From positions 2,014,773 through 2,078,772 of the forward strand of contig LT608311.1 of assembly GCA_900095875.1 (NCBI GenBank): a stretch of 64,000 bases of DNA, in the 5' to 3' direction. The translations under genes and the position numbers were made by a program. The first letter of the stretch is position 1. The number at the start of each line of letters is the position of its first letter. Under the pieces are notes generated by a model, which had not been told where the DNA came from, made no database searches, and saw only the letters and a program-made list of their open reading frames with translations. Positions 1 through 64,000 of this stretch are shown one piece after another. The stretch comes from Caecibacter massiliensis (GTDB lineage Bacteria > Bacillota > Negativicutes > Veillonellales > Megasphaeraceae).

Positions 1-1
1 G

Positions 2-1492
2 GCTATTACACCGACTCCTGCTGGAGAAGGGAAAACGCTTACGACGATAGGCCTGGCCCAGGCTCTGAACCAGCTGGGACATAAGACGATGACGGCATTG
101 CGGGAACCTTCTCTGGGCCCTGTCTTTGGTATAAAAGGGGGAGCGGCTGGCGGCGGTTATTCCCAGGTTCTTCCTATGGAAGATATCAATCTTCATTTTA
201 CGGGTGATATGCATGCGATTACAGCTGCCAATAACCTGCTGGCTGCGGCAATCGACAATCACGTGCATCAGGGAAATGCTCTCCGCATCGATGTGCGCCG
301 TATTGTATGGAAACGGGTCATGGATATGAATGACCGGGCACTGCGTGATATAGTCGTAGGACTCGGCGGCAAGGTCAACGGGTTCCCCAGAGAAGACCAT
401 TTCATGATTACCGTAGCATCGGAAATCATGGCAATTCTCTGCCTGGCTAGTGATCTGATGGATTTGAAGAAACGGATGGGGGATATTATCGTCGCTTATG
501 ACCTCGATGGCAATCCGGTTCGTGCCCGTCAACTCGGGGTAGAAGGGGCGATGGCCATTCTCATGAAAGATGCTATCAAACCGAACATTGTACAGACGAC
601 GGAAAACACGCCGGCTCTTGTACACGGCGGACCTTTTGCCAATATTGCCCACGGATGTAATTCTGTCGTAGCTACCAAGCTGGCTCTCAAAATGGGAGAA
701 ATAACGGTGACGGAAGCCGGATTCGGTGCTGACCTGGGTGCGGAAAAGTTCATGGATATCAAATGCCGCTTTGCCGGAATCAAACCAGATGCCGTCGTCA
801 TCGTCGCCACCATTCGGGCGCTTAAGATGCACGGCGGAGTAGATAAGAAAAATCTCCAGCCGGAAAATCTGGAAGCACTGGAAAAAGGCTTTGCTAATCT
901 GAAGAAACATATCGAAAATATGCGCAAATATGATATCCCCGTCGTAGTAGGCATAAACCGCTTCCTGACAGACACGGATGCCGAAATAGCATTGCTTACC
1001 CGCCTTTGTCAGGATTATGGTGTCGATGTGGCTCTGAACAACTGCTGGGCCGAAGGCGGCAAAGGGGGACTGGACCTGGGACGGAAAGTCCTGCAGCTCC
1101 TGCAGCAGCCCAAAACACCGTATAAACCGTTGTACGATGTCAATGACACGATTCTTCATAAATTGGAAATCCTGACGAAAGAAATCTACGGCGGCGACGG
1201 CGTCATCCTGGAAGGCAAAGCGCCGAAACAAATTGCCGAACTGGAAAAACTTGGCCTTGATAAAATGCCGGTCTGCGTGGCCAAGACACAGTATTCCCTT
1301 TCGGATAATCCCGCATTACTGGGAGCGCCGGAACATTTCAAGATTACCGTCAAAGACGTCCGCGTCTGCACTGGTGCCGGGTTCATTGTCTGCCAGACGA
1401 GTAATATCATGGTCATGCCAGGCTTACCGAAAGTACCGGCTGCCAACCGTATGGATATCGATGAAAACGGCGTCATTACAGGTCTGTTCTAG
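2..1492 (+). CDS. fhs: Formate--tetrahydrofolate ligase, 5' end cut by window edge
   Basis: ATP-dependent ligase that joins formate to tetrahydrofolate to give 10-formyl-THF, a cytosolic step in C1 metabolism feeding purine synthesis and the folate pool. The open frame runs in from the window edge. It begins with the family's nucleotide-binding signature [10 protein letters not shown] at visible residues 3-12, so translation must start upstream of the window. The visible 496 residues against a usual length near 556 suggest about 60 residues are missing. The glycine-rich stretch after [18 protein letters not shown] and the C-terminal PGLPK region are also typical. The next gene, at 1592, acts on a related folate intermediate but is separated from it by a terminator. 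Confidence 0.95.
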
Positions 1493-1510
1493 TCGTTATG
1501 GCTAGCATAT

Positions 1511-1536
1511 AAAAGGCGGCTTTACAGCCGTCTTTT
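1511..1536 (+). terminator. Intrinsic terminator after fhs
   Basis: A GC-rich hairpin (GGCGGCT, 4-nt loop, AGCCGTC, one G-T pair) is flanked by AAAA and TTTT. It lies 18 bases after the fhs stop. Confidence 0.85.
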
Positions 1537-1591
1537 ACTGTATGCAGACTAGCATGATGAATTAACATACATAATAAGTGAGGATACGATA

Positions 1592-2212
1592 GTGGATAAG
1601 AAAAAATTATGTGCCCTGCCCATAGATGAAATGCTGGCGGCTACGGCTTCCAAGGATCCAGTACCAGGCGGTGGTGGCATTGCGGCCCTTACAGCCGCTT
1701 CGGCGGCAGCACTGGTTGAAATGGTAGCGAATCTTACCATAGGTAAAAAAGGGTATGAAAAGGTAGAGCCGATGATGCGGGACATACGCAGTCAGGCTGA
1801 AGAATTGCGGATCCGGTATCAGGATGGCATAGATGAAGACGCCCATGCTTTTGAAGGGGTCATCCGCGCTGTGCGCCTTCCCAAAGATACACCGGAACGC
1901 ACTGCCATAGTCCAGCAGGCTTTTAAGAATGCAGCAGCTATTCCCTTTGCTCTGGGAAAAGACATTTTTGTTCTTCTCCAGCTGAGCGAACAAGTCGTGC
2001 GCTATGGCAATGCCTGGGTCATTACCGATGGCGCTATTGCCGCTATGAATGCCCGGGCCGCTATGCGGTCAGCCTTTTATAGCGTACGCGTCAATCTGAA
2101 ATCTATTACCGATGAGGACTATGTCCATTTTATGATGGATGCGATAGAAGATATTGAAAAAAAAGCGGCCAGGATAGAAGAAGCAGTGGAAAGAGAATAC
2201 CAGAAACGTTAG
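1592..2212 (+). CDS. fchA: Cyclodeaminase/cyclohydrolase family protein (methenyl-THF cyclohydrolase type)
   Basis: A 206-residue helical protein of the formiminotransferase-cyclodeaminase C-terminal family. Stand-alone members act as methenyltetrahydrofolate cyclohydrolases or formimino-THF cyclodeaminases. The family motif KDPVPGGGG lies at residues 21-29, followed by the alanine-rich helix ending MVANLTIGKKGY. Translation starts at GTG 1592, with an AGTGAGG ribosome site 8 bases upstream; no good ATG is nearer. Its position after fhs supports a role in interconverting C1-folates. Whether the substrate is methenyl- or formimino-THF cannot be decided from the sequence, so the symbol is by family resemblance. 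Confidence 0.85.
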   Translation: MDKKKLCALPIDEMLAATASKDPVPGGGGIAALTAASAAALVEMVANLTIGKKGYEKVEPMMRDIRSQAEELRIRYQDGIDEDAHAFEGVIRAVRLPKDTPERTAIVQQAFKNAAAIPFALGKDIFVLLQLSEQVVRYGNAWVITDGAIAAMNARAAMRSAFYSVRVNLKSITDEDYVHFMMDAIEDIEKKAARIEEAVEREYQKR

Positions 2213-2298
2213 TTCATAAGAGAGGATCCCCTGCTGTCTTTTATGCCCGCATGGAACTCCCATGCAAAAGGTTGCTGAGACTATAAGGAGGATGTCCT

Positions 2299-3303
2299 AT
2301 GCCATTTCAGATAGTTCACAATGATATTGTCAGAATGAAAACGGATGCCATCGTCAATGCGGCCAACTCGGCACTGTTGGCGGGCAGTGGTGTATGTGGC
2401 GCTATTTTTCGTGCTGCCGGATATGAAAAACTCTCTGCTGAATGTCATAAAAAAGCGCCATGCCCTGTGGGTCAGTCGGTTTTAACGTCGGCCTACAACC
2501 TGCCGGCACGTTATATCATTCATACAGTGGGGCCTGTATGGCAGGGAGGTAAGGCCTGGGAAAAGGACTATCTAACTTCTTGTTATACTACGGCACTGGA
2601 AACGGCATGGGAAGCGGGTTGCCGGTCTATTTCCTTTCCCCTTATTTCGGCAGGTATTTTTGGTTATCCCTTAGAAGAGGCCTCGGAGACTGCCTGTCAA
2701 TCTATACGGGCTTTTTTACAGAATCATGAAATGGAAGTTTATCTCGTCGTTCTCGAACGTCCGGCTATTCAGCTTAACCACCATCTGGCTGATGAATTAA
2801 AACAGTATCTGAACCAGTTTCTGGGGGAAGAAAAAGAGCAGGAGCCGGACGAAATATGTATTTGTCATCGGGAATCGGATGTCCGTATGTCCCAGGACTA
2901 TGGAATGGACACCTTCGCCCGGCCGGGGAAAAAGGACAGACACTCACTGAATCAGATACTTCAAAATCTGGATGAAACATTTTCTCATATGGTATTACGC
3001 CTTATCGATGAGAAGGGGTACAGTGATATCGAGGTATATAAGCGGGCAAATATGGACCGGAGACTATTTTCTAAAATCAGGAGTCATGAGGAATATCTGC
3101 CCAAGAAAAAAACGGTCCTGGCTCTGGCAGTAGGACTGAGACTTTCCGTGACGGAAACGGAAGAACTGCTGCATAAAGCGGGATATTCGCTGTCAGGAAG
3201 CAAAAAAAGAGATGTCATTGTACGATATTTCCTGGACCATGGTGAATATGACATCTATACGATTGATAAAGCATTATTTTACTTTGGTGAACCAGAATTA
3301 TAA
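2299..3303 (+). CDS. Macro-domain protein with an extra C-terminal helical domain
   Basis: Residues 1 to about 175 form a macro domain, the fold that binds ADP-ribose and often removes it or O-acetyl-ADP-ribose. Visible motifs are DAIVNAAN (residues 16-23), the phosphate loop GSGVCGAIF (29-37) and ISAGIFGYP. Residues from about 210 to 334 form a second, mostly helical region containing YLPKKKT, two leucine-rich helices and a YDI segment near the end. This arrangement recurs in Firmicute macro-domain proteins, but I know of no established function for the tail. A strong AAGGAGG site precedes ATG 2299. It stands alone between fchA and a convergent hydrolase. The enzyme activity is not proven by sequence; it could be a reader of ADP-ribose rather than a hydrolase. 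Confidence 0.85.
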   Translation: MPFQIVHNDIVRMKTDAIVNAANSALLAGSGVCGAIFRAAGYEKLSAECHKKAPCPVGQSVLTSAYNLPARYIIHTVGPVWQGGKAWEKDYLTSCYTTALETAWEAGCRSISFPLISAGIFGYPLEEASETACQSIRAFLQNHEMEVYLVVLERPAIQLNHHLADELKQYLNQFLGEEKEQEPDEICICHRESDVRMSQDYGMDTFARPGKKDRHSLNQILQNLDETFSHMVLRLIDEKGYSDIEVYKRANMDRRLFSKIRSHEEYLPKKKTVLALAVGLRLSVTETEELLHKAGYSLSGSKKRDVIVRYFLDHGEYDIYTIDKALFYFGEPEL

Positions 3304-3310
3304 ATATGAA

Positions 3311-3346
3311 CACCCGCCTGTATATCCCAGGGTATGCAGGCGGGCG
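3311..3346. terminator. Shared hairpin between convergent genes
   Basis: The inverted repeat CACCCGCCTG / CAGGCGGGCG lies between the stops at 3303 and 3360. There is only a weak T run on either side, so it is a plausible but not ideal bidirectional terminator. Confidence 0.6.
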
Positions 3347-3359
3347 TTGATTTATCTGA

Positions 3360-4025
3360 TTACAATGTAAATTCTGTTCCGGGAGGAATAATGTGAACGG
3401 GAATCGAATAGGTTTCTTCTGTCATTTTTTTATAGACTTCCGGATCGGCGTTTACGACAGGCCAGGTTCCATAATGGATGGGAATCACCATTTTAGGCTG
3501 TATCCATGAAGCGGCTAAGGCCGCGTCTTCCATTCCCATGGTAAAATTATCTCCAATGGGCAGGAAGGCTGCATCAATGGGACCGAAACGGCTATGAAGC
3601 TTCATGTCCGAATACAGACCGGTGTCGCCGGCATAATAGATGCGTTTGCCAGCAAATTCCAACAGGCAGCCACAGGCCAGGCCACCGGCTATTCCAGCGC
3701 CATGCAGGGCTGGTGTAAGACGTATCGAGCCGAAGGGAAAATCCGCTTTGCCACCGATGTGCATGGCATGGGCATTACAACCGGCCATACGGGCTTTACC
3801 GGCTACTTCGGCCGTACTGATGACCAGGGCGTCGTTTACTTTGGCTATTTCTTCGGCATCACCGTAGTGATCGCCATGGGCATGAGAGATAAAGATATAC
3901 TGACAGGTGATAGACGAAGGTTTAACTGTTGTCCAGGGATTATCTGCGATAAAAGGATCAAAGAGGATTGTCGTATTTCCTGAAGAGAGTGAAAAGGCCG
4001 AATGACCGTAATACATGCATTTCAT
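3360..4025 (-). CDS. UPF0173/UlaG-type metal-dependent hydrolase
   Basis: A 221-residue metallo-beta-lactamase-fold hydrolase of the UPF0173/UlaG type. The metal-binding motif HAHGDH is at residues 48-53, and later ligands are visible in YYAGDTGLYSD and PIHYGTW. Members are cytosolic and hydrolyse lactones or phosphoesters; the substrate here is unknown. The start is placed at the ATG at 4025 (protein beginning MKCMYYGHSAFS), which matches the family and has GGAG just upstream. An in-frame ATG at 4073 would add 16 residues not typical of the family. It is divergent from trmL. Confidence 0.85.
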   Translation of the reverse strand: MKCMYYGHSAFSLSSGNTTILFDPFIADNPWTTVKPSSITCQYIFISHAHGDHYGDAEEIAKVNDALVISTAEVAGKARMAGCNAHAMHIGGKADFPFGSIRLTPALHGAGIAGGLACGCLLEFAGKRIYYAGDTGLYSDMKLHSRFGPIDAAFLPIGDNFTMGMEDAALAASWIQPKMVIPIHYGTWPVVNADPEVYKKMTEETYSIPVHIIPPGTEFTL

Positions 4026-4115
4026 AGGCTCCATCCCTTTCTGTATGTACATGGTATATGGCAAGAATGCCATTATTTTCTATTATATAGAAAATAACAG
4101 AAAAGGGAAAGTCTC

Positions 4116-4144
4116 TTGTGCTTCCCTGGGAAATCTTGTACAAT
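4116..4144 (+). promoter_or_regulatory. Sigma-A promoter for trmL-ylbF-murB
   Basis: TTGTGC (4116-4121) and TACAAT (4139-4144) are 17 bases apart. Transcription would begin near 4151, which leaves ATG 4168 as the first usable start of trmL and rules against the ATG at 4150. Confidence 0.65.
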
Positions 4145-4167
4145 ATCCCATGGAGAGTGATGTAACA

Positions 4168-4656
4168 ATGCATATAGTCATGGTAGAACCGGAAATCCCG
4201 GGAAACACGGGTAATATTGCCCGCCTTTGTGCTGCCAATCATATTACACTGCACCTGGTCAAGCCGTTGGGATTTTCGCTTGAGGATAAATATCTGAAGC
4301 GGGCCGGCCTCGATTACTGGCCACTGGTCGATGTACAGGTACATGAAAATTTTGCTGAAGTCCAGGAAAAATACAAGGGACACCATTTTTATTTTCTGAC
4401 GACAAAATCGGAACAGTGTTATGCCGATATCCGGTTTACCCAGGACGATCTCTTGGTATTTGGCAAGGAAACAAAGGGGCTGCCGGAAAGTCTTCTGAAA
4501 CAATATCCGCAGCAGTGTTTCCGCATTCCCATGGTCGATAAGGCACGGAGCCTGAATTTATCTAATTCTGTTGCCATTGTTTCTTATGAAGCGTTGCGGC
4601 AGCTGGGATTTCCAGACATGGCAAAGAGTGGCATTAGCATAAAAAATTTAAAATAA
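4168..4656 (+). CDS. trmL: tRNA (cytidine(34)-2'-O)-methyltransferase
   Basis: SPOUT-class methyltransferase that places a 2'-O-methyl group on the wobble base of tRNA-Leu. It has 162 residues, the normal length. Seen motifs: N-terminal VEPEIPGNTGNIARLC, the middle FGKETKGLP, and the C-terminal cofactor knot IPMVDKARSLNLSNSVAI. The start at ATG 4168 fits both the family N-terminus and the predicted transcript start. It is followed 21 bases later by ylbF and then murB, probably as one transcription unit. Confidence 0.93.
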   Translation: MHIVMVEPEIPGNTGNIARLCAANHITLHLVKPLGFSLEDKYLKRAGLDYWPLVDVQVHENFAEVQEKYKGHHFYFLTTKSEQCYADIRFTQDDLLVFGKETKGLPESLLKQYPQQCFRIPMVDKARSLNLSNSVAIVSYEALRQLGFPDMAKSGISIKNLK

Positions 4657-4677
4657 TCTTGCACGGGGAGTGAAATC

Positions 4678-5025
4678 ATGAGTGTATACGATAAAGCAAA
4701 TGAATTAGCACAGGCTATCCAGGAAGATGAAGATTATAAGGCATTACTGGAAGCCGGAAAGAAGCTGGCTGAAGATGGAAAAACGAGAAAACATGTCCAG
4801 GATTTCCTGACATTGCAGGCCCAACTGGCTTACGCCCAGGCGGCTGGTGACAAGCCGGTACGAAAAAAAATAGAACAATTGCAGAAATTGCAGGAAATCG
4901 TGGCGAGCCGGCCTCTGGCGGTAGAATATCTGGAAAAATACATGAAATGGAATCAGATTGGCGGTCAGATTCTTGGCACTATTCAACAGGCAATGGCAGA
5001 AGGACTGAGTATTCTTGATAAATAA
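4678..5025 (+). CDS. YlbF/YmcA family protein
   Basis: A 115-residue, all-helical, charged protein of the YlbF/YmcA (DUF964) family. In Bacillus the relatives YlbF, YmcA and YaaT form a complex that affects RNase Y activity and development. The pattern VYDKANELAQAIQ at the N-terminus and the tyrosine/lysine-rich second half match. A GGGGAG site precedes ATG 4678. The murB start overlaps its last 11 bases, so the two are probably translationally coupled. The partner proteins are not in this window. Confidence 0.85.
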   Translation: MSVYDKANELAQAIQEDEDYKALLEAGKKLAEDGKTRKHVQDFLTLQAQLAYAQAAGDKPVRKKIEQLQKLQEIVASRPLAVEYLEKYMKWNQIGGQILGTIQQAMAEGLSILDK

Positions 5026-5947
5026 ATATGCAATGGCGAGCATGGTTTCGCAATTAACTCAACTCATACCGCAGCAGCAGGTGCTTTTAGACGAGCCGAT
5101 GGGCCTGCATACGACATTTGCTATCGGAGGCCCGGCGGATGTACTGGTCCTTCCCCATACGGTGAAAGAAATGTCGCAGACAATCCGTCTGGCCAGGCAG
5201 CTGGAGCTTCCTGTTACGGTCATTGGCGGAGGGTCTAATGTACTCGTTCTGGACGGTGGCATCCGCGGCGTCGTCATTCAATTAAATGAAATGAACAAGT
5301 ATCTTTCCTGCCATGATACGAAGATTCTGGCCAGTTCCGGATTTATGCTGAAGGATGTCTGCCAGTTTGCCCAGCAGAATAGTCTGACGGGGATGGAATT
5401 TGCCTGCGGCATACCGGGGACGCTGGGCGGGGCCGTATTTATGAATGCCGGTGCTTATGGCGGTGAAATGAGCCATATTGTTTCCCGCGTACGTACGGTT
5501 AACCGCAATGGCAGTGTACATACCTACAAGACGGCTGATTTCGAATTTGGGTACAGAAAGAGCATTTTTCAGCGCTTGCAGGAATTTGTCGTAGAAGTAG
5601 AGCTGCAGCTTTCACGGGGAGATCAAACGAAAATCCAGGAACAGATGGATGATCTCATGGAACGGCGGCGTAGCAAACAGCCGCTCGAAATGCATAGTGC
5701 AGGCAGTACATTCAAGCGGCCGCCTGGTTATTATGCTGGCACGCTGATAGATCAGACTGGCCTCAAAGGATTATCTTGTGGTGATGCCCAGGTATCGACC
5801 AAACATGCCGGTTTTGTTGTTAATACCGGCCATGCTACAGCCAGAGATGTGCTGGCCGTAATCCATGAAGTGCAAAAGAGAGTAGAAGCAGCCCATGGCG
5901 TACATTTAGAACCAGAAGTACGTATTTTAGGAGAAGAGCAGAACTAG
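5015..5947 (+). CDS. murB: UDP-N-acetylmuramate dehydrogenase
   Basis: FAD-dependent reductase that converts UDP-GlcNAc-enolpyruvate to UDP-MurNAc, the last step before the peptide ligases. The FAD-binding motif GGGSNVLV is at residues 71-78, and the short loop SAGSTFKRP typical of type II (Gram-positive) MurB is present. LEPEVRILG near the end carries the conserved Glu. Translation most likely begins at TTG 5015, where AAGGA lies about 10 bases upstream; ATGs at 5033 and 5042 lack a ribosome site. It is separate from the mur cluster at 23881-36652, which has no murB. Confidence 0.93.
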   Translation: MINKYAMASMVSQLTQLIPQQQVLLDEPMGLHTTFAIGGPADVLVLPHTVKEMSQTIRLARQLELPVTVIGGGSNVLVLDGGIRGVVIQLNEMNKYLSCHDTKILASSGFMLKDVCQFAQQNSLTGMEFACGIPGTLGGAVFMNAGAYGGEMSHIVSRVRTVNRNGSVHTYKTADFEFGYRKSIFQRLQEFVVEVELQLSRGDQTKIQEQMDDLMERRRSKQPLEMHSAGSTFKRPPGYYAGTLIDQTGLKGLSCGDAQVSTKHAGFVVNTGHATARDVLAVIHEVQKRVEAAHGVHLEPEVRILGEEQN

Positions 5948-5950
5948 ATA

Positions 5951-5990
5951 AAAAAAACAGCCGGATTGATATAGTCAATCCGGCTGTTTT
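5951..5990 (+). terminator. Strong intrinsic terminator after murB
   Basis: A perfect 13-bp stem (ACAGCCGGATTGA / TCAATCCGGCTGT) with a 5-nt loop is flanked by an A run and TTTT, so it may act in both directions. Confidence 0.92.
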
Positions 5991-5991
5991 G

Positions 5992-6000
5992 TGATATACT
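5992..6000 (+). promoter_or_regulatory. Extended -10 promoter for typA
   Basis: TGATATACT forms an extended -10 element immediately after the murB terminator. No good -35 is seen because that position lies in the terminator stem. Confidence 0.45.
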
Positions 6001-6057
6001 AACACAGTTACAGAAAATTAAACTATTTTATATTGCTACAAATAGGAGAGGACGCAG

Positions 6058-7872
6058 ATGGAACGTAAGGATATACGTAATATTGCTATTATTGCTCATG
6101 TTGACCATGGTAAAACGACTTTGGTCGATGCTATGCTCAAACAGAGCCATGTTTTCCGTTCGAATGAAAAAGTGGCTGAACGGGTCATGGACTCTGGTGA
6201 TATCGAACGTGAACGCGGTATCACGATTTTATCCAAAAATACTTCTGTCATGCACGATGGCGTAAAAATCAACATAGTCGATACTCCGGGGCATGCTGAT
6301 TTTGGTGGCGAAGTAGAACGTGTCCTCAACATGGTTGACGGCGTATTGCTTCTGGTTGATGCATTTGAAGGCCCGATGCCGCAGACGAAATATGTACTGC
6401 GCAAAGCATTGGAACAAAAGCTGAAACCTATTGTCGTCATTAATAAAATTGATAAACCCGATGCCCGTGTTTCTGAAGTAGAAGACGAAGTACTGGAATT
6501 GTTCATGGAATTGGAAGCCGATGATGATCAGCTTGATTTCCCTGTTATCTATGCCAATGGCCGTGATGGCATTGCTAAAAATTCTATGGATGATGACAGT
6601 GACAACCTGGAACCGCTCTTTAAGTGTATTATTGAAAACTGCCCGTGCCCGAAGGGCGATGCCGATGGCCCGCTTCAGTTCATGGTTACTACCCTGGACT
6701 ACGATGATTACGTAGGCAAGATTGCCGTCGGCCGTATTGTCCGGGGCCGCATGCACCCCAATCAGCAGGTTGTCATCACAGACGGTGAAAGCCAGCGCAA
6801 GGCTAAAATCGGCCGCGTATATACCTATGAAGGCCTGAAGCGGGTTGAAACAGACGAAGCGTCCATGGGTGATATTGCCTGCATTATCGGCATTCCTGAT
6901 CTTAAAATCGGGGAAACTGTTGCTGATCCGGAAAATCCTGAAGCATTGCCGAAAATCAATATCGATGAACCGACATTGTCTATGATATTCTATGTCAATG
7001 ACAGTCCGTTTGCCGGCCAGGATGGTGAATTTGTAACGAGCCGTCATTTGCGGGACCGCCTCTTCCGGGAAGTACAGACTAATGTGTCGCTTCGTGTGGA
7101 AGAAACGGATAGTGCCGATGCATTCAAGGTTTCCGGCCGTGGCGAACTGCACATTGCCGTTCTTATCGAAGAAATGCGCCGTGAAGGATATGAACTTCAA
7201 GTAGGCAAACCGAGCGTCATTACAAAAGAAATCAACGGCAAGAAGTGTGAACCTCTGGAAGCCCTGACCATTGATGTACCACAGGAATTTATGGGAACGG
7301 TAATGGAAAAACTGGGAACCCGCAAGGCTGAAATGGTCAATATGGTGGATTTGAAGGGATATACCCGCCTTGAATTCATCATTCCTGCCCGCGGACTGAT
7401 TGGTTTCCGCAGTGAATTCCTGACGGCTACTAAAGGCAACGGTATCATGTATCATGTTTTCCATGGCTATGCTCCCTGGAAAGGTGATATTCCCGGTCGT
7501 ACACGGGGAAGTCTGGTTGCTTTTGAATCGGGCACGACGACTGGCTATGGCATTTTTAACCTTCAGGATCGTGGCGTCATGTTCATCAATCCCGGTGAAG
7601 AAATCTATCTGGGGCAGGTCATCGGGGAAAGCAACCGCGATGTAGACATTGATGTCAATCCCTGCAAGAAGAAACACCTGACCAATACCCGTTCCTCTGC
7701 TTCTGATGAAGCATTGCGCCTTATTCCGCCTCGTCAGATGGGATTGGAAAAATCTCTGGAATGGATCAATGAAGATGAACTGGTAGAAGTAACACCGCAT
7801 AATATCCGCATCCGCAAGGCTATTCTTGATAAGCACGATAGAAAGAAAGCTATGCGTAAATCACAACAGTAA
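6058..7872 (+). CDS. typA: Ribosome-associated GTPase TypA/BipA
   Basis: Translational GTPase of the EF-G family that acts on ribosome assembly and stress or cold adaptation. It has 604 residues, as expected. The G1 loop AHVDHGKTT is at residues 14-22; further motifs are RERGITI (G2), [10 protein letters not shown] (G3) and NKIDKP (G4). The C-terminal part contains the family-specific [18 protein letters not shown] lies upstream of ATG 6058. It stands as a single-gene unit between two terminators. Confidence 0.96.
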
Positions 7873-7890
7873 TTACAAAAAAGCATGGAT

Positions 7891-7936
7891 GGCACAGTCC
7901 TTTTCGAATTTGGAAAGAGCCTGTGCCATTTTCTTT
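7891..7936 (+). terminator. Intrinsic terminator after typA
   Basis: GGCACAG pairs with CTGTGCC. The intervening sequence adds a partly paired upper stem (CCTTTTC / GGAAAGAG), and TTTTCTTT follows. Confidence 0.8.
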
Positions 7937-8032
7937 ATAAAAGCACTGGAAATCCATTCAAATTTGTGGTACATTATGGGTAATGCATATGCAAATACGA
8001 ATCAGCACGTATATGCGTATACACAGTTAGTA

Positions 8033-8055
8033 GTACGGATTGTGAAAATCCGTAC
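8033..8055 (+). promoter_or_regulatory. Perfect 9-bp inverted repeat in the nifJ leader
   Basis: GTACGGATT, 5-base spacer GTGAA, AATCCGTAC. It lies about 60 bases before the nifJ start and contains TTGTGAA, the half-site of the redox repressor Rex. It could be an operator or an RNA hairpin; the second half does not fit the full Rex palindrome. Confidence 0.45.
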
Positions 8056-8113
8056 GTAGAACCTTGCTTGTGATGTTATTTTACTATCTCAATAACCAAA
8101 GAAAGGGACGAAA

Positions 8114-11100
8114 GTGATTATGAAAAAAAACTATGTAGTAATGGATGGTAACACGGCTGCTGCATATGCTTCCTATGCATTTACAGAAGTTGCTGCTATC
8201 TTCCCGATCACACCTTCTTCTGTTATGGCAGAAAAGGTTGACGAATGGGCTGCAAAAGGAAAGAAGAATATCTTCGGTAATACCGTTGATGTTATCCAGA
8301 TGCAGTCTGAAGCTGGTGCTGCTGGCACATGCCATGGCTCCCTGCAGGCTGGTGCGCTGACCACCACCTATACGGCTGCCCAGGGCCTGCTCCTCATGAT
8401 TCCCCCCATGTTCAAAATTGGCGGTGAATTCCTGCCGGGCGTATTCCACATTGCAGCCCGTACCATCAGCGCTCATGCACTTTCCATTTTCGGCGATCAT
8501 TCTGACGTTATGGCATGTCGTACGACTGGCTTCGGCATGATTATGTCTTCCTCCCCGCAGGAAGCTATGGATCTCGGCTGTGTAGCCCATCTGTCTGCTA
8601 TTGGTGGCCGCTATGCTTTCATGCATGTATTCGACGGATTCCGTACATCCCACGAAATGCAGCGTATCGAAGCCCTTGATTATGATGATCTTGCAAAACT
8701 CGTTGATTATAAACAGCTGGCAGCTTTCCGTAAGAACAGCCTGAACCCGGAACATCCGTACACCCGTGGCACGACTGTTAATCCGGATATCTTCTTCCAG
8801 ACAAAAGAAGGCGCTAACGAAAAAGTCGCAACTATTCCTGATGTCGTTCAGCACTACATGGACGAAATCAACAAATTGACCGGCCGTGATTACAAACTCT
8901 TCAACTACTATGGTGCTGAAGATGCAGAAGAATTGATTGTCATCATGTGTTCTGCTGCTGAAACCGTCCGCGATACTGTCGATTACCTCAATGCCCATGG
9001 CAAAAAGGTCGGCATGATCCAGGTTCATCTCTATCGTCCGTTCTCTGTTAAACATTTTGTCGATGCTATCCCTGCAACGGTTAAGAAAATCGCTGTTATG
9101 GACCGCACCAAAGAATCTGGCAGCGTTGGCGAACCGCTGTATCTCGATGTTCAGACGGCACTTATCCAGTCCGGCCGTACAGATATCACCGTCGTAGGCG
9201 GCCGCTATGGTCTGTCCTCCAAAGATACGACACCTGGCCAGATTGCTGCTGTATACAAAAACCTCGAACAGGATACGCCGAAGAACAATTTCACTATCGG
9301 TATTGTCGATGACGTTACGTTTACATCACTGCCGACGGAAAAATTCCACATCGATTATCCTGGCCAGATTTCTGCAAAAATCTGGGGTCGTGGCGGCGAT
9401 GGTACCGTTGGTGCCAACAAGAACGCCATCACTATTATCGGTCTCGATGCTGATAAATACGCACAGGCATACTTTGCCTATGACTCCATGAAGACTGGTG
9501 GTCTGACACAGTCCCACCTCCGCTTCGGTGACAAACCGATCCATGCAACATATCTCGTAGGCGCTGCTGACTTCGTCGGCTGTCATGCTCCTACATATGT
9601 CAAGAAATACGATACGACGACAGATTTGAAAGATGGCGGCGTATATCTCCTCAACTGCCCGTGGAGTGTCGAAGAACTGGACAAAGAACTTCCGGCTCAG
9701 ATGAAGAAAGACCTCTATAACAAACATGCCCAGTTCTACATCATTGATGCTACGAAACTGGCTGGCGAAATCGGCCTCGGCGACCGTGTAAACTCCATTC
9801 TCCAGGCTGCTTTCTTTAAACTTACGAACGTTATTCCTATCGACGAAGCTGTCGCTGCCATGAAGAGAGGGAATTATAATTCCTACTTCAAGAAGGGCGG
9901 TCAGGAAATCGTAGATAAGAACAACAAAGCTGTCGATATGGGCATTTCCGGCCTTACAAAAGTTGAAATCCCGGCTTCCTGGGCTGATGCAGTAGATGCT
10001 CCGGAACCGCAGAAAGATATGCCTGACTTCGTCCGCGATCTCGTTATTCCCGTTGACCGTCAGCATGGCGATGAACTCCCTGTTTCTATCTTCAAGAAAT
10101 ACGGTGTATTCGATGGCACATGGCAGAACGGCACGACGGCTTATCTGAAACGTGGCGTTGCTATCAATGTTCCTCACTGGAATGCTGAAGTCTGCGCACA
10201 GTGCAACAGCTGCTCCATGGCCTGCCCGCATGCTGCTATCCGTCCGGTCCTCGTAACGGATGCCGAAAAAGCTGATGCTCCGGCTAACTTTGTAACGGTC
10301 CAGGCTAAAGGCAAAGGCCTGGAAAACTACAGCTACCGCATGCAGATTTCTCCGTATGACTGCCTCGGCTGCGGCGTTTGCACGACGGTCTGCCCGATGA
10401 AAGAAAAAGGCGCTCTTACGATGGTTCCGATGCAGGACGAAATCGATCAGCAGGATAACTTCAATGAATATGCAATGAAAGAAAAATATCTTAAGAAAGA
10501 TGTTATCAGCGATGCAAACGTCAAAGCTGCCCAGTTTGCCAAACCGTACTTCGAATTCTCCCCGGCCTGCGCTGGCTGTGCTGAAACGACGTACATCAAG
10601 ATGGTTACACAGCTCTTCGGTTCCCGCATGTACATTGCCAATGCTTCCGGCTGCTCCTCTGCTTATGGCGGATCTCTGCCGATGACTCCGTACTGCAAGG
10701 ACGAACGCGGCTTCGGGCCCTGCTGGGAACAGTCCTTGTTCGAAGACAATGCTGAATTTGCATATGGCTACTTCCACGCTCAGGACGCCATTCAGAAGGA
10801 AATCATTATCCGCCTGAACAGCCTCAAAGAACAGGGCGTATGCGTAGCGGAAATCGATGCATACCTTGCCAACTACAAAGATGGCAAGAAATCCCGTGAA
10901 GTATCGGATGCTCTTCTCGATGCTCTGGAAAAAGCAGAACAGACGGAAGAAGTTAAATTCGTCCTTCAGAACCGCGAATTCGTTTCCAAGAAGTCCGTAT
11001 GGGCTATTGGTGGTGACGGCTGGGCTTATGATATCGGCTTCGGCGGCGTAGACCAGGTAATTGCCCAGAACCGTGATGTCAATATCCTCGTCGTAGATAC

Positions 11101-11644
11101 GGAAGTTTACTCCAACACAGGCGGTCAGTCTTCTAAATCTACACAGACTTCTGCTGTAGCTAAATTCGCTGCAGGCGGTAAAGTCATTAAGAAGAAGGAC
11201 CTCGGTGCCATTGCCATGACTTATGGCTATGTATATGTTGCCCAGGTTGCTATGGGTTACAGCCAGGCTCAGACTCTCCGCGCTATCCGCGAAGCTGAAT
11301 CGTATGATGGCCCGTCCATCGTCATCTGCTACTGCCCGTGCCTGGAACACGGCATCCGCGCCGGTATGGGTACGACACAGCTGGAAATGAAGAAAGCTGT
11401 CGAATGCGGTTACTGGCATCTCTATCGTTTCGATCCGCGTCTGGCTGCACAGGGCAAGAACCCGTTCCAGCTTGATTCTCCGGAACCGGATACGGATAAA
11501 GTTATGGATTACCTCAACGGCGAAAACCGTTACAGAAGACTTAAGATCAACTTCCCTGAACGTGCTGATGCACTGTATAAGAAAGAAGTACAGGATCTTA
11601 AAGATCGTTACAAATACTATGCCAAGATGGCAGGCAGAGAATAA
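8114..11644 (+). CDS. nifJ: Pyruvate:ferredoxin (flavodoxin) oxidoreductase
   Basis: Cytosolic iron-sulfur enzyme that oxidises pyruvate with CoA to acetyl-CoA and CO2, passing electrons to ferredoxin. All domains are fused in one chain of 1176 residues, the usual homodimeric form. Two [4Fe-4S] ferredoxin motifs lie near residues 694 (CAQCNSCSMACP) and 750 (CLGCGVCTTVCP). The thiamine-diphosphate domain has GGDGWAYDIG near 968 followed by DTEVYSNTGGQ. GAAAGGG lies 6 bases before GTG 8114; ATG 8120 is the alternative start two codons later. Codon choice is strongly biased, as in highly expressed genes. It is the main source of reduced ferredoxin for the hydrogenase at 61811-63271. Confidence 0.97.
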   Translation: MIMKKNYVVMDGNTAAAYASYAFTEVAAIFPITPSSVMAEKVDEWAAKGKKNIFGNTVDVIQMQSEAGAAGTCHGSLQAGALTTTYTAAQGLLLMIPPMFKIGGEFLPGVFHIAARTISAHALSIFGDHSDVMACRTTGFGMIMSSSPQEAMDLGCVAHLSAIGGRYAFMHVFDGFRTSHEMQRIEALDYDDLAKLVDYKQLAAFRKNSLNPEHPYTRGTTVNPDIFFQTKEGANEKVATIPDVVQHYMDEINKLTGRDYKLFNYYGAEDAEELIVIMCSAAETVRDTVDYLNAHGKKVGMIQVHLYRPFSVKHFVDAIPATVKKIAVMDRTKESGSVGEPLYLDVQTALIQSGRTDITVVGGRYGLSSKDTTPGQIAAVYKNLEQDTPKNNFTIGIVDDVTFTSLPTEKFHIDYPGQISAKIWGRGGDGTVGANKNAITIIGLDADKYAQAYFAYDSMKTGGLTQSHLRFGDKPIHATYLVGAADFVGCHAPTYVKKYDTTTDLKDGGVYLLNCPWSVEELDKELPAQMKKDLYNKHAQFYIIDATKLAGEIGLGDRVNSILQAAFFKLTNVIPIDEAVAAMKRGNYNSYFKKGGQEIVDKNNKAVDMGISGLTKVEIPASWADAVDAPEPQKDMPDFVRDLVIPVDRQHGDELPVSIFKKYGVFDGTWQNGTTAYLKRGVAINVPHWNAEVCAQCNSCSMACPHAAIRPVLVTDAEKADAPANFVTVQAKGKGLENYSYRMQISPYDCLGCGVCTTVCPMKEKGALTMVPMQDEIDQQDNFNEYAMKEKYLKKDVISDANVKAAQFAKPYFEFSPACAGCAETTYIKMVTQLFGSRMYIANASGCSSAYGGSLPMTPYCKDERGFGPCWEQSLFEDNAEFAYGYFHAQDAIQKEIIIRLNSLKEQGVCVAEIDAYLANYKDGKKSREVSDALLDALEKAEQTEEVKFVLQNREFVSKKSVWAIGGDGWAYDIGFGGVDQVIAQNRDVNILVVDTEVYSNTGGQSSKSTQTSAVAKFAAGGKVIKKKDLGAIAMTYGYVYVAQVAMGYSQAQTLRAIREAESYDGPSIVICYCPCLEHGIRAGMGTTQLEMKKAVECGYWHLYRFDPRLAAQGKNPFQLDSPEPDTDKVMDYLNGENRYRRLKINFPERADALYKKEVQDLKDRYKYYAKMAGRE

Positions 11645-11652
11645 TATTCCTG

Positions 11653-11701
11653 CTAATAGAAAAAAGGATTCAGGCTGCGGCCTGGATCCTTTTTCTATTA
11701 G
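11653..11701 (+). terminator. Long intrinsic terminator after nifJ
   Basis: A long hairpin: CTAATAGAAAAA and the following GGAT segment pair with ATCC and TTTTTCTATTAG, around a GC-rich centre. The stem itself carries the T run, so it can act in both directions. Confidence 0.88.
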
Positions 11702-11712
11702 CGGACACTCTA

Positions 11713-11721
11713 TGATATAAT
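11713..11721 (+). promoter_or_regulatory. Extended -10 promoter for the nuclease gene pair
   Basis: TGATATAAT, a perfect extended -10, lies just after the nifJ terminator and 23 bases before the next start codon. The -35 is weak. Confidence 0.55.
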
Positions 11722-11744
11722 AGTACGTATCAGGAGGTGAGTTC

Positions 11745-12152
11745 ATGATTATCATGACAGTAGTAGACGATCATGGCGGGCTTTGTTTCAATCAGCGCCG
11801 TCAGAGCCAGGACCGGAAATTGCGACAGAGGATGCTGGAAATTGCCGGTACAAAAGGCATCTGGATGGATGCTTATTCTGCGTCCATGTTCACAGAAGCG
11901 GCGGACCGGATCCACGTTGACGACGATTTTTTGAATCAGGCTGGCCAGGGCGATTTCTGCTTTGTTGAAGATAAGGCAGTCCTTCCCTATGCAGATCGTA
12001 TCGAAAAAATCATTCTTTTCCGCTGGAACAGGGCCTATCCGTCTGACATGTATTTTGATATTACCCTGGAAAGTCCCTGGAGGTTGCAGGAAAGTCATGA
12101 CTTTTCGGGATTTTCCCATGATACTATTACAGAAGAGGTATATGCAAAATGA
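11745..12152 (+). CDS. Conserved protein of unknown function, paired with a secreted nuclease
   Basis: A 135-residue soluble protein with no signal peptide or membrane segment. Noticeable features are the opening TVVDDHGGLCFNQRRQSQDR, the acidic HVDDDFL, and the aromatic segment FRWNRAYPSDMYFD. I recognise the pattern as a family found in anaerobic Firmicutes, but know no established function. An AGGAGGT site precedes ATG 11745. Its stop overlaps the start of the nuclease gene by 4 bases, so the two are co-translated. A role tied to the nuclease (for example protection or folding) is possible but is only an inference from position. Confidence 0.75.
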   Translation: MIIMTVVDDHGGLCFNQRRQSQDRKLRQRMLEIAGTKGIWMDAYSASMFTEAADRIHVDDDFLNQAGQGDFCFVEDKAVLPYADRIEKIILFRWNRAYPSDMYFDITLESPWRLQESHDFSGFSHDTITEEVYAK

Positions 12153-12883
12153 GACATCTGACCAAGATACTGATGGTGCTGCTGCTTGCCTTTTGCCTTA
12201 TTCTTACGGCTTGCGGACAGTCACAGAAGACATCGTCGCATGAAAATCAGGTACAGAATCAGACTGTACAAGTTAAGGGAAATAAGGAAGAATCGTTTGA
12301 TCTTTCTAACATTCCGGCATTTTCAGGGAAGCCGTATGTTGTCATCCATAATAATGTTCCTGATTTTCCTGACAAAGACAAGACGAAGAAATCTTTTGAA
12401 AGGTACAGTGAGCTTGATTCACTGGGACGCTGCGGTCCGGCCTATGCCAATATAGGAAAAGATCTTATGCCTACCAAAAAAAGGGGTGCCATAGGCAGTG
12501 TCAAACCAAGCGGATGGCATCTGGCCAAGTATGATAATGTCGATGGGAAATATCTGTACAACCGCTGTCACCTTATTGGATATCAGTTGACAGCAGAAAA
12601 TGCCAATCCTAAAAATCTGATCACAGGTACGCGGTATCTCAACGTCGAAGGTATGCTTCCTTTTGAAAATATGGTAGCCGATTACATTAAAGAAACGAAT
12701 CATCACGTTTTGTACCGGGTAACTCCCATTTTTTCCGGCAATGATCTCGTTGCCCGCGGGGTACAAATGGAGGCATGGTCGGTAGAAGACAAGGGGGCTG
12801 GCATCAAGTTCAATGTCTTTGTCTATAATAACCAGCCAGGGATTACCATCGATTATAAAACTGGCAATAGTAAGAAACAGTGA
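12149..12883 (+). CDS. DNA/RNA non-specific endonuclease, predicted lipoprotein
   Basis: A 244-residue exported nuclease. The N-terminus is a lipoprotein signal with lipobox LTAC, giving lipidated Cys22. The beta-beta-alpha-metal nuclease core has NRCH at residues 138-141, in place of the DRGH of classical members, with His141 as the expected general base. The metal-binding Asn region follows in NANPKNLITGTRYLN. The enzyme should act outside the cytoplasmic membrane on DNA or RNA, for nutrient scavenging or DNA uptake. Its ATG overlaps the upstream stop (ATGA). The hairpin at 12890 ends the unit. Confidence 0.88.
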   Translation: MRHLTKILMVLLLAFCLILTACGQSQKTSSHENQVQNQTVQVKGNKEESFDLSNIPAFSGKPYVVIHNNVPDFPDKDKTKKSFERYSELDSLGRCGPAYANIGKDLMPTKKRGAIGSVKPSGWHLAKYDNVDGKYLYNRCHLIGYQLTAENANPKNLITGTRYLNVEGMLPFENMVADYIKETNHHVLYRVTPIFSGNDLVARGVQMEAWSVEDKGAGIKFNVFVYNNQPGITIDYKTGNSKKQ

Positions 12884-12889
12884 AATGCG

Positions 12890-12933
12890 GAGCTGTCACA
12901 CCAGGATATCCCTGATGGGGCAGCTCTTTATTA
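12890..12933 (+). terminator. Terminator after the nuclease gene
   Basis: GAGCTG pairs with CAGCTC, with an inner CCAGGATATCCCTG fold; TTTATTAT follows. Confidence 0.7.
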
Positions 12934-13034
12934 TGAAATCATATTTGTCTGTTTTGTTGTATGCGGCCAGACAGGGTATACGTAAGGCAACATAGATAAT
13001 TGATATATTAGTATGCTAAGATACTGATTTTTTC

Positions 13035-13062
13035 TGGACAAACATCATAAATATACTATAAT
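13035..13062 (+). promoter_or_regulatory. Sigma-A promoter for the AEC permease
   Basis: TGGACA (13035-13040), 16-base spacer, TATAAT (13057-13062). Confidence 0.65.
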
Positions 13063-13105
13063 AGCTAATGTGATTTCATCAATTTTCCGGGAGGACGAGA
13101 CTCGT

Positions 13106-14062
13106 ATGGCCTTTACAGCATCGATAGAAAGTATTATTCCTATATTACTCATTATTCTGACGGGATATGTGCTGGAGAAGAAACAGTATTTGTCCGATTC
13201 CTTTGGCAATGATATTTCAAAAATCATCATGAATATTGCATTGCCGGCTGCTGTTTTCGTATCTATGATGAAATACATGTCCCTCAGTATGGTGCGCCAA
13301 TTGTCAGAAGGGTTTACACTGGTCGCTGTCGGAGTGATCGCCTGGTATGTCCTGGGCTGGATCTGGGCCCGCATGACGCATGTTCCGGCTGGCCGTCATG
13401 GCAGTTTTGTTGCGGCTGTAGCGAATACGAATACTTTATTTATCGGCTGGCCTCTCAATATGGCCTTATTCGGTGAAGAAGCCATGCCGTATTTTCTGGC
13501 ATATTTTCTGTTTTGCAATACGTCCTGCTGGACAATTGGGGCATTTCTCGTGGCAGACGATCCATCCGATGCGGCGGGCACAGAAAGACGGCATTTTAAT
13601 CTGAAAAAGCTTTGTCCGCCACCTCTTACCAGTTGTCTGATTGCCTTTCTCTTTTTGCTGGCAGATATATCCGTTCCGGCCCCGGTGATGACGGCAGCTG
13701 GTTATATCGGCAGCCTGGTTACCCCCTTATCCCTGTTGTACATTGGACTGGCCCTGGCTAAGGCCGGGGTGGGCAATATTTCCTTTGACAGAGATACCAT
13801 TGCCGGGTTTACAGGCCGTCTGATTCTGGCACCGGCCGTCATGGCGGTCGTGCTTATCGCTGGCCAGGACCTGTTAGGCCCTATGCCGGCATTGGAATTT
13901 GATACCTACATCGTCCAGTCTTCCCTGCCTATCATGGCGGTACTGCCGATTCTTGCCAATGAAGCCCATGGTGACGTACGGTACGCGACAGGCATTGTGA
14001 CGGCCAGTACGGTATTGTTTGCAGCAGTCATACCGGTCATCGTGTATGCACTGGGCGTGTAA
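13106..14062 (+). CDS. AEC-family (auxin efflux carrier type) transporter
   Basis: An integral membrane protein of 318 residues with about ten hydrophobic segments in two halves, typical of the bacterial AEC family. Members move small organic acids such as malate or malonate, or amino acids; the substrate cannot be read from the sequence. The motif GFVVAAVANTNTLFIGWPLN-like region (residues about 95-115) and the PLSLLYIGLALAKAG segment in the second half are family hallmarks. The start is ATG 13106 with GGGAGGA 10 bases upstream; an earlier in-frame GTG at 13070 lacks a ribosome site. It is a single-gene unit. Confidence 0.88.
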   Translation: MAFTASIESIIPILLIILTGYVLEKKQYLSDSFGNDISKIIMNIALPAAVFVSMMKYMSLSMVRQLSEGFTLVAVGVIAWYVLGWIWARMTHVPAGRHGSFVAAVANTNTLFIGWPLNMALFGEEAMPYFLAYFLFCNTSCWTIGAFLVADDPSDAAGTERRHFNLKKLCPPPLTSCLIAFLFLLADISVPAPVMTAAGYIGSLVTPLSLLYIGLALAKAGVGNISFDRDTIAGFTGRLILAPAVMAVVLIAGQDLLGPMPALEFDTYIVQSSLPIMAVLPILANEAHGDVRYATGIVTASTVLFAAVIPVIVYALGV

Positions 14063-14070
14063 GACAAAAT

Positions 14071-14127
14071 AAGAGAGGAGTCTCTCGTGAAAACTGTGAT
14101 TTTCATGAGAGGCTCCTCTCTTGTTTT
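14071..14127. terminator. Bidirectional terminator between the AEC gene and brnQ
   Basis: AAGAGAGGAG...CTCTC pairs with GAGAG...CTCCTCTCTT over a long stem. A TTGTTTT tail lies on the plus side, between convergent stops. Confidence 0.85.
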
Positions 14128-14147
14128 CAACTTTTTATCAGAACATT

Positions 14148-15497
14148 TCAAGCTTCATCGGGTAACGTTTCCGGCTTCTTTAGAATTGCAGCTGCAATCA
14201 GGCCGACGACGAATCCGGTGAGGGCAAAGATGATCCAGCCGAGACCGATAGCCTGGAAGGGAACATAGGTGTTCATCAACTCAGATAACGATCCAAGGGG
14301 AACACCGGCTGTTTCTAATCCGCTGATAAGGGCGGAGAAACAAGTGAACCCTATGGTAGAAATGTAGACGATGCGGTTTCCATTAAACACATTGTGCATG
14401 AACGTGAGGAATATCGTTGCCACCGTAAGCGGGTAGAGGAACATCAGGACCGGAATGGCTGTCTTGATAATCGTCAGCAGACCAAATGTGCCAATCAGGA
14501 AAGAGATAATGGTAAAGCCCCGCAGATAGGCTGTATAACTGATGCGGTCATAAATTTCATTGAAGAAGGTAGCACACGATGTGAGAAGGCCGATACTGGT
14601 GGATAAGCAGGCTAAGAGGACGATGACCGCCAAGAGGATTGCACCGGCATTACCAAAAAGTATCAGGGCACTGTTGGCAAGGACGGGAGCACCGGTTTCC
14701 AGGATTCCCAGTGCCTGCACACTCGTTGCGCCGAGGTCAGCAATGAATACATAGACGAATCCCAGGCAGGCTGCTGCCAGAAGACCGGCTTTAAAAACAT
14801 CCCGTGTCACCTTCTGCGGTGTATCAGCGCCGTTTTCTTTGACGAATTTAATGACTAAAATAGCGAATACGAAGGAGCCCATGGCATCCATAGTGCCGTA
14901 TCCGTCGATGAAACCCTGAACGGCAGCCATGCTGGCTGTAGCGTAATGAGCAGTTGGAGCCTGAGGGACACCCATCGGGGTGAGATAGGATTTTAAAATC
15001 AACATGACGATTGTTACCAGCAGACATGGTGTCAGGATTTTGCCGATGCGATCGACCAGTTTGGACGGGTTGGCAGACAGCCAATAGGAAATAATGAAGA
15101 ATAGTACCAGGAAGGCTGTCATTTCCATATCAGAACCGCCACTATTCAGGAAAGGCCGTACAGCGATTTCATAGGATACACTGCCTGTACGGGGAATACA
15201 GAACCAGGGACCGATGGTCAGATATACTACGACGGAAAATACGAGACCGTATTTAAGCCCTACGCGGCTTGCCAGCTGGCGCAGGTCTTCACAGCCCGAA
15301 TATCCCATGGCAAGTACACCGGCCAGCGGAAGTCCTACCCCGCTGATGATGAAGCCCAGAACGGACCACCAGACGTTATAACCGGCATTTTGTCCCATCG
15401 ATGACGGGAAAATCAGGTTGCCGGCACCAAAGAATAATGCAAACAACATAAGACCAATAGCAATGACTCTGGAACTTTGATTACTACCCTTACTCAT
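14148..15497 (-). CDS. brnQ: Branched-chain amino acid:cation symporter
   Basis: LIVCS-family secondary transporter that imports leucine, isoleucine and valine with Na+ or H+. It has 449 residues and about twelve membrane helices. The N-terminal segment FALFFGAGNLIFP (around residues 20-32) is the family signature. The gene reads leftward from a strong GGGAGG site, with the ATG at 15497. A leader of about 220 bases with long-range pairing and a small upstream reading frame precedes it, suggesting post-initiation control. Its end meets the AEC permease gene at a shared terminator. Confidence 0.95.
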   Translation of the reverse strand: MSKGSNQSSRVIAIGLMLFALFFGAGNLIFPSSMGQNAGYNVWWSVLGFIISGVGLPLAGVLAMGYSGCEDLRQLASRVGLKYGLVFSVVVYLTIGPWFCIPRTGSVSYEIAVRPFLNSGGSDMEMTAFLVLFFIISYWLSANPSKLVDRIGKILTPCLLVTIVMLILKSYLTPMGVPQAPTAHYATASMAAVQGFIDGYGTMDAMGSFVFAILVIKFVKENGADTPQKVTRDVFKAGLLAAACLGFVYVFIADLGATSVQALGILETGAPVLANSALILFGNAGAILLAVIVLLACLSTSIGLLTSCATFFNEIYDRISYTAYLRGFTIISFLIGTFGLLTIIKTAIPVLMFLYPLTVATIFLTFMHNVFNGNRIVYISTIGFTCFSALISGLETAGVPLGSLSELMNTYVPFQAIGLGWIIFALTGFVVGLIAAAILKKPETLPDEA

Positions 15498-15702
15498 ACA
15501 TCATACCTCCCATCGGATGCGGAGAATAAAGATGCGCTTCCTGTAACTGAAATCCCGTCCAGCTGTACTGATTAAAAATGGTTGCACACAAATATAGGCC
15601 CAAACTATACCTGCGCTTTATGAGCTCACATTTTTTAGCAGATGTAAAATAATAACTGGTACATTTCTTATTCTCCGCTACTGTAAATTTTAATAGAACC
15701 AT
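15490..15702 (-). CDS. Possible upstream leader reading frame before brnQ
   Basis: A 70-codon frame starts at the ATG at 15702, with AAAGG 8 bases upstream, and ends 8 bases inside brnQ. It opens MVLLKF, so Val and Leu codons come immediately after the start. The start codon lies in the loop of a perfect 10-bp hairpin (15683-15692 / 15702-15711). The predicted peptide resembles no family I know and could be meaningless. It is listed because its ribosome site, its overlap with brnQ and its early Val-Leu-Leu codons would suit translational coupling or attenuation. I cannot tell real translation from chance. Confidence 0.3.
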   Translation of the reverse strand: MVLLKFTVAENKKCTSYYFTSAKKCELIKRRYSLGLYLCATIFNQYSWTGFQLQEAHLYSPHPMGGMMYE

Positions 15703-15711
15703 AAAATTTAC
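15519..15711 (-). promoter_or_regulatory. Structured brnQ leader RNA
   Basis: The leader runs from about 15718 down to 15498. A perfect 11-bp pair joins GCGGAGAATAA at its 5' side (15678-15668 on the minus strand) to TTATTCTCCGC just before the brnQ ribosome site (15529-15519). A separate 10-bp hairpin lies at 15683-15711. There is no T-box sequence and no riboswitch class that I recognise. The pairing next to the GGGAGG site could control ribosome access. Confidence 0.55.
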
Positions 15712-15724
15712 CTTTTATGACCTA

Positions 15725-15752
15725 AGTATATCATAAAAAAGAAAAAAATCAA
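15725..15752 (-). promoter_or_regulatory. brnQ promoter
   Basis: On the minus strand, TTGATT (15752-15747), 16-base spacer, TATACT (15730-15725), with the extended -10 form TGATATACT. It places the transcript start near 15718. Confidence 0.6.
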
Positions 15753-15820
15753 CGACGTAAAATTAAAAATATTAATAACGAAAATATAAAAAATTAAAAT
15801 TTGATGAGTAAACCGGCGAT

Positions 15821-15860
15821 TTGTCAATGCTTTGACTGCCTATGATATAATATATATAAG
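15821..15860 (+). promoter_or_regulatory. Promoter for the 15919 membrane protein
   Basis: Two overlapping solutions: TTGACT (15832-15837), 17 bases, TATAAG (15855-15860); or TTGTCA (15821-15826) with the perfect extended -10 TGATATAAT (15843-15851). It diverges from the brnQ promoter; the AT-rich stretch 15731-15820 between them holds no gene that I can see. Confidence 0.6.
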
Positions 15861-15918
15861 TTCTATTTATAAATTCCATGACGAAACCATATATTCTCAT
15901 GAAAAGGAGTTTCTGTAT

Positions 15919-16518
15919 ATGAAAATAAAAAATGTTGCTATTTCTATTGCCATCAGTGTATTTTGTCTGACCGCCGCACCTGTTTTTACCCATTCAGATG
16001 TAGTCTGGGCTGCTAAAGGTGGGATTTCTGTCAAGTCAGCACCTCGTACGGCACCGGCGATGACGAAGCCGGCAAGTAATACGGGAAATACGACAAGGCA
16101 GGCTCCTAAATCAGAAACTGGCACTACCAATACCCGACAGCAGGCTAAAACAGCTGGTAACGGAGCAGGCACGGCCGCATCACAGACTTCACGATGGGGG
16201 AATACGCTCCGTAACATAGGATTCCTGGCAGGAGGTATGTTCCTGGGGAGTATGCTGGCCGGCCTTTTAGGATGGGGCAGTATGGGAATCTTATCAACTA
16301 TTCTGGGGCTGTTCATGAATCTTCTCCTGTTCATGGCATTGATTGCAGCCGTGCGCTGGTTATGGCATAAGATTCGCGGGAAAGATCATTCGGCAGATGC
16401 CTCGTACCGCCGGGGATATGAAGCAGCGATGCGTGATAAAAATAACAGGCATTCCTATACGATCGATGTGACACCGATAGACGAAACAGAAAACAAAAAG
16501 CATGACAAAAAATCATAA
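15919..16518 (+). CDS. Exported/membrane protein with low-complexity linker, unknown function
   Basis: A 199-residue protein. It has an N-terminal signal peptide (residues 1 to about 31, ending VVWAA), a Ser/Thr/Ala/Gln-rich linker to about residue 95, and a glycine-rich hydrophobic hairpin (about 105-150: GFLAGGMFLGSMLAGLL, then a longer apolar helix). It ends in a basic, hydrophilic tail of about 45 residues. The layout recalls the N-terminal half of bacterial Tim44-like-domain proteins, but the Tim44 domain itself is absent. AAAGGAG lies just upstream of ATG 15919. It is a single gene with its own promoter; the function is unknown. Confidence 0.75.
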   Translation: MKIKNVAISIAISVFCLTAAPVFTHSDVVWAAKGGISVKSAPRTAPAMTKPASNTGNTTRQAPKSETGTTNTRQQAKTAGNGAGTAASQTSRWGNTLRNIGFLAGGMFLGSMLAGLLGWGSMGILSTILGLFMNLLLFMALIAAVRWLWHKIRGKDHSADASYRRGYEAAMRDKNNRHSYTIDVTPIDETENKKHDKKS

Positions 16519-16671
16519 GCATTGGTATAAGATGCATTTAGAGAGATAAATATTCGAGATTATACGATTAACTTGCGTTTTGTGTGTATTAAAATTCATT
16601 CTTATTTTGAATTACAAATGATTACTCATTTACAAATCAAAAGGACAGGCCTATCATATACGTATAGAGAT

Positions 16672-16689
16672 TTGTGAACTCTGTAACAT
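16672..16689 (+). promoter_or_regulatory. Rex-like operator before the 2-hydroxyacid dehydrogenase gene
   Basis: TTGTGAA, 4 bases, GTAACAT fits the Rex consensus TTGTGAA-N4-TTCACAA at 11 of 14 positions. It lies 30 bases before the start codon, where a repressor could block transcription. Confidence 0.45.
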
Positions 16690-16718
16690 AATTTTCTGCG
16701 AGAAAAGAGGAATTTATC

Positions 16719-17675
16719 ATGAGTATCAAAAAAAGAATTGTTGGTGTAGTTGGATTAGGCCACGTTGGCGCTCATGTTGCGTATAATCTGGGAATGATGG
16801 GGGTTGCTGATGAAGTCAAGCTGTGTGATAAAAACGCTGATAAAGTAGCCAGTGAATGCAATGACCTGATGGATGCTGCGTATTTTATGCCTCACCGCGT
16901 CGTATATAAAGTTGTAGATTATGCCGGTTTGGCAGACTGCGATGTCATTGTTAATGCCGTTGGTAAAATTGAATTACTGGCAACGTTGAACCGTGACAGC
17001 GAAATGGAAAATTCTGTCAGGGAAGTAGCCAGCTTTGTCGATAAAATCATGGCTGGCGGATTTGACGGCATTTTTGTCAATATTACCAATCCCTGCGATG
17101 TCATTACCGACCTGGTACAGAAACTGAGCGGTCTGCCACGCAACCGCGTATTTGGTACAGGGACCGGCCTTGATTCGTCCCGGCTCATCAGTGCCATTTC
17201 CCAGCAGACGAATTTGGAACACCATTCGTTCACGGCATTCATGATGGGCGAACATGGCAATGCTCAGATGGTTCCCTGGTCTCTCATTTCTTTCCATGGC
17301 AAACCGCTTTCCGAACTGAAAGGCGATCCTCGCTTTGACTTTGATCATGAAGAAATGACGAAACGCGTCATCAACGGTGCCTGGACTACCTTTAAAGGGA
17401 AAAAATGCACGGAATACGGTGTAGCTGCTACAGGGGCTACCGTTGTCCGTTCCATTTTGCATGATGAAAAGAAGATTATGCCTGTCAGTGCTTATCTCGA
17501 CGGCGAATATGGTGAAACAGGTATTTATTGCGGTATTCCTGCTGTCGTCGGTGCCAATGGGGTAGAACAGGTCATGGAATACACGCTGACTGATGATGAA
17601 AAAGCAGAATTCAAACGCTGCTGCGATGCTATCCGTGGCAACATTGCCAAAGCGGAACAGTTCTGGAAGAAATAA
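16719..17675 (+). CDS. L-lactate/L-2-hydroxyacid dehydrogenase (HicDH-like)
   Basis: NAD-dependent dehydrogenase of the lactate/malate family that reduces a 2-oxoacid to an L-2-hydroxyacid, a way to reoxidise NADH in fermentation. It has 318 residues. The Rossmann motif GLGHVG is at residues 12-17, TNPCDVIT follows, and the catalytic His is in GEHGNAQ. The substrate loop (KIELLATLNRDSE) lacks the GETRLDL pattern of true lactate dehydrogenases. It resembles L-2-hydroxyisocaproate dehydrogenase, so bulkier 2-oxoacids are possible substrates. It is a single gene behind a Rex-like site, with a terminator after it. Confidence 0.85.
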   Translation: MSIKKRIVGVVGLGHVGAHVAYNLGMMGVADEVKLCDKNADKVASECNDLMDAAYFMPHRVVYKVVDYAGLADCDVIVNAVGKIELLATLNRDSEMENSVREVASFVDKIMAGGFDGIFVNITNPCDVITDLVQKLSGLPRNRVFGTGTGLDSSRLISAISQQTNLEHHSFTAFMMGEHGNAQMVPWSLISFHGKPLSELKGDPRFDFDHEEMTKRVINGAWTTFKGKKCTEYGVAATGATVVRSILHDEKKIMPVSAYLDGEYGETGIYCGIPAVVGANGVEQVMEYTLTDDEKAEFKRCCDAIRGNIAKAEQFWKK

Positions 17676-17702
17676 ACCATTCAATAAAATGGTAATATAA
17701 TC

Positions 17703-17749
17703 AGCCGGCTGTCCTGTCTCTTTTATGATGACAGGCAGCCGGCTTTGTT
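17703..17749 (+). terminator. Terminator after the dehydrogenase gene
   Basis: AGCCGGCTG-CCTGTC pairs with GACAGG-CAGCCGGCT; TTGTTTT follows. Confidence 0.88.
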
Positions 17750-17753
17750 TTAC

Positions 17754-17784
17754 TTGACTTTGAGCGGGCTCCATGTGATATGAT
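17754..17784 (+). promoter_or_regulatory. Promoter for the DUF362 gene
   Basis: TTGACT (17754-17759) and the extended -10 TGATATGAT (17776-17784) with a 19-base spacer. Confidence 0.55.
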
Positions 17785-17834
17785 AATGATGTTGTAATAT
17801 AGTTATGGTGTGTATTGTATGACAGGAGGGCAAT

Positions 17835-18959
17835 ATGGAAAAAGCAAAAGTATATTTTACAGATTTCCGCTGTAAAGTAGGTACGAATAATCTGATGAAA
17901 CTGCAGAAACTCTGCCGCCGTGCCGGCATTGGCAACATTGATATGGATGGAAAATTCGTTGCTATCAAGATGCATTTTGGTGAACTGGGGTGTCTGGCAT
18001 CTATCCGTCCCCAGTATGTCAAGGCTGTAGCAGATCTGGTAAAAGAAATGGGAGGGAAGCCATTTCTTACGGACTGTAATACGCTCTACCCGGGCAGCCG
18101 TAAACACGCCCTGGAACATATGGACTGCGCCAATCTCAACGGCTATAATACGGTGACTACGGGCTGTCAGATCATTATCGCGGATGGGCTGCGCGGTACC
18201 GATGAAGTAGAAGTCCCTGTAAAAAATGGGCAATACGTACAGAATGCCAAAATCGGTCGGGCCGTCATGGATGCCGATGTCTTTATCAGCCTGGCTCATT
18301 TCAAAGGTCACGAATCAACCGGGTTTGGCGGTGCTATAAAAAATATCGGCATGGGCTGTGGCAGCCGGGCGGGAAAAATGGAACAACATTCGTCAGGCAA
18401 ACCGGAAGTCATCGAGGAAAATTGCCGCAACTGCCATCGCTGTGCTAAAGAATGCGGATCCGACGCCATTACATACGAAAATGACGTAGCTCATATCAAT
18501 GAAGAACTTTGTAAAGGCTGTGGCCGTTGCATCGGTGCTTGTGCTTTTGACGCTATCCAGACGGTACAATGGGATGCCAATGATAAATTAGACCGCAAAA
18601 TGGCTGAATATGCCCAGGCCGTCTGCCAGGACCGGCCCTGCTTCCATATCAATCTTGTCATGGATATTTCACCGAACTGCGACTGTCATGCTGAAAACGA
18701 TGCTCCTATCCTTCCGGACATCGGCATGTTTGCTTCCTTTGATCCGGTAGCACTGGATCAGGCTTGCGTCGATGCCTGCCAGAAACAACAGCCCCTGCCC
18801 AACAGCCAGTTGGCGGATAATCTGGCAAAACCAGACTGGCATCATCATCACGACCACTTCCTTGACAGCAATCCCCGTGTCAATTGGGATGAAACGCTGG
18901 TACATGCAGAAGAAATCGGTCTCGGCACGCGCCAGTATGAATTAGTTGTCGTAAAATAA
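17835..18959 (+). CDS. DUF362 domain protein with two [4Fe-4S] clusters
   Basis: A 374-residue iron-sulfur protein. Residues 1 to about 190 and 240-330 form the DUF362 fold. A ferredoxin-like insert binds two [4Fe-4S] clusters through Cys197, 200, 203, 207 and Cys226, 229, 232, 236. No signal peptide is seen, so it should be cytosolic. Such proteins are common in anaerobes next to redox genes, but their reaction is unknown. The C-terminus holds a His-rich stretch (HHHHDHF) that could bind metal. GACAGGAGGG precedes ATG 17835. It is a single-gene unit between terminators. Confidence 0.88.
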   Translation: MEKAKVYFTDFRCKVGTNNLMKLQKLCRRAGIGNIDMDGKFVAIKMHFGELGCLASIRPQYVKAVADLVKEMGGKPFLTDCNTLYPGSRKHALEHMDCANLNGYNTVTTGCQIIIADGLRGTDEVEVPVKNGQYVQNAKIGRAVMDADVFISLAHFKGHESTGFGGAIKNIGMGCGSRAGKMEQHSSGKPEVIEENCRNCHRCAKECGSDAITYENDVAHINEELCKGCGRCIGACAFDAIQTVQWDANDKLDRKMAEYAQAVCQDRPCFHINLVMDISPNCDCHAENDAPILPDIGMFASFDPVALDQACVDACQKQQPLPNSQLADNLAKPDWHHHHDHFLDSNPRVNWDETLVHAEEIGLGTRQYELVVVK

Positions 18960-18987
18960 AACTATCGTGAAATAATATCGCAAACTT

Positions 18988-19045
18988 AAAGAGAGGGTTG
19001 TCCCTGCATGAGCAGTGCGCTCATTTGGCGGCAACTCTCTTTTTC
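18988..19045 (+). terminator. Terminator after the DUF362 gene
   Basis: AAAGAGAG-GTTG-C pairs with G-GCAAC-TCTCTTT around a 30-base loop with partial inner pairing; TTTTC follows. Confidence 0.8.
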
Positions 19046-19131
19046 ATACTCCTTATACTGGATAACCATTCTCAAATATGATATTATATATAAGATATGT
19101 AAAAGTAATACCATATAGCAGGAGGAGAAAC

Positions 19132-19785
19132 ATGTTCAAACATGTACTATTTGATTTAGACGGGACTCTGACTGATTCGAAAGAAGGAATCATCAAGTCT
19201 GTAGAATATGCACTGCTGAAGCTTGGGGAATCAACGGAAGGACGGCTGGACCAGCACATTGTCGTCGGCCCGCCGATGATGACGACGTTTACCCAGGTTT
19301 ATGGCTTTTCCGAAGAAAAAGCGCGGCGTCTGTATGATACATTCCAGGAACGGTATGGTACCAAAGGGCGTTTTGAAAACCATCCGTTCCCGGGAATCCT
19401 GGCTCTTCTGGATCAATTAAAGGAAGCGGGCATCAAATCGTATGTTGCTACGTCCAAACCGACTGTACATGCCCGGGCCATATGTGAGAAATTCGGGATC
19501 AGCCAGCGGGTGGAACTCGTCGCCGGCAGTACCCTTGGAGGCAACGAAACAAAAGCTGATGTCATCCAGCAGGTTCTCGATACAATCGGACCACAGGCAG
19601 AAGGCAAGGCTGTCATGGTAGGCGACAGGAAATATGATGTCATCGGTGCCAGAGAAACGAAGCTGCCTGTCATCCTCGTCGGGTTCGGATATGGAAGCAA
19701 GGCAGAACAGGAAGCCTATCCGCCTGATTATTTTGCCCCTGATGTGGAAGCATTAGGCGATATTATTCTTCATACACAGTCGTAA
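19132..19785 (+). CDS. HAD-family phosphatase (phosphoglycolate phosphatase-like)
   Basis: A 217-residue cytosolic haloacid-dehalogenase phosphatase. The nucleophile motif FDLDGTLTDS holds Asp8 and Asp10; ATSKPT is motif II and VGDRKYDVIGA is the acidic motif near the C-terminus. A helical cap between residues 15 and 85 gives it the Gph/PpaX type. The exact phosphoester substrate cannot be read. The start is ATG 19132 with AGGAGGAG upstream; a longer in-frame start at 19078 is not supported. An extended -10 element (TGATATTAT, 19079-19087) lies upstream. The M16C protease gene begins 15 bases later, so the two likely share a transcript. Confidence 0.88.
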   Translation: MFKHVLFDLDGTLTDSKEGIIKSVEYALLKLGESTEGRLDQHIVVGPPMMTTFTQVYGFSEEKARRLYDTFQERYGTKGRFENHPFPGILALLDQLKEAGIKSYVATSKPTVHARAICEKFGISQRVELVAGSTLGGNETKADVIQQVLDTIGPQAEGKAVMVGDRKYDVIGARETKLPVILVGFGYGSKAEQEAYPPDYFAPDVEALGDIILHTQS

Positions 19786-19799
19786 GAGGAGGCTTTTTT

Positions 19800-22721
19800 A
19801 TGACATTGAAAGTAAAAGACACGCTGCATGGATTTTACATAGACCGGTCCGTTTATGTTAAAGAACTGGATAGCCAGGCCTATGAAATGACCCACGTCCA
19901 ATCCGGGGCTCGCGTCCTGTATATCCAGAATGAAGACGACAATAAGGTGTTCTCCATTTCTTTTCGCACGACGCCTTCTGACAGTACAGGTGTACCCCAT
20001 ATTTGTGAACATTCCACATTGTGCGGTTCCCGGAAATTTCCATTGAAAGAACCGTTTGTAGAACTGGTCAAAGGGTCTCTCAATACATTTCTCAATGCGA
20101 TGACATTTCCTGATAAGACCATGTATCCTGTAGCAAGCCGGAATGCAAAGGATTTCCATAACCTGATGGATGTATATCTGGACGCCGTGTTTTTCCCTAA
20201 TATGCTGAAAGATGGACAGGTACTGATGCAGGAAGGCTGGCACTATGAAATGGACAGCCCGGAAGCACCTCTGACGTACAGCGGCGTCGTTTACAATGAA
20301 ATGAAAGGCGTCTTTTCTTCTCCCGATTCACTTATGGAACGCCATGTCATGGAAAACCTGTTTCCCGATACAACGTATGGCGTAGAATCAGGTGGGGATC
20401 CTGACGATATTCCCAATTTGACGCAAGAGGCTTTTACGGCTTTCCATAAGGCCTATTATCATCCTTCCAACAGTTATATCTTTCTGTATGGGGATTTGGA
20501 TGTTGACGGCACACTGGATTTTATCGATTCTGAATATCTCAGTAAATTCCATGCAGCACATATCGATTCAGCCATCAAAAGACAAGCCTGCCCGGGCAGT
20601 TGCGTCCGTACCTATCCGTATGGCATCGCTTCAGGAGAAAAAACGCAGCAGAAGACACTGCACAGTCTGACCTATGTCATTGACGATGCTTTGGATACGA
20701 CACTGGCATTGGCTTTTAAGGTGCTGACGTACGTCCTGTTGCAATCGCCGGCGGCGCCCCTGAAAAAAGCTCTCGTCGATGCCGGTGTCGGCCGCGATGT
20801 GTCCGGTGATTTCCAGGATGGTATCCTGCAGCCGTTGTGGGGAATTTCCATCAATGGTTCAGACCCGGATAAACAGGCCAAGATTTTACCGGTTGTCCGG
20901 CAGTTCCTGACAAAGATGGTTCAGGAAGGCGTGGATAAGACCTTATTGACCGGTGCCCTGAACCGCATTGAATTTACTTTGCGGGAAGCCGATTTTGCCG
21001 GTCGTCCCAAGGGATTGATTTATGGTATCCGTTGCATGGATACCTGGCTGTACGATAAAGATCCACTGGCTTCTCTGCAATATGAAGATGCGTTGCAGAC
21101 TCTCCGCCGGGGGATTGACAGCGGATATTATGAATCTCTTATCAAGAAATATATACTGGATAACCCGTATTATGCTCTTGTTACACTGGTCCCGGAACCC
21201 GGTCTGACAGAAAAACATGATCAGGCTGTGGCTGACAGACTGGCAGCGTATAAAAAGACTTTATCTGCTGAAGACATACAGCAGATTGTTGAAGCATCTA
21301 AGGCCTTGAAAAAGAGACAGGCTACACCCGATTCCCCCGAAGCTTTGTTGACAATCCCCACTCTTTCCCGGGATGATCTGGAACATAAAGCGGAAGAAAT
21401 AGAAATGCAAACGTCTTCTGAAAGTGGGATTACGGTGTGCCATGTACCGGATCATACAAACGGTATCACCTATGTCAATGCGTATTTTGACCTCCATGGT
21501 TTTACCCCGGAAGAGATTTCCTATGTATATCTCCTCAGTGATCTTTTGGGAGACATGGATACGAAAGATCATACATATGGAGAACTGGCTTCCCTCATTG
21601 ATTTATATACTGGAGGTATCGATTGCGCCGTATCTGCTTTTTCTGATTGTGAAGATAATGGGCAGTACATGCCTGTCTTTAAGGTAACGGCTAAGGCACT
21701 CCGTCAGAATATGCCGGAACTGATCCGTCTGATGCGGGAAATTACGACAGAAACACTTTTTACCAATACAGAACGTCTCATTGAGCTGGTCGAGGAAACC
21801 AAAGCGGGCTGGGATATGGATGCATTCCGCCGGGGGCATACGCTGGTCATGCACCGCGTTCTGTCTTATGTATCACCGGTAGAAGGATTCTGCGATGCCG
21901 GCGAATTTTCGTACTATGAATTTATTAGCCGGATTGCTGCCGGAATCAGGACGAAAACGGATGATACAATCATGAAGCTGCAGCATGTCATGAAGAAGGT
22001 ATTCACCCGGGCGGCTATGACGCTGGAAATAACGAGTGATACAGAAGATTACCAGCAGGTCATAGGACTTTTGCCGGACTGGGCGCAACAATTGCCCCAG
22101 GGAGAAAAACGCACAGACCTTTGCCGTCTGGGCGGTCAACGTAAAAACGAAGGTATCATGACCAGTGGCAAGGTTCAGTACGTAGCAAAAGGTGGGAATT
22201 TCCGCAGCCATGGCTTTGTGTACACCGGTTCTATGATGGTTCTGGATACGATTTTGCAATATGGATATCTCTGGACGAAGATTCGTGTCCAGGGAGGAGC
22301 GTACGGGGCGTTTACCCGTTTTTACGGCAATGGCGACATGGTGTTCTGCTCGTATCGCGACCCCAATCTGGAAAGCAGCGTCAGAGCGTACGATGATCTG
22401 GCAGATTATCTGGAACAATTCGACGTTACAGACCGGGAAATGACAAAGTATGTCATTGGTACATTGAGCCGCATTGATATTCCACTGACACCTTCCCTAA
22501 GGGGAGATAAGGCGATGAACCGCTATTTCTCCCATATGACACAGGCCCTGGTTCAGCAGCGCCGGGATCAGCTCTTACAGACGACGGCTGCAGATATCCG
22601 GGCTCTGGCACCATTAGTGCGGGCGGTCATGAATGATAATTGCCTTTGCGTGATGGGGGGAGAAGGTAAAATAAAGGATGCAGCTGCTTTGTTTGACAAC
22701 CTCATTTCCTTGCCGGATTAG
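19800..22721 (+). CDS. M16C zinc metallopeptidase (presequence protease type)
   Basis: A 973-residue cytosolic peptidase of the PreP/Cym1 group, which degrades short peptides inside a closed chamber made of two halves. The inverted zinc motif HICEH spans residues 67-71, with Glu145 (QEGWHYE) 74 residues downstream as third ligand. The first half holds the active site. The M16C-associated domain runs roughly 470-720, and the second half supplies the GAYGAF substrate-binding loop. No signal peptide is present. GAGGAGG lies upstream of ATG 19800. It sits between the HAD phosphatase and gluQRS, with gaps of 15 and 12 bases. Confidence 0.93.
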   Translation: MTLKVKDTLHGFYIDRSVYVKELDSQAYEMTHVQSGARVLYIQNEDDNKVFSISFRTTPSDSTGVPHICEHSTLCGSRKFPLKEPFVELVKGSLNTFLNAMTFPDKTMYPVASRNAKDFHNLMDVYLDAVFFPNMLKDGQVLMQEGWHYEMDSPEAPLTYSGVVYNEMKGVFSSPDSLMERHVMENLFPDTTYGVESGGDPDDIPNLTQEAFTAFHKAYYHPSNSYIFLYGDLDVDGTLDFIDSEYLSKFHAAHIDSAIKRQACPGSCVRTYPYGIASGEKTQQKTLHSLTYVIDDALDTTLALAFKVLTYVLLQSPAAPLKKALVDAGVGRDVSGDFQDGILQPLWGISINGSDPDKQAKILPVVRQFLTKMVQEGVDKTLLTGALNRIEFTLREADFAGRPKGLIYGIRCMDTWLYDKDPLASLQYEDALQTLRRGIDSGYYESLIKKYILDNPYYALVTLVPEPGLTEKHDQAVADRLAAYKKTLSAEDIQQIVEASKALKKRQATPDSPEALLTIPTLSRDDLEHKAEEIEMQTSSESGITVCHVPDHTNGITYVNAYFDLHGFTPEEISYVYLLSDLLGDMDTKDHTYGELASLIDLYTGGIDCAVSAFSDCEDNGQYMPVFKVTAKALRQNMPELIRLMREITTETLFTNTERLIELVEETKAGWDMDAFRRGHTLVMHRVLSYVSPVEGFCDAGEFSYYEFISRIAAGIRTKTDDTIMKLQHVMKKVFTRAAMTLEITSDTEDYQQVIGLLPDWAQQLPQGEKRTDLCRLGGQRKNEGIMTSGKVQYVAKGGNFRSHGFVYTGSMMVLDTILQYGYLWTKIRVQGGAYGAFTRFYGNGDMVFCSYRDPNLESSVRAYDDLADYLEQFDVTDREMTKYVIGTLSRIDIPLTPSLRGDKAMNRYFSHMTQALVQQRRDQLLQTTAADIRALAPLVRAVMNDNCLCVMGGEGKIKDAAALFDNLISLPD

Positions 22722-22733
22722 GATGTGAATAGT

Positions 22734-23681
22734 ATGCGGGGACGTTTTGCACCCAGCCCGACGGGCTATATCCATTTGGGAAATGTATGGACTGCCTTTC
22801 TTGCCTGGCTGCAGGTACGGCAACAGAATGGAACTCTGGTACTGCGCATAGAAGATATCGATGAACAGCGGTCTAAGCCTGTATATGTAAAGGCACTGCT
22901 GGAAGATCTGGCCTGGCTGGGGTTGGACTGGGATGAAGGGCCTGGAAAAGGCGGCTCTTACGGATCATATATCCAACAGGAACGGTATCCGCTATATGAA
23001 AAAGCCATGCAGGAGCTGCAGGAAAAACATCTGTTGTACCCCTGTTATTGCAGCCGTGCCAGACTGCAGGCCATAGGAGCGCCCCATGAAGGGGAGCATC
23101 TTGTATATGATGGGCATTGTTATGGCATGACGGAAGAACAGCGCCGTCATATGGACCGGAAGCCATCCTGGCGCGTCCACGTTCCGGACGTTTCTGTCTC
23201 GTTTACGGATGGCTGCTATGGGGCTTTTTCGGATTATCTGCCCCGTGTTTGTGGTGATTTCGTCGTCCGGCGTGCCGATGGCCTGTATGCATATCAATTG
23301 GCCGTTGCCGTCGATGACGGGGCTATGGGCATTACCCATGTGCTGCGCGGCCGGGATTTGTTATCTTCGACAGCCCAGCAGATATGGCTCATGAAGGTGC
23401 TGGAGTATAGGGCACCTTCGTATACCCATGTTCCGATGCTGGTTGATACGTCTGGTAACCGTCTTTCTAAGAGACAGAAAGGCATAACAGTCCGCAGCCT
23501 TCGTGAACGCGGTGTCATGGCTGATGCCATTTTATCTGCACTGGCCCTGGCCGGCAGACTGGTTACGGAAAGGCGTCTGTATCATAAAGAGGAATTAGTC
23601 CGCCGGTGCGATTTTCAAAAGATGACGACGCAGGACATTGTTCTGGAAGATACCTGGCTGGATGAACTGCTACACGGATAA
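22734..23681 (+). CDS. gluQ: Glutamyl-Q tRNA(Asp) synthetase
   Basis: A short paralogue of glutamyl-tRNA synthetase that attaches glutamate to the queuosine base of tRNA-Asp. It has 315 residues and lacks the anticodon-binding domain of GltX, which separates the two. The class I motif is PSPTGYIHLGN near the N-terminus, and the KMSKS equivalent is RLSKRQ in the second half. The zinc-site cysteines appear as YPCYCSR and DGHCYG. The preferred start is ATG 22734, with AGGA 10 bases upstream; GTG 22725 is the other candidate. It is probably the last gene of a three-gene unit ended by the hairpin at 23718. Confidence 0.93.
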   Translation: MRGRFAPSPTGYIHLGNVWTAFLAWLQVRQQNGTLVLRIEDIDEQRSKPVYVKALLEDLAWLGLDWDEGPGKGGSYGSYIQQERYPLYEKAMQELQEKHLLYPCYCSRARLQAIGAPHEGEHLVYDGHCYGMTEEQRRHMDRKPSWRVHVPDVSVSFTDGCYGAFSDYLPRVCGDFVVRRADGLYAYQLAVAVDDGAMGITHVLRGRDLLSSTAQQIWLMKVLEYRAPSYTHVPMLVDTSGNRLSKRQKGITVRSLRERGVMADAILSALALAGRLVTERRLYHKEELVRRCDFQKMTTQDIVLEDTWLDELLHG

Positions 23682-23717
23682 TCAAAATATAATAAGTTTG
23701 GCTATGTTGTATCATAC

Positions 23718-23770
23718 ATACTGTAGGAAGAAACAAAATACATCTTGTTTTTTTCTGCAGTATTTTTTTA
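23718..23770 (+). terminator. Terminator before the cell-wall cluster
   Basis: ATACTGTAG-GAAGAAACAA pairs with TTGTTT...TTCTGCAGTAT; a run of seven T follows. Confidence 0.85.
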
Positions 23771-23808
23771 TCTTTTTTTTCAGATCTTTATCAGATTAAG
23801 CAATATTA

Positions 23809-23838
23809 TTGTCATCGGGTGTGAAAATGTGGTAAAAT
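23809..23838 (+). promoter_or_regulatory. mraZ promoter
   Basis: TTGTCA (23809-23814), 18-base spacer, TAAAAT (23833-23838) with TG one base ahead (TGGTAAAAT, extended -10). The MraZ-type repeats overlap it. Confidence 0.6.
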
Positions 23839-23853
23839 GTGGTGAAAAGTGAT
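23824..23853 (+). promoter_or_regulatory. MraZ operator: three 10-bp direct repeats
   Basis: AAAATGTGGT, AAAATGTGGT and GAAAAGTGAT follow each other at exact 10-base spacing, directly before mraZ and over its -10 region. MraZ proteins bind tandem GTG-containing repeats upstream of their own gene, so autorepression of the whole cluster is likely. Confidence 0.7.
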
Positions 23854-23880
23854 AGATAATACGGAAAGGGGGGCGACGCT

Positions 23881-24318
23881 ATGTTCATGGGAGAATATTC
23901 GCATTCTATTGATACAAAAGGCCGTGTTATTATGCCGGCGAAATTTCGTGAAGAATTGGGAACGCATTGTATAGTAACCCGTGGACTGGAAGGCTGCCTT
24001 TCTGTATATACACAGGATGCCTGGAGAAATCTGGCTGATAAGATGAAAAAATTAAGGACCAGTAAAGAAAAGGTCCGGGCATTTAAACGATTTCTCTTTG
24101 GCAGTGCGGCCGAAGTTGAATTTGACCGTACAGGCCGTATCCTGATTCCCGGAACGCTGCGGGAATATGCCGGCCTTAAAAAAGAAGTTACAGTCATCGG
24201 CACAGGTGACAGCATAGAAATCTGGGACAAACAATCTTATGAAGAATATGCCGCCCGTACCGTGCCGGCGATGGAAGAGATTGCTGAAGATCTGGAAGAT
24301 CTGGATCTGGACATATAG
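23881..24318 (+). CDS. mraZ: Transcriptional regulator MraZ
   Basis: A 145-residue DNA-binding protein that forms a ring and controls the division/cell-wall (dcw) cluster. Two SpoVT/AbrB-like halves are seen: MGEYSHSIDTKGRVIMPAKF at residues 3-22 and VEFDRTGRILIPGTLREYA near 79-98, each with its conserved D-x-x-G-R. It is the first gene of the cluster, 8 bases before rsmH, and has GTG-type repeats over its own promoter. Confidence 0.96.
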   Translation: MFMGEYSHSIDTKGRVIMPAKFREELGTHCIVTRGLEGCLSVYTQDAWRNLADKMKKLRTSKEKVRAFKRFLFGSAAEVEFDRTGRILIPGTLREYAGLKKEVTVIGTGDSIEIWDKQSYEEYAARTVPAMEEIAEDLEDLDLDI

Positions 24319-24326
24319 GAGTACTC

Positions 24327-25259
24327 ATGGAATTTCATCATGTCAGTGTATTACGAAATGAAACAATTAATCATCTCATCGGTGATCCCCATGGTATATA
24401 TGTAGACTGCACACTGGGAGGGGGAGGTCATTCCCGCGTATTGGCCGAACGGCTGGCCGGTGATGCAACGCTGATTGGACTCGATCAGGATGAGGATGCC
24501 ATTGCGGCGGCTACAGCCCATATGAAAGGGACAGCCTGCCATTTTATACCGGTGCAGGAAAATTTCCGCAACCTGGGCCAGGTCCTGGACAAGCTGCACA
24601 TAGATGCCGTGGACGGGGTCATGTTTGACCTGGGCGTGTCGAGTTACCAGCTGGATACGCCGGAACGGGGTTTTTCCTATATGCAGGACGGGCCACTTGA
24701 TATGCGGATGGACCGGTCTGCCCGGAAAAGCGCTTACGATGTGGTCAATACATATAGTGAAGCTGAGTTATACCGTGTTGTCAAAGACTATGGGGAAGAA
24801 CGCTGGGCCAGCCGTATTGCTGAATTTATCGTCAGGGAACGGCAGCAGAAGCCCATTAGTCATACGGCTGAACTCGTATCCGTCATCAAGAAAGCTATTC
24901 CTGCGGGAGCCCGCAAGGATGGACCGCATCCGGCCAAGCGGACGTTTCAGGCAATCCGGATTGAAGTCAATGATGAACTGGGTATTCTCCATGATGCCGT
25001 CGAAACGGCAGCGCAGCGGTTAAAACCGGGCGGACATATCTGTGTTATAACCTTCCATTCTCTGGAAGACCGCATTGTCAAGCAGACGTTGAAACGATTG
25101 GCAACGGATTGTATCTGTCCTCCCGATATGCCTGTCTGCACGTGTCACCATCATGCCATTTTAAAGATACAGCGCCATGCCATCACGCCGGGAGAAGATG
25201 AACTGGAACAGAATCCCCGGGCCAGAAGTGCTAAATTACGCGTCGGAATTCGTAAGTGA
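24327..25259 (+). CDS. rsmH: 16S rRNA (cytosine(1402)-N4)-methyltransferase
   Basis: SAM-dependent enzyme that methylates N4 of C1402 in the ribosomal P site. It has 310 residues. The SAM-binding motif DCTLGGGGHS lies near residues 27-36, FDLGVSSYQLD near 100, and FHSLEDRIVK near 247-256. Second gene of the dcw cluster, in the usual order after mraZ. Confidence 0.97.
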   Translation: MEFHHVSVLRNETINHLIGDPHGIYVDCTLGGGGHSRVLAERLAGDATLIGLDQDEDAIAAATAHMKGTACHFIPVQENFRNLGQVLDKLHIDAVDGVMFDLGVSSYQLDTPERGFSYMQDGPLDMRMDRSARKSAYDVVNTYSEAELYRVVKDYGEERWASRIAEFIVRERQQKPISHTAELVSVIKKAIPAGARKDGPHPAKRTFQAIRIEVNDELGILHDAVETAAQRLKPGGHICVITFHSLEDRIVKQTLKRLATDCICPPDMPVCTCHHHAILKIQRHAITPGEDELEQNPRARSAKLRVGIRK

Positions 25260-25302
25260 TGGATAGGCAGAGGAATTTTCGTTTTTAATATTTGATTGGA
25301 TG

Positions 25303-25311
25303 TGTTATAAT
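25303..25311 (+). promoter_or_regulatory. Possible internal promoter at the ftsL start
   Basis: TGTTATAAT is a perfect extended -10, but it overlaps the likely ftsL start codon and has a poor -35 region. Transcripts from it would serve murE onward, not ftsL. Confidence 0.3.
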
Positions 25312-25686
25312 ATGCTGGCCAGAAAAGCTGGATACATTCACTATGAAGCGTCACGTTCTGTGGGGCACCGGACCGGTGCGGATGAAAGAAAATTCGCCAG
25401 GCTGCTTGCGCAGACTATATCTGTTTTACTGCTGGTATGCTTTTTCCTGCTGGCATACATTGCGCTTTCTGCCGTTAAAACTAATTTCAGCTATGCACTG
25501 ATGCAGAAAAAGCTTCATGCCCAGCAGCTGCAGAGAGAAAATGAAGTGCTCCGCGTTGATATTGCCAAATTGGAGACGCCGGAACGAATTTATACGTCGG
25601 CGCAGAAACTCGGTATGACGGTCCCGGTGACCGTGCTGTATGGCCAGTCTCATGATAAGACGGGAACAGGTGACAGCAGCCGGTAA
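25312..25686 (+). CDS. ftsL: FtsL-type septum protein
   Basis: A small bitopic membrane protein of the divisome. A basic cytosolic N-terminus leads to one membrane helix (ISVLLLVCFFLLAYIALSAV), then an extracellular coiled coil (QKKLHAQQLQRENEVLRVDIAKLE) and the closing sequence TPERIYTSAQKLGM typical of FtsL/DivIC-like proteins. The start is uncertain: ATG 25312 gives 124 residues, ATG 25300 four more, and neither has a strong ribosome site. The identification rests on topology and position after rsmH. The penicillin-binding protein gene that usually follows is missing. Confidence 0.8.
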   Translation: MLARKAGYIHYEASRSVGHRTGADERKFARLLAQTISVLLLVCFFLLAYIALSAVKTNFSYALMQKKLHAQQLQRENEVLRVDIAKLETPERIYTSAQKLGMTVPVTVLYGQSHDKTGTGDSSR

Positions 25687-25696
25687 AGCGGGTATG

Positions 25697-25727
25697 AGCA
25701 GCCTTAATTTAAGGCTGCTATTGTTGT
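25697..25727 (+). terminator. Terminator-like hairpin inside the cell-wall cluster
   Basis: AGCAGCCTT, 5-base loop, AAGGCTGCT, followed by ATTGTTGTTT. It lies in the 87-base gap between ftsL and murE and may stop or attenuate transcription of the mur genes. Confidence 0.65.
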
Positions 25728-25773
25728 TTCCTGTTCTGTTAACATATGAATTACCTGTATAGGAGGAAATGAA

Positions 25774-27270
25774 ATGAAATCAGTTAATGAACTCTGCAAA
25801 CAAATTAAAGGTATATATAATGTGGATGGCAATGCCAATACTATGATTACGGGCATTTCGTCCGATTCCCGGTCAATCGAAAAGGGAGATTTGTTCGTCT
25901 GCTTCAGCGGCGTTCATACAGACGGGGCCGTATATGCATCCCAGGCTGTAGAGAAAGGGGCCGTTGCAGTGCTTACGACCAAACATCTGGACCTTCCCGG
26001 CAATGCCGTGCAAATCATGGTGCCGGATGTGCATCATGCCGTTGAAGATATAGTTCCTTATTTTTATGATTATCCGGGAAAGAAAATGCGCATGATCGGC
26101 GTTACGGGGACAAATGGCAAAACGACGACGAGCCATATTATTTATCATATCCTGAAAGCTGCCGGCCATCGTGTGGGCCTTCTGGGAACCATCCATGCGC
26201 TGATTGACGATGAAGAACTTCCTATTCACAATACGACGCCGGATGTTATTGATCTGCAGCGCTTCCTGGCGCTTATGTATGACCGTGGCGTTACTCATGT
26301 CGTCATGGAAGTGTCGAGCCATGCCCTGGCTTTAAACCGCGTGGCCGGGATTGAATATGATACGGCGGTATTTACGAATCTGACACAAGATCACCTGGAT
26401 TTCCACAAGACGATGGAAAACTATCTGGCAGCCAAATGCAAATTATTCCAGAACATCAGTCTCGATGAACATGTTAAGGATAATAAGACAGCTATAGTCA
26501 ACATTGATGACCCTTATGCAGAAGGAATCCTGAAAACCTGCCACTGCAACGTACTGACCTACGGCGTAGAAAAAGCAGCTGATTTAAAAGCAGCTAACTT
26601 ATCGGTGGAACTGAAACGTTCATCCTTTGATGTTACGGGACCCTTTGTCAATGTCCATCTGAATATGAACATTACAGGCTTGTTCAACGTGTATAATACA
26701 CTGGCGGCAATCGGAGCTGCCCATGCAGAAGGCGTAGATGAACAGACGATTGATAAAGCTATCCAGTCTTTCCATTCCGTACCAGGCCGTTTTGAACTCG
26801 TAGAAGCCGGACAGGATTTTGCCATTGTCGTCGATTATTCTCATACGCCGGACAGTCTGGAAAAAGCATTGACGACAGCCCGTGCCATGAATCCGGTCCG
26901 TATACTCTGCGTGTTCGGCTGCGGGGGCGACCGCGATCGTACAAAACGTCCGATTATGGGACGTATTGCTGCAGAACATGCTGATATCCCCATCGTCACT
27001 TCCGATAATCCGCGGTCAGAAGACCCGGAAGCCATTGTTCAGGAAGTGGAAGCCGGTGTAAAAGATGGGTTGAAACCCGGCCAGCATCATGAAGTGATCG
27101 TCAATCGCCGTGATGCTATTTTCCGTGCCGTAGAATTGGCACAAAGCGGCGATATTGTACTGATTGCTGGTAAGGGGCATGAAGATTATCAGATATTGAA
27201 GACCGGTACCATCCATTTTGATGACCGTGAGGTCGCAAGGGATGCCGTGCTGGCTGCAAAGGGGAGATAA
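25774..27270 (+). CDS. murE: UDP-MurNAc-tripeptide synthetase (meso-DAP adding)
   Basis: ATP-dependent ligase adding the third amino acid of the peptidoglycan stem. It has 498 residues in three Mur-ligase domains. The P-loop TGTNGKTTT is at residues 111-119. The specificity motif DNPRSEDP begins at residue 411; the DNPR form marks meso-diaminopimelate as substrate, fitting the DAP-type wall of Negativicutes. AGGAGG lies ahead of ATG 25774. It follows a hairpin in the gap after ftsL and is 2 bases from murF. Confidence 0.97.
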   Translation: MKSVNELCKQIKGIYNVDGNANTMITGISSDSRSIEKGDLFVCFSGVHTDGAVYASQAVEKGAVAVLTTKHLDLPGNAVQIMVPDVHHAVEDIVPYFYDYPGKKMRMIGVTGTNGKTTTSHIIYHILKAAGHRVGLLGTIHALIDDEELPIHNTTPDVIDLQRFLALMYDRGVTHVVMEVSSHALALNRVAGIEYDTAVFTNLTQDHLDFHKTMENYLAAKCKLFQNISLDEHVKDNKTAIVNIDDPYAEGILKTCHCNVLTYGVEKAADLKAANLSVELKRSSFDVTGPFVNVHLNMNITGLFNVYNTLAAIGAAHAEGVDEQTIDKAIQSFHSVPGRFELVEAGQDFAIVVDYSHTPDSLEKALTTARAMNPVRILCVFGCGGDRDRTKRPIMGRIAAEHADIPIVTSDNPRSEDPEAIVQEVEAGVKDGLKPGQHHEVIVNRRDAIFRAVELAQSGDIVLIAGKGHEDYQILKTGTIHFDDREVARDAVLAAKGR

Positions 27271-27272
27271 AA

Positions 27273-28646
27273 ATGGCTGCGTTCACGTTACAGGAGGTAG
27301 AAAAGGCTACTGGCGGCAGACTGCTGTATCCCGTTGTGGACGATTCCGTATTTTCTCAGGTAGAGACAGATACACGGGCTATTACAGAAGGGGCGCTTTT
27401 TGTAGCTCTCAAAGGAGAAACATTTGATGGTCACGATTACGTGCTTCAGGCTAAAGAACGTGGGGCTGCCGGTGCCGTAGTAGCTGAAGACCGCCCTGAA
27501 TATAAACAAGAGGGGTTTGCTGTTGTCATAGTTACGGATACACGCAAAGCATATCAGGACCTGGCGCGTTTTCACCGCCGCCGTTTTTCGATTCCTGTCA
27601 TCGCCGTTACGGGTTCTGTAGGAAAGACTTCTACACGCAGCATGATTGCAGCCGTGCTGTCGCAGAAATATCGTGTGCTCCAGACAGAAAAAAATTTTAA
27701 TAATGAAATCGGCCTTCCGAAAACGCTGCTGCAGCTTACGCCGGAACATGAGGCCTGCGTTGTGGAAATGGGCATGCGTGGTCTGGGGCAGATTGCGGAA
27801 CTGGCGGCTATTGCAGAACCGGATATAGGTGTGGTCACCAATGTCGGCAAGAGTCACATTGAGCTGTTGGGGTCGCAGGATAATATTGCCCGGGCTAAAA
27901 GTGAACTCGTCCGGGCATTGTCAGAAGATGGCGTTGCCATACTGAATCAGGATGACTCGTATGTAGCGGCAATGGCCGATTTGTGCCGCGGCAAGGTAGT
28001 CGGATACGGTATTGAAAGCAATGCTGCTATCCGGGCCAGCCGCGTCGTCTGCAGTGAGAAGGGGCTGCGGTTTGCCTGTCGGTGCTTTGATCAGGTCATG
28101 GATATCCACATGCCGCTCATAGGCAGCCACAATGTCTATAATGCACTGGCTGCTATTGCTGTCGGACGGGTTCTGGGACTAACAGAACATCAGTTACAAA
28201 AAGGATTGTCCGAGTACCGCGGTATGCCAATGCGGCAGGAATTGATTCATCTTGGCGAATATACCTTTATCAATGATGCGTATAATGCAAATCCGGCTTC
28301 TATGAGTGAAGCGCTGAAATCGCTGGCGTTGCTGACAAAAGGACGGAAAATCGCTGTTCTTGGCGGAATGCTGGAATTAGGGGACTGGACGGTCCGGGAA
28401 CATGAAAAAATAGGAGCTGAAGCAGCGGAATTAGGGCTGGATGCGCTCATTACCATGGGCAGTCCGGCATCCTATATTGCAGATGCTGCCAGAAAAAATG
28501 GGCTCGGCGCTGTATATACGGCACAGGATCATGCCGGAGCGGCGGATTGCCTCAGGCAAATTATCCAGCCGGGAGATACGGTTCTGCTTAAGGGTTCCCG
28601 GGGATTTGCCATGGAAAAGATACTGCCATATTTCGAAAGGAAGTAA
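27273..28646 (+). CDS. murF: UDP-MurNAc-tripeptide--D-Ala-D-Ala ligase
   Basis: Joins D-Ala-D-Ala to the UDP-MurNAc tripeptide, giving the complete pentapeptide precursor in the cytosol. It has 457 residues. The P-loop TGSVGKTSTR starts at residue 113, the central domain has the typical EMGMRGLGQI, and the last domain has the NDAYNANP motif. The start is 2 bases after the murE stop, and mraY follows 5 bases after its end, so all three are tightly linked. Confidence 0.97.
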   Translation: MAAFTLQEVEKATGGRLLYPVVDDSVFSQVETDTRAITEGALFVALKGETFDGHDYVLQAKERGAAGAVVAEDRPEYKQEGFAVVIVTDTRKAYQDLARFHRRRFSIPVIAVTGSVGKTSTRSMIAAVLSQKYRVLQTEKNFNNEIGLPKTLLQLTPEHEACVVEMGMRGLGQIAELAAIAEPDIGVVTNVGKSHIELLGSQDNIARAKSELVRALSEDGVAILNQDDSYVAAMADLCRGKVVGYGIESNAAIRASRVVCSEKGLRFACRCFDQVMDIHMPLIGSHNVYNALAAIAVGRVLGLTEHQLQKGLSEYRGMPMRQELIHLGEYTFINDAYNANPASMSEALKSLALLTKGRKIAVLGGMLELGDWTVREHEKIGAEAAELGLDALITMGSPASYIADAARKNGLGAVYTAQDHAGAADCLRQIIQPGDTVLLKGSRGFAMEKILPYFERK

Positions 28647-28651
28647 TGTGA

Positions 28652-29617
28652 ATGTTAAATACACTGCTCTTTGGTTTTGCTGTCAGTCTGATCATAGCTC
28701 TGGCTCTGGGGCCGCTGGTCATCCGGGAACTGAAGAAATTTCATGCCCGCCAGTCTGAACGGGAAGAAGGGCCAGAGAGTCATAAATACAAGGCTGGCAC
28801 GCCTACTATGGGCGGTATCCTGATTCTGACAGCGCTTGTCGTGTCCTGCCTTATTTTCAATCCCATGGATCTGCGCAAGGGACTGGCGCTGTTTCTGACA
28901 TTAGGACATGGAATCATCGGTTTTCTTGATGATTCCATCAAGGCAGTCAAACACCGCAACCTGGGCCTTACGGCTAAACAAAAACTGGCCGGGCAATTCG
29001 TTATGGCAGCAGTATTTTGCTTTATTTTGAAGGAATATCTGAACTTTCCGACGACAGTATGGATTCCGTTTACGACATGGAATGTTGATTTGGGCATGTT
29101 GTATTACGTATTTGTCTTTGTCATGATTGTCGGTACGAGTAATGCCGTCAATCTGACGGACGGACTCGATGGGCTGGCAGCTGGTTCTTGTGCCATCGCG
29201 TCGGTTGCCTACGTCGTTATTTCTGTCGCACTGGGATATGTCAACTTTGCCGTATTCAGTGCGGCGCTTACGGGCGCTTGTTTGGGATTCCTCTTTTATA
29301 ACCAGCATCCGGCTAAAATGTTTATGGGCGATACGGGGTCGCTGGCTTTAGGCGGAGCCCTGGCGGCCATGGCGATTTTGACTAAGACGGAATTATTGCT
29401 TATCATTGCTGGCGGCCTGTATGTGATTGAAGCTTTATCGGTCATCATTCAGGTCGTATCATTTAAGACCCGCGGAGTACGGGTGTTCAAAATGAGTCCG
29501 ATTCATCATCATTTTGAGCTTTCGGGCTGGAGTGAAGTCAAAGTAGTTACTGTTTTTTGGAGTTTTTCGGCTATTATGGCCATCCTTTCTATTTTTGTAG
29601 TCCTGGCATGCAAATAG
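28652..29617 (+). CDS. mraY: Phospho-MurNAc-pentapeptide translocase
   Basis: Integral membrane enzyme that transfers phospho-MurNAc-pentapeptide to undecaprenyl phosphate, making lipid I. It has 321 residues and about ten membrane helices. Catalytic loop motifs are visible: NAVNLTDGLDGLA and GDTGSLALGG, and the histidine cluster HHHFEL near the C-terminus. GAAAGGAAG precedes the ATG. Its place between murF and murD is the usual one. Confidence 0.97.
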   Translation: MLNTLLFGFAVSLIIALALGPLVIRELKKFHARQSEREEGPESHKYKAGTPTMGGILILTALVVSCLIFNPMDLRKGLALFLTLGHGIIGFLDDSIKAVKHRNLGLTAKQKLAGQFVMAAVFCFILKEYLNFPTTVWIPFTTWNVDLGMLYYVFVFVMIVGTSNAVNLTDGLDGLAAGSCAIASVAYVVISVALGYVNFAVFSAALTGACLGFLFYNQHPAKMFMGDTGSLALGGALAAMAILTKTELLLIIAGGLYVIEALSVIIQVVSFKTRGVRVFKMSPIHHHFELSGWSEVKVVTVFWSFSAIMAILSIFVVLACK

Positions 29618-29657
29618 GCTGCCATACATACTATATGAAAAAAAGCGGGTGTAGAGC

Positions 29658-31022
29658 ATGAGCATAATGGATTTTTCAGGGAAACATATTTTGGTTATCG
29701 GTGCTGGTATCAGCGGCCGGGCTGCTTCAGAAGCACTGGCCAGTCATGGTGCTTCCGTTGTTCTCAATGATTTAAAGACAATCGATACACATCATGAGCC
29801 GTGGCCGGAATTGAAAGCTGATGGGATCCGTCTCGTGTTTGGCCATCAGGAAGCGGCTCTGCTGGATGGGATGGACCTCGTCGTTCCGTCACCGGTCATT
29901 TCCCCGGAAATCCCGATTATGAAGGAAGCGGCTGCCCGTCATATTCCCATCTGGAGTGAAGTAGAAGTTGCTTACCGGCTGACAGATGCTGAAATACTGG
30001 CTGTTACCGGTACGAATGGCAAAACGACGACGACGACACTTTTGGGAGATATTATGAAAGCGGCAGGCCGTGAAACGGTCATAGGTGGCAACATCGGTTA
30101 CGGTCTTTCCGAACAGGCGGAAGACCTGCCAAAAGAAGATGTGGTCGTAGCAGAACTCTCCAGTTTTCAACTGGAATTTACACAGACGATGAAAGCGAAG
30201 GCTGCGGTCATACTGAATATCACACCCGATCACCTGGACCGGCATCACACTATGGAAGCGTACGCGGCAGCGAAAGAACGGATTTTCCATAATCAGGATA
30301 AATCCGATTATGCACTCCTAAATTATGATGATGCGCGCATTAAAGCCATGGAACCGGATATGACCGGGACCGTGTTGTGGTTCTCTACGGAACAGGAAGT
30401 TCCGGCAGGTGCCTTTGCAAAAGATGGACGGCTGATTTTACGTACGGATGGAAGTGATACGGAAATCTGCCGAGAAGACGAACTGAAATTATTTGGCAGG
30501 CATAATATCCAGAATTGCTTGGCCGCGGCGCTCATGGCGTATGTGGCAGGCGCACCGCTTTCCGTTATTCAGCGTGTACTCCGGACGTTTGGCGGGGTAG
30601 AACATCGCATTGAACCTGTACGCACTATCAATGGCGTACCGTATTATAATGATTCCAAGGGTACTAATACGGATGCTTCGATAAAGGCATTGGAAGCTTT
30701 TTCCGGCCATCTGATACTCATTGCCGGCGGCCATGATAAGATGACGCCGCTCGATGAGTTCATGAATCTGGCAGCTCAAAAAGTAGATACGATGATTCTT
30801 ATCGGTGATGCGGCGGACCGTTTTGAAAAAGCCGCAAAAAAGGCGGGCGTAAAAGATATCCGCAAAGCCGGCTACAGCATGGAACGGGCTGTCATGATGG
30901 CACGCAAGATTGCAGCACCGCCCCAGACCGTACTTTTGTCACCGGCCTGCTCCAGCTATGACATGTATGATAATTACGAACAGCGCGGACGTATGTTCAA
31001 GGGCATAGTAAACGCAATTTAA
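29658..31022 (+). CDS. murD: UDP-MurNAc-L-alanine--D-glutamate ligase
   Basis: Cytosolic Mur ligase adding D-glutamate to UDP-MurNAc-L-Ala. It has 454 residues. A Rossmann-like N-terminal domain (VIGAGISGRAASEAL) is followed by the P-loop TGTNGKTTTT from about residue 117 and the C-terminal domain with NDSKGTNTDA. The start could be ATG 29658 or ATG 29667. No ftsW gene lies between murD and murG, which is where it often sits. Confidence 0.97.
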   Translation: MSIMDFSGKHILVIGAGISGRAASEALASHGASVVLNDLKTIDTHHEPWPELKADGIRLVFGHQEAALLDGMDLVVPSPVISPEIPIMKEAAARHIPIWSEVEVAYRLTDAEILAVTGTNGKTTTTTLLGDIMKAAGRETVIGGNIGYGLSEQAEDLPKEDVVVAELSSFQLEFTQTMKAKAAVILNITPDHLDRHHTMEAYAAAKERIFHNQDKSDYALLNYDDARIKAMEPDMTGTVLWFSTEQEVPAGAFAKDGRLILRTDGSDTEICREDELKLFGRHNIQNCLAAALMAYVAGAPLSVIQRVLRTFGGVEHRIEPVRTINGVPYYNDSKGTNTDASIKALEAFSGHLILIAGGHDKMTPLDEFMNLAAQKVDTMILIGDAADRFEKAAKKAGVKDIRKAGYSMERAVMMARKIAAPPQTVLLSPACSSYDMYDNYEQRGRMFKGIVNAI

Positions 31023-31055
31023 ATAATGAATTCAGAGACAGGGAGGAAATAGAAC

Positions 31056-32213
31056 ATGCGCCGAGTGATTATTTCTGGTGGTGGCACTGGGGGGCATATT
31101 TATCCGGCCATTACCATTGCCCGGGCCATTGCCGATATTGAACCGACGGAATTTTTGTACGTAGGATCTAAAATCGGATTGGAAAACACCTTGATTCCCA
31201 ATGAAGGCATTCCCTTTGTTACGATTGATGTACGGGGGCTGGAACGGAAGATTTCATTCCGTAATCTGGTGACATTGGGAAAGACCGCAGGCAGTCTGAT
31301 CAAGGCAGAACATATTATTCATAAGTTTAAACCGGATGTTGTGATTGGCACGGGGGGCTTCGTTTGCGGCCCCGTTCTCCTGGCAGCCAGTCTGAGCGGG
31401 ATTCCGACATTGGTACAGGAACAAAATGTCATTCCCGGTGTCACAAATACGATATTAAGCCGGTTTGTCAAATGTGTCGCTTTGGGATATGAAGAAGCGG
31501 CAGAGCGCTTTAAGCGGAAAGACATCCTGGTGTATACGGGGAATCCCGTACGCAAGGATATACTGACTGGTACGAAAGATCATGGACGGGCTTTACTGGG
31601 ACTGGATCCGGACAAATTCACCCTACTGGTAGCAGGGGGAAGCCGGGGCGCCCGTTCTATCAATAATGCAATGATTGAAGTGCACCGGTATTTCCGGGAC
31701 AGCAAGGATATCCAGATCCTTCATGTCACCGGCGACCACGAATACGACCGCGTCGTAGGACAATTGGAAGGTATTGATGGCAAAGGGCGGTATGGAGAAG
31801 GAAGCCACATTATCCCCTATCTCCATCACATGCCAGAAGCACTGGCTGCAGCTGATCTGGCTGTGTATCGGGCCGGTGCTGTGGGATTAGCGGAATTAAC
31901 TGTGCGCGGACTTCCGGCTATACTGATTCCGTATCCCTATGCTGCCGAAGACCATCAGCGCTACAACGCACAGGCTCTGGTCATGTGCGGTGCTGCAAAA
32001 ATGATCCTTGATAAGATGTTGACCGGTCGTGAACTGTTGGAAGAAATCGTTCATTTGAAAAATGATCCGGAAGCACTAAAGCGCATGGCTCAGGCGAGCA
32101 AATCCAAGGGCCGTCCCCAGGCTGCACATGATATTGCAGAACTGGCGCTTTCTATTGCCAAGGGCCCGAAATACCGTTCCCGCATACAGAAGGATGTGAC
32201 TGATCATGATTAA
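31056..32213 (+). CDS. murG: Undecaprenyldiphospho-MurNAc-pentapeptide GlcNAc transferase
   Basis: Membrane-associated GT28 glycosyltransferase that adds GlcNAc to lipid I, giving lipid II. It has 385 residues. The N-terminal GGGTGGHIYPA is at residues 8-18, and the UDP-binding region shows AGGSRGARSIN and later YRAGAVGLAELT. GGGAGGAAA lies ahead of ATG 31056. Its last 8 bases overlap the start of murC. Confidence 0.97.
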   Translation: MRRVIISGGGTGGHIYPAITIARAIADIEPTEFLYVGSKIGLENTLIPNEGIPFVTIDVRGLERKISFRNLVTLGKTAGSLIKAEHIIHKFKPDVVIGTGGFVCGPVLLAASLSGIPTLVQEQNVIPGVTNTILSRFVKCVALGYEEAAERFKRKDILVYTGNPVRKDILTGTKDHGRALLGLDPDKFTLLVAGGSRGARSINNAMIEVHRYFRDSKDIQILHVTGDHEYDRVVGQLEGIDGKGRYGEGSHIIPYLHHMPEALAAADLAVYRAGAVGLAELTVRGLPAILIPYPYAAEDHQRYNAQALVMCGAAKMILDKMLTGRELLEEIVHLKNDPEALKRMAQASKSKGRPQAAHDIAELALSIAKGPKYRSRIQKDVTDHD

Positions 32214-33588
32214 CTTAAATACTGTACAGCGCGTTCACTTCATTGGTATTGCCGGTGCGGGAATGCGTGCGATAGCAAACATTTTCATTGAAAAAGGTTT
32301 TACCGTCTCCGGATCCGACCTGCGTGTTTCCCCGACGACAGACCGGTTTGAAAAAATGGGTGCCCGGATCTGCATTGGCCAGCGGCCGGAAAATTTGCAA
32401 GATGCCCAGGTAGTCGTGATTTCATCTGCCATCAGAGAAAATAATCCGGAATTACAGGAAGCCCGCCGCCGCGACATACCGGTAATCCATCGTTCCGATG
32501 CCCTGGTGCATATTATGTCCTGGGGAAAGAGCATTGCCGTCGCAGGTGCCCATGGCAAGACGACAACCTCTTCCATGCTCGGACAGGTTTTTTATGAAAG
32601 CGGTACGGATCCGACACTGGTTATCGGCGGTGAAGTGGATTATCTGCATTGTAATTCTATTCTCGGAAAGGGGGACTATGTCATTGCTGAAGCTGATGAA
32701 AGTGATGGATCGTTCCTGAAAGAACATCCCTATATTGCTGTCATTACTAATATAGATGCGGATCACATGGATCATTATGGATCACTGGAAAATATCATCA
32801 AGGCATTTGGACAGTTTATCGGACAAATACATCCGGAAGGATTTGCTGTTCTCTGTTTTGAAAATGACAAGATACGATCCTTGGCAAATACCCTGAACAG
32901 ACGGTATCTTTCGTATGGAATAGAAACACCGGCTGATTACAACGCCCGTAATATCCGGTATATTAATGGCCGGCTCCATTATGAAGTATGGCATGACGGC
33001 AAAGAACTAGGAACCATCAATCTCAATGTCCCTGGCCGTCACAATGTGCTGAATTCGCTGGCGACTACAGCCGTTGCTCTTCGTTGCGGTATTCCTTTTG
33101 ATAAGATCGCCCATGCTCTTTCTCATTTCCATGGAGCTAAACGGCGGTTCCAGACGAAAGGCGTTGTCGATGATGTTTGGGTAGTCGATGATTACGCCCA
33201 TCATCCTACGGAAATCAATGCTACACTTACGGCTGCCCGCGATATGGGGACTCATCGCGTGGTGTGCCTGTTTCAGCCGCACCGGTATACACGGACCCAG
33301 CTTTTGCTCAACAAGTTTGGAGGAGCTTTTACCGGTGCTGATAAATTGATCGTCACCGATGTCTATAGTGCTGGCGAAGATCCGATCCCCGGAGTCACGG
33401 GCAGGCTGATTGCCGATAAGGTCCGGGAAACGACAGGGCAGGATGTGACTTATATTGCCGATAAGAACGAGCTTGTCCCGTATCTGCTTAAGAATGCACG
33501 GCCAAAAGATCTGGTCATTACTATGGGGGCCGGTGATATTTATACTATAGGGGAACGATATATTGAAGAAGCCAGGAGGGGGAAGTAA
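32206..33588 (+). CDS. murC: UDP-N-acetylmuramate--L-alanine ligase
   Basis: First Mur ligase of the pathway, adding L-alanine to UDP-MurNAc. It has 460 residues. The N-terminal motif HFIGIAGAGM is at residues 11-20, the P-loop GAHGKTTT starts at about residue 114, and DDYAHHPTEI is in the C-terminal domain. It overlaps murG by 8 bases and ends 2 bases before ddl, indicating coupled translation of all three. Confidence 0.97.
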   Translation: MINLNTVQRVHFIGIAGAGMRAIANIFIEKGFTVSGSDLRVSPTTDRFEKMGARICIGQRPENLQDAQVVVISSAIRENNPELQEARRRDIPVIHRSDALVHIMSWGKSIAVAGAHGKTTTSSMLGQVFYESGTDPTLVIGGEVDYLHCNSILGKGDYVIAEADESDGSFLKEHPYIAVITNIDADHMDHYGSLENIIKAFGQFIGQIHPEGFAVLCFENDKIRSLANTLNRRYLSYGIETPADYNARNIRYINGRLHYEVWHDGKELGTINLNVPGRHNVLNSLATTAVALRCGIPFDKIAHALSHFHGAKRRFQTKGVVDDVWVVDDYAHHPTEINATLTAARDMGTHRVVCLFQPHRYTRTQLLLNKFGGAFTGADKLIVTDVYSAGEDPIPGVTGRLIADKVRETTGQDVTYIADKNELVPYLLKNARPKDLVITMGAGDIYTIGERYIEEARRGK

Positions 33589-33590
33589 TC

Positions 33591-34529
33591 ATGGACACAC
33601 TGCAGGATAAGAATATTGCCGTTATTGTAGGCGGACCTTCAACGGAAGCGGAAGTATCGCGCCGTACAGGAGCTGCCATTGCCGGAGCACTGCAGGAAAA
33701 GGGGTATCATGCGGAACTTCTGGAACTGGTGCCGGATAAGCTTGCCAGTCAGCTGCAGGATAAGAATATAGATATTGTTTTTAATGCGCTTCATGGACAT
33801 TACGGAGAAGATGGTGTATTGCAGGGATTATGTGAAATGATGGGAATTCCCTATACCGGTCCGGGCGTCATGGCCAGTGCCGTCGGTATGAATAAGGTCA
33901 TGAGCAAGTGCGCGTTTCAGGGAGCGGGAATTGCAACAGCACCCTTTGCCTATTATTTCAATACGCAGGACGAAGATGCTATCGCTGCTGATATTATCAA
34001 ACGGTTTTCTCTTCCTGTAGTCATAAAATCGGCAGGGCAGGGGTCCAGTATTGGTACGGTAATCGTTCATTCAGAAGACGAAATACGAAGCGCATTGAAC
34101 GAAGCGTTTAAGTACAGCAATTCTATTGTGGCTGAAGCATTCATCGACGGGGATGAGTTTACTGTTGCTGTCATGGATGATATGGCCTTTCCCGTCATTC
34201 AAATTGTTTCCAGTACAGGAAAATATGACTATTATTCCAAGTATGCTCCCGGCGTAGCAAAACATCTCTGTCCGGCACCTATTTCGCCGGAACTGACAAA
34301 AAAGATGCAGAATCTGGCTTTGGACGTATTTCATCTTTGCCATTGCAGTGGTATTTCCCGCGTCGATATCATGACGGACAAAGAGGGAAATCCCTTTGTA
34401 CTGGAAATCAACACGGTTCCGGGCATGACGGCGACCAGTCTGGTCCCCGATGCGGCCCGTGCAGCAGGCATAAAATTTCCCGATTTATGTGAACGCATTC
34501 TAAAGGAAGCATCTGTCGGAAAATTTTAG
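33591..34529 (+). CDS. ddl: D-alanine--D-alanine ligase
   Basis: ATP-grasp ligase that makes the D-Ala-D-Ala used by MurF. It has 312 residues, the shorter DdlB type. Seen motifs: GGPSTEAEVSRRTG at the N-terminus, ALHGHYGEDG, the ATP-grasp loop GQGSSIGT and the closing EINTVPGMTATS. It starts 2 bases after murC with a GGAGGGG site inside the murC end. Confidence 0.96.
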   Translation: MDTLQDKNIAVIVGGPSTEAEVSRRTGAAIAGALQEKGYHAELLELVPDKLASQLQDKNIDIVFNALHGHYGEDGVLQGLCEMMGIPYTGPGVMASAVGMNKVMSKCAFQGAGIATAPFAYYFNTQDEDAIAADIIKRFSLPVVIKSAGQGSSIGTVIVHSEDEIRSALNEAFKYSNSIVAEAFIDGDEFTVAVMDDMAFPVIQIVSSTGKYDYYSKYAPGVAKHLCPAPISPELTKKMQNLALDVFHLCHCSGISRVDIMTDKEGNPFVLEINTVPGMTATSLVPDAARAAGIKFPDLCERILKEASVGKF

Positions 34530-34567
34530 ATTAGGTAGAGTTTTGTGATTATATACAGGTTTATACT

Positions 34568-35515
34568 ATGACAATGGATAAAAAAGGGACATATTCCCCG
34601 GCTTCTGATACAACTTCATATCAAAGTGAAAATGATCCATATGGCATTAAAAAGCGTACCCATGATGTCTTCGTGCCGCCTCAGGTAGAAGACACTTCCT
34701 ATGTGCCTCATCAGGATGTGACGGAGGCACAGGGGAAAACGCAGAAGCGGATTGCCCGACGCCGGGCCAGAAGCCAGCGGAAAAAACTTGCCAGGCAGAG
34801 ACAACTGCGCCGCCGGAACCGCAGACTGGCTGCCGTAACAGGTATTATTTTTGTCTTTTTTGTCTGGCTTATCCTGCGATTTCTTCCCATTCCTTTTGGA
34901 ACCGTCATCATTGATGGGAATGAGCGGATGTCCTTTGATGATGTATATCAATCCTGCGGCATACAAAACGGGATCATTAATGTGATACAACTATCGCCGG
35001 ACCGGATGCGGGAACGAATGGAAAAGGATTTACGGGTAGCAAGTGCGGACATCAGCCGCGAATTCCCGGCGACTATCCATATCCGCATGCAGGAGCGGCA
35101 GACTGTTGCTGTCATCACCACGATGTATGGTTTTGCTTATGTGGATGATACGGGAAAGGTCATTGAGACAGCCCCGCAAATTAAAGGCGTATCGGCCCCT
35201 TTGATTACTGGTAAAAAAGTAGACACTCTGCTCCTTGGCGATACTATTCATGATCAGTCCATTCGCGATTCTCTTTCGTATTTGAAAAGCCTTGAACCAG
35301 AACTTCGTAAGGATATTACAGAAATCAATGTAGGGAATCCAGACAATATTATTGCCTATACAAGCGAATCTCTTCCTGTTCATCTGGGAAGTGCTGATGA
35401 TCCGGCAGGACGGGCGGAGATGACGAAAGAGCTGCTGCAGGAAGTAAAGCGCAATCATCTTTCTGTCCAGTATATCGATACGGATCCTCGTGCCCCGCTT
35501 GTTAAAAGCAGTTGA
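34568..35515 (+). CDS. ftsQ: FtsQ/DivIB-type cell division protein
   Basis: Bitopic divisome protein that links cytosolic and outer division factors. It has 315 residues. The cytosolic part is unusually long, with a very basic tract at residues 59-87. One membrane helix spans about 88-106. Outside lies a POTRA domain (FGTVIIDGNERMSFDDVYQ) and the FtsQ beta domain. The start may be ATG 34568 or ATG 34574; both lack a strong ribosome site. It lies in the usual position between ddl and ftsZ, but ftsA is absent. Confidence 0.9.
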   Translation: MTMDKKGTYSPASDTTSYQSENDPYGIKKRTHDVFVPPQVEDTSYVPHQDVTEAQGKTQKRIARRRARSQRKKLARQRQLRRRNRRLAAVTGIIFVFFVWLILRFLPIPFGTVIIDGNERMSFDDVYQSCGIQNGIINVIQLSPDRMRERMEKDLRVASADISREFPATIHIRMQERQTVAVITTMYGFAYVDDTGKVIETAPQIKGVSAPLITGKKVDTLLLGDTIHDQSIRDSLSYLKSLEPELRKDITEINVGNPDNIIAYTSESLPVHLGSADDPAGRAEMTKELLQEVKRNHLSVQYIDTDPRAPLVKSS

Positions 35516-35626
35516 TAGGAAAGATTTTTCAAATAGCTGTAGATTAATTCCTGAATATAGTGTAAAATAATAAAGAAATCCTATCAGTACAAGAGTGTAT
35601 ACTTTTTTGAAGGAGGAACTAGTAAG

Positions 35627-36652
35627 ATGGCAGATAATGCAAACATAAAAGTAATAGGTGTCGGTGGCGGCGGCAACAATGCTGTCAACCGTATGATAGA
35701 AGCAGGCTTACAGGGTGTACAGTTTATTTCTGTCAATACAGAAGATCAGGTGCTGGAAATTTCCAAAGCGGATGTTAAAATCCAGATTGGTGAAAAGCTG
35801 ACCCGCGGTCTTGGTGCCGGCGCTAATCCACAAATCGGTGAACAGGCTGCCCTGGAAAGCAAGGAAGAAATCATCAAGGCCCTGCAGGGTGCTGATATGG
35901 TGTTCGTTACAGCCGGCATGGGCGGCGGTACGGGTACTGGTGCGGCACCTATCGTGGCAGAATGTGCCAAAGATCTCGGTGCACTTACGGTAGCTGTCGT
36001 TACAAAACCTTTTACGTTTGAAGGGAAGCGCCGCCGCGAACAGGCTGAAAAAGGGACAGCATATCTGAAGGAAAAGGTTGATACGATTATTACTATTCCG
36101 AATGATAAGCTGCTGCAGATGATTGACAAAAAGACACCGTTGAAAGACGCATTCCTGAAAGCCGATGATGTATTGCGCCAGGGTGTACAGGGGATTTCTG
36201 ATCTGATTACGACGACGGGCCTCATCAACCTCGATTTCGCCGACGTGAAGACCGTCATGTCCGACCAGGGCGAAGCCATCATGGGAATTGGCCTGGGAAC
36301 TGGTGAAAACCGTGCCCTCGATGCGGTTGATGCAGCGATTCACAGCCCGTTGCTTGAAACAGGAATCGACGGTGCGCAGAGCATTCTCCTCAACGTTACA
36401 GGCGGCCCCGATGTCAGCTTGTATGAAATCAACGAAGCGGCAGAAAAAATTGCAGAAGCAGTTGACCCGGATGCCAATATTATCTTTGGCCAGGTTATTG
36501 ATCCGGATATGGAAGAAGATTCTATCCGCATTACTGTTGTTGCGACAGGCTTTGGCAAAGAACCGTCCACGATTCCGTCTTTTGGCCAGGATGGTGGTAA
36601 AGCCGATAAAGCTGATCTCGGCGGTGTAGAAATTCCGTCGTGGATGAAATAA
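35627..36652 (+). CDS. ftsZ: Cell division GTPase FtsZ
   Basis: Tubulin-like GTPase that forms the division ring. It has 341 residues, shorter than the usual 350-400. The GTP-binding loop GGGTGTG is at residues 99-105, and the T7 loop [11 protein letters not shown] follows near 205. The globular part ends near residue 310. The tail is short and closes with VEIPSWMK, which matches the C-terminal peptide pattern (IPxFLR-like) that binds partners such as FtsA, SepF or ZapA-type proteins. AAGGAGG precedes ATG 35627. A 111-base gap separates it from ftsQ. Confidence 0.97.
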
Positions 36653-36663
36653 TAGAGCAAATC

Positions 36664-36696
36664 AAAAAGCGGATCCTGGTGGACCCGCTTTTTTTC
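36664..36696 (+). terminator. Terminator after ftsZ
   Basis: AAAAAGCGG-TCC, 4-base loop, GGA-CCGCTTTTTTT. It closes the cell-wall cluster. Confidence 0.92.
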
Positions 36697-36731
36697 AATC
36701 AGTCGTTATATACTCCTGGGAGGAACGAATT

Positions 36732-37199
36732 ATGAGATGTCCATTCTGCAAAGGTGATGATACGAAAGTAACCGATTCGCGGGCAACGGATGACGGGAAC
36801 GCTATCCGCCGCCGACGGGAATGTCTGAAATGCGGCCGTCGTTTTACGACGTACGAAATGGTAGAAGAAGTGCCGCTTATCGTGATAAAGAAAAATGGCA
36901 GCCGGGAATTATTTGACCGCAGTAAAATATTGAATGGCCTTCTCCGTGCCTGCAACAAACGGATGGTTACGCGGCAGCAGCTGGAAGAAATCGTCAATCG
37001 GGTGGAACGGGAAATACGCAATTCCCTTGTCCAGGAAGTTTCCAGTGTACATATCGGTGAACTCGTGCTCAATGAACTGAAACATGTCGATGAAGTCGCA
37101 TATATCCGGTTTGCCTCAGTGTACCGCCAGTTTGCTGATCTGGATAGCTTTATGGCAGAACTGAAACGGCTGATGGGGTCCGACAAGAAGAAAGCATAA
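36732..37199 (+). CDS. nrdR: Ribonucleotide reductase repressor
   Basis: Zinc-ribbon/ATP-cone repressor of ribonucleotide reductase genes. It has 155 residues. Zinc ligands are Cys3, Cys6, Cys31 and Cys34 (MRCPFC ... CLKCGRRF), followed by the ATP-cone domain from about residue 49 (VIKKNGSRELFDRSKI). GGGAGG lies ahead of ATG 36732. hldE starts 18 bases after its stop, so nrdR may share the promoter of the heptose operon. Confidence 0.96.
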   Translation: MRCPFCKGDDTKVTDSRATDDGNAIRRRRECLKCGRRFTTYEMVEEVPLIVIKKNGSRELFDRSKILNGLLRACNKRMVTRQQLEEIVNRVEREIRNSLVQEVSSVHIGELVLNELKHVDEVAYIRFASVYRQFADLDSFMAELKRLMGSDKKKA

Positions 37200-37217
37200 C
37201 CCATAAAAGGAGATATT

Positions 37218-38699
37218 ATGACAGATCACTATATCGATAATTTTTTAAATGACGTATTACCTCATTTGCGGATTGCTGTCATTGGAGACATTATGGTAGA
37301 CCGCTATGTATTTGGCAAGGTGGAACGCATATCACCAGAAGCTCCGGTACCGGTAAACCGTGTAGATCATATCAAATCAGTTCTCGGCGGGGCTGCCAAT
37401 GTGGCATCGAATCTGGCTAATCTTGATTGCAATGTGTACCTGGCCGGACTGATTGGTGATGATGACAACGCACGCCTGCTGAGAAGCCTGCTCGATGAAT
37501 CGGGCATCGATGGGTCCGGCCTGGTTGCCCGCAGTCATCATGCGACGACGACGAAGATGCGTATACTGGGAGCACGCCAGCAGATGGTACGCCTTGATTT
37601 TGAAGAGATTACACCTCTGGACGATCTGGAAACAGCAGAACTTGCGACCTGGCTTGACGTCTGCATCCACTCCGGTCTGGATGGAGTCATTTTATCGGAC
37701 TATCATAAAGGCGTTCTGACTGATAAAGTTGCCAGACAAATCATTCGTACCGTAAAGGCTGCCGGCATTCCCATTCTCGTCGATCCTAAGGGCAAAGACT
37801 GGTCAAAATATGATGGGGCGGACTTTGTTACACCTAATATGAAGGAATTATCTGAATGCGCCGGATATGAAGTGGCCAACGAGGGCAGTGAAGTAGTTAA
37901 GGCCGCCATGGAACTGCATAAAAAATATGATTTTGCCAATCTGATGGTCACCCGTTCAGAAAAGGGGATAACCGTCGTCAGCCACGATGGCCGCGTCTGG
38001 AATAATCCGGCTACAGCACAGGAAGTATTTGATGTATCCGGTGCCGGAGATACGGTTGCGGCAGCGTTTCTGGCAGCTATTGCCGGTCATCTTTCTATTC
38101 GTACGAGCCTTCAGCTGGCAAACGCCGCTGCCGGTATCGTCGTCAGGAAGGTCGGTACATATCCGGTCCACCGCAGTGAACTAATCCAGCTCTGGACACA
38201 GTGGCAGCCCCCGCGCTGGTCCCCCTATACAGCACTGGACTGGGATCAGACAGCCCGGAAAATCCGCAGCTGGCAGGAACGGGGAGAAACGGTTGTTTTT
38301 ACAAATGGCTGCTTTGATATCCTGCATCGAGGCCATGTATTGTATCTGCAGCAGGCGGCAATGCTGGGACAACACCTGATCGTAGGTTTAAATTCTGATG
38401 ATTCTGTGCGCCGCCTGAAGGGACCGGCACGGCCTTTGGTGCGGCAGGAAGACCGGGCTGTCTTGCTGAATGCTCTCGGCTGTGTCGATGATGTCGTCAT
38501 TTTTAATGAGGATACGCCTCATGATCTGCTTTCTGTTCTGAGACCAGACATTCTTGTCAAAGGCGGCGATTATAGGGCTGAAGATGTAGTCGGCAGGGAA
38601 TTTGTTAAACGGGTTGAAATCATTTCTTTTGAAGAAGGGTACTCGACGACAGGTTTAGTCAATAAGATTGTTGATTTAGTAAAGAAGGGGATTCTATGA
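37218..38699 (+). CDS. hldE: Bifunctional heptose-7-phosphate kinase / heptose-1-phosphate adenylyltransferase
   Basis: Two-domain enzyme of ADP-heptose synthesis for the LPS inner core. Residues 1 to about 320 form a PfkB-type kinase making heptose 1,7-bisphosphate; the catalytic motif DVSGAGDT starts near residue 272. Residues about 345-493 form a nucleotidyltransferase that adds AMP to heptose 1-phosphate, with GCFDILHRGH near residue 363. It is the first gene of a run whose members overlap by 4 to 14 bases. The gene implies an outer membrane with LPS. Confidence 0.95.
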   Translation: MTDHYIDNFLNDVLPHLRIAVIGDIMVDRYVFGKVERISPEAPVPVNRVDHIKSVLGGAANVASNLANLDCNVYLAGLIGDDDNARLLRSLLDESGIDGSGLVARSHHATTTKMRILGARQQMVRLDFEEITPLDDLETAELATWLDVCIHSGLDGVILSDYHKGVLTDKVARQIIRTVKAAGIPILVDPKGKDWSKYDGADFVTPNMKELSECAGYEVANEGSEVVKAAMELHKKYDFANLMVTRSEKGITVVSHDGRVWNNPATAQEVFDVSGAGDTVAAAFLAAIAGHLSIRTSLQLANAAAGIVVRKVGTYPVHRSELIQLWTQWQPPRWSPYTALDWDQTARKIRSWQERGETVVFTNGCFDILHRGHVLYLQQAAMLGQHLIVGLNSDDSVRRLKGPARPLVRQEDRAVLLNALGCVDDVVIFNEDTPHDLLSVLRPDILVKGGDYRAEDVVGREFVKRVEIISFEEGYSTTGLVNKIVDLVKKGIL

Positions 38700-39661
38700 A
38701 AATTGTAACAGGTGGTGCCGGATTTATCGGCAGCAATATTGTAAAACAACTGAATAATCGCGGAATCGATGATATTCTTATCGTCGATGACCTGACGGAC
38801 GGCCGTAAATGCCGTAATCTGCAGGGGTTGTCTTTTTATGATTATATGGATTATGAAGACTTTGCCCAGGAAATGGCTGATGATACCTTTGATTGCGGAT
38901 ACATCGATGTAGTATTCCATGAAGGAGCCTGCTCCGATACGATGAATTACGATGGACGCTACATGATGAAAAATAATTATGAAGGCAGCAAAAATCTGCT
39001 CCGGTACTGCATGCAGCGCAAGATACCTTTTTTGTATGCTTCTTCTGCCTCTACCTATGGCAGTGGCAAACATGGCTTCCGTGAAACCCCGGAATGTGAA
39101 CAGGCATTGAATCCATATGCATACTCCAAGCTTCAGTTTGACCGTTTTGTGCGGCGCATGCTGCCCTTGTCAAAAGGACAGATAGTAGGTTTCCGTTATT
39201 TTAATGTATTCGGCCCCCAGGAAAATCACAAGGACCGTATGGCATCCCTTATCTATCAGAAGTATCATGAATTGCAGAAAACCGGAAAAATTACACTTTT
39301 TGAAGGCACTGGCGGTTTTGGCAATGGAGAACAGGTACGTGATTTTATTTATGTCAATGATGTAGTCAATGTAATCTTTTATTTCTGGGAACACCCGGAA
39401 CTTTCCGGCATCTATAACTGCGGCACTGGTACGGGGCATACGTTCAATGATTTTGTCCACGGTATCATCGAATATTGCGGCAAAGGAACGATTGAATATG
39501 TTCCCTTTCCGGAAATCCTCAAGGGAAAATATCAAAGTTATACTCAGGCCGATACGACGAAACTGATGGCTGCCGGATATGACCGGGGATTCACACTGCT
39601 CCATGAAGCAGTGAAAGAATATTGCAGCATATTGGAAAAAAGTGACGGTTATTACGAATGA
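38696..39661 (+). CDS. hldD: ADP-glyceromanno-heptose 6-epimerase
   Basis: Short-chain dehydrogenase-type epimerase that converts ADP-D,D-heptose to ADP-L,D-heptose, the donor for heptosyltransferases. It has 321 residues. The NAD(P)-binding motif GGAGFIG is at residues 6-12, and the catalytic pair YxxxK is Tyr141/Lys145 (YAYSKLQFD), with SSASTYG preceding it. The start codon overlaps the hldE stop as ATGA. Confidence 0.95.
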   Translation: MKIVTGGAGFIGSNIVKQLNNRGIDDILIVDDLTDGRKCRNLQGLSFYDYMDYEDFAQEMADDTFDCGYIDVVFHEGACSDTMNYDGRYMMKNNYEGSKNLLRYCMQRKIPFLYASSASTYGSGKHGFRETPECEQALNPYAYSKLQFDRFVRRMLPLSKGQIVGFRYFNVFGPQENHKDRMASLIYQKYHELQKTGKITLFEGTGGFGNGEQVRDFIYVNDVVNVIFYFWEHPELSGIYNCGTGTGHTFNDFVHGIIEYCGKGTIEYVPFPEILKGKYQSYTQADTTKLMAAGYDRGFTLLHEAVKEYCSILEKSDGYYE

Positions 39662-40179
39662 GACGGGCTGTTTTTCTGGACCGCGACGGCGTCCTGAATG
39701 TAGATACTCATTATCTGCACCGTATCAGTGACGTCATCTGGGTGCCGGGGGCAAAGGAAGCAGTATCATTACTGACTCGTCTGGACTATCAAATTTTTAT
39801 CGTTACCAATCAAAGCGGGATTGCCCGCGGGTATTATACAGAATCAGATGTCCAGATACTGCACCAATGGATGTGCCAGCAAATATCTGAGGCTGGCGGC
39901 AGGATAACGGCTGTTTATTATTGTCCGTTTTTAGAAGGTGCACCTCTGGAGAAATATAATAAAAAAAGCGACTGGCGGAAACCGGCTCCGGGAATGGTGT
40001 TGCAGGCCGCCAGAGAGTATCACGTCGATTTGTCTCATTCATTTATGATCGGAGACGGCCTGCGCGATATAGAGTGCGCCCATGCTGCCGGGATAGACGG
40101 CTATCTCTTTCAGGGAGGGCGTCTTGATGACTTTGTCAGAGAAATTATAGAAATGAGGACACGTCATGAAGGACTATAA
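39658..40179 (+). CDS. gmhB: Heptose-1,7-bisphosphate 7-phosphatase (zinc-site variant)
   Basis: HAD phosphatase that removes the 7-phosphate from heptose 1,7-bisphosphate between the two HldE reactions. It has 173 residues. The nucleophile motif FLDRDGVLN holds Asp8 and Asp10; TNQSG is motif II and IGDGLRDIECA the acidic motif. Typical members carry a structural zinc site with C-x-H and C-x-C ligands. Here only the first Cys is kept (YYCPFLEG...SDWRKP), so the zinc is probably absent. The start overlaps hldD by ATGA, and the end overlaps the next gene by 14 bases. Confidence 0.9.
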   Translation: MRRAVFLDRDGVLNVDTHYLHRISDVIWVPGAKEAVSLLTRLDYQIFIVTNQSGIARGYYTESDVQILHQWMCQQISEAGGRITAVYYCPFLEGAPLEKYNKKSDWRKPAPGMVLQAAREYHVDLSHSFMIGDGLRDIECAHAAGIDGYLFQGGRLDDFVREIIEMRTRHEGL

Positions 40180-41194
40180 AAATATTCTGATTATCAAAAT
40201 GAGTTCTCTTGGTGATGTACTTCATGCCCTGCCGACATTGTATGCCCTGCGTAAAAATTGTCCACAGGCCCGCATCGTCTGGGCCGTGCATCAGAATTTT
40301 TCCGCTGTTCTCCCAGGCAAACCCTATATTGACGATGTTATTTATATTGACAAGAAAAAGTTGAAAAGTTTCTCTTATCTGCGTGGGTTGCGAAAGAAGC
40401 TTCATGACTATCATTTTGACCTCTGCCTGGACTTGCAGGGACTGGCCAAAAGTGCCATTGTGGCCTGGTGTAGTGGTGCAAAAGAAAAGTATGGCTATTG
40501 GGAAATGAGGGAAGGCAGCTTTCTGGTTAGTAAAGGTCTGGCGGGTACTCATCAGTATGACCATGTCATTGAACGGTACCTGGATACAGTCCGGGTTCTG
40601 GGAGGCCGTGTTGATGAGATTGCATTTCCTCTCCCGTCCATTGAAAAAGAGAAAGGTATTATGAAGGAACGATTTAGGGCTTTAGGTCTTACCGGGCCTT
40701 ATATAGCTGTTGTGCCCGGTGCCCGCTGGTCTGTCAAAGAATGGCCGTTGCCATACTGGACAGAATTCCTGAGGCGTGTAACGGCTTCGGGGATGGGAGC
40801 TGTTATTCTGGGCAGTGCTGATGACACAGTAAAAGGACAGGTCATTTCCCGGGATGCGGAGACCGGCATTTATGATTTTACGGGCAAGACCAGCCTGCGG
40901 GAATTGATGGCGGCTATTTCGTCATCCCGTTTATATATCAGTGCCGATACGGGGCCGCTCCATATAGCCAATGCCTTAAAAAAAGAATTGATTGCTTTGT
41001 TCGGTCCTACTTGTCCGGACAGGACCGGCCCGTATGGAGGTCCTGATAGTTCGTACATACACATGATTATTTCTCCTACATCCCAGGCGACCCCGGATCA
41101 CCCCTTAGTCAATGATCCGGAATGCATGTCCCAGATTACCGTTGATACAGTGTGGCATACGTACATACAGGCGATAAAGAAGGTGAATGGATGA
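40166..41194 (+). CDS. waaC: Heptosyltransferase, GT9 family (first of two)
   Basis: Inner-membrane-associated glycosyltransferase of family 9 that moves L,D-heptose from ADP-heptose to the LPS inner core. It has 342 residues. N-terminal IIKMSSLGDVLHALPTL is the acceptor-side signature; the donor side shows VPGARWSVKEWP and SADTGPLHIANAL. Position before a second GT9 gene suggests heptosyltransferase I (WaaC); the assignment of I versus II is inferred. It overlaps gmhB by 14 bases and the next gene by ATGA. Confidence 0.88.
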   Translation: MKDYKNILIIKMSSLGDVLHALPTLYALRKNCPQARIVWAVHQNFSAVLPGKPYIDDVIYIDKKKLKSFSYLRGLRKKLHDYHFDLCLDLQGLAKSAIVAWCSGAKEKYGYWEMREGSFLVSKGLAGTHQYDHVIERYLDTVRVLGGRVDEIAFPLPSIEKEKGIMKERFRALGLTGPYIAVVPGARWSVKEWPLPYWTEFLRRVTASGMGAVILGSADDTVKGQVISRDAETGIYDFTGKTSLRELMAAISSSRLYISADTGPLHIANALKKELIALFGPTCPDRTGPYGGPDSSYIHMIISPTSQATPDHPLVNDPECMSQITVDTVWHTYIQAIKKVNG

Positions 41195-42249
41195 TCAATC
41201 TTCGTCATAAAAAAATTATAGTAACATTTCTCATGCATCTCGGCGATCTGATTTTAATCACTCCTTTTCTGCAGGTGTTGCGCCGTCATGCCACAGGTTC
41301 TGATATCACCCTGGTCGTTGATGAAAAACTGGCCGATGTGGTCCGCTATAATCCTAATATCGATCACCTGGTAACGGTAGATAAAAAAGGAAAGGATAAC
41401 TCTGTCGGTGCACTCTGGCACATTGGGAGGAATTTGCACCGCAATCATTATGATATCCTCATTAATCTTCATCCTAACGAACGGACCAGCTTTCTGGCGT
41501 TTGCCATACATGCCAGGGAATTTGATGGTATGAGTCATTTCCTGTTCCGCCCGTTCATGCACCGGTATACGCGGCTTGACAGGACGCACCTGCATGCGGC
41601 AGACATGTATATCAACGTATTGGAACAGATGGGGATAGAAGACCGGCGCAACGATGGCCTGCAATTTCTTACTTGCCCGGCATGGGAACAGACTGCCCAT
41701 GAATTTTATGCCGCCCAGGGAGTGGAAACCGGTGATAAGCTCATCGGTTTTAATATTGGCAGTGCCGTTCCGCAGAAACGCTGGCCGCCCCGGCGCTTTG
41801 CATCAGTAGCTGATTATTTTAGTGAGAACGGATATCGATGTGTTTTCTTTGGAGGCCCTATGGACATCGATATGGTCCGGGAAGCGGCGGAGCTGATGAA
41901 ATATCCTCCGGTCATTGCGACGGGAAAATTTTCGCTGGGAGAATTAGCGGCAGCCATCCGCTGGTGCTCGCTCTTTATTACTAATGACAGCGGGCCCATG
42001 CATGTCGCCGTCAGTCAGAAGGTCCCTGTCGTCGCCCTGTATGGACCGAGCAACCCGATGTTTTATGGTCCCTATACGGATAAGGCCATTGTCCTTGAAT
42101 CGACAGACCACTATGAAGTTGGAAAAAGTATGAAAAAAATTATTAAGGAAGGAAAATATCAGGGAATTTCCGTTATTTCAGCAGCCCAGGTCATTGAGGC
42201 GGCAGAAGAACTGTTGCAACGGTATCCGCAACAGGCTGCTGCATTGTAA
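41191..42249 (+). CDS. waaF: Heptosyltransferase, GT9 family (second of two)
   Basis: A second family-9 glycosyltransferase of 352 residues. Motifs: IIVTFLMHLGDLILITPFLQ at the N-terminus, FNIGSAVPQKRWPPRRFA in the middle, and TNDSGPMHVAVSQKVPVVALYG for ADP-heptose binding. It most likely adds the second heptose (WaaF role), but other acceptor sugars cannot be excluded. The start is ATG 41191, overlapping the previous stop, with AAGGTG upstream; a longer in-frame GTG at 41152 is not needed. It is the last gene of the heptose operon. Confidence 0.85.
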   Translation: MINLRHKKIIVTFLMHLGDLILITPFLQVLRRHATGSDITLVVDEKLADVVRYNPNIDHLVTVDKKGKDNSVGALWHIGRNLHRNHYDILINLHPNERTSFLAFAIHAREFDGMSHFLFRPFMHRYTRLDRTHLHAADMYINVLEQMGIEDRRNDGLQFLTCPAWEQTAHEFYAAQGVETGDKLIGFNIGSAVPQKRWPPRRFASVADYFSENGYRCVFFGGPMDIDMVREAAELMKYPPVIATGKFSLGELAAAIRWCSLFITNDSGPMHVAVSQKVPVVALYGPSNPMFYGPYTDKAIVLESTDHYEVGKSMKKIIKEGKYQGISVISAAQVIEAAEELLQRYPQQAAAL

Positions 42250-42278
42250 TTGAAAAGGTTGTGCAAATAGCGTATAAT
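42250..42278 (+). promoter_or_regulatory. Strong promoter for the outer-membrane protein gene
   Basis: TTGAAA (42250-42255), 17-base spacer, TATAAT (42273-42278). It begins at the waaF stop codon. Confidence 0.75.
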
Positions 42279-42322
42279 GTAAACCATGAAGTAAATCTAC
42301 GGACTAATCGGAGGTGTGATAT

Positions 42323-42904
42323 ATGAAGAAAGTAATGTTGATAGGTGCTCTTATTGCAGCTGTTTCCATAGGTTCTGTTGCCTGTGCCGCACCCAATAAA
42401 AATCCGCAGGCGGGAGATCTGAAAGCCAACGTCAATTACGGCTTTGATCAGAAAGAAGGAGGCCGCAGTGCCCATAGCCGCTTCAGTGGCGGAGACGTCA
42501 CATACACGATCAATGATAAGGTGGATGTGCAGTACGTCAATAATTATACAAAGGGTGATGACGGGGACAAACTGAATGAACATTATTTACAGGGTGTGTA
42601 CCGGTTTACTCCTTATGTCTCTGCCTATGGCGGCATGAGTTATGTCAAAGCCGATACTTATAGAGATCAGCATTTTTATGGCTATCAGGTCGGCTTGAAA
42701 GGGCAGATACCGATTGGCGAACGCTGGCAGGGATTTGCGTCAGTAGGCGTTGGTGATGATGTCAATTCCTATTCGGTCGGATTAGGATATGATATTACAA
42801 AAGACTGGGATGCTCATATCATGTACCGTCGCGCAGATATTGATGTCGACAATTATGATGATACGGTAAAAGGCTGGCAGATTGGGATGGGGTATAAATT
42901 CTAG
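42323..42904 (+). CDS. Small outer-membrane beta-barrel protein
   Basis: A 193-residue exported protein. The signal peptide ends near residue 22 (ACA-AP). The mature part shows alternating hydrophobic/polar strands separated by short turns and long acidic loops. It closes with a strand ending in Phe (GWQIGMGYKF), the signal recognised by the outer-membrane insertion machinery. About eight strands fit a small OmpA/OmpX-like barrel. The sequence SVAC at 18-21 is a weak lipobox, so lipidation is less likely. It has its own strong promoter and terminator next to the heptose operon. Its cargo or function is unknown. Confidence 0.8.
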   Translation: MKKVMLIGALIAAVSIGSVACAAPNKNPQAGDLKANVNYGFDQKEGGRSAHSRFSGGDVTYTINDKVDVQYVNNYTKGDDGDKLNEHYLQGVYRFTPYVSAYGGMSYVKADTYRDQHFYGYQVGLKGQIPIGERWQGFASVGVGDDVNSYSVGLGYDITKDWDAHIMYRRADIDVDNYDDTVKGWQIGMGYKF

Positions 42905-42942
42905 ATATCCTGTATGTGCCAGGCCATTGTCCGGTTCGTGGG

Positions 42943-42971
42943 GAGACTGTCGTTGAGACAGTCTCTTTTTT
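42943..42971 (+). terminator. Terminator after the outer-membrane protein gene
   Basis: GAGACTGTC, 5-base loop, GACAGTCTC, then TTTTTT. Confidence 0.93.
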
Positions 42972-42973
42972 CG

Positions 42974-43002
42974 TTGACAGTATCCTCTTCGACACGTATA
43001 AT
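42974..43002 (+). promoter_or_regulatory. Consensus sigma-A promoter with no protein gene downstream
   Basis: TTGACA (42974-42979), exactly 17 bases, TATAAT (42997-43002): all 12 consensus positions match. Transcription would start near 43009, at the paired 5' end of a candidate RNA. Confidence 0.88.
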
Positions 43003-43008
43003 AACACG

Positions 43009-43241
43009 TGACATGTGCTGTGGTTGAAAGTCGATGTCAGTCGCAGACAAAGCGATCCACGTAAGGAATCCAAAGTGATTCTGATCATAGTGCGGCCTAG
43101 AAGTAAGTCCTGCCGTAACATGCGAGAGGGCTAGTAGTGGGGGATGATGTACATCTATGAGCGAACGTCCCAGCAGGCGAGTGTGGGGGTAAAGACCAGG
43201 TCAGACATGTCAGGGGCTGTCGCGCTGCGGCAGCTCTTTTG
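43009..43241 (+). ncRNA. Candidate structured non-coding RNA, class unassigned (6S-like architecture)
   Basis: About 230 bases between a perfect promoter and a terminator, with no convincing reading frame. The 5' end TGACATGT (43009-43016) pairs perfectly with ACATGTCA (43205-43212). The stem continues with CTG/CAG (43018-43020 with 43202-43204) and TGGTT/GACCA (43021-43025 with 43194-43198). Smaller hairpins lie inside, for example GAATC/GATTC and CCCA/TGGG. Paired ends plus a separate terminator resemble 6S RNA, but I do not see conserved 6S sequence. SRP RNA (no GGAAGCAGC-type loop), tmRNA and RNase P motifs were not found. The existence of the RNA is well supported; its class is open. Confidence 0.7.
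43214..43241 (+). terminator. Terminator of the candidate RNA
   Basis: GCTGTCG, 5-base loop, CGGCAGC (43216-43234), extended by two G-T/G-C pairs; TTTT follows at 43237-43240. Confidence 0.8.
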
Positions 43242-43273
43242 CATATACAGAGGCATAGTGTCTGCTACAGGTA

Positions 43274-43328
43274 AACGGAAAAAGCTGTTACAATTTCATT
43301 ACATTTGTTTTGTAACGGAAAATCCGTT
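43274..43328 (+). promoter_or_regulatory. Possible operator before the thioesterase operon
   Basis: AACGGAAAA occurs at 43274-43282 and again at 43314-43322, 40 bases apart. The second copy is also part of an inverted repeat AACGGA/TCCGTT (43314-43328) that touches the -35 box. A regulator of acyl-CoA genes could bind here. Confidence 0.4.
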
Positions 43329-43356
43329 TGACGTTTAGAATGTCATATTGTACAAT
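43328..43356 (+). promoter_or_regulatory. Promoter for the thioesterase/acyl-CoA dehydrogenase operon
   Basis: TTGACG (43328-43333), 17-base spacer, TACAAT (43351-43356). Confidence 0.75.
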
Positions 43357-43398
43357 ATAAAGGTATTTATTTCCAACAGTTTTTAGGAGGAGAGTCCC

Positions 43399-43848
43399 AT
43401 GGATAAGGCGCGCATTGCAAAAATGGAAAGAGAATTACAATGCAATCCTTATGATAGATTCATGCAATTTCATGTTCTAAAAGCTGATGAAGATGATACG
43501 GAACTGGTGTTTCACAATGTAGGAACGAAATGGGGAAATCCCAATGGAACACTGTATGGTGGCGTTTTGTATTCTATGGCTGATTCAGCGATGGAAACGG
43601 CGTGTGCCGTTGCAGGAAAAGCTGTCCTGACGCTGGACCTTGCAATGAATTATCTGCGTCCGGCACTGGCGGATACGGTTATTTGTGCTAAGACCCACAT
43701 TTTGCATAACGGCCGGACGACTATGGTAGTAGTCTGCGATTTTTATGATGACAGCGACCGCTATCTGGCACATGGCAAGGGGACGTACTTTGTTACCGGT
43801 GCGTACCAGTACCAGTCTGATAAAGGAGAAACGGCAGATGAAGGATGA
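43399..43848 (+). CDS. PaaI-type hotdog thioesterase (first of two)
   Basis: A 149-residue hotdog-fold protein, probably an acyl-CoA thioesterase working in the cytosol. The helix motif GNPNGTLYGGVLYSMADSAM, near residues 50-69, carries the Asn and the Gly-Gly next to the thioester, and the NYLRPA strand and GRTT...VCDFYD follow. The acyl group cannot be told. GGAGGAG precedes the ATG. The next gene starts 11 bases inside its end, so the two are co-translated. Together with the acyl-CoA dehydrogenase gene it forms a small CoA-ester operon. Confidence 0.87.
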   Translation: MDKARIAKMERELQCNPYDRFMQFHVLKADEDDTELVFHNVGTKWGNPNGTLYGGVLYSMADSAMETACAVAGKAVLTLDLAMNYLRPALADTVICAKTHILHNGRTTMVVVCDFYDDSDRYLAHGKGTYFVTGAYQYQSDKGETADEG

Positions 43849-44281
43849 ACGGACAGAAATGTCAGATGTGCTGAAACGACGGGTGTTCAATATTCATCAG
43901 GGCGTTACACAGATTCCGTACTTCAAGAATCTTCCCTGTAAAATCCAGGATGTAGATGAAGGATGGGTACGTGTAGCTTTCGATATTACGCCGAATCTTT
44001 GCAATTATCGTGGTATAGCTGCAGGTGGCGTTCTGGCAGCTTTTTGTGATACGCTGATGGGAATGGCCAGTCGTTCATTAGGGTATCAGGTAACGACATT
44101 AGAAATTAACATGAATTACATCCGCCCTGTTCATCCGGGGCAGGATCTGATTGGCGTCGGTCAGGTCGTTCATCATGGCGGACGGACGATTGTAGCGGAA
44201 TGTGAACTCATGGATGAAAACGGAAAAGTAGTGGTCAAAGGGCGTTCTTCTTTTTATATTCTACGCAAATATGATGATTAG
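43838..44281 (+). CDS. PaaI-type hotdog thioesterase (second of two)
   Basis: A 147-residue hotdog protein, a diverged tandem relative of the gene before it. The core reads CNYRGIAAGGVLAAFCDTLMG, then NMNYIRPVHPGQ and GRTIVAECELMDENG. The start is ATG 43838 with AAAGGAG 9 bases upstream, inside the end of the first thioesterase gene; an earlier in-frame ATG at 43745 would add 31 residues that overlap it fully. The two proteins might form a heteromer or differ in acyl preference; neither can be shown from sequence. Confidence 0.85.
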   Translation: MKDERTEMSDVLKRRVFNIHQGVTQIPYFKNLPCKIQDVDEGWVRVAFDITPNLCNYRGIAAGGVLAAFCDTLMGMASRSLGYQVTTLEINMNYIRPVHPGQDLIGVGQVVHHGGRTIVAECELMDENGKVVVKGRSSFYILRKYDD

Positions 44282-44331
44282 AGCGTCTTTTGTGCGTGAA
44301 CGTATTAAAAAAATGGAAGGTTGGTATCAAT

Positions 44332-45471
44332 ATGGATTTTGCTTTTAATGAGGAACAGCAGGAAATCATCAAGGTTGTCAGGGATCTGGTGCAGAAAGAA
44401 ATCGTACCGTATGCAGGAGAAATGGATGAACAGGGGAAAATGCATGAAGGCCTGCTTGATAAACTGGCTGCTCAGGGACTCCTCGGCGTAGCCATCCCGG
44501 AAGAATTTGGCGGAGCCGGCCTTGACGCTATTACGATTGCTGCTATTTATGAAGAACTGGCCAAGGGATGTGCCGGAGTAGCGACGTCGGTTGCAGCTAA
44601 TGCCCTCGCTTCCTATCCTGTCATCATAGCTGGTAATGATGAACAGAAAAAGCGCTATTTTGATATTATCAATGAAAATAATCTGGCTGCATTTGCCCTT
44701 ACGGAACCCGGGACTGGCTCTGATGCCGGTTCTGTTTCCACCAGAGCTGTCAAGACGGAAGACGGCAGCGGATATGTGTTGAACGGAACAAAATGCTTTA
44801 TAACAAATGGAGCTCTGGCAGAAGTATTCGTCGTATTCGCCAATACGCGTAAAACTCCGAGCATCCGCGGACTGACGGCGTTCATCGTGCGTAAGGGAAC
44901 ACCGGGATTTACTGTGGGAAAAGCAGAAAATAAAATGGGCATACGTGCTTCCAATACGACTGAACTGATTTTCCAGGACTGCTTTGTTCCGGTAGAAAAT
45001 CGTCTGGGCCGGGAAGGTCATGGTTTCCGTATTGCCATGGAAACACTGGATGCGGCACGTCCCTTTGTTGGCTCCATTTCTGTCGGTATTGCTGAAGCGG
45101 CGTTCCGGGCCTGCAGTGAATACGCCAAAGTACGCGTTCAATTTGGCAAGCCCATTGCTTCCTTTGAAATGGTACAATCGATGATAGCCGATATGGCTAT
45201 GAAAGTGGAAGGCGCACGCCTTCTTGTCCAGCGCGCATGCTGGATGAAAGACCAGGGCATGGAGTTCTCCCGGGAAGCAGCCATTGCTAAATGTAATGCT
45301 TCTGACGTTGCCATGCAGGTGACGACAGATGCCGTGCAGGTCATGGGCGGATATGGCTATATCAAAGAATATCCTGTCGAAAAGTATATGCGTGATGCGA
45401 AAATCATGCAGATTTATGAAGGAACGAACCAAATTCAGAGATTGGTTATTGCAAATAAAACACTTTACTGA
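44332..45471 (+). CDS. Acyl-CoA dehydrogenase (short-chain/butyryl-CoA type)
   Basis: FAD-dependent dehydrogenase interconverting acyl-CoA and enoyl-CoA; in fermenters it often runs as crotonyl-CoA to butyryl-CoA. It has 379 residues. FALTEPGTGSDAGS is the flavin-side signature, and the catalytic base is Glu363 in the C-terminal YEGTNQIQR. The start is ATG 44332 with GGAAGG upstream; a GTG at 44290 is the longer alternative. No electron-transfer flavoprotein genes accompany it here, unlike typical butyryl-CoA dehydrogenase operons, so its partner must be encoded elsewhere. It is third in the unit with two thioesterases. Confidence 0.9.
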   Translation: MDFAFNEEQQEIIKVVRDLVQKEIVPYAGEMDEQGKMHEGLLDKLAAQGLLGVAIPEEFGGAGLDAITIAAIYEELAKGCAGVATSVAANALASYPVIIAGNDEQKKRYFDIINENNLAAFALTEPGTGSDAGSVSTRAVKTEDGSGYVLNGTKCFITNGALAEVFVVFANTRKTPSIRGLTAFIVRKGTPGFTVGKAENKMGIRASNTTELIFQDCFVPVENRLGREGHGFRIAMETLDAARPFVGSISVGIAEAAFRACSEYAKVRVQFGKPIASFEMVQSMIADMAMKVEGARLLVQRACWMKDQGMEFSREAAIAKCNASDVAMQVTTDAVQVMGGYGYIKEYPVEKYMRDAKIMQIYEGTNQIQRLVIANKTLY

Positions 45472-45477
45472 TACAAT
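45449..45477 (+). promoter_or_regulatory. Promoter of the pheST T-box transcript
   Basis: TTGCAA (45449-45454), 17-base spacer, TACAAT (45472-45477). It overlaps the end of the acyl-CoA dehydrogenase gene. Confidence 0.6.
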
Positions 45478-45483
45478 ATATCC

Positions 45484-45712
45484 ATGCAAAACATGGCTAT
45501 GAAGAAGAGAGTAGCACAGTAATCTGGTTACAGGGAGCGGTTGCCACCGGTTGAGAGCGCCGTGCCAGTTGTGCTGCACGTTCACTTTGGAGCTTCCTGT
45601 TGAAAATCAGTAGGCAGGACGGGTATTCCCGTTACAGGATACAGGAGTACAAATTAGGGTGGTACCGCGAATCAGACTTTCGCCCCTTGAGGGGTGGAAG
45701 TCTATTTTTTTT
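45484..45712 (+). promoter_or_regulatory. T-box leader RNA, phenylalanine-specific
   Basis: The T-box sequence AGGGTGGTACCGCG lies at 45656-45669, just before a terminator stem. Upstream is a long Stem I region whose specifier loop holds TTC (45581-45583), a Phe codon, in the usual context TTCACTTTGGAGC. Uncharged tRNA-Phe should pair with both elements and prevent termination, raising pheST expression when phenylalanine is short. Confidence 0.93.
45674..45712 (+). terminator. T-box-controlled terminator
   Basis: AGACTT...GCCCC, loop TTGA, GGGG...AAGTCT, then a T-rich run. It is the alternative to the antiterminator built on the T-box sequence. Confidence 0.9.
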
Positions 45713-45728
45713 AGAGGAGGAGAATTCC

Positions 45729-46754
45729 ATGATTAATGAAAAAATTGAAGCAATCAAGGCTGCTGTCAGCGAACAGATTGCCAGGAGCAAGGGACTCCAG
45801 GATGTCCAGGATATCCGCGTCAGATATTTAGGCAAAAAAGGTGAATTGACAGCTATCATGAAAGAAATGAAAAATCTGTCCAAAGAAGAACGGCCTAAAA
45901 TTGGTCAACTTGTCAATTCAGCCCGGGCAGAAATCGAAGAACATCTGAAAGCCAGAATGAAGGAAGTCAAAGAACAGGAACTGGCGGATAAAATCCAGTC
46001 TGAAAAAATTGATATCACTCTTCCCGGCCGCAAACCGGTCATAGGACACGAACACATTTTGCATCAGACATTACGTGAAATGGAAGAATCATTCCTGCGC
46101 ATGGGGTTTTCCATTGTCACAGGCCCGGATATCGAATCAGATTATTTTAATTTCAAATGTCTGAACCTGCCTGATGATCATCCGGCACGGGATATGCAGG
46201 ATTCCATGTACGTCACAGACGACATCCTCCTGCGGACTCATACGTCGGGGATGGAAGCAAGGACTCTGCAGGCCCACAAGCCGAATGAACCGTTTAAGAT
46301 GATTGCGCCTGGTAAAGTATACCGTTGTGACTATGATGCAACCCATTCTCCGATTTTCCATCAGATGGAAGGCATGATTGTGGATAAAAATATCCGCTTT
46401 TCTGATTTGAAAGGTATTCTGGAAGACTTTCTCCATGACATGTTTGGCGCCGATACGCGCGTCCGTTTCCGTGCCAGCTATTTTCCATTTACTGAACCGA
46501 GCGCGGAAGTAGACATTTCCTGTGTTATGTGCGGCGGCAGAGGCTGCCGGGTATGCTCTCATACGGGATGGCTGGAAATTCTCGGCTGCGGTGTAACTAA
46601 CTGGGAAGAACTACGCTTAAATGGTTATGATCCCAAACAGGTAAATGCCTTTGCTTTTGGCATGGGCGTGGAACGTATTGCCATGCTGAAATATGGCATC
46701 GACGATCTGCGTTTGTTCTATGAAAATGATATGCGGTTCTTAAACCAGTTCTAG
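45729..46754 (+). CDS. pheS: Phenylalanyl-tRNA synthetase alpha subunit
   Basis: Catalytic alpha chain of the alpha2-beta2 enzyme that charges tRNA-Phe. It has 341 residues. An N-terminal coiled coil (about 1-85) contacts tRNA. The class II core shows HPARDMQDSMY, the motif 2 loop GKVYRCDYDATHSPIFHQMEG and motif 3 FAFGMGVERIAML. GAGGAGG precedes ATG 45729. Expression is gated by the T-box directly upstream. pheT follows after 13 bases. Confidence 0.97.
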   Translation: MINEKIEAIKAAVSEQIARSKGLQDVQDIRVRYLGKKGELTAIMKEMKNLSKEERPKIGQLVNSARAEIEEHLKARMKEVKEQELADKIQSEKIDITLPGRKPVIGHEHILHQTLREMEESFLRMGFSIVTGPDIESDYFNFKCLNLPDDHPARDMQDSMYVTDDILLRTHTSGMEARTLQAHKPNEPFKMIAPGKVYRCDYDATHSPIFHQMEGMIVDKNIRFSDLKGILEDFLHDMFGADTRVRFRASYFPFTEPSAEVDISCVMCGGRGCRVCSHTGWLEILGCGVTNWEELRLNGYDPKQVNAFAFGMGVERIAMLKYGIDDLRLFYENDMRFLNQF

Positions 46755-46767
46755 GAGGTTATACATA

Positions 46768-49194
46768 ATGAAAAGTTCACTTCTTTGGATGCAGGATTAT
46801 GTCGATGTAGACATGAATCAGGATATGCAGGCCTTTGCTGATACACTGACCATCGCTGGTATTCCCGTAGAACAGGTAGAATACTGGGGAAAAGATATAA
46901 AAAATGTCGTAACTGGTAAGATTCTGAAAATAGAAAAACATCCCGATGCAGATCATCTCGTCATCTGCCAGATTGATGTGGGAACAGAACAACTTCAGAT
47001 TGTCACGGGCGCTTCTAACGTACGGGAAGGACAGATTGTCCCCGTTGCCGTTCATGGCGCTCATCTTCCAGGAGGCGTTAAAATCAAGCGCTCCAAACTG
47101 CGGGGCGTACCGTCCAACGGCATGCTTTGCTCTGCCCACGAATTAGGATTCGATGATAGTGTTCTCCTGCCGGAAGAACGGAGCGGAATCTGGATTCTTC
47201 CGGCGGATACGCCTGTCGGGGTCGATGCAGTCAAGTATTTACAACTTTGTGATGTTGTATATGAATATGAACTGACTGCCAATCGGGCCGATTGTTTTTC
47301 CATGGTCGGCTTATCACGGGAGTTTGCTGTATTGAGTGGGAAAACTGCCCGGTACCCGGAAATAACCGTTGCAGAAAATGATGAAACCATTGATGGCAAG
47401 GTGCAGATTTCTATTGATGATGAAGAATTATGCAACCGGTATACAGCCCGTCTTCTGACTCATATCAAAATCGGCCCGTCTCCGCTCTGGATGCAGCAGC
47501 GTCTGCGCAAGTCCGGAGTCCGTCCTATTAATAATATCGTCGATGCCACGAACTATACGATGATTGAATTGGGAATCCCTCTTCATGCCTATGATTATGA
47601 CAAAGTAGCCGGGCACCATCTCATTGCCCGCCGGGCGAAAGCTGATGAAGCAATGAAAACATTGGATGGTATAGATCGCACACTGAATGATAATATGCTG
47701 GTCATTGCCGATGAAGAAAAGCCCTGCTGCATTGCCGGCATCATGGGCGGATTCGATTCAGAAGTAACGGAACGTACGCAGACGGTCATCCTGGAATGCG
47801 CATCATTCAAAGGATCTAATATACGCCATACCGGCCGTATGCTGGGCCTTCGCTCGGAAGCTTCGGGACGGTTCGAACGCGGGCTGGATGCTGATAGCTG
47901 CATTAATTCCATTAATCGGTGTGCCCAACTTCTGCAGGAAATGGGAGCCTGTGACGTAGCCAAAGGAATCGTCGATGTCTATCCGCAGCAGCAAAAGACT
48001 ACTTATATTACATTCACGGCTGACCAGGTCAACGCCTTCCTGGGAACGGATATTCCGGAAGAACAGATGATGCACATTCTGGAAACTCTTCAGTTTACTT
48101 TGCAAAAAGACGGTGATACGATTACGGCAACCGTGCCCAGCTATCGTGGAGACTGCACGGAAATGCCGGATATTGCTGAAGAAGTAGCCCGTATTTATGG
48201 CTATGAACATATTCCGTCTACACGTCCCTGGTCTGATATTACCGTAGGCGAACCGGGGTTTGAATATGATGTGACGGAGAAGATTTCCCGCATCCTTTGC
48301 AGCAGCGGTTTAAATGAAACTGTTACTTTCAGCTTCATGCATCCGGATCAGCTGAAAAAACTGTTATATAAAGATGGGGATCCGGTCTATCAGGCTGTGC
48401 CTATTATCAATCCTATAACGGAAGATTTCCCTCTTATGCGGACGACACTGATTCCTTCATTAATGGACGTCCTGGCCCGCAACCAGGCAGTCAAAAATCC
48501 GTCTGTGGGCATTTATGAAATAGCTCCTGTCTATATTCCGAAAGAACTTCCTGTAAAAGAACTTCCAGAACAGAAATTGTGTGTCAGCGGCCTTCTTTAC
48601 GGTCTGCGCACTACAGGAGAATGGCCAGTACAAGCGTCGGACTACGATTTTTATGACGTTAAGGGCCTCGTAGAAGCGGTCCTTTCCGGACTTGGTATCC
48701 ATGCGGATATTGAAGTATCTGATTATGCGCCGCTTCATCCCGGCAAGGCGGCCCGTTATGTGAAGGACGGCAAGGTTCTTTGTAATTTTGGCGAACTTCA
48801 TCCGAAAGCTATGGATAATTATGATGTGACAGGCCCGGTATATATCTTTGAAATGTACATGGATGCTATCATGCCGTTCATCAATCTTATGCCTGATTAC
48901 CATAAAGTTGCCAAATTCCCGGCTTCCAGCCGCGATCTGGCGTTCCTTGCGCCGGTTGACACAAGCAACCAGGCTATTCTCGATATCATCCGGGAAAAAG
49001 GCGGAGACTATCTTGAAGCCGTTCATCTCTTTGATTTGTACCAAGGAAAACAAGTTCCCCGGGGCTATAAGAGCCTTGCCTATAATCTGGTATTCCGCTC
49101 TGAACAAGGGACGCTGACCGACCAGGACATCCAGGCTCCTATCGATGCCATTCTGACTGATTTAAAAGAAAAATTAAATTGTGAATTGCGATAA
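46768..49194 (+). CDS. pheT: Phenylalanyl-tRNA synthetase beta subunit
   Basis: Beta chain of the same enzyme, with tRNA binding and editing. It has 808 residues. An EMAP-like tRNA-binding domain (about 40-150, HPDADHLVICQIDVG) is followed by the B3/B4 editing domain, the B5 domain, a degenerate class II core and the C-terminal ferredoxin-fold anticodon-binding domain (KFPASSRDLAFLAP). AGGAGG lies before the ATG. No clear terminator follows; a palindrome without T run lies at 49239-49287. Confidence 0.97.
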   Translation: MKSSLLWMQDYVDVDMNQDMQAFADTLTIAGIPVEQVEYWGKDIKNVVTGKILKIEKHPDADHLVICQIDVGTEQLQIVTGASNVREGQIVPVAVHGAHLPGGVKIKRSKLRGVPSNGMLCSAHELGFDDSVLLPEERSGIWILPADTPVGVDAVKYLQLCDVVYEYELTANRADCFSMVGLSREFAVLSGKTARYPEITVAENDETIDGKVQISIDDEELCNRYTARLLTHIKIGPSPLWMQQRLRKSGVRPINNIVDATNYTMIELGIPLHAYDYDKVAGHHLIARRAKADEAMKTLDGIDRTLNDNMLVIADEEKPCCIAGIMGGFDSEVTERTQTVILECASFKGSNIRHTGRMLGLRSEASGRFERGLDADSCINSINRCAQLLQEMGACDVAKGIVDVYPQQQKTTYITFTADQVNAFLGTDIPEEQMMHILETLQFTLQKDGDTITATVPSYRGDCTEMPDIAEEVARIYGYEHIPSTRPWSDITVGEPGFEYDVTEKISRILCSSGLNETVTFSFMHPDQLKKLLYKDGDPVYQAVPIINPITEDFPLMRTTLIPSLMDVLARNQAVKNPSVGIYEIAPVYIPKELPVKELPEQKLCVSGLLYGLRTTGEWPVQASDYDFYDVKGLVEAVLSGLGIHADIEVSDYAPLHPGKAARYVKDGKVLCNFGELHPKAMDNYDVTGPVYIFEMYMDAIMPFINLMPDYHKVAKFPASSRDLAFLAPVDTSNQAILDIIREKGGDYLEAVHLFDLYQGKQVPRGYKSLAYNLVFRSEQGTLTDQDIQAPIDAILTDLKEKLNCELR

Positions 49195-49238
49195 TCGCAT
49201 AGAGATGTAATGAAATATGCCGTGATACTTATTTTGTA

Positions 49239-49287
49239 CGTAATGACAACGGAGCTGTTAGTGGTGACAGCTCCGTTGTTCATTACG
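49239..49287 (+). repeat. Large imperfect palindrome after pheT
   Basis: CGTAATGA-C-AACGGAGCTGT, 8-base loop, ACAGCTCCGTT-GT-TCATTACG. It has no T run on either strand, so it is not a standard terminator. The upstream TGCCGTGAT (49218-49226) could pair with the 3' arm instead. Confidence 0.55.
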
Positions 49288-49330
49288 GCAGGAGTAGCAT
49301 CAGAACTGGCATTGTAGGCCGTTTTGGCTG

Positions 49331-49359
49331 TTGTCAATCCCAGGGTTTTGTGATATGAT
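49331..49359 (+). promoter_or_regulatory. Promoter for tig-clpP-clpX
   Basis: TTGTCA (49331-49336), 17-base spacer, TATGAT (49354-49359) with the extended -10 form TGATATGAT. Confidence 0.7.
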
Positions 49360-49428
49360 GTAGAGCGTAGTATGGTGTTTTATAGATAATAAAAAGGGTA
49401 TTATACCCATAAGGAGGACATACTAATA

Positions 49429-50787
49429 ATGAACGTAACAGTAAATGAAGTTGATCAGCACAAAGTAACACTGCACATCGAAGTACCGGCAGCCGAAGCA
49501 AAAAAAGGCGCTGCTGCAGCTGTAAAGAATCTCGCTAACAAAGTAAATATCCCGGGCTTCCGTAAAGGTAAAGCTCCGCGTATGATACTGGAAAGTTTCC
49601 TCGGCAAGGATGTTGTCAAAGAAGAAATCAAAGAAGCGATTATTACAAAGGCGTATAATGATGCCCTGAATGAAAAAGAAATCGTTCCTGTAACCGATCC
49701 GGATATTAAGGTCATTGAAGAAGAAAAAGGCAAAGACTTTGTCTTTGATGCTACGCTGACAAAGAAACCGGAAGTAAAACTGGGTGAATATAAAGGTATT
49801 AAAGCAGCCCGTGAAGCCGCTGAAGTAACGGATGAACAGGTAGCCGCTGAACTGGCAAAACTGCAGAAAGCTCATTCCAAGCTCGTCGTTGCCCCGGAAG
49901 GTACGGAACTGTCTAAAGATGATTTTGCTATTATTGATTTCAAAGGCACGGTTGATGGAGAAGCTTTTGAAGGCGGCGAAGGAAAATCCTATCCGCTCCA
50001 GATCGGTTCCGGCAGTTTCATTCCCGGATTTGAAGATCAGCTCATCGGTTTAAAAGCCGGCGATGAAAAGGATGTCAAAGTGACATTCCCGGAAGATTAT
50101 TTTGAAAAGAAACTGGCTGGCAAAGAAGCTGTATTCGCTGTTAAGGTCAATGATGTAAAACGCAGTGAAGTTCCGGCCATTGATGATGAATTTGCAAAAG
50201 AAGCCGGCAAATTTGACACTCTCGACGCACTGAAGGAAGATATCCGCAAACGGCTGGAATCACAGGCTCACTTCCAGGCTGTAGAAAAGTTTAATTCCGA
50301 TGTCCTCAAAGCAGCTGTCGATAATGCAGAAGTCGATATCCCCGATGTCATGGTGGATACGAAAGTCGATCAGATGATCGATGAAATGGCTATGCGCCTG
50401 GAAACTCAGAACATGTCCCTTGACGATTATCTCAAATACACCAATACGGATATGGACAAATTGAAAGAACAGTATCGTCAGCCGGCGTCCGAAAACGTCA
50501 AAATGGATCTGGTACTGGAAGCCGTTGCCAAAGCAGAAAATATCGAAGTCAAGGATATCGATCTCCAGGCTGAAATCTTTACGATGGCTCAGAACTTCGG
50601 TGCTGATCCGAAAGAAGTATACAAGATTATCATTAAGGAAAGACGCGTTCCTATGCTCGTTCAGTCCGTCGGCCGTAAAAAGGCTGCCAGCTTCATCCTG
50701 AAGAATGCAATCGATACGAACGCTAAAGAAGAAAAAGCGGAAGAACCACAAGTAGAACAGGTTAAAGCGGAAGAACCGGAAGCGTAA
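49429..50787 (+). CDS. tig: Trigger factor
   Basis: Ribosome-bound chaperone and prolyl isomerase that meets nascent chains at the exit tunnel. It has 452 residues. The N-terminal ribosome-binding domain holds the signature [13 protein letters not shown] near residues 43-55. An FKBP-type isomerase domain follows (about 155-245, [19 protein letters not shown]), then the helical C-terminal chaperone arms and an acidic tail (KAEEPEA). AAGGAGG precedes the ATG. clpP and clpX follow closely, the standard arrangement. Confidence 0.97.
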
Positions 50788-50807
50788 GAACGCGAGGTGT
50801 AGTCATT

Positions 50808-51416
50808 ATGAAAATGGCATATGTACCGATGGTCGTTGAACAATCGAGTCAGGGCGAACGGAGTTATGATATTTACTCCCGGCTCCTGAAAGACCGCATT
50901 ATTTTTCTCGGCGGCCCCATTGAAGATGTGACGGCCAATATTGTAATTGCCCAGCTCCTTTTCCTGGAAGCTGAAAATCCTGACAAGGATATCCATTTGT
51001 ATATCAACAGCCCTGGTGGTGTCGTTACTGCCGGCATGGCTATTTATGATACGATGCAGTACATTAAGCCGGATGTTTCGACTATTTGTGTAGGTTCTGC
51101 TGCCAGCATGGCTTCTGTCCTGCTGACGGCCGGGGCTAAGGGCAAACGGTTTGCCCTGCCCCACTCACAGATTATGATTCACCAGCCTTTAGGCGGCGTG
51201 CAGGGTCAGGCGACGGAAATCGAAATTCACGCCCGTGAAATCCTGCGCATGCGCAAAGAATTGAATGGCTTATTATCTCTGCATACGGGGCAGCCGCTTG
51301 ACGTCATCCAGAAAGACACGGAAAGAGATAATTTCATGACGGCCGAAGAAGCAAAAGCATATGGCCTGATTGATGAAATACTGGCCCGTCCGAAAGATGA
51401 CCAGGCAGGCAAGTAA
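50808..51416 (+). CDS. clpP: ATP-dependent Clp protease, proteolytic subunit
   Basis: Serine protease that forms the tetradecameric chamber fed by ClpX. It has 202 residues. The nucleophile is Ser100 (GSAASMA) and the base His125 (IMIHQPLGG). The N-terminus begins [12 protein letters not shown], a usual short propeptide-like start. It lies 20 bases after tig and 21 bases before clpX. Confidence 0.97.
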
Positions 51417-51437
51417 TGGCTGCTATAGGAGGAATAC

Positions 51438-52664
51438 GTGGATAGAGACAGAACAGATGAACCGAGATGCAGTTTCTGTGGCCGTACCCAGAATGAAGTC
51501 CAGAAACTGATATCTGGTCCAGGCGTATATATTTGTGATGAATGTATTAATGTCGCGCAGCATATTCTGGAGGAAGAAACAAAGGAAGAATCTCCGGAGT
51601 TTCAATTGAAGGAACTGCCGACGCCTCATGAAATCAAGAAAACCCTTGATGAGTATGTCATCGGGCAGGAAGCAGCGAAAAAGACATTGTCTGTCGCAGT
51701 ATATAACCACTATAAACGGCTTCAGTCGAATGATGTCGATGATGATGTGGAATTACAGAAGTCCAACATCATCATGGTCGGGCCTACAGGCAGTGGTAAA
51801 ACATTGCTGGCACAGACTCTGGCCCGTCTTCTGGAAGTGCCCTTTGCCATAGCTGATGCGACAAGCCTCACCGAAGCCGGTTATGTCGGTGAAGATGTTG
51901 AAAACTGCCTGCTCAAGCTGATTCAGGCAGCAGATTATGACATTGCAAAAGCCGAACGGGGTATCATATATATCGATGAAATAGATAAGATTGCCCGTAA
52001 ATCGGAAAACCCGTCTATTACCCGTGATGTATCCGGTGAAGGAGTACAGCAGGCATTGCTGAAGATACTGGAAGGAACCGTTGCCGGTGTCCCGCCTCAG
52101 GGAGGACGTAAACATCCGCATCAGGAAATGTTGCAGATTGATACGACGAATATTCTCTTCATATGCGGAGGGGCTTTCGATGGTATTGATAAGACTATCC
52201 TCAACCGTACATCAGATAAAAACATGGGGTTTGGCGCAGAAATCCATTCTAAAAATGAAAAATCCATGGAAACATTGCTGAAAGAAATTATTCCGGCAGA
52301 TTTGCAGAAGTTCGGGCTGATTCCCGAATTAGTCGGCCGTCTTCCCATCCTGGTTACATTAGACCCGCTTGATGAAGATGCCATGGTACACATTCTCACA
52401 GAACCTAAAAATGCGCTTGTCAAGCAATATCAAAAGATGCTGGAAATGGATCATGTCGCTCTGACATTTAAAGATGATGCTCTGCGGGCTATTGCTAAAG
52501 AAGCAATGCGCCGTAATACAGGTGCCCGTGGGCTGCGTTCCATTATTGAACGTATCATGCTCAATGTCATGTTTGATGTGCCTAGCCGTAAGGATGTCCG
52601 TGAGTGCATTGTCACGGCTGACTGCGTTACAAGCGGCGCAGAACCTAAGCTCATAACAGCATAG
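51438..52664 (+). CDS. clpX: ClpX unfoldase, ATP-binding subunit of ClpXP
   Basis: AAA+ unfoldase that recognises substrates and threads them into ClpP. It has 408 residues. The zinc-binding domain uses Cys11, Cys14, Cys33 and Cys36. Walker A GPTGSGKT is at residues 115-122, Walker [11 protein letters not shown] follows, and the ClpP-docking region lies in the middle. The start is GTG 51438 with AGGAGG 4-5 bases upstream; no ATG alternative fits the family. Confidence 0.97.
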
Positions 52665-52686
52665 GAAACAGATATGTTTAGTTGAT

Positions 52687-52727
52687 AACACTCATTTCTT
52701 CCTTGCAGGGAATGAGTGTTATTTTTC
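52687..52727 (+). terminator. Terminator after clpX
   Basis: AACACTCATT, 14-base loop, AATGAGTGTT, followed by ATTTTT. Confidence 0.88.
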
Positions 52728-52779
52728 CATTTTAAGAATACCAAAATAGTGAATATTTGTAAGCGAGAAGGTGAGTATT

Positions 52780-55092
52780 ATGGACAATTCGATTTTAACC
52801 TTGCCGTTTGTCCCGCTCCGGGGCATTGTAGTTTTTCCTAAATTGCTCAGTAATATAGATATTGGCAGAGAAAAATCACTGGCTGCTGTCGATTATGCAA
52901 TGGAACACGACCGGTTGATGATCGTTTCGGCGCAGTTGGATGAGGATGAAGAAAACCCCGGCTTTGATGGGATTTATCAGATTGGTACGCTGGTGAAAAT
53001 TCAGCAGCTTCTCCGTCTTCCCGGTGGTATTGTACGCATCCTGGCAGATGGCATATCCCGCGTTGAAATACGGGGATATGCGGATAAAAAAAACTATACG
53101 GAAGTGGCGGCTGTAAAAATACAAGATGAATATACCGGATCCAATGAAAATGAGGCACTACGCCGTCTGATGCTGCATCGATTTACGGACTGGCTCGACA
53201 ATTTAAAAGGTAATGACGAGCTGAAAGAGAAAGCAGAAGCCATACAGGATGCCGGAACTCTGGCCGATTTTATAGCGGCTCAGCTTCCACTTCGGCTGGT
53301 TGCGCGTCAGCAGATGCTGGAAATCTACGATGTCAGCCAGCGTATGCGCCGTGTATGCGGGCTTCTTGATACGGAAGTCGATATTGCCAGCCTTGAGTCA
53401 AAACTCAATATGGAAGTCCGTGGCAAAATGGACCAGCAGCAGAAAGAATATTATCTCCGTGAGAAAATTAAAGCGATCCACAAAGAACTTGGGGACAAAT
53501 ACGATAAGGATACGGAAGTAGAAGAATTGCGGGAAAAAATCCGCAAGATGAAACTGAATAAAGAAATCGAAGATGTTATGCTGAAAGAAGTAGACCGCCT
53601 CGATTCAATGCCGCCGATGATGGCGGAATCTGCCATCATCCGTTCCTATCTTGACTGGATGATGGAACTGCCCTGGAAAAAGGAAACAAAAGACCGCCTG
53701 GATCTTAGTCTGGCTCAACAGATTCTGGACGAAGATCATTATGGACTTACGAAGATAAAAGACCGGATCATCGAATATCTTGCTGTCCGTCAACTGACAA
53801 AAAGTCTTAAAGGCCCCATCCTTTGTTTTGTAGGACCTCCCGGAACAGGTAAAACGAGCATCGCCCGGTCTATCGCCCGGTCCATGAACCGCAAGTATGT
53901 CCGTATTTCTCTCGGCGGCGTACGTGATGAAGCAGAAATACGCGGCCATCGCCGTACGTATATCGGGGCTCTTCCGGGACGTATCATCGCCGGCATGAAA
54001 CAAGCAGGAACGAAAAATCCGGTGTTCCTGCTTGATGAAATTGATAAAATGACATCGGATATGCGCGGTGATCCGTCATCGGCTCTGCTGGAAGTCTTGG
54101 ATCCGGAACAAAATAATACTTTCAGCGACCATTTTATCGAAGTGCCTTTTGATCTTTCTAAAGTCCTCTGGATTACGACGGCCAATGTCATCAGTGATAT
54201 TCCCCGGCCATTGCTGGATCGCATGGAGGTCATTGAATTTACCAGTTATACAGAGGAAGAAAAATTACAGATTGCCAAACGCTATCTGGTACCGAAACAG
54301 CTGAAGGAAAATGGTCTCCAGCCGGGACAGGCTAAGTTCAGCGATGCCGTACTGCGCCATATTATCCAGGATTATACCCGTGAATCAGGGGTACGTACGC
54401 TGGAAAAGACGATTGGTACAGTCTGCCGCAAAGTAGGTAAGTCCCTGCTCCTGGAAGAAGATAAGCCGCTCACTGTAACGGTACGGAACCTCGAAAAAAT
54501 TCTTGGCCCGGCCAAATTCCTCCCGACAGAAGTCTGCAAGACTGATGAAGTCGGCCGCGTAACCGGTATGGCCTGGACACAGGTAGGGGGAGAAGTCCTG
54601 GAAACAGAAGCGGCAGCAGTCAAGGGAAAGGGCAGCCTTCTTTTGACAGGTCAGCTGGGTGATGTCATGAAAGAATCAGCAGAAGCCGGCATGATGTATA
54701 TCCGCAGCCGGGCAGACGAATTGGGACTGGCCCCTGACTTCTATGCTACGACAGACATTCACATTCACCTGCCGGAAGGAGCTGTTCCCAAGGACGGACC
54801 GTCAGCGGGTATCACTATGGCTACGGCTATCGCTTCAGCACTTACGGGACGCAAGGTACATCATGATCTTGCCATGACTGGTGAAATCACATTGCGCGGG
54901 ACGGTACTTCCCGTAGGAGGTATAAAGGAAAAAGTAATTGCAGCCCATCGGGCGGGCATTCATAAGATCCTTTTGCCGGAAGAAAACAAACGTGATATGG
55001 CCGAAGTCCCCCAGACTGTCAAGAAGGACGTGCAGTTCGTTTTTGTTCATCATATGGATGAAGTGCTCAGTCAGGCACTGGTGACGCCATAA
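52780..55092 (+). CDS. lon: ATP-dependent protease Lon
   Basis: Homohexameric LonA protease that removes damaged and regulatory proteins. It has 770 residues. An N-terminal substrate-binding domain (about 1-200) and coiled coil precede the AAA+ module with Walker A GPPGTGKT near residue 352. The protease domain has the Ser675 (DGPSAGI)/Lys718 (GGIKEK) dyad. The start is ATG 52780 with AAGGTGA 7 bases upstream; a GTG at 52771 lies too close to that site. Its stop shares one base with the engB start. Confidence 0.97.
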
Positions 55093-55724
55093 TGGACCAT
55101 GGCAGCCTGCAGATCATACGCCCGGCTTATAAATCATCGGCCGTACGGGCGGATCAGTATCCCCAGGGAAATATTCCGGAAATTGCCTTTTTAGGCCGAT
55201 CTAATGTGGGGAAATCCAGTCTGATCAATTCATTGTGCCAGCACCGCGGCCTTGCGCGGGTGAGCGGCGCTCCCGGTAAGACACAGACCATCAATTATTT
55301 TCAGGTACTCCTTCAGGAAAAAACAGAGGAGGAGGAAACGCGCCGGCAACTTTACTTTGTCGATCTTCCCGGATACGGATATGCCCGTACTGGTGGCAGG
55401 AACCGGCAGTTGTGGAGTCATTTTATCGGCGAATATATTACATCCTCACCTAACCTTCACCTGCTCTTCCTGCTTGTCGATCTGCGCCATCCGGACCTTC
55501 CTATTGACAGGGAGGCCTATACATGGCTGGCCGATAACGAAGTTCCTCTGCAGATCATAGCAACGAAAGCGGATAAACTGAAGAAAAACGAACGGGTTCG
55601 CAATCTGGCGCAGATACAGAAACTGTTCCCGACGGCTTTCCCGCCCATTGCGTATTCTTCGCTGAAACAGGAAGGGCGCAATGACGTACTGCATACTATC
55701 TATGAAGCCGTTACAGATGACTGA
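55092..55724 (+). CDS. engB: Ribosome biogenesis GTPase EngB/YsxC
   Basis: Small essential GTPase needed for large-subunit assembly. It has 210 residues. G1 GRSNVGKSS, G3 DLPGYGYA and G4 TKADK are all visible. The start codon shares its A with the lon stop (TAATG), so translation is coupled. The lon-engB pairing is common in Firmicutes. Confidence 0.96.
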   Translation: MDHGSLQIIRPAYKSSAVRADQYPQGNIPEIAFLGRSNVGKSSLINSLCQHRGLARVSGAPGKTQTINYFQVLLQEKTEEEETRRQLYFVDLPGYGYARTGGRNRQLWSHFIGEYITSSPNLHLLFLLVDLRHPDLPIDREAYTWLADNEVPLQIIATKADKLKKNERVRNLAQIQKLFPTAFPPIAYSSLKQEGRNDVLHTIYEAVTDD

Positions 55725-55737
55725 TTAACACGAAAGA

Positions 55738-55778
55738 CCGGATATCATTCAGACAAGATGAAAGATATCCGGCCTTTT
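55738..55778 (+). terminator. Terminator after engB
   Basis: CCGGATATC, 17-base loop, GATATCCGG, then CCTTTT. Confidence 0.85.
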
Positions 55779-55799
55779 GTCATCCTGTCTCATACGGGC

Positions 55800-55828
55800 T
55801 GGAAAGAAACACTGCTTTCTGCTATAAT
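55800..55828 (+). promoter_or_regulatory. Promoter for the thioredoxin gene
   Basis: TGGAAA (55800-55805), 17-base spacer, TATAAT (55823-55828), with TG one base ahead (extended -10). Confidence 0.7.
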
Positions 55829-55868
55829 GAGAGTGGTTTTGTATAGCGTTTTATAGGAGGGACCTTTT

Positions 55869-56192
55869 ATGGCCATTGTTTCACTCGACAATGAGTCGGC
55901 ATTTACCTTGCGTGTCCTGCACAAAAAGGGAGTCGTAATCGTCGATTTCTGGGCGCCCTGGTGCGAGCCCTGCAAAATGATACGTGCTGAGATACAGCGG
56001 GCTGCTGAAGCTTTTGAAAATCAAGTGGAAGTGGTACGGGTCAATGTGGATGCATTTCACAGCCTGGCAGAAAAATACGATATTATGGCGATTCCGACAT
56101 TGCTTTTCTTTAAAGATGGCAAACCCGTCAAACGGATAATCGGATATGCGTCAGAAGATGAAATCAGAAAATTTTTAGCAACACTCGTCTGA
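55869..56192 (+). CDS. Thioredoxin-family protein with WCEPC active site
   Basis: A 107-residue thioredoxin fold with no signal peptide, so a cytosolic disulfide reductase is likely. The redox cysteines are Cys32 and Cys35 in WAPWCEPCK; classical thioredoxin has Gly where this has Glu33. The cis-proline is kept (AIPTLLFF) and the GY...EI end is typical. Glu next to the nucleophile should change the redox potential or partner choice. AGGAGGG precedes the ATG. It has its own promoter, and no thioredoxin reductase gene is near. Confidence 0.9.
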   Translation: MAIVSLDNESAFTLRVLHKKGVVIVDFWAPWCEPCKMIRAEIQRAAEAFENQVEVVRVNVDAFHSLAEKYDIMAIPTLLFFKDGKPVKRIIGYASEDEIRKFLATLV

Positions 56193-56206
56193 AAACGACC
56201 CCTGTT

Positions 56207-56236
56207 TTGACAGTAAAAACGTTAGGATGGTATAAT
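56207..56236 (+). promoter_or_regulatory. Near-consensus promoter for the GT2 gene
   Basis: TTGACA (56207-56212), 18-base spacer, TATAAT (56231-56236), plus TG one base ahead. The predicted transcript start near 56243 lies over a GTG at 56242 and favours ATG 56272 as the translation start. Confidence 0.8.
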
Positions 56237-56271
56237 TAAGAGTGAGCTTATTTAATTTAGAAGAAAAAAAA

Positions 56272-57201
56272 ATGTTATCTGTTGTCGTTCCCGTATTCAA
56301 TGAACAGTTAAATATTGAAAAGTTTTATGAAGAGGCGACAAAAGCAATACAAAACCTGGATATGGATTATGAACTTATTTTTGTCGATGATGGGTCCAAA
56401 GATACGACGCCCCTTATTCTCAGCCGGCTGACCGAACAAGATGATCATGTCCGTGCGCTGATACTGGCACGGAATTTTGGGCATCAGCTCGCTATTACGT
56501 GCGGTATGGATTATGCCCAGGGGGATGCTATCATTACTATGGATGGTGATATGCAGCATCCGCCAGCCATGATTCCTGATCTGGTGCAGAAATGGCGGGA
56601 AGGATTCGACGTTGTTCAGACCGTGCGCAAGGGAACCGATGATGCCGGGTTTTTAAAGCGGCTGACATCTAAGTGGTATTATATTCTGCTGAACGCTCTT
56701 TCTCCCGTCCATATTACTCCCGGCGGATCAGATTTCCGTCTCATCGACCGGAGAGTGCTGAACACGTTCCGGCTGTTTCGTGAACATGACCGGTTTATCC
56801 GGGGCATGATGGGGGATATCGGTTATAAGCAGACTACCATTGATTTCGTCGCTCCCCGCCGTTTTGCGGGAAAATCGAAATTCTCCGGCCGCAAAATGCT
56901 GCATTTTGCTCTGGACGGTATTACTGCTTTTTCAAAGACACCTCTTCGTATTTCCTTTTATGCCGGTCTTTTGAGCGGTCTGCTGAGTATTGTCATGATT
57001 GTTCATGCTCTGTACAGTCATCTGACGGGAACAGCAGCTCCGGGATGGACAACTACGACGATTATGGTTTGTCTCGTAGGCGGATTGCAACTTATTTTTT
57101 TAGGTGTCATTGGCGAATATATCGGACGTATCTTCGAAGAAGTCAAGCAGCGTCCTTTATACTGGCTGCGGGCTGAGTTAGGACATAAGAAGCGGCCTTA
57201 A
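56272..57201 (+). CDS. Family 2 glycosyltransferase (polyprenyl-phosphate sugar transferase type)
   Basis: A 309-residue membrane-linked glycosyltransferase of the GtrB/DPM1/ArnC group, which moves a sugar from a nucleotide donor to undecaprenyl phosphate. The GT-A domain fills the first 220 residues: SVVVPVFNEQ at the start, DDGSKDTT, and the metal-binding DGDMQHPP. Two membrane helices follow near the C-terminus. The start is ATG 56272, because the promoter directly upstream would begin transcription near 56243. The sugar and final target (for example LPS or teichoic-type decoration) are unknown. Confidence 0.87.
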   Translation: MLSVVVPVFNEQLNIEKFYEEATKAIQNLDMDYELIFVDDGSKDTTPLILSRLTEQDDHVRALILARNFGHQLAITCGMDYAQGDAIITMDGDMQHPPAMIPDLVQKWREGFDVVQTVRKGTDDAGFLKRLTSKWYYILLNALSPVHITPGGSDFRLIDRRVLNTFRLFREHDRFIRGMMGDIGYKQTTIDFVAPRRFAGKSKFSGRKMLHFALDGITAFSKTPLRISFYAGLLSGLLSIVMIVHALYSHLTGTAAPGWTTTTIMVCLVGGLQLIFLGVIGEYIGRIFEEVKQRPLYWLRAELGHKKRP

Positions 57202-57231
57202 AGAAATGGCGTTATTTTGAGAGGTGTTTAT

Positions 57232-57990
57232 ATGAGGCATATGGTACATCGTTTACTAGTATTCACGCTACTTTTTTCGGCAGTTATTCTGCCTGCCGGT
57301 GCATATAACATAGGTGACCGGGGTGTGCAGGTCCTGAAGATACAGAAACAGCTTGTGAAATACGGATACCCCATTGGCACAGACGGCATTTATGGAAATG
57401 AAACGGCCCGGGCAGTACAACGATTTCAGGCAGATAAAGGACTGGATATGGATGGCATTGTCGATAGTAAGACCTACAAGAAGCTTTTAGGTTCATCGAT
57501 GCCAAAAAGCGAGGCTAAACGGGCTGAAAAGGCAAAGTCAGAAACGGTTGCCATGAAAACGAAATATCCGAGCAATCGGAATTATAAAGAGTATTCCAAA
57601 ATCAAAAAGTTTACAAGTCATGATGTAGTGGGAGACCGCTTAGTATCGACGGCCAATAAATATGTAGGTGTGCCATATGTTTTTGGAGGAAACACACCGA
57701 GCGGATTCGATTGCTCAGGGTTTACACGGTATGTTTTTTCACATAATGGTATCCATCTGCCTCGTATGGCTGATGAACAATACCGTATCGGTTCGACTGT
57801 ATCACGAAGCGAACTGATTCCTGGCGATCTCGTTTTCTTTTCGACGTATGAGCCAGGTGCCTCTCATGCAGGTATTTATGTCGGCGATAATCAGTTTATC
57901 AGTGCTACGAGTAGTGGCGGCATCCGCATTGACAGTATGGATAGCAGCTATTGGGCTTCACGTTATGTGGGAGCCAGACGAGTACGCTGA
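57232..57990 (+). CDS. Secreted NlpC/P60 peptidoglycan hydrolase with peptidoglycan-binding domain
   Basis: A 252-residue exported cell-wall endopeptidase. The signal peptide ends near residue 24 (PAGA). Residues about 27-85 form a PG_binding_1 domain (VLKIQKQLVKYGYP ... GNETARAVQRFQ). After a Lys/Ser-rich linker comes the NlpC/P60 domain, with nucleophile Cys161 (FDCSGF) and His212 (SHAGIYVG). Such enzymes cut between D-Glu and DAP in stem peptides, matching the DAP-type wall implied by MurE. The start is ATG 57232 with GAGAGGTG 5-6 bases upstream; a TTG at 57217 is less likely. Confidence 0.93.
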   Translation: MRHMVHRLLVFTLLFSAVILPAGAYNIGDRGVQVLKIQKQLVKYGYPIGTDGIYGNETARAVQRFQADKGLDMDGIVDSKTYKKLLGSSMPKSEAKRAEKAKSETVAMKTKYPSNRNYKEYSKIKKFTSHDVVGDRLVSTANKYVGVPYVFGGNTPSGFDCSGFTRYVFSHNGIHLPRMADEQYRIGSTVSRSELIPGDLVFFSTYEPGASHAGIYVGDNQFISATSSGGIRIDSMDSSYWASRYVGARRVR

Positions 57991-58024
57991 AAATAAATCT
58001 ACTAGCTCTTTTATGGCAAAAAGG

Positions 58025-58054
58025 TTGCCCAACGGGAAGTAAAAAGCGTATAAT
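58025..58054 (+). promoter_or_regulatory. Promoter for alaS-ireB-yqgF-yrzB
   Basis: TTGCCC (58025-58030), 18-base spacer, TATAAT (58049-58054). No T-box sequence is seen in the short leader. Confidence 0.6.
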
Positions 58055-58097
58055 CTGAGTCATACCAAAAGCTAAGACTGAGGGAGTGTTTGAAATT

Positions 58098-60707
58098 ATG
58101 AAGTATATGACGGGAAATGAAATCCGTAAAGCCTATCTGGAATTTTTCAAAAGTAAACAGCATCTGATTTTGCACAGTTTTCCCCTGATCCCGGAAAACG
58201 ACCCGAGCCTGTTGCTCATCGGTGCTGGTATGGCCCCGTTAAAACCGTATTTTACAGGTAAACTCGTACCGCCTTCTTACCGGGTTACGACGAGTCAGAA
58301 ATGTATCCGTACAGATGATATAGATAATGTAGGCCGCACTGCCCGCCATCATACGTTTTTTGAAATGCTCGGCAACTTTTCCTTTGGCGACTACTTCAAG
58401 AAAGAAGCTATTTCCTGGGCCTGGGAATTTCTCACGAAGGTTATCGAACTGGACCCGGATAAGTTGTATGTAACTATTTATCCGGACGATAAAGAAGCGT
58501 ATGATTATTGGCATAATATGATTGGCCTGGCTGATGAACGCATTTTCAAATTTGACGATAATTTCTGGGAAATCGGTGAAGGTCCCTGTGGTCCGGACAG
58601 TGAAATTTTCTATGACCTTGGTCCGGAACGGGGCTGTGGCAAACTGACCTGTACTGTAGGCTGTGATTGCGACCGGTATCTGGAAATTTGGAATCTTGTC
58701 TTTACCCAGTATAATCGTACAAAAGATGGGAAATATGAACCGCTGGCCAAGAAAAATATTGATACAGGCTGTGGACTGGAACGGCTGGCTTCCGTCATCC
58801 AGCAGAAAGAATCGAATTTTGAAACCGATCTGATATTCCCTATTATCGAAAAAGTCATTGCAATCAGTGGTGGTGATTATTCCCAGCCTGATCAGAAAAT
58901 GGCCATGAAAGTCATTGCTGACCATATCCGGGCTATTACGGTGATGATCAGTGATGGCATCCTGCCGAGCAATGAAGGGCGTGGCTATGTACTTCGCCGT
59001 ATTCTCCGCCGGGCAGTCCGTTACGGCCGGCTCCTGGGAATCGACCATCTGTTCCTCAGCTCTCTCGTCGATACGGTTATAGATATCCTCGGCGTAGAGT
59101 ATCCGGAACTTAAACAATATGAAAGCCTTATTAAAAGAGTCATCGATACGGAAGAACGCCAGTTCAGTGCTACTCTGGCACAGGGACTGGACTTGTTGCA
59201 TCAGATGATGGAAGAAGCTAATGACACGAAAATCCTTGCGGGCAGTGAAGTGTTTAAACTTTACGATACGTTTGGCTTCCCTGTTGAATTAACGGAAGAA
59301 ATTGCTGCAGAAAAAGGATATACGCTCGACATGGAAGGCTTTAAAAAAGCCATGAAAGAACAGCAGGAACGTGCCCGTGCTGCCCGTACGAAAGTATCAG
59401 CAAAGGTAGCCGTACCGGATACGACAAAACTTGATCAGGATACTCTGATAAATGATGCGGAAGCCGTAAACGGACATATTGTCATGATTGGCCGGGAAGG
59501 GGTAGAAGTGCAGCAGGCCGGGGATGGAGAAGAAGTTACGATTATTCTTGATTCTAATCCGTTCCATGCTGAAGGAGGAGGCCAGCTCGGCGATACGGGG
59601 ATATTAAAAGCCCCGGAAGGATCGGTGCGCGTAACAGATGCCAAGGCATTGCCTAATGGCCTGGTATATCTTATCGCATCGGTAGCAGAAGGTCAGATCC
59701 AGACTGGCGATGCCGTAGATATCACTGTAGATAAAGCACGGAACCTGGCAATTGCCCGTAATCATACGGCGACGCACCTGCTCCAGGCTGCACTGCGAAA
59801 GGTTCTGGGGAATCATGTCAATCAGGCTGGCTCGCTGGTAACGCCGGAACATCTGCGTTTTGATTTCACAAACTTCTCCCCCGTTTCAGCAGAAGAACTG
59901 GAAAAAGTAGAAGCACTGGTCAATGAAGAAATATTGAAAAATGTACCGGTTACTATTGAAGAAATGGCCTTGCAAGAAGCAAAAGAAAAAGGTGCCATGG
60001 CATTATTTGGCGAAAAGTATGGGAATCGGGTACGTGTCGTTTCAGTCGGTGATTTCAGCTGTGAATTGTGTGGTGGATCCCATGTAACTAACACGGCTGT
60101 CATCGGCTCCTTCCGGATTCTTTCTGAAACAGGTACAGGAACAGGAGTACGCCGCATAGAAGCCGTTACGGGGGCAGCAGCTCTTGAAAAAGCCAAAACC
60201 GATGAAGCAGTCATCCGCAATCTGGCGGCTTTATTGAAAGTCAAGGCTGACGATGTAGCAGTAAAAGTAGGTCATCTCCTGGGGCAGCTTAAAGACACGG
60301 AAAAAGAATTGCAGCAACTTAAAAAAGATGCTGCCCTTTCCAATCTCGATGCGATTTTAGCCAGCCGGGAAGAAATAGAAGGCATTCCTGTCATTGCGGC
60401 AGCTGCCCAGGCCGATTCGATGGATAGTCTGCGTGAACTGGCAGATACAGTACTGGCTAAGTCGGGTCATGGCGTAGTTCTCCTGGCTTCCGTAGCGGAT
60501 GGCAAAGTGCAGTTTGTCTGCAAGGTAGATAAAGGCGATACGAAAAAGGGCCTTCATGCTGGAAAAATCATTAAGGCGGCAGCCCAGGCTGCTGGCGGAA
60601 ATGGCGGTGGCCGCCCTGATATGGCACAAGCTGGCGGTAAACAGCCTGAACAGGTTGATGCGGCACTTCAGGCAGGTAAAGACATGGTCAAGAATCTACT
60701 GGGATGA
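58098..60707 (+). CDS. alaS: Alanyl-tRNA synthetase
   Basis: Class II enzyme that charges tRNA-Ala, with editing of Ser and Gly mischarging. It has 869 residues. The catalytic core covers about 1-455 (RTDDIDNVGRTARHHTFFEMLGN region). The editing domain carries the zinc ligands HTATH and CELCGGSH, and the C-terminal Ala domain includes a glycine-rich GGNGGGRP segment. The start is ATG 58098, with AGGGAG 11 bases upstream; ATG 58107 is possible. It leads the conserved alaS-ireB-yqgF-yrzB block of Firmicutes. Confidence 0.96.
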   Translation: MKYMTGNEIRKAYLEFFKSKQHLILHSFPLIPENDPSLLLIGAGMAPLKPYFTGKLVPPSYRVTTSQKCIRTDDIDNVGRTARHHTFFEMLGNFSFGDYFKKEAISWAWEFLTKVIELDPDKLYVTIYPDDKEAYDYWHNMIGLADERIFKFDDNFWEIGEGPCGPDSEIFYDLGPERGCGKLTCTVGCDCDRYLEIWNLVFTQYNRTKDGKYEPLAKKNIDTGCGLERLASVIQQKESNFETDLIFPIIEKVIAISGGDYSQPDQKMAMKVIADHIRAITVMISDGILPSNEGRGYVLRRILRRAVRYGRLLGIDHLFLSSLVDTVIDILGVEYPELKQYESLIKRVIDTEERQFSATLAQGLDLLHQMMEEANDTKILAGSEVFKLYDTFGFPVELTEEIAAEKGYTLDMEGFKKAMKEQQERARAARTKVSAKVAVPDTTKLDQDTLINDAEAVNGHIVMIGREGVEVQQAGDGEEVTIILDSNPFHAEGGGQLGDTGILKAPEGSVRVTDAKALPNGLVYLIASVAEGQIQTGDAVDITVDKARNLAIARNHTATHLLQAALRKVLGNHVNQAGSLVTPEHLRFDFTNFSPVSAEELEKVEALVNEEILKNVPVTIEEMALQEAKEKGAMALFGEKYGNRVRVVSVGDFSCELCGGSHVTNTAVIGSFRILSETGTGTGVRRIEAVTGAAALEKAKTDEAVIRNLAALLKVKADDVAVKVGHLLGQLKDTEKELQQLKKDAALSNLDAILASREEIEGIPVIAAAAQADSMDSLRELADTVLAKSGHGVVLLASVADGKVQFVCKVDKGDTKKGLHAGKIIKAAAQAAGGNGGGRPDMAQAGGKQPEQVDAALQAGKDMVKNLLG

Positions 60708-60741
60708 TGTCCTGCCATCATAAATAAAGGATGTGACAAAC

Positions 60742-61002
60742 ATGGCAATTAGTGATGAAACGATGATCGTAAAAAACAGAAATGAGGAACAGACCGTTGC
60801 TTCCATGATTTTGGAAGACGTGTACCACGCTCTGGAAGAGAAAGGGTATAATCCTATTAATCAGATTGTTGGATATCTCCTTTCTGGCGATCCCACGTAC
60901 ATTACGAGTCATAATAATGCTCGCAGTAATATACGCCGTATTGAACGAGATGAATTGATTGAAGAATTAGTTCGTTCTTATGTAAAACAGCGTAATTTAT
61001 AG
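60742..61002 (+). CDS. IreB family regulatory phosphoprotein (UPF0297)
   Basis: An 86-residue protein of the IreB/YrzL family. In Enterococcus, IreB is phosphorylated by the PASTA kinase IreK and affects cephalosporin resistance; the role here is unknown. The conserved central stretch [19 protein letters not shown] and [10 protein letters not shown] is intact. The start is ATG 60742 with AAAGGA about 10 bases upstream. It lies between alaS and yqgF, its usual place. Confidence 0.92.
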
Positions 61003-61009
61003 GAGGCAT

Positions 61010-61426
61010 ATGAGAATTTTAGGCCTGGATGTAGGCTCGCGCACTATTGGTGTTGCCTGCAGCGATCCCTTATTGCTGACAGCACAAGGGATGGAGACAA
61101 TAAGGCGGCAATCGCAAAAAAAAGATTTTGCCCGTCTGAAAGAAATTATTAAAGAAAAAGATGTACATCGCGTCGTTGTCGGCAAGCCGCGGCATATGAA
61201 TGGCGATTACAGCGAAAACATGGAGAAGATTGAACAATTTGTCTCAGAATTGAAAAAAGTGCTCCCCGAAATGGAATTTGTTTACTGGGATGAACGCCTG
61301 ACAACCGTCATGGCGACACAGGTACTGATGGAAGGAAATGTGCGCCGGGAAAAGCGGAAACAATTCGTTGATAAGATGGCGGCAGTTCTGATTTTACAAA
61401 ATTATTTAGATGCTCAGGGAGGATAA
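61010..61426 (+). CDS. yqgF: Putative pre-16S rRNA nuclease / Holliday junction resolvase-like protein
   Basis: A 138-residue RNase H-fold protein of the YqgF/RuvX family, linked to 16S rRNA 5'-end maturation. LGLDVGSRTIGVA at the N-terminus holds the first acidic residue, VVGKPRHMNG is the middle motif, and WDERLTT holds the second acidic site. AGGAGG lies 5 bases before ATG 61010. It is 7 bases after ireB and leads into the DUF1292 gene. Confidence 0.94.
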   Translation: MRILGLDVGSRTIGVACSDPLLLTAQGMETIRRQSQKKDFARLKEIIKEKDVHRVVVGKPRHMNGDYSENMEKIEQFVSELKKVLPEMEFVYWDERLTTVMATQVLMEGNVRREKRKQFVDKMAAVLILQNYLDAQGG

Positions 61427-61427
61427 T

Positions 61428-61706
61428 ATGGCAGAAGACATGTTGGAAGAAGTCGAAGTGATTACTGTAACAGGTGATGACGGACAAGAAGAGTATTACT
61501 CAGTGGATGTGACAATTCCCTATGCGGGCAAGGAGTTTGCCGTACTCGTCCCGTATAGTGAAGAAGAAGATAGTCCTGCTGAAGGCGATGCCATCATAGC
61601 ACGCCTTGATGAAGAAGACGGAGAAACAGTGTATGTGGCTCCGACAGATGAAGAATTTGAAGCAGTACTCCATGCATACGACAAGTTAATCGAAGACGAA
61701 CCGTAA
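61428..61706 (+). CDS. DUF1292 (YrzB-like) protein
   Basis: A 92-residue, highly acidic protein of the DUF1292/YrzB family, whose role is unknown. The core reads YAGKEFAVLVPYSE with acidic stretches on both sides (EEEDSPAEGD). The start is ATG 61428 with GGGAGGA upstream, 1 base after the yqgF stop; an earlier ATG at 61410 would overlap yqgF. It ends the alaS block ahead of a very strong terminator. Confidence 0.88.
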   Translation: MAEDMLEEVEVITVTGDDGQEEYYSVDVTIPYAGKEFAVLVPYSEEEDSPAEGDAIIARLDEEDGETVYVAPTDEEFEAVLHAYDKLIEDEP

Positions 61707-61714
61707 CGATGATA

Positions 61715-61763
61715 AAAAAGCTGTGCATGCTAGTCCCTGCCGGACTAGCATGCACAGCTTTTT
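61715..61763. terminator. Very strong bidirectional terminator
   Basis: A perfect 22-bp stem with a 5-base loop, from AAAAAGCTGTGC to GCACAGCTTTTT. It lies between convergent units and has A and T runs on both sides. Confidence 0.95.
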
Positions 61764-61810
61764 GCATCTTTTGCTTTTATGTATTTTGTTTATATTTGGA
61801 ATATACAAAA

Positions 61811-63271
61811 TCAGACGGCATTATTCGTATGAGGTTTGAAGCGTGTTGATGACGGATTCGTTTCAGGCGTCAGATTTTTCATTTCGCCAAGATCATCACT
61901 GCGGTCAGTAAAATAGGTGTGAAGCATCATTTCAGCCCGTTCAGAAAGTGGTTCTCCAAGGAATTGTTTGTACAAATCCTGAATTTCCGGATTTTCCCAG
62001 CTGGCTTTATATGTCGCATCCACATCGCTTTGATAGAGAGAATCCATTCGTGCCTGTTGCACTTTCTTCACTTGCGGCAATTTAACTTTCGGCTGTCCGC
62101 CACCACCTATGCAGCCGCCAGGGCAGGCCATGACTTCGATAAAAGAATAGTTTTCAAAGTCTTCCGCGGCGATGAGTTCATCCAAAAATTTACGGGCATT
62201 GCCCAATCCGCTGATGGCAGCGACATGGATGACAAAATGACCAAAAACAACGGAAGCTTTTTTTACACCATCCAGACCACGTACCGGTTCGAAAGGAATA
62301 AAATCATCAGGAGCCTTACGACCGGTAAAGAAATAATATGCCGTACGAATGGCTGCTTCCATGACGCCGCCACTGTTACCAAAAATACGGCCACCACCAG
62401 TTGATTCACCAAAAACTTTGTCAAAATCACTATCGGCGATGCCAGTGAAGTCCAATCCTTCTTCCTGAATCCATTGAGCCAGTTCACGGGTTGTGATTGA
62501 AATATCCGTGTCCCGCAGTTCAGGGATATTCCAGAAATCTGCCGACGCATTCAATTCCGGACGGCGTATTTCAGCTTTTTTAGCTGTACAGGGTGCTACA
62601 TCTACAATGACGACCTTTTTAGGATCGAGGTTGTTGTTTTTAACGAACCAGGTCTTCATAGCGGCACTCATGATGCTGATAGGACTCTTGGTCGAAGACA
62701 GATGAGGAATGAGATCCGGGTAAAATGTTTCCAGGAACTCAACCCAGGCAGGGCAGCAGCTGGTAAACTGAGGAATAGGAATTTCTTCTGACTGAAGCCG
62801 GTGTAGTAATTCCATGGCTTCTTCCATGATGGTCATATCAGCACCAAAGTCTGTATCGAAAACATAATCAGCACCAAGCGCACGCAGGGCACCTACCATT
62901 TTTCCCTGTACAAATGCACCAGGTTCCATGCCAAAAGCTTCACCGAGACCGACGCGGACGGCAGGAGCCGTCTGGAACATGACAATCTTGTCGGGGTCTT
63001 TGATAGCAGCTTTCACCTTATCCAGATCAGATACTTCTGTGATGGCACCGAAGGGACATACGGCGGCACATTGTCCGCAATGGACGCAAATGGGCATATC
63101 TCCCGTGCTTTCCAGGTTATAATAATCCATGACAGTCTGTGTGTTTGCGCACGTGCGGCGGCATAATGTACAATTTTTGCACTTACTTTCGTCAAATTGT
63201 ACAGAACAATTGTGTTCATCAATAGGGACACGGCGCTGCGTTTCCTTGAATCTGCTTTGAAATGTAGGCAT
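61811..63271 (-). CDS. hydA: [FeFe] hydrogenase with two ferredoxin-type clusters
   Basis: Cytosolic enzyme that reduces protons with electrons from ferredoxin. It has 486 residues, the compact two-cluster form known from Megasphaera elsdenii. [4Fe-4S] ligands are Cys31, 34, 37, 41 and Cys62, 65, 68, 72. The H-cluster motifs are TSCCPAW (170-176), APCTAKKAE (226-234; the usual form begins MPC) and MACPGGCIGGGGQP from residue 381. The start is the ATG at 63271 with AAGGAGAG upstream; a longer in-frame start at 63361 would add 30 residues without family support. It works with NifJ to dispose of electrons as H2. Maturation genes are not in the window. Confidence 0.95.
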   Translation of the reverse strand: MPTFQSRFKETQRRVPIDEHNCSVQFDESKCKNCTLCRRTCANTQTVMDYYNLESTGDMPICVHCGQCAAVCPFGAITEVSDLDKVKAAIKDPDKIVMFQTAPAVRVGLGEAFGMEPGAFVQGKMVGALRALGADYVFDTDFGADMTIMEEAMELLHRLQSEEIPIPQFTSCCPAWVEFLETFYPDLIPHLSSTKSPISIMSAAMKTWFVKNNNLDPKKVVIVDVAPCTAKKAEIRRPELNASADFWNIPELRDTDISITTRELAQWIQEEGLDFTGIADSDFDKVFGESTGGGRIFGNSGGVMEAAIRTAYYFFTGRKAPDDFIPFEPVRGLDGVKKASVVFGHFVIHVAAISGLGNARKFLDELIAAEDFENYSFIEVMACPGGCIGGGGQPKVKLPQVKKVQQARMDSLYQSDVDATYKASWENPEIQDLYKQFLGEPLSERAEMMLHTYFTDRSDDLGEMKNLTPETNPSSTRFKPHTNNAV

Positions 63272-63469
63272 TTTTCTCTCCTTATTGAATGAGTATAACT
63301 TATTGATAATTAAATGATTTTTTTCACAATCTATTACATATAGGATAATACAAAATACCACATTTTTCCATTATTTTTTAGTATTAGTTTTAAGAAATTT
63401 TACATCTTATCTATTCGTTTTGTACATAGTAAATTATTATAAAAATTTACGACATTCATTTTTTTAACC
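63272..63469 (-). other. AT-rich upstream region of hydA
   Basis: About 200 bases without a gene. A TATACT -10 candidate lies at 63297-63292 on the minus strand, with no good -35. A TTGTGAA half-site (63329-63323 on the minus strand) in the context GATTGTGAAAA resembles that before nifJ. No terminator or structured RNA was seen. Confidence 0.4.
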
Positions 63470-63473
63470 TAAT

Positions 63474-63516
63474 CCGCCAGAAGTCCTCCACCTCTTAGGT
63501 GGGGGATGAAGGCGGG
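63474..63516 (+). repeat. Left-end hairpin of the IS element
   Basis: TCCTCCACCT (63484-63493) pairs with AGGTGGGGGA (63497-63506) around CTT. An outer CCGCC (63474-63478) pairs with GGCGG (63511-63515). Such subterminal hairpins are recognised by Y1 transposases. Confidence 0.7.
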
Positions 63517-63555
63517 TATGGCGAATTTACGTAAGTAATTGAGCCATACCATTGC

Positions 63556-63599
63556 TCTGTAGATAGTTCTGTAGATAGTTCTGTAGATAGTTCTGTAGT
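63556..63599 (+). repeat. Tandem repeat, 12-bp unit
   Basis: Three exact copies of TCTGTAGATAGT and a partial fourth (TCTGTAG), directly before a TATAAT at 63599-63604 that could serve the transposase gene. Confidence 0.9.
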
Positions 63600-63635
63600 A
63601 TAATTAGTCGTATATGAGAAAGAATTGATTATACT

Positions 63636-63839
63636 ATGAAATTGGATAGCAATAACCATTCAGTATTCTTACTCTATTACCATCTTGTTTTGGTGGTAAA
63701 GTATCGCCGCAAAGTATTCTCTATACAGAACTATCAAAATTCATCAATGCTTATAAAAGTGCCAGCTCTAGGCTGATCAAAAAAGATTTTCCAGAGGTTA
63801 GGCGTAAATTGTGAATACATAGAACATCAAGGCTGGTGA
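63636..63839 (+). pseudogene. tnpA: Decayed IS200-type (Y1) transposase tnpA
   Basis: Three pieces of a Y1 HUH transposase remain. Frame one from ATG 63636 gives MKLDSNNHSVFLLYYHLV and VVKYRRKVF, then runs to a stop at 63776. A second frame from 63737 gives KFINAYKSASSRLIKKDFP up to a stop at 63814. The final EYIEHQGW is in a third frame, ending at 63839. Intact proteins are about 130-150 residues; the central part, including the HUH motif and most of the catalytic region, has been deleted. It is inactive. Confidence 0.85.
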
Positions 63840-63846
63840 GATTATA

Positions 63847-64000
63847 GTGAATAAGGCATACCGATACAGGCTCTATCCAACGGCTGAACAAAAAATTATG
63901 TTTGCCAAGACTTTCGGCTGTGTCCGATTCATCTATAACAAGATGCTTGGAGACCGCCTTGATTACTATAAGGAAACCGGTAAGAAACTGAATAATAACT
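63847..64000 (+). CDS. tnpB: TnpB, N-terminal part, cut by window end
   Basis: The first 51 residues of a TnpB (IS605 OrfB) protein, an RNA-guided nuclease related to the ancestors of Cas12. The start is GTG 63847, giving NKAYRYRLYPTAEQ and FAKTFGCVRFIYNKML, the standard N-terminal pattern. The catalytic RuvC part and the guide RNA at the right end lie outside the window, so it is not known whether the gene is intact. The frame is open to the edge. Confidence 0.88.
   Translation, partial: MNKAYRYRLYPTAEQKIMFAKTFGCVRFIYNKMLGDRLDYYKETGKKLNNN

Follow-up and report, generated by a model that had tools for sequence, protein, structure and literature searches.

A single-copy raiA (ModT) RNA gene in Caecibacter massiliensis and the distribution of its family among Negativicutes

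Known relatives and identity of the RNA

The raiA motif RNA, later renamed ModT, has been described in C. difficile and C. acetobutylicum, and the RNA reported here belongs to the same family. In the portions of PMC11706538 on which we draw, ModT is abundant and long-lived, can be complemented in trans, and its deletion delays entry into stationary phase; its loss lowers spore formation via raised c-di-GMP and raises toxin production. The published phenotypes all come from Clostridia and concern sporulation, toxin production, aggregation and, by way of DccA, c-di-GMP. The same text places ModT in many non-spore-formers, proposes a more fundamental process, and names comFC and raiA/HPF as common neighbours of the RNA, frequent but not required.

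The window, that is the whole 64 kb stretch of DNA analysed, holds one such RNA. An Rfam covariance search assigned 43008-43213 on the forward strand to RF03072 (raiA motif RNA), with 181.5 bits against a gathering score of 101.3 and an E value of 3.4e-46. The match lies above the membership threshold, covers the whole model (1-209 of 209) and was the sole above-threshold Rfam match in the window; the genome carries one copy. The features of the locus are as follows.

42940-42968, + strand: terminator-like hairpin between the upstream outer-membrane-protein gene and the RNA gene (from sequence)
42974-43002, + strand: promoter of sigma-70/SigA type, TTGACA, 17-base spacer, TATAAT, 12 of 12 consensus bases
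43008-43213, + strand: conserved core of the raiA (ModT) RNA, RF03072, 181.5 bits, model 1-209
43212-43238, + strand: hairpin of an intrinsic terminator that closes the RNA gene, −18.4 kcal/mol, z −4.3, with a T run at 43237-43240
43328-43356, + strand: promoter-like site 5' of the downstream thioesterase gene, 10 of 12, by consensus match only
43399-43848, + strand: downstream gene, 4HBT thioesterase (Pfam), with relatives downstream in 17 of 17 loci of the window's family

An earlier, sequence-only reading of this DNA had described a structured non-coding RNA with paired ends, driven by a promoter and closed by a terminator, and this was borne out by the RF03072 score, by covariation and by the promoter and terminator signals. 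It had matched the RNA to none of 6S, SRP, tmRNA and RNase P. Our search agrees: no family besides RF03072 appeared in 42900-43400 at E up to 1, and the four classes were rejected on this ground. ARAGORN found no tmRNA in the window. A phage origin was also rejected, as the phage collection held no similar DNA at E up to 1e-5.

The strong match with a known family settles the class and removes the novelty once attached to the locus. The find itself is ordinary; a covariance search names the RNA immediately. Judged by this match, it is a member of the known structured class raiA/ModT, neither a diverged 6S RNA nor a new family, and it shares with that class the full-length covariance match, the P1-P8 layout, pseudoknot 1, a SigA-type promoter just upstream and a terminator just downstream. 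The best explanation of the whole, which we regard as almost certainly right, is a raiA/ModT gene with its own promoter and terminator, whose product would have a P1-P8 core and act in trans in the growth transition. Sequence comparison directly supports the identity, the single copy, the promoter and terminator signals, the covarying helices with pseudoknot 1, and the conserved position within the family.

Structure and covariation

The helix layout, including the placement of P3 and P4, is our own reading of the cryo-EM description in the part of PMC11751092 that we used, from which the definition of 'variant 2' is also taken.

43009-43016, + strand: 5' strand of the outer P1 helix, TGACATGT, pairing with 43205-43212
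43018-43025, + strand: 5' strand of inner P1, CTG 43018-43020 and TGGTT 43021-43025, from pairings and the covariation alignment
43030-43056, + strand: P3 hairpin, with P3a 43030-43033/43053-43056 and P3b 43036-43038/43046-43048
43039-43045, + strand: P3 loop, one half of pseudoknot 1, pairing with 43091-43097 (the window has 6 of the 7 pairs)
43057-43060, + strand: 5' strand of P4, pairing with 43183-43186; invariant, hence uninformative for covariation
43091-43097, + strand: pk-loop, the other half of pseudoknot 1, pairing with 43039-43045
43109-43177, + strand: P6-P8 domain in the multi-stem 'variant 2' form, with P6 43109-43113/43173-43177 and P7 and P8 within
43194-43204, + strand: 3' strand of inner P1, GACCA 43194-43198 (with TGGTT) and CAG 43202-43204 (with CTG)
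43205-43212, + strand: 3' strand of the outer P1 helix, ACATGTCA, pairing with 43009-43016

The paired ends noticed earlier, TGACATGT/ACATGTCA followed inward by CTG/CAG and TGGTT/GACCA, are thus the P1 helix of the raiA family. Covariation was measured on 47 full-length copies (42 distinct), drawn from all 17 genomes in the family of the window together with the 30 top-scoring loci of a survey of the class; the latter, being picked by best score, lean towards the model. Under the cryo-EM-based layout 95.9% of cells were paired, and 25 of 58 pairs changed on both sides among the 42 distinct sequences. Controls in which the partners were slid by 1-3 columns gave 32-42% paired cells and 6-10 pairs changed on both sides. 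In 500 shuffles the observed values were never reached, with the exception of further pair types, whose number was attained by 10 of them. The Rfam layout did slightly worse, with 91.6% paired and 24 of 54 pairs changed on both sides.

In helix 1 (outer P1 with CTG/CAG), 11 of 12 pairs changed on both sides and 94.0% of cells were paired. At TGGTT/GACCA, four of the five pairs are invariant and so uninformative for covariation. All cells were paired in P3a and P3b, and P3b holds a single covarying pair, C-G changing to U-A. Pseudoknot 2, a further feature of the class, has just two pairs. Pseudoknot 1, which has 7 pairs in C. acetobutylicum, was paired in 94.9% of cells and contained two covarying pairs (C-G/U-A and A-U/G-C); its outermost pair is A-C in the window and open in 15 of the 42 sequences. 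The P5 hairpin, as aligned, was paired in only 78.4% of cells. Because the single sequence, folded to minimum energy, did no better than shuffles (z −1.05), the evidence for structure is the covariation and the Rfam score, not folding energy.

Transcription signals, gene neighbourhood and rival readings

The promoter proposed from sequence at 42974-43002, TTGACA-17-TATAAT, was confirmed at 12 of 12 bases, and the RNA match begins six bases 3' of its −10 box. A 12/12 promoter with a 17-base spacer occurs once in the 64 kb window, against 0.02 expected from shuffles. With spacers of 16-18 allowed, the genome holds 45 perfect promoters against 1 in the reversed control. By its consensus match the promoter is strong, yet not unique in the genome or the window. 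A second perfect TTGACA/TATAAT, with an 18-base spacer, lies in the window near 56207-56236.

In the window's family, where the RNA is single copy in 17 of 17 genomes, a 12/12 promoter stands 3-6 bases before the RNA at 12 of 17 loci, the window included; one further locus has an 11/12 promoter and four have 6-9 of 12. When the letters of the 60 bases before the RNA were shuffled at 46 loci, 12/12 was never reached and 11/12 was reached in 0.12%. At one locus (L048, genome G241) the best promoter before an otherwise normal raiA RNA is 6/12, and a hairpin-like repeat is seen by eye instead.

The terminator claim likewise stood, with a hairpin within 43212-43238 (−18.4 kcal/mol, z −4.3), although its T run, of four T, is short. 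Promoter and terminator signals together point to independent transcription. The housekeeping-type promoter would drive a transcript that starts near 43008-43009 and has one of two ends: close to the P1 helix, for a length of about 206 nt, or at the terminator, for about 230 nt. In C. difficile, short and terminator-extended isoforms exist, and the window has predicted signals for both.

The genes nearest to the RNA encode a porin-like protein and 4HBT thioesterases. Directly upstream, at 41152-42904 of the window, lie a heptosyltransferase-type GT9 gene and the gene of the small porin-like outer membrane protein. In the two genomes of genus g2 (loci L035 and L036) a gap of 46 bases separates the end of the GT9 gene from the RNA, and no relative of the porin turned up.

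A relative of the 4HBT thioesterase lies downstream of the RNA in all 17 family loci; the one at L043 is 48% identical and 819 bases from the RNA. This constancy, together with the Rfam type label of RF03072 ('Cis-reg; riboswitch'), could be taken to mean that the RNA acts in cis on the thioesterase gene, as its riboswitch or leader. We consider this very unlikely. Past the core come an intrinsic terminator and, at 43328, a separate promoter-like site; complementation in trans is reported in the portions of PMC11706538 used; and the surroundings of the RNA are not constant: in another family of the same order (f2), 15 genomes have both places listed, and in 11 of these HPF lies 3-6 kb downstream of the RNA on the same strand. 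In the window's genome, by contrast with usual raiA/ModT loci, HPF lies 286 kb from the RNA, and the neighbours are the porin-like and thioesterase genes. Among the nine family genomes for which both places are listed, HPF and the RNA share a contig in four (25-324 kb apart) and are on different contigs in five. Since f2 keeps the RNA and HPF close together and the window's family does not, one of the two has moved in the latter. A link with HPF and ribosome hibernation was rejected, as presence of PF16321 does not track the RNA: it was found in 288 of 300 class genomes, and the 12 without it all lie outside the Selenomonas family (defined below).

The suggestion of a diverged 6S RNA (RF00013) drew on similar length, paired ends and a strong promoter in a gene of housekeeping type. 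It was overturned, and its probability is now negligible: the stretch scores 181.5 bits with RF03072, no 6S match was obtained in 42900-43400 at E up to 1, and the genome has its own 6S gene elsewhere (G000:C2:637658-637836, 83.6 bits against a gathering score of 46.4). Least probable of all, and refuted, is a chance promoter with an inverted repeat, or a protein-coding stretch, for which two short overlapping open reading frames and the fold z of −1.05 could be cited, against the covariation, the Rfam score and the conserved position. These two, the only frames of at least 60 aa overlapping the RNA stretch (100 aa antisense, 64 aa sense), matched no Pfam family, which accords with the earlier remark that the region holds no credible gene.

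Distribution in the class and role of the RNA

An even sample of 300 genomes from the class was surveyed for the raiA/ModT RNA. The RNA was found in 181 (E up to 0.001), 177 of them above the gathering score; Spo0A_C was found in 56 and GGDEF in 216 (215 above cut-off). Classed together, 51 genomes have the RNA with both proteins, 52 the RNA with GGDEF only, none the RNA with Spo0A only, 78 the RNA with neither, and 119 no RNA. The 78 include 12 of the 15 genomes of the window's genus, the window's own counted among them. A search of the window's genome for Spo0A, GGDEF and EAL found none of them. EAL occurs in 11 of 61 genomes of the window's order and is absent from the same 12 of 15 genomes of the genus.

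Nearly all RNA-negative genomes, 109 of 119, belong to one family (f14), a count joining 108 from the survey tables and one (G105) from a more permissive search of f14; 107 of the 109 have GGDEF and none has Spo0A. That search, run at E up to 10 on 41 f14 genomes (6 of them outside the 300), gave one RNA match, at E 1.34; it and the class survey used Infernal's stricter filters, by which weak matches are lost. Outside f14, the RNA is present in 181 of 191 genomes. HPF is present in all 109 f14 genomes, though raiA RNA was found in none.

One f14 genome encodes a 608-aa protein, presumably UvrC, that shares 99% identity with a protein from a genome of Selenomonas ruminantium. Among the best 80 of 399 matches, the others come from Selenomonas, Mitsuokella, Megamonas, Schwartzia, Pectinatus, Anaerovibrio, Quinella, 'Selenomonadaceae' and some 'Veillonellaceae bacterium' entries, the last of the 80 being Phascolarctobacterium at 60%. 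By this one protein of one genome f14 is taken to be the Selenomonas family. Selenomonas is a Negativicute, which puts the window in that class too. Its loss of the RNA was probably one event, so the genome counts are not independent.

These distributions bear on function. The hosts of ModT in C. difficile and of the raiA RNA in C. acetobutylicum form spores, whereas no Spo0A was detected in the window's host; in C. difficile the mutant phenotype arises partly via the diguanylate cyclase DccA (PMC11706538, in the portions used), whereas the search of the window's genome detected none of these enzymes. Parts of the spore and c-di-GMP pathways were not found here, so that carrying the function over is inference; the transcript ends, abundance, stability, trans action and growth-transition role are proposed from the work in Clostridia. 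The RNA would adopt the compact P1-P8 core and the pseudoknots seen by cryo-EM, and would, as an RNA or RNP that is likely stable and abundant, help in trans to set when growth gives way to stationary phase. With ribozyme, ligand sensor and protein scaffold as candidate activities, we think that a protein- or ligand-binding RNA acting on general growth physiology is the likeliest.

Since Spo0A, GGDEF and EAL were not found in the window's genome, the core function would probably act ahead of, or alongside, sporulation and c-di-GMP, and the surveyed distribution argues against either as the general job of the RNA. There are 78 hosts without detected GGDEF, and the GGDEF-rich Selenomonas family lacks the RNA, which suggests that c-di-GMP is not the conserved target and that its change in C. 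difficile is a downstream effect. This contrast of GGDEF and RNA is an argument from absence, and cyclases outside the GGDEF family could exist. The conserved job may then be an older growth-physiology function, kept in Negativicutes that have lost both systems and itself lost once, cleanly, at the base of the Selenomonas family, a proposal for and against which we find the balance even. If it is true, the Selenomonas family is a natural knock-out set, whose gene content could reveal a partner of the RNA or a substitute.

The kind of RNA is already known, and ModT in non-spore-formers is already in print (PMC11706538, in the portions used), a point with which the present survey is in agreement. 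In the literature searched, no paper dealt with raiA RNA in Megasphaera or with its absence from Selenomonas relatives; nor were the GGDEF contrast and the family-wide loss found there, the search excluding the main PNAS 2024 study (Soares and others). As to the role of raiA/ModT, the survey separates the RNA from the spore and c-di-GMP pathways and identifies non-spore-forming hosts where a core role is testable free of both.

In the 10 RNA-negative genomes outside the Selenomonas family, a more sensitive search gave nothing convincing (best E 0.99). Eight of them are less than 90% complete; the exceptions are G013 (99%) and G177 (95%). G013, which is Spo0A-positive and presumed to form spores, may represent a second loss. 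Among the 181 positive genomes, four fell below the gathering score. In two of these (G139 and G253) the copy is cut on its 3' side by a contig end, and that of G033 contains an N run. The fourth, G007, has a 105-base raiA RNA gene (L052 1501-1605, minus strand) in which P1 is kept and the middle deleted; HPF follows it on that strand, 3.6 kb downstream. This copy is either decaying, a minimal variant, or the product of an assembly error.
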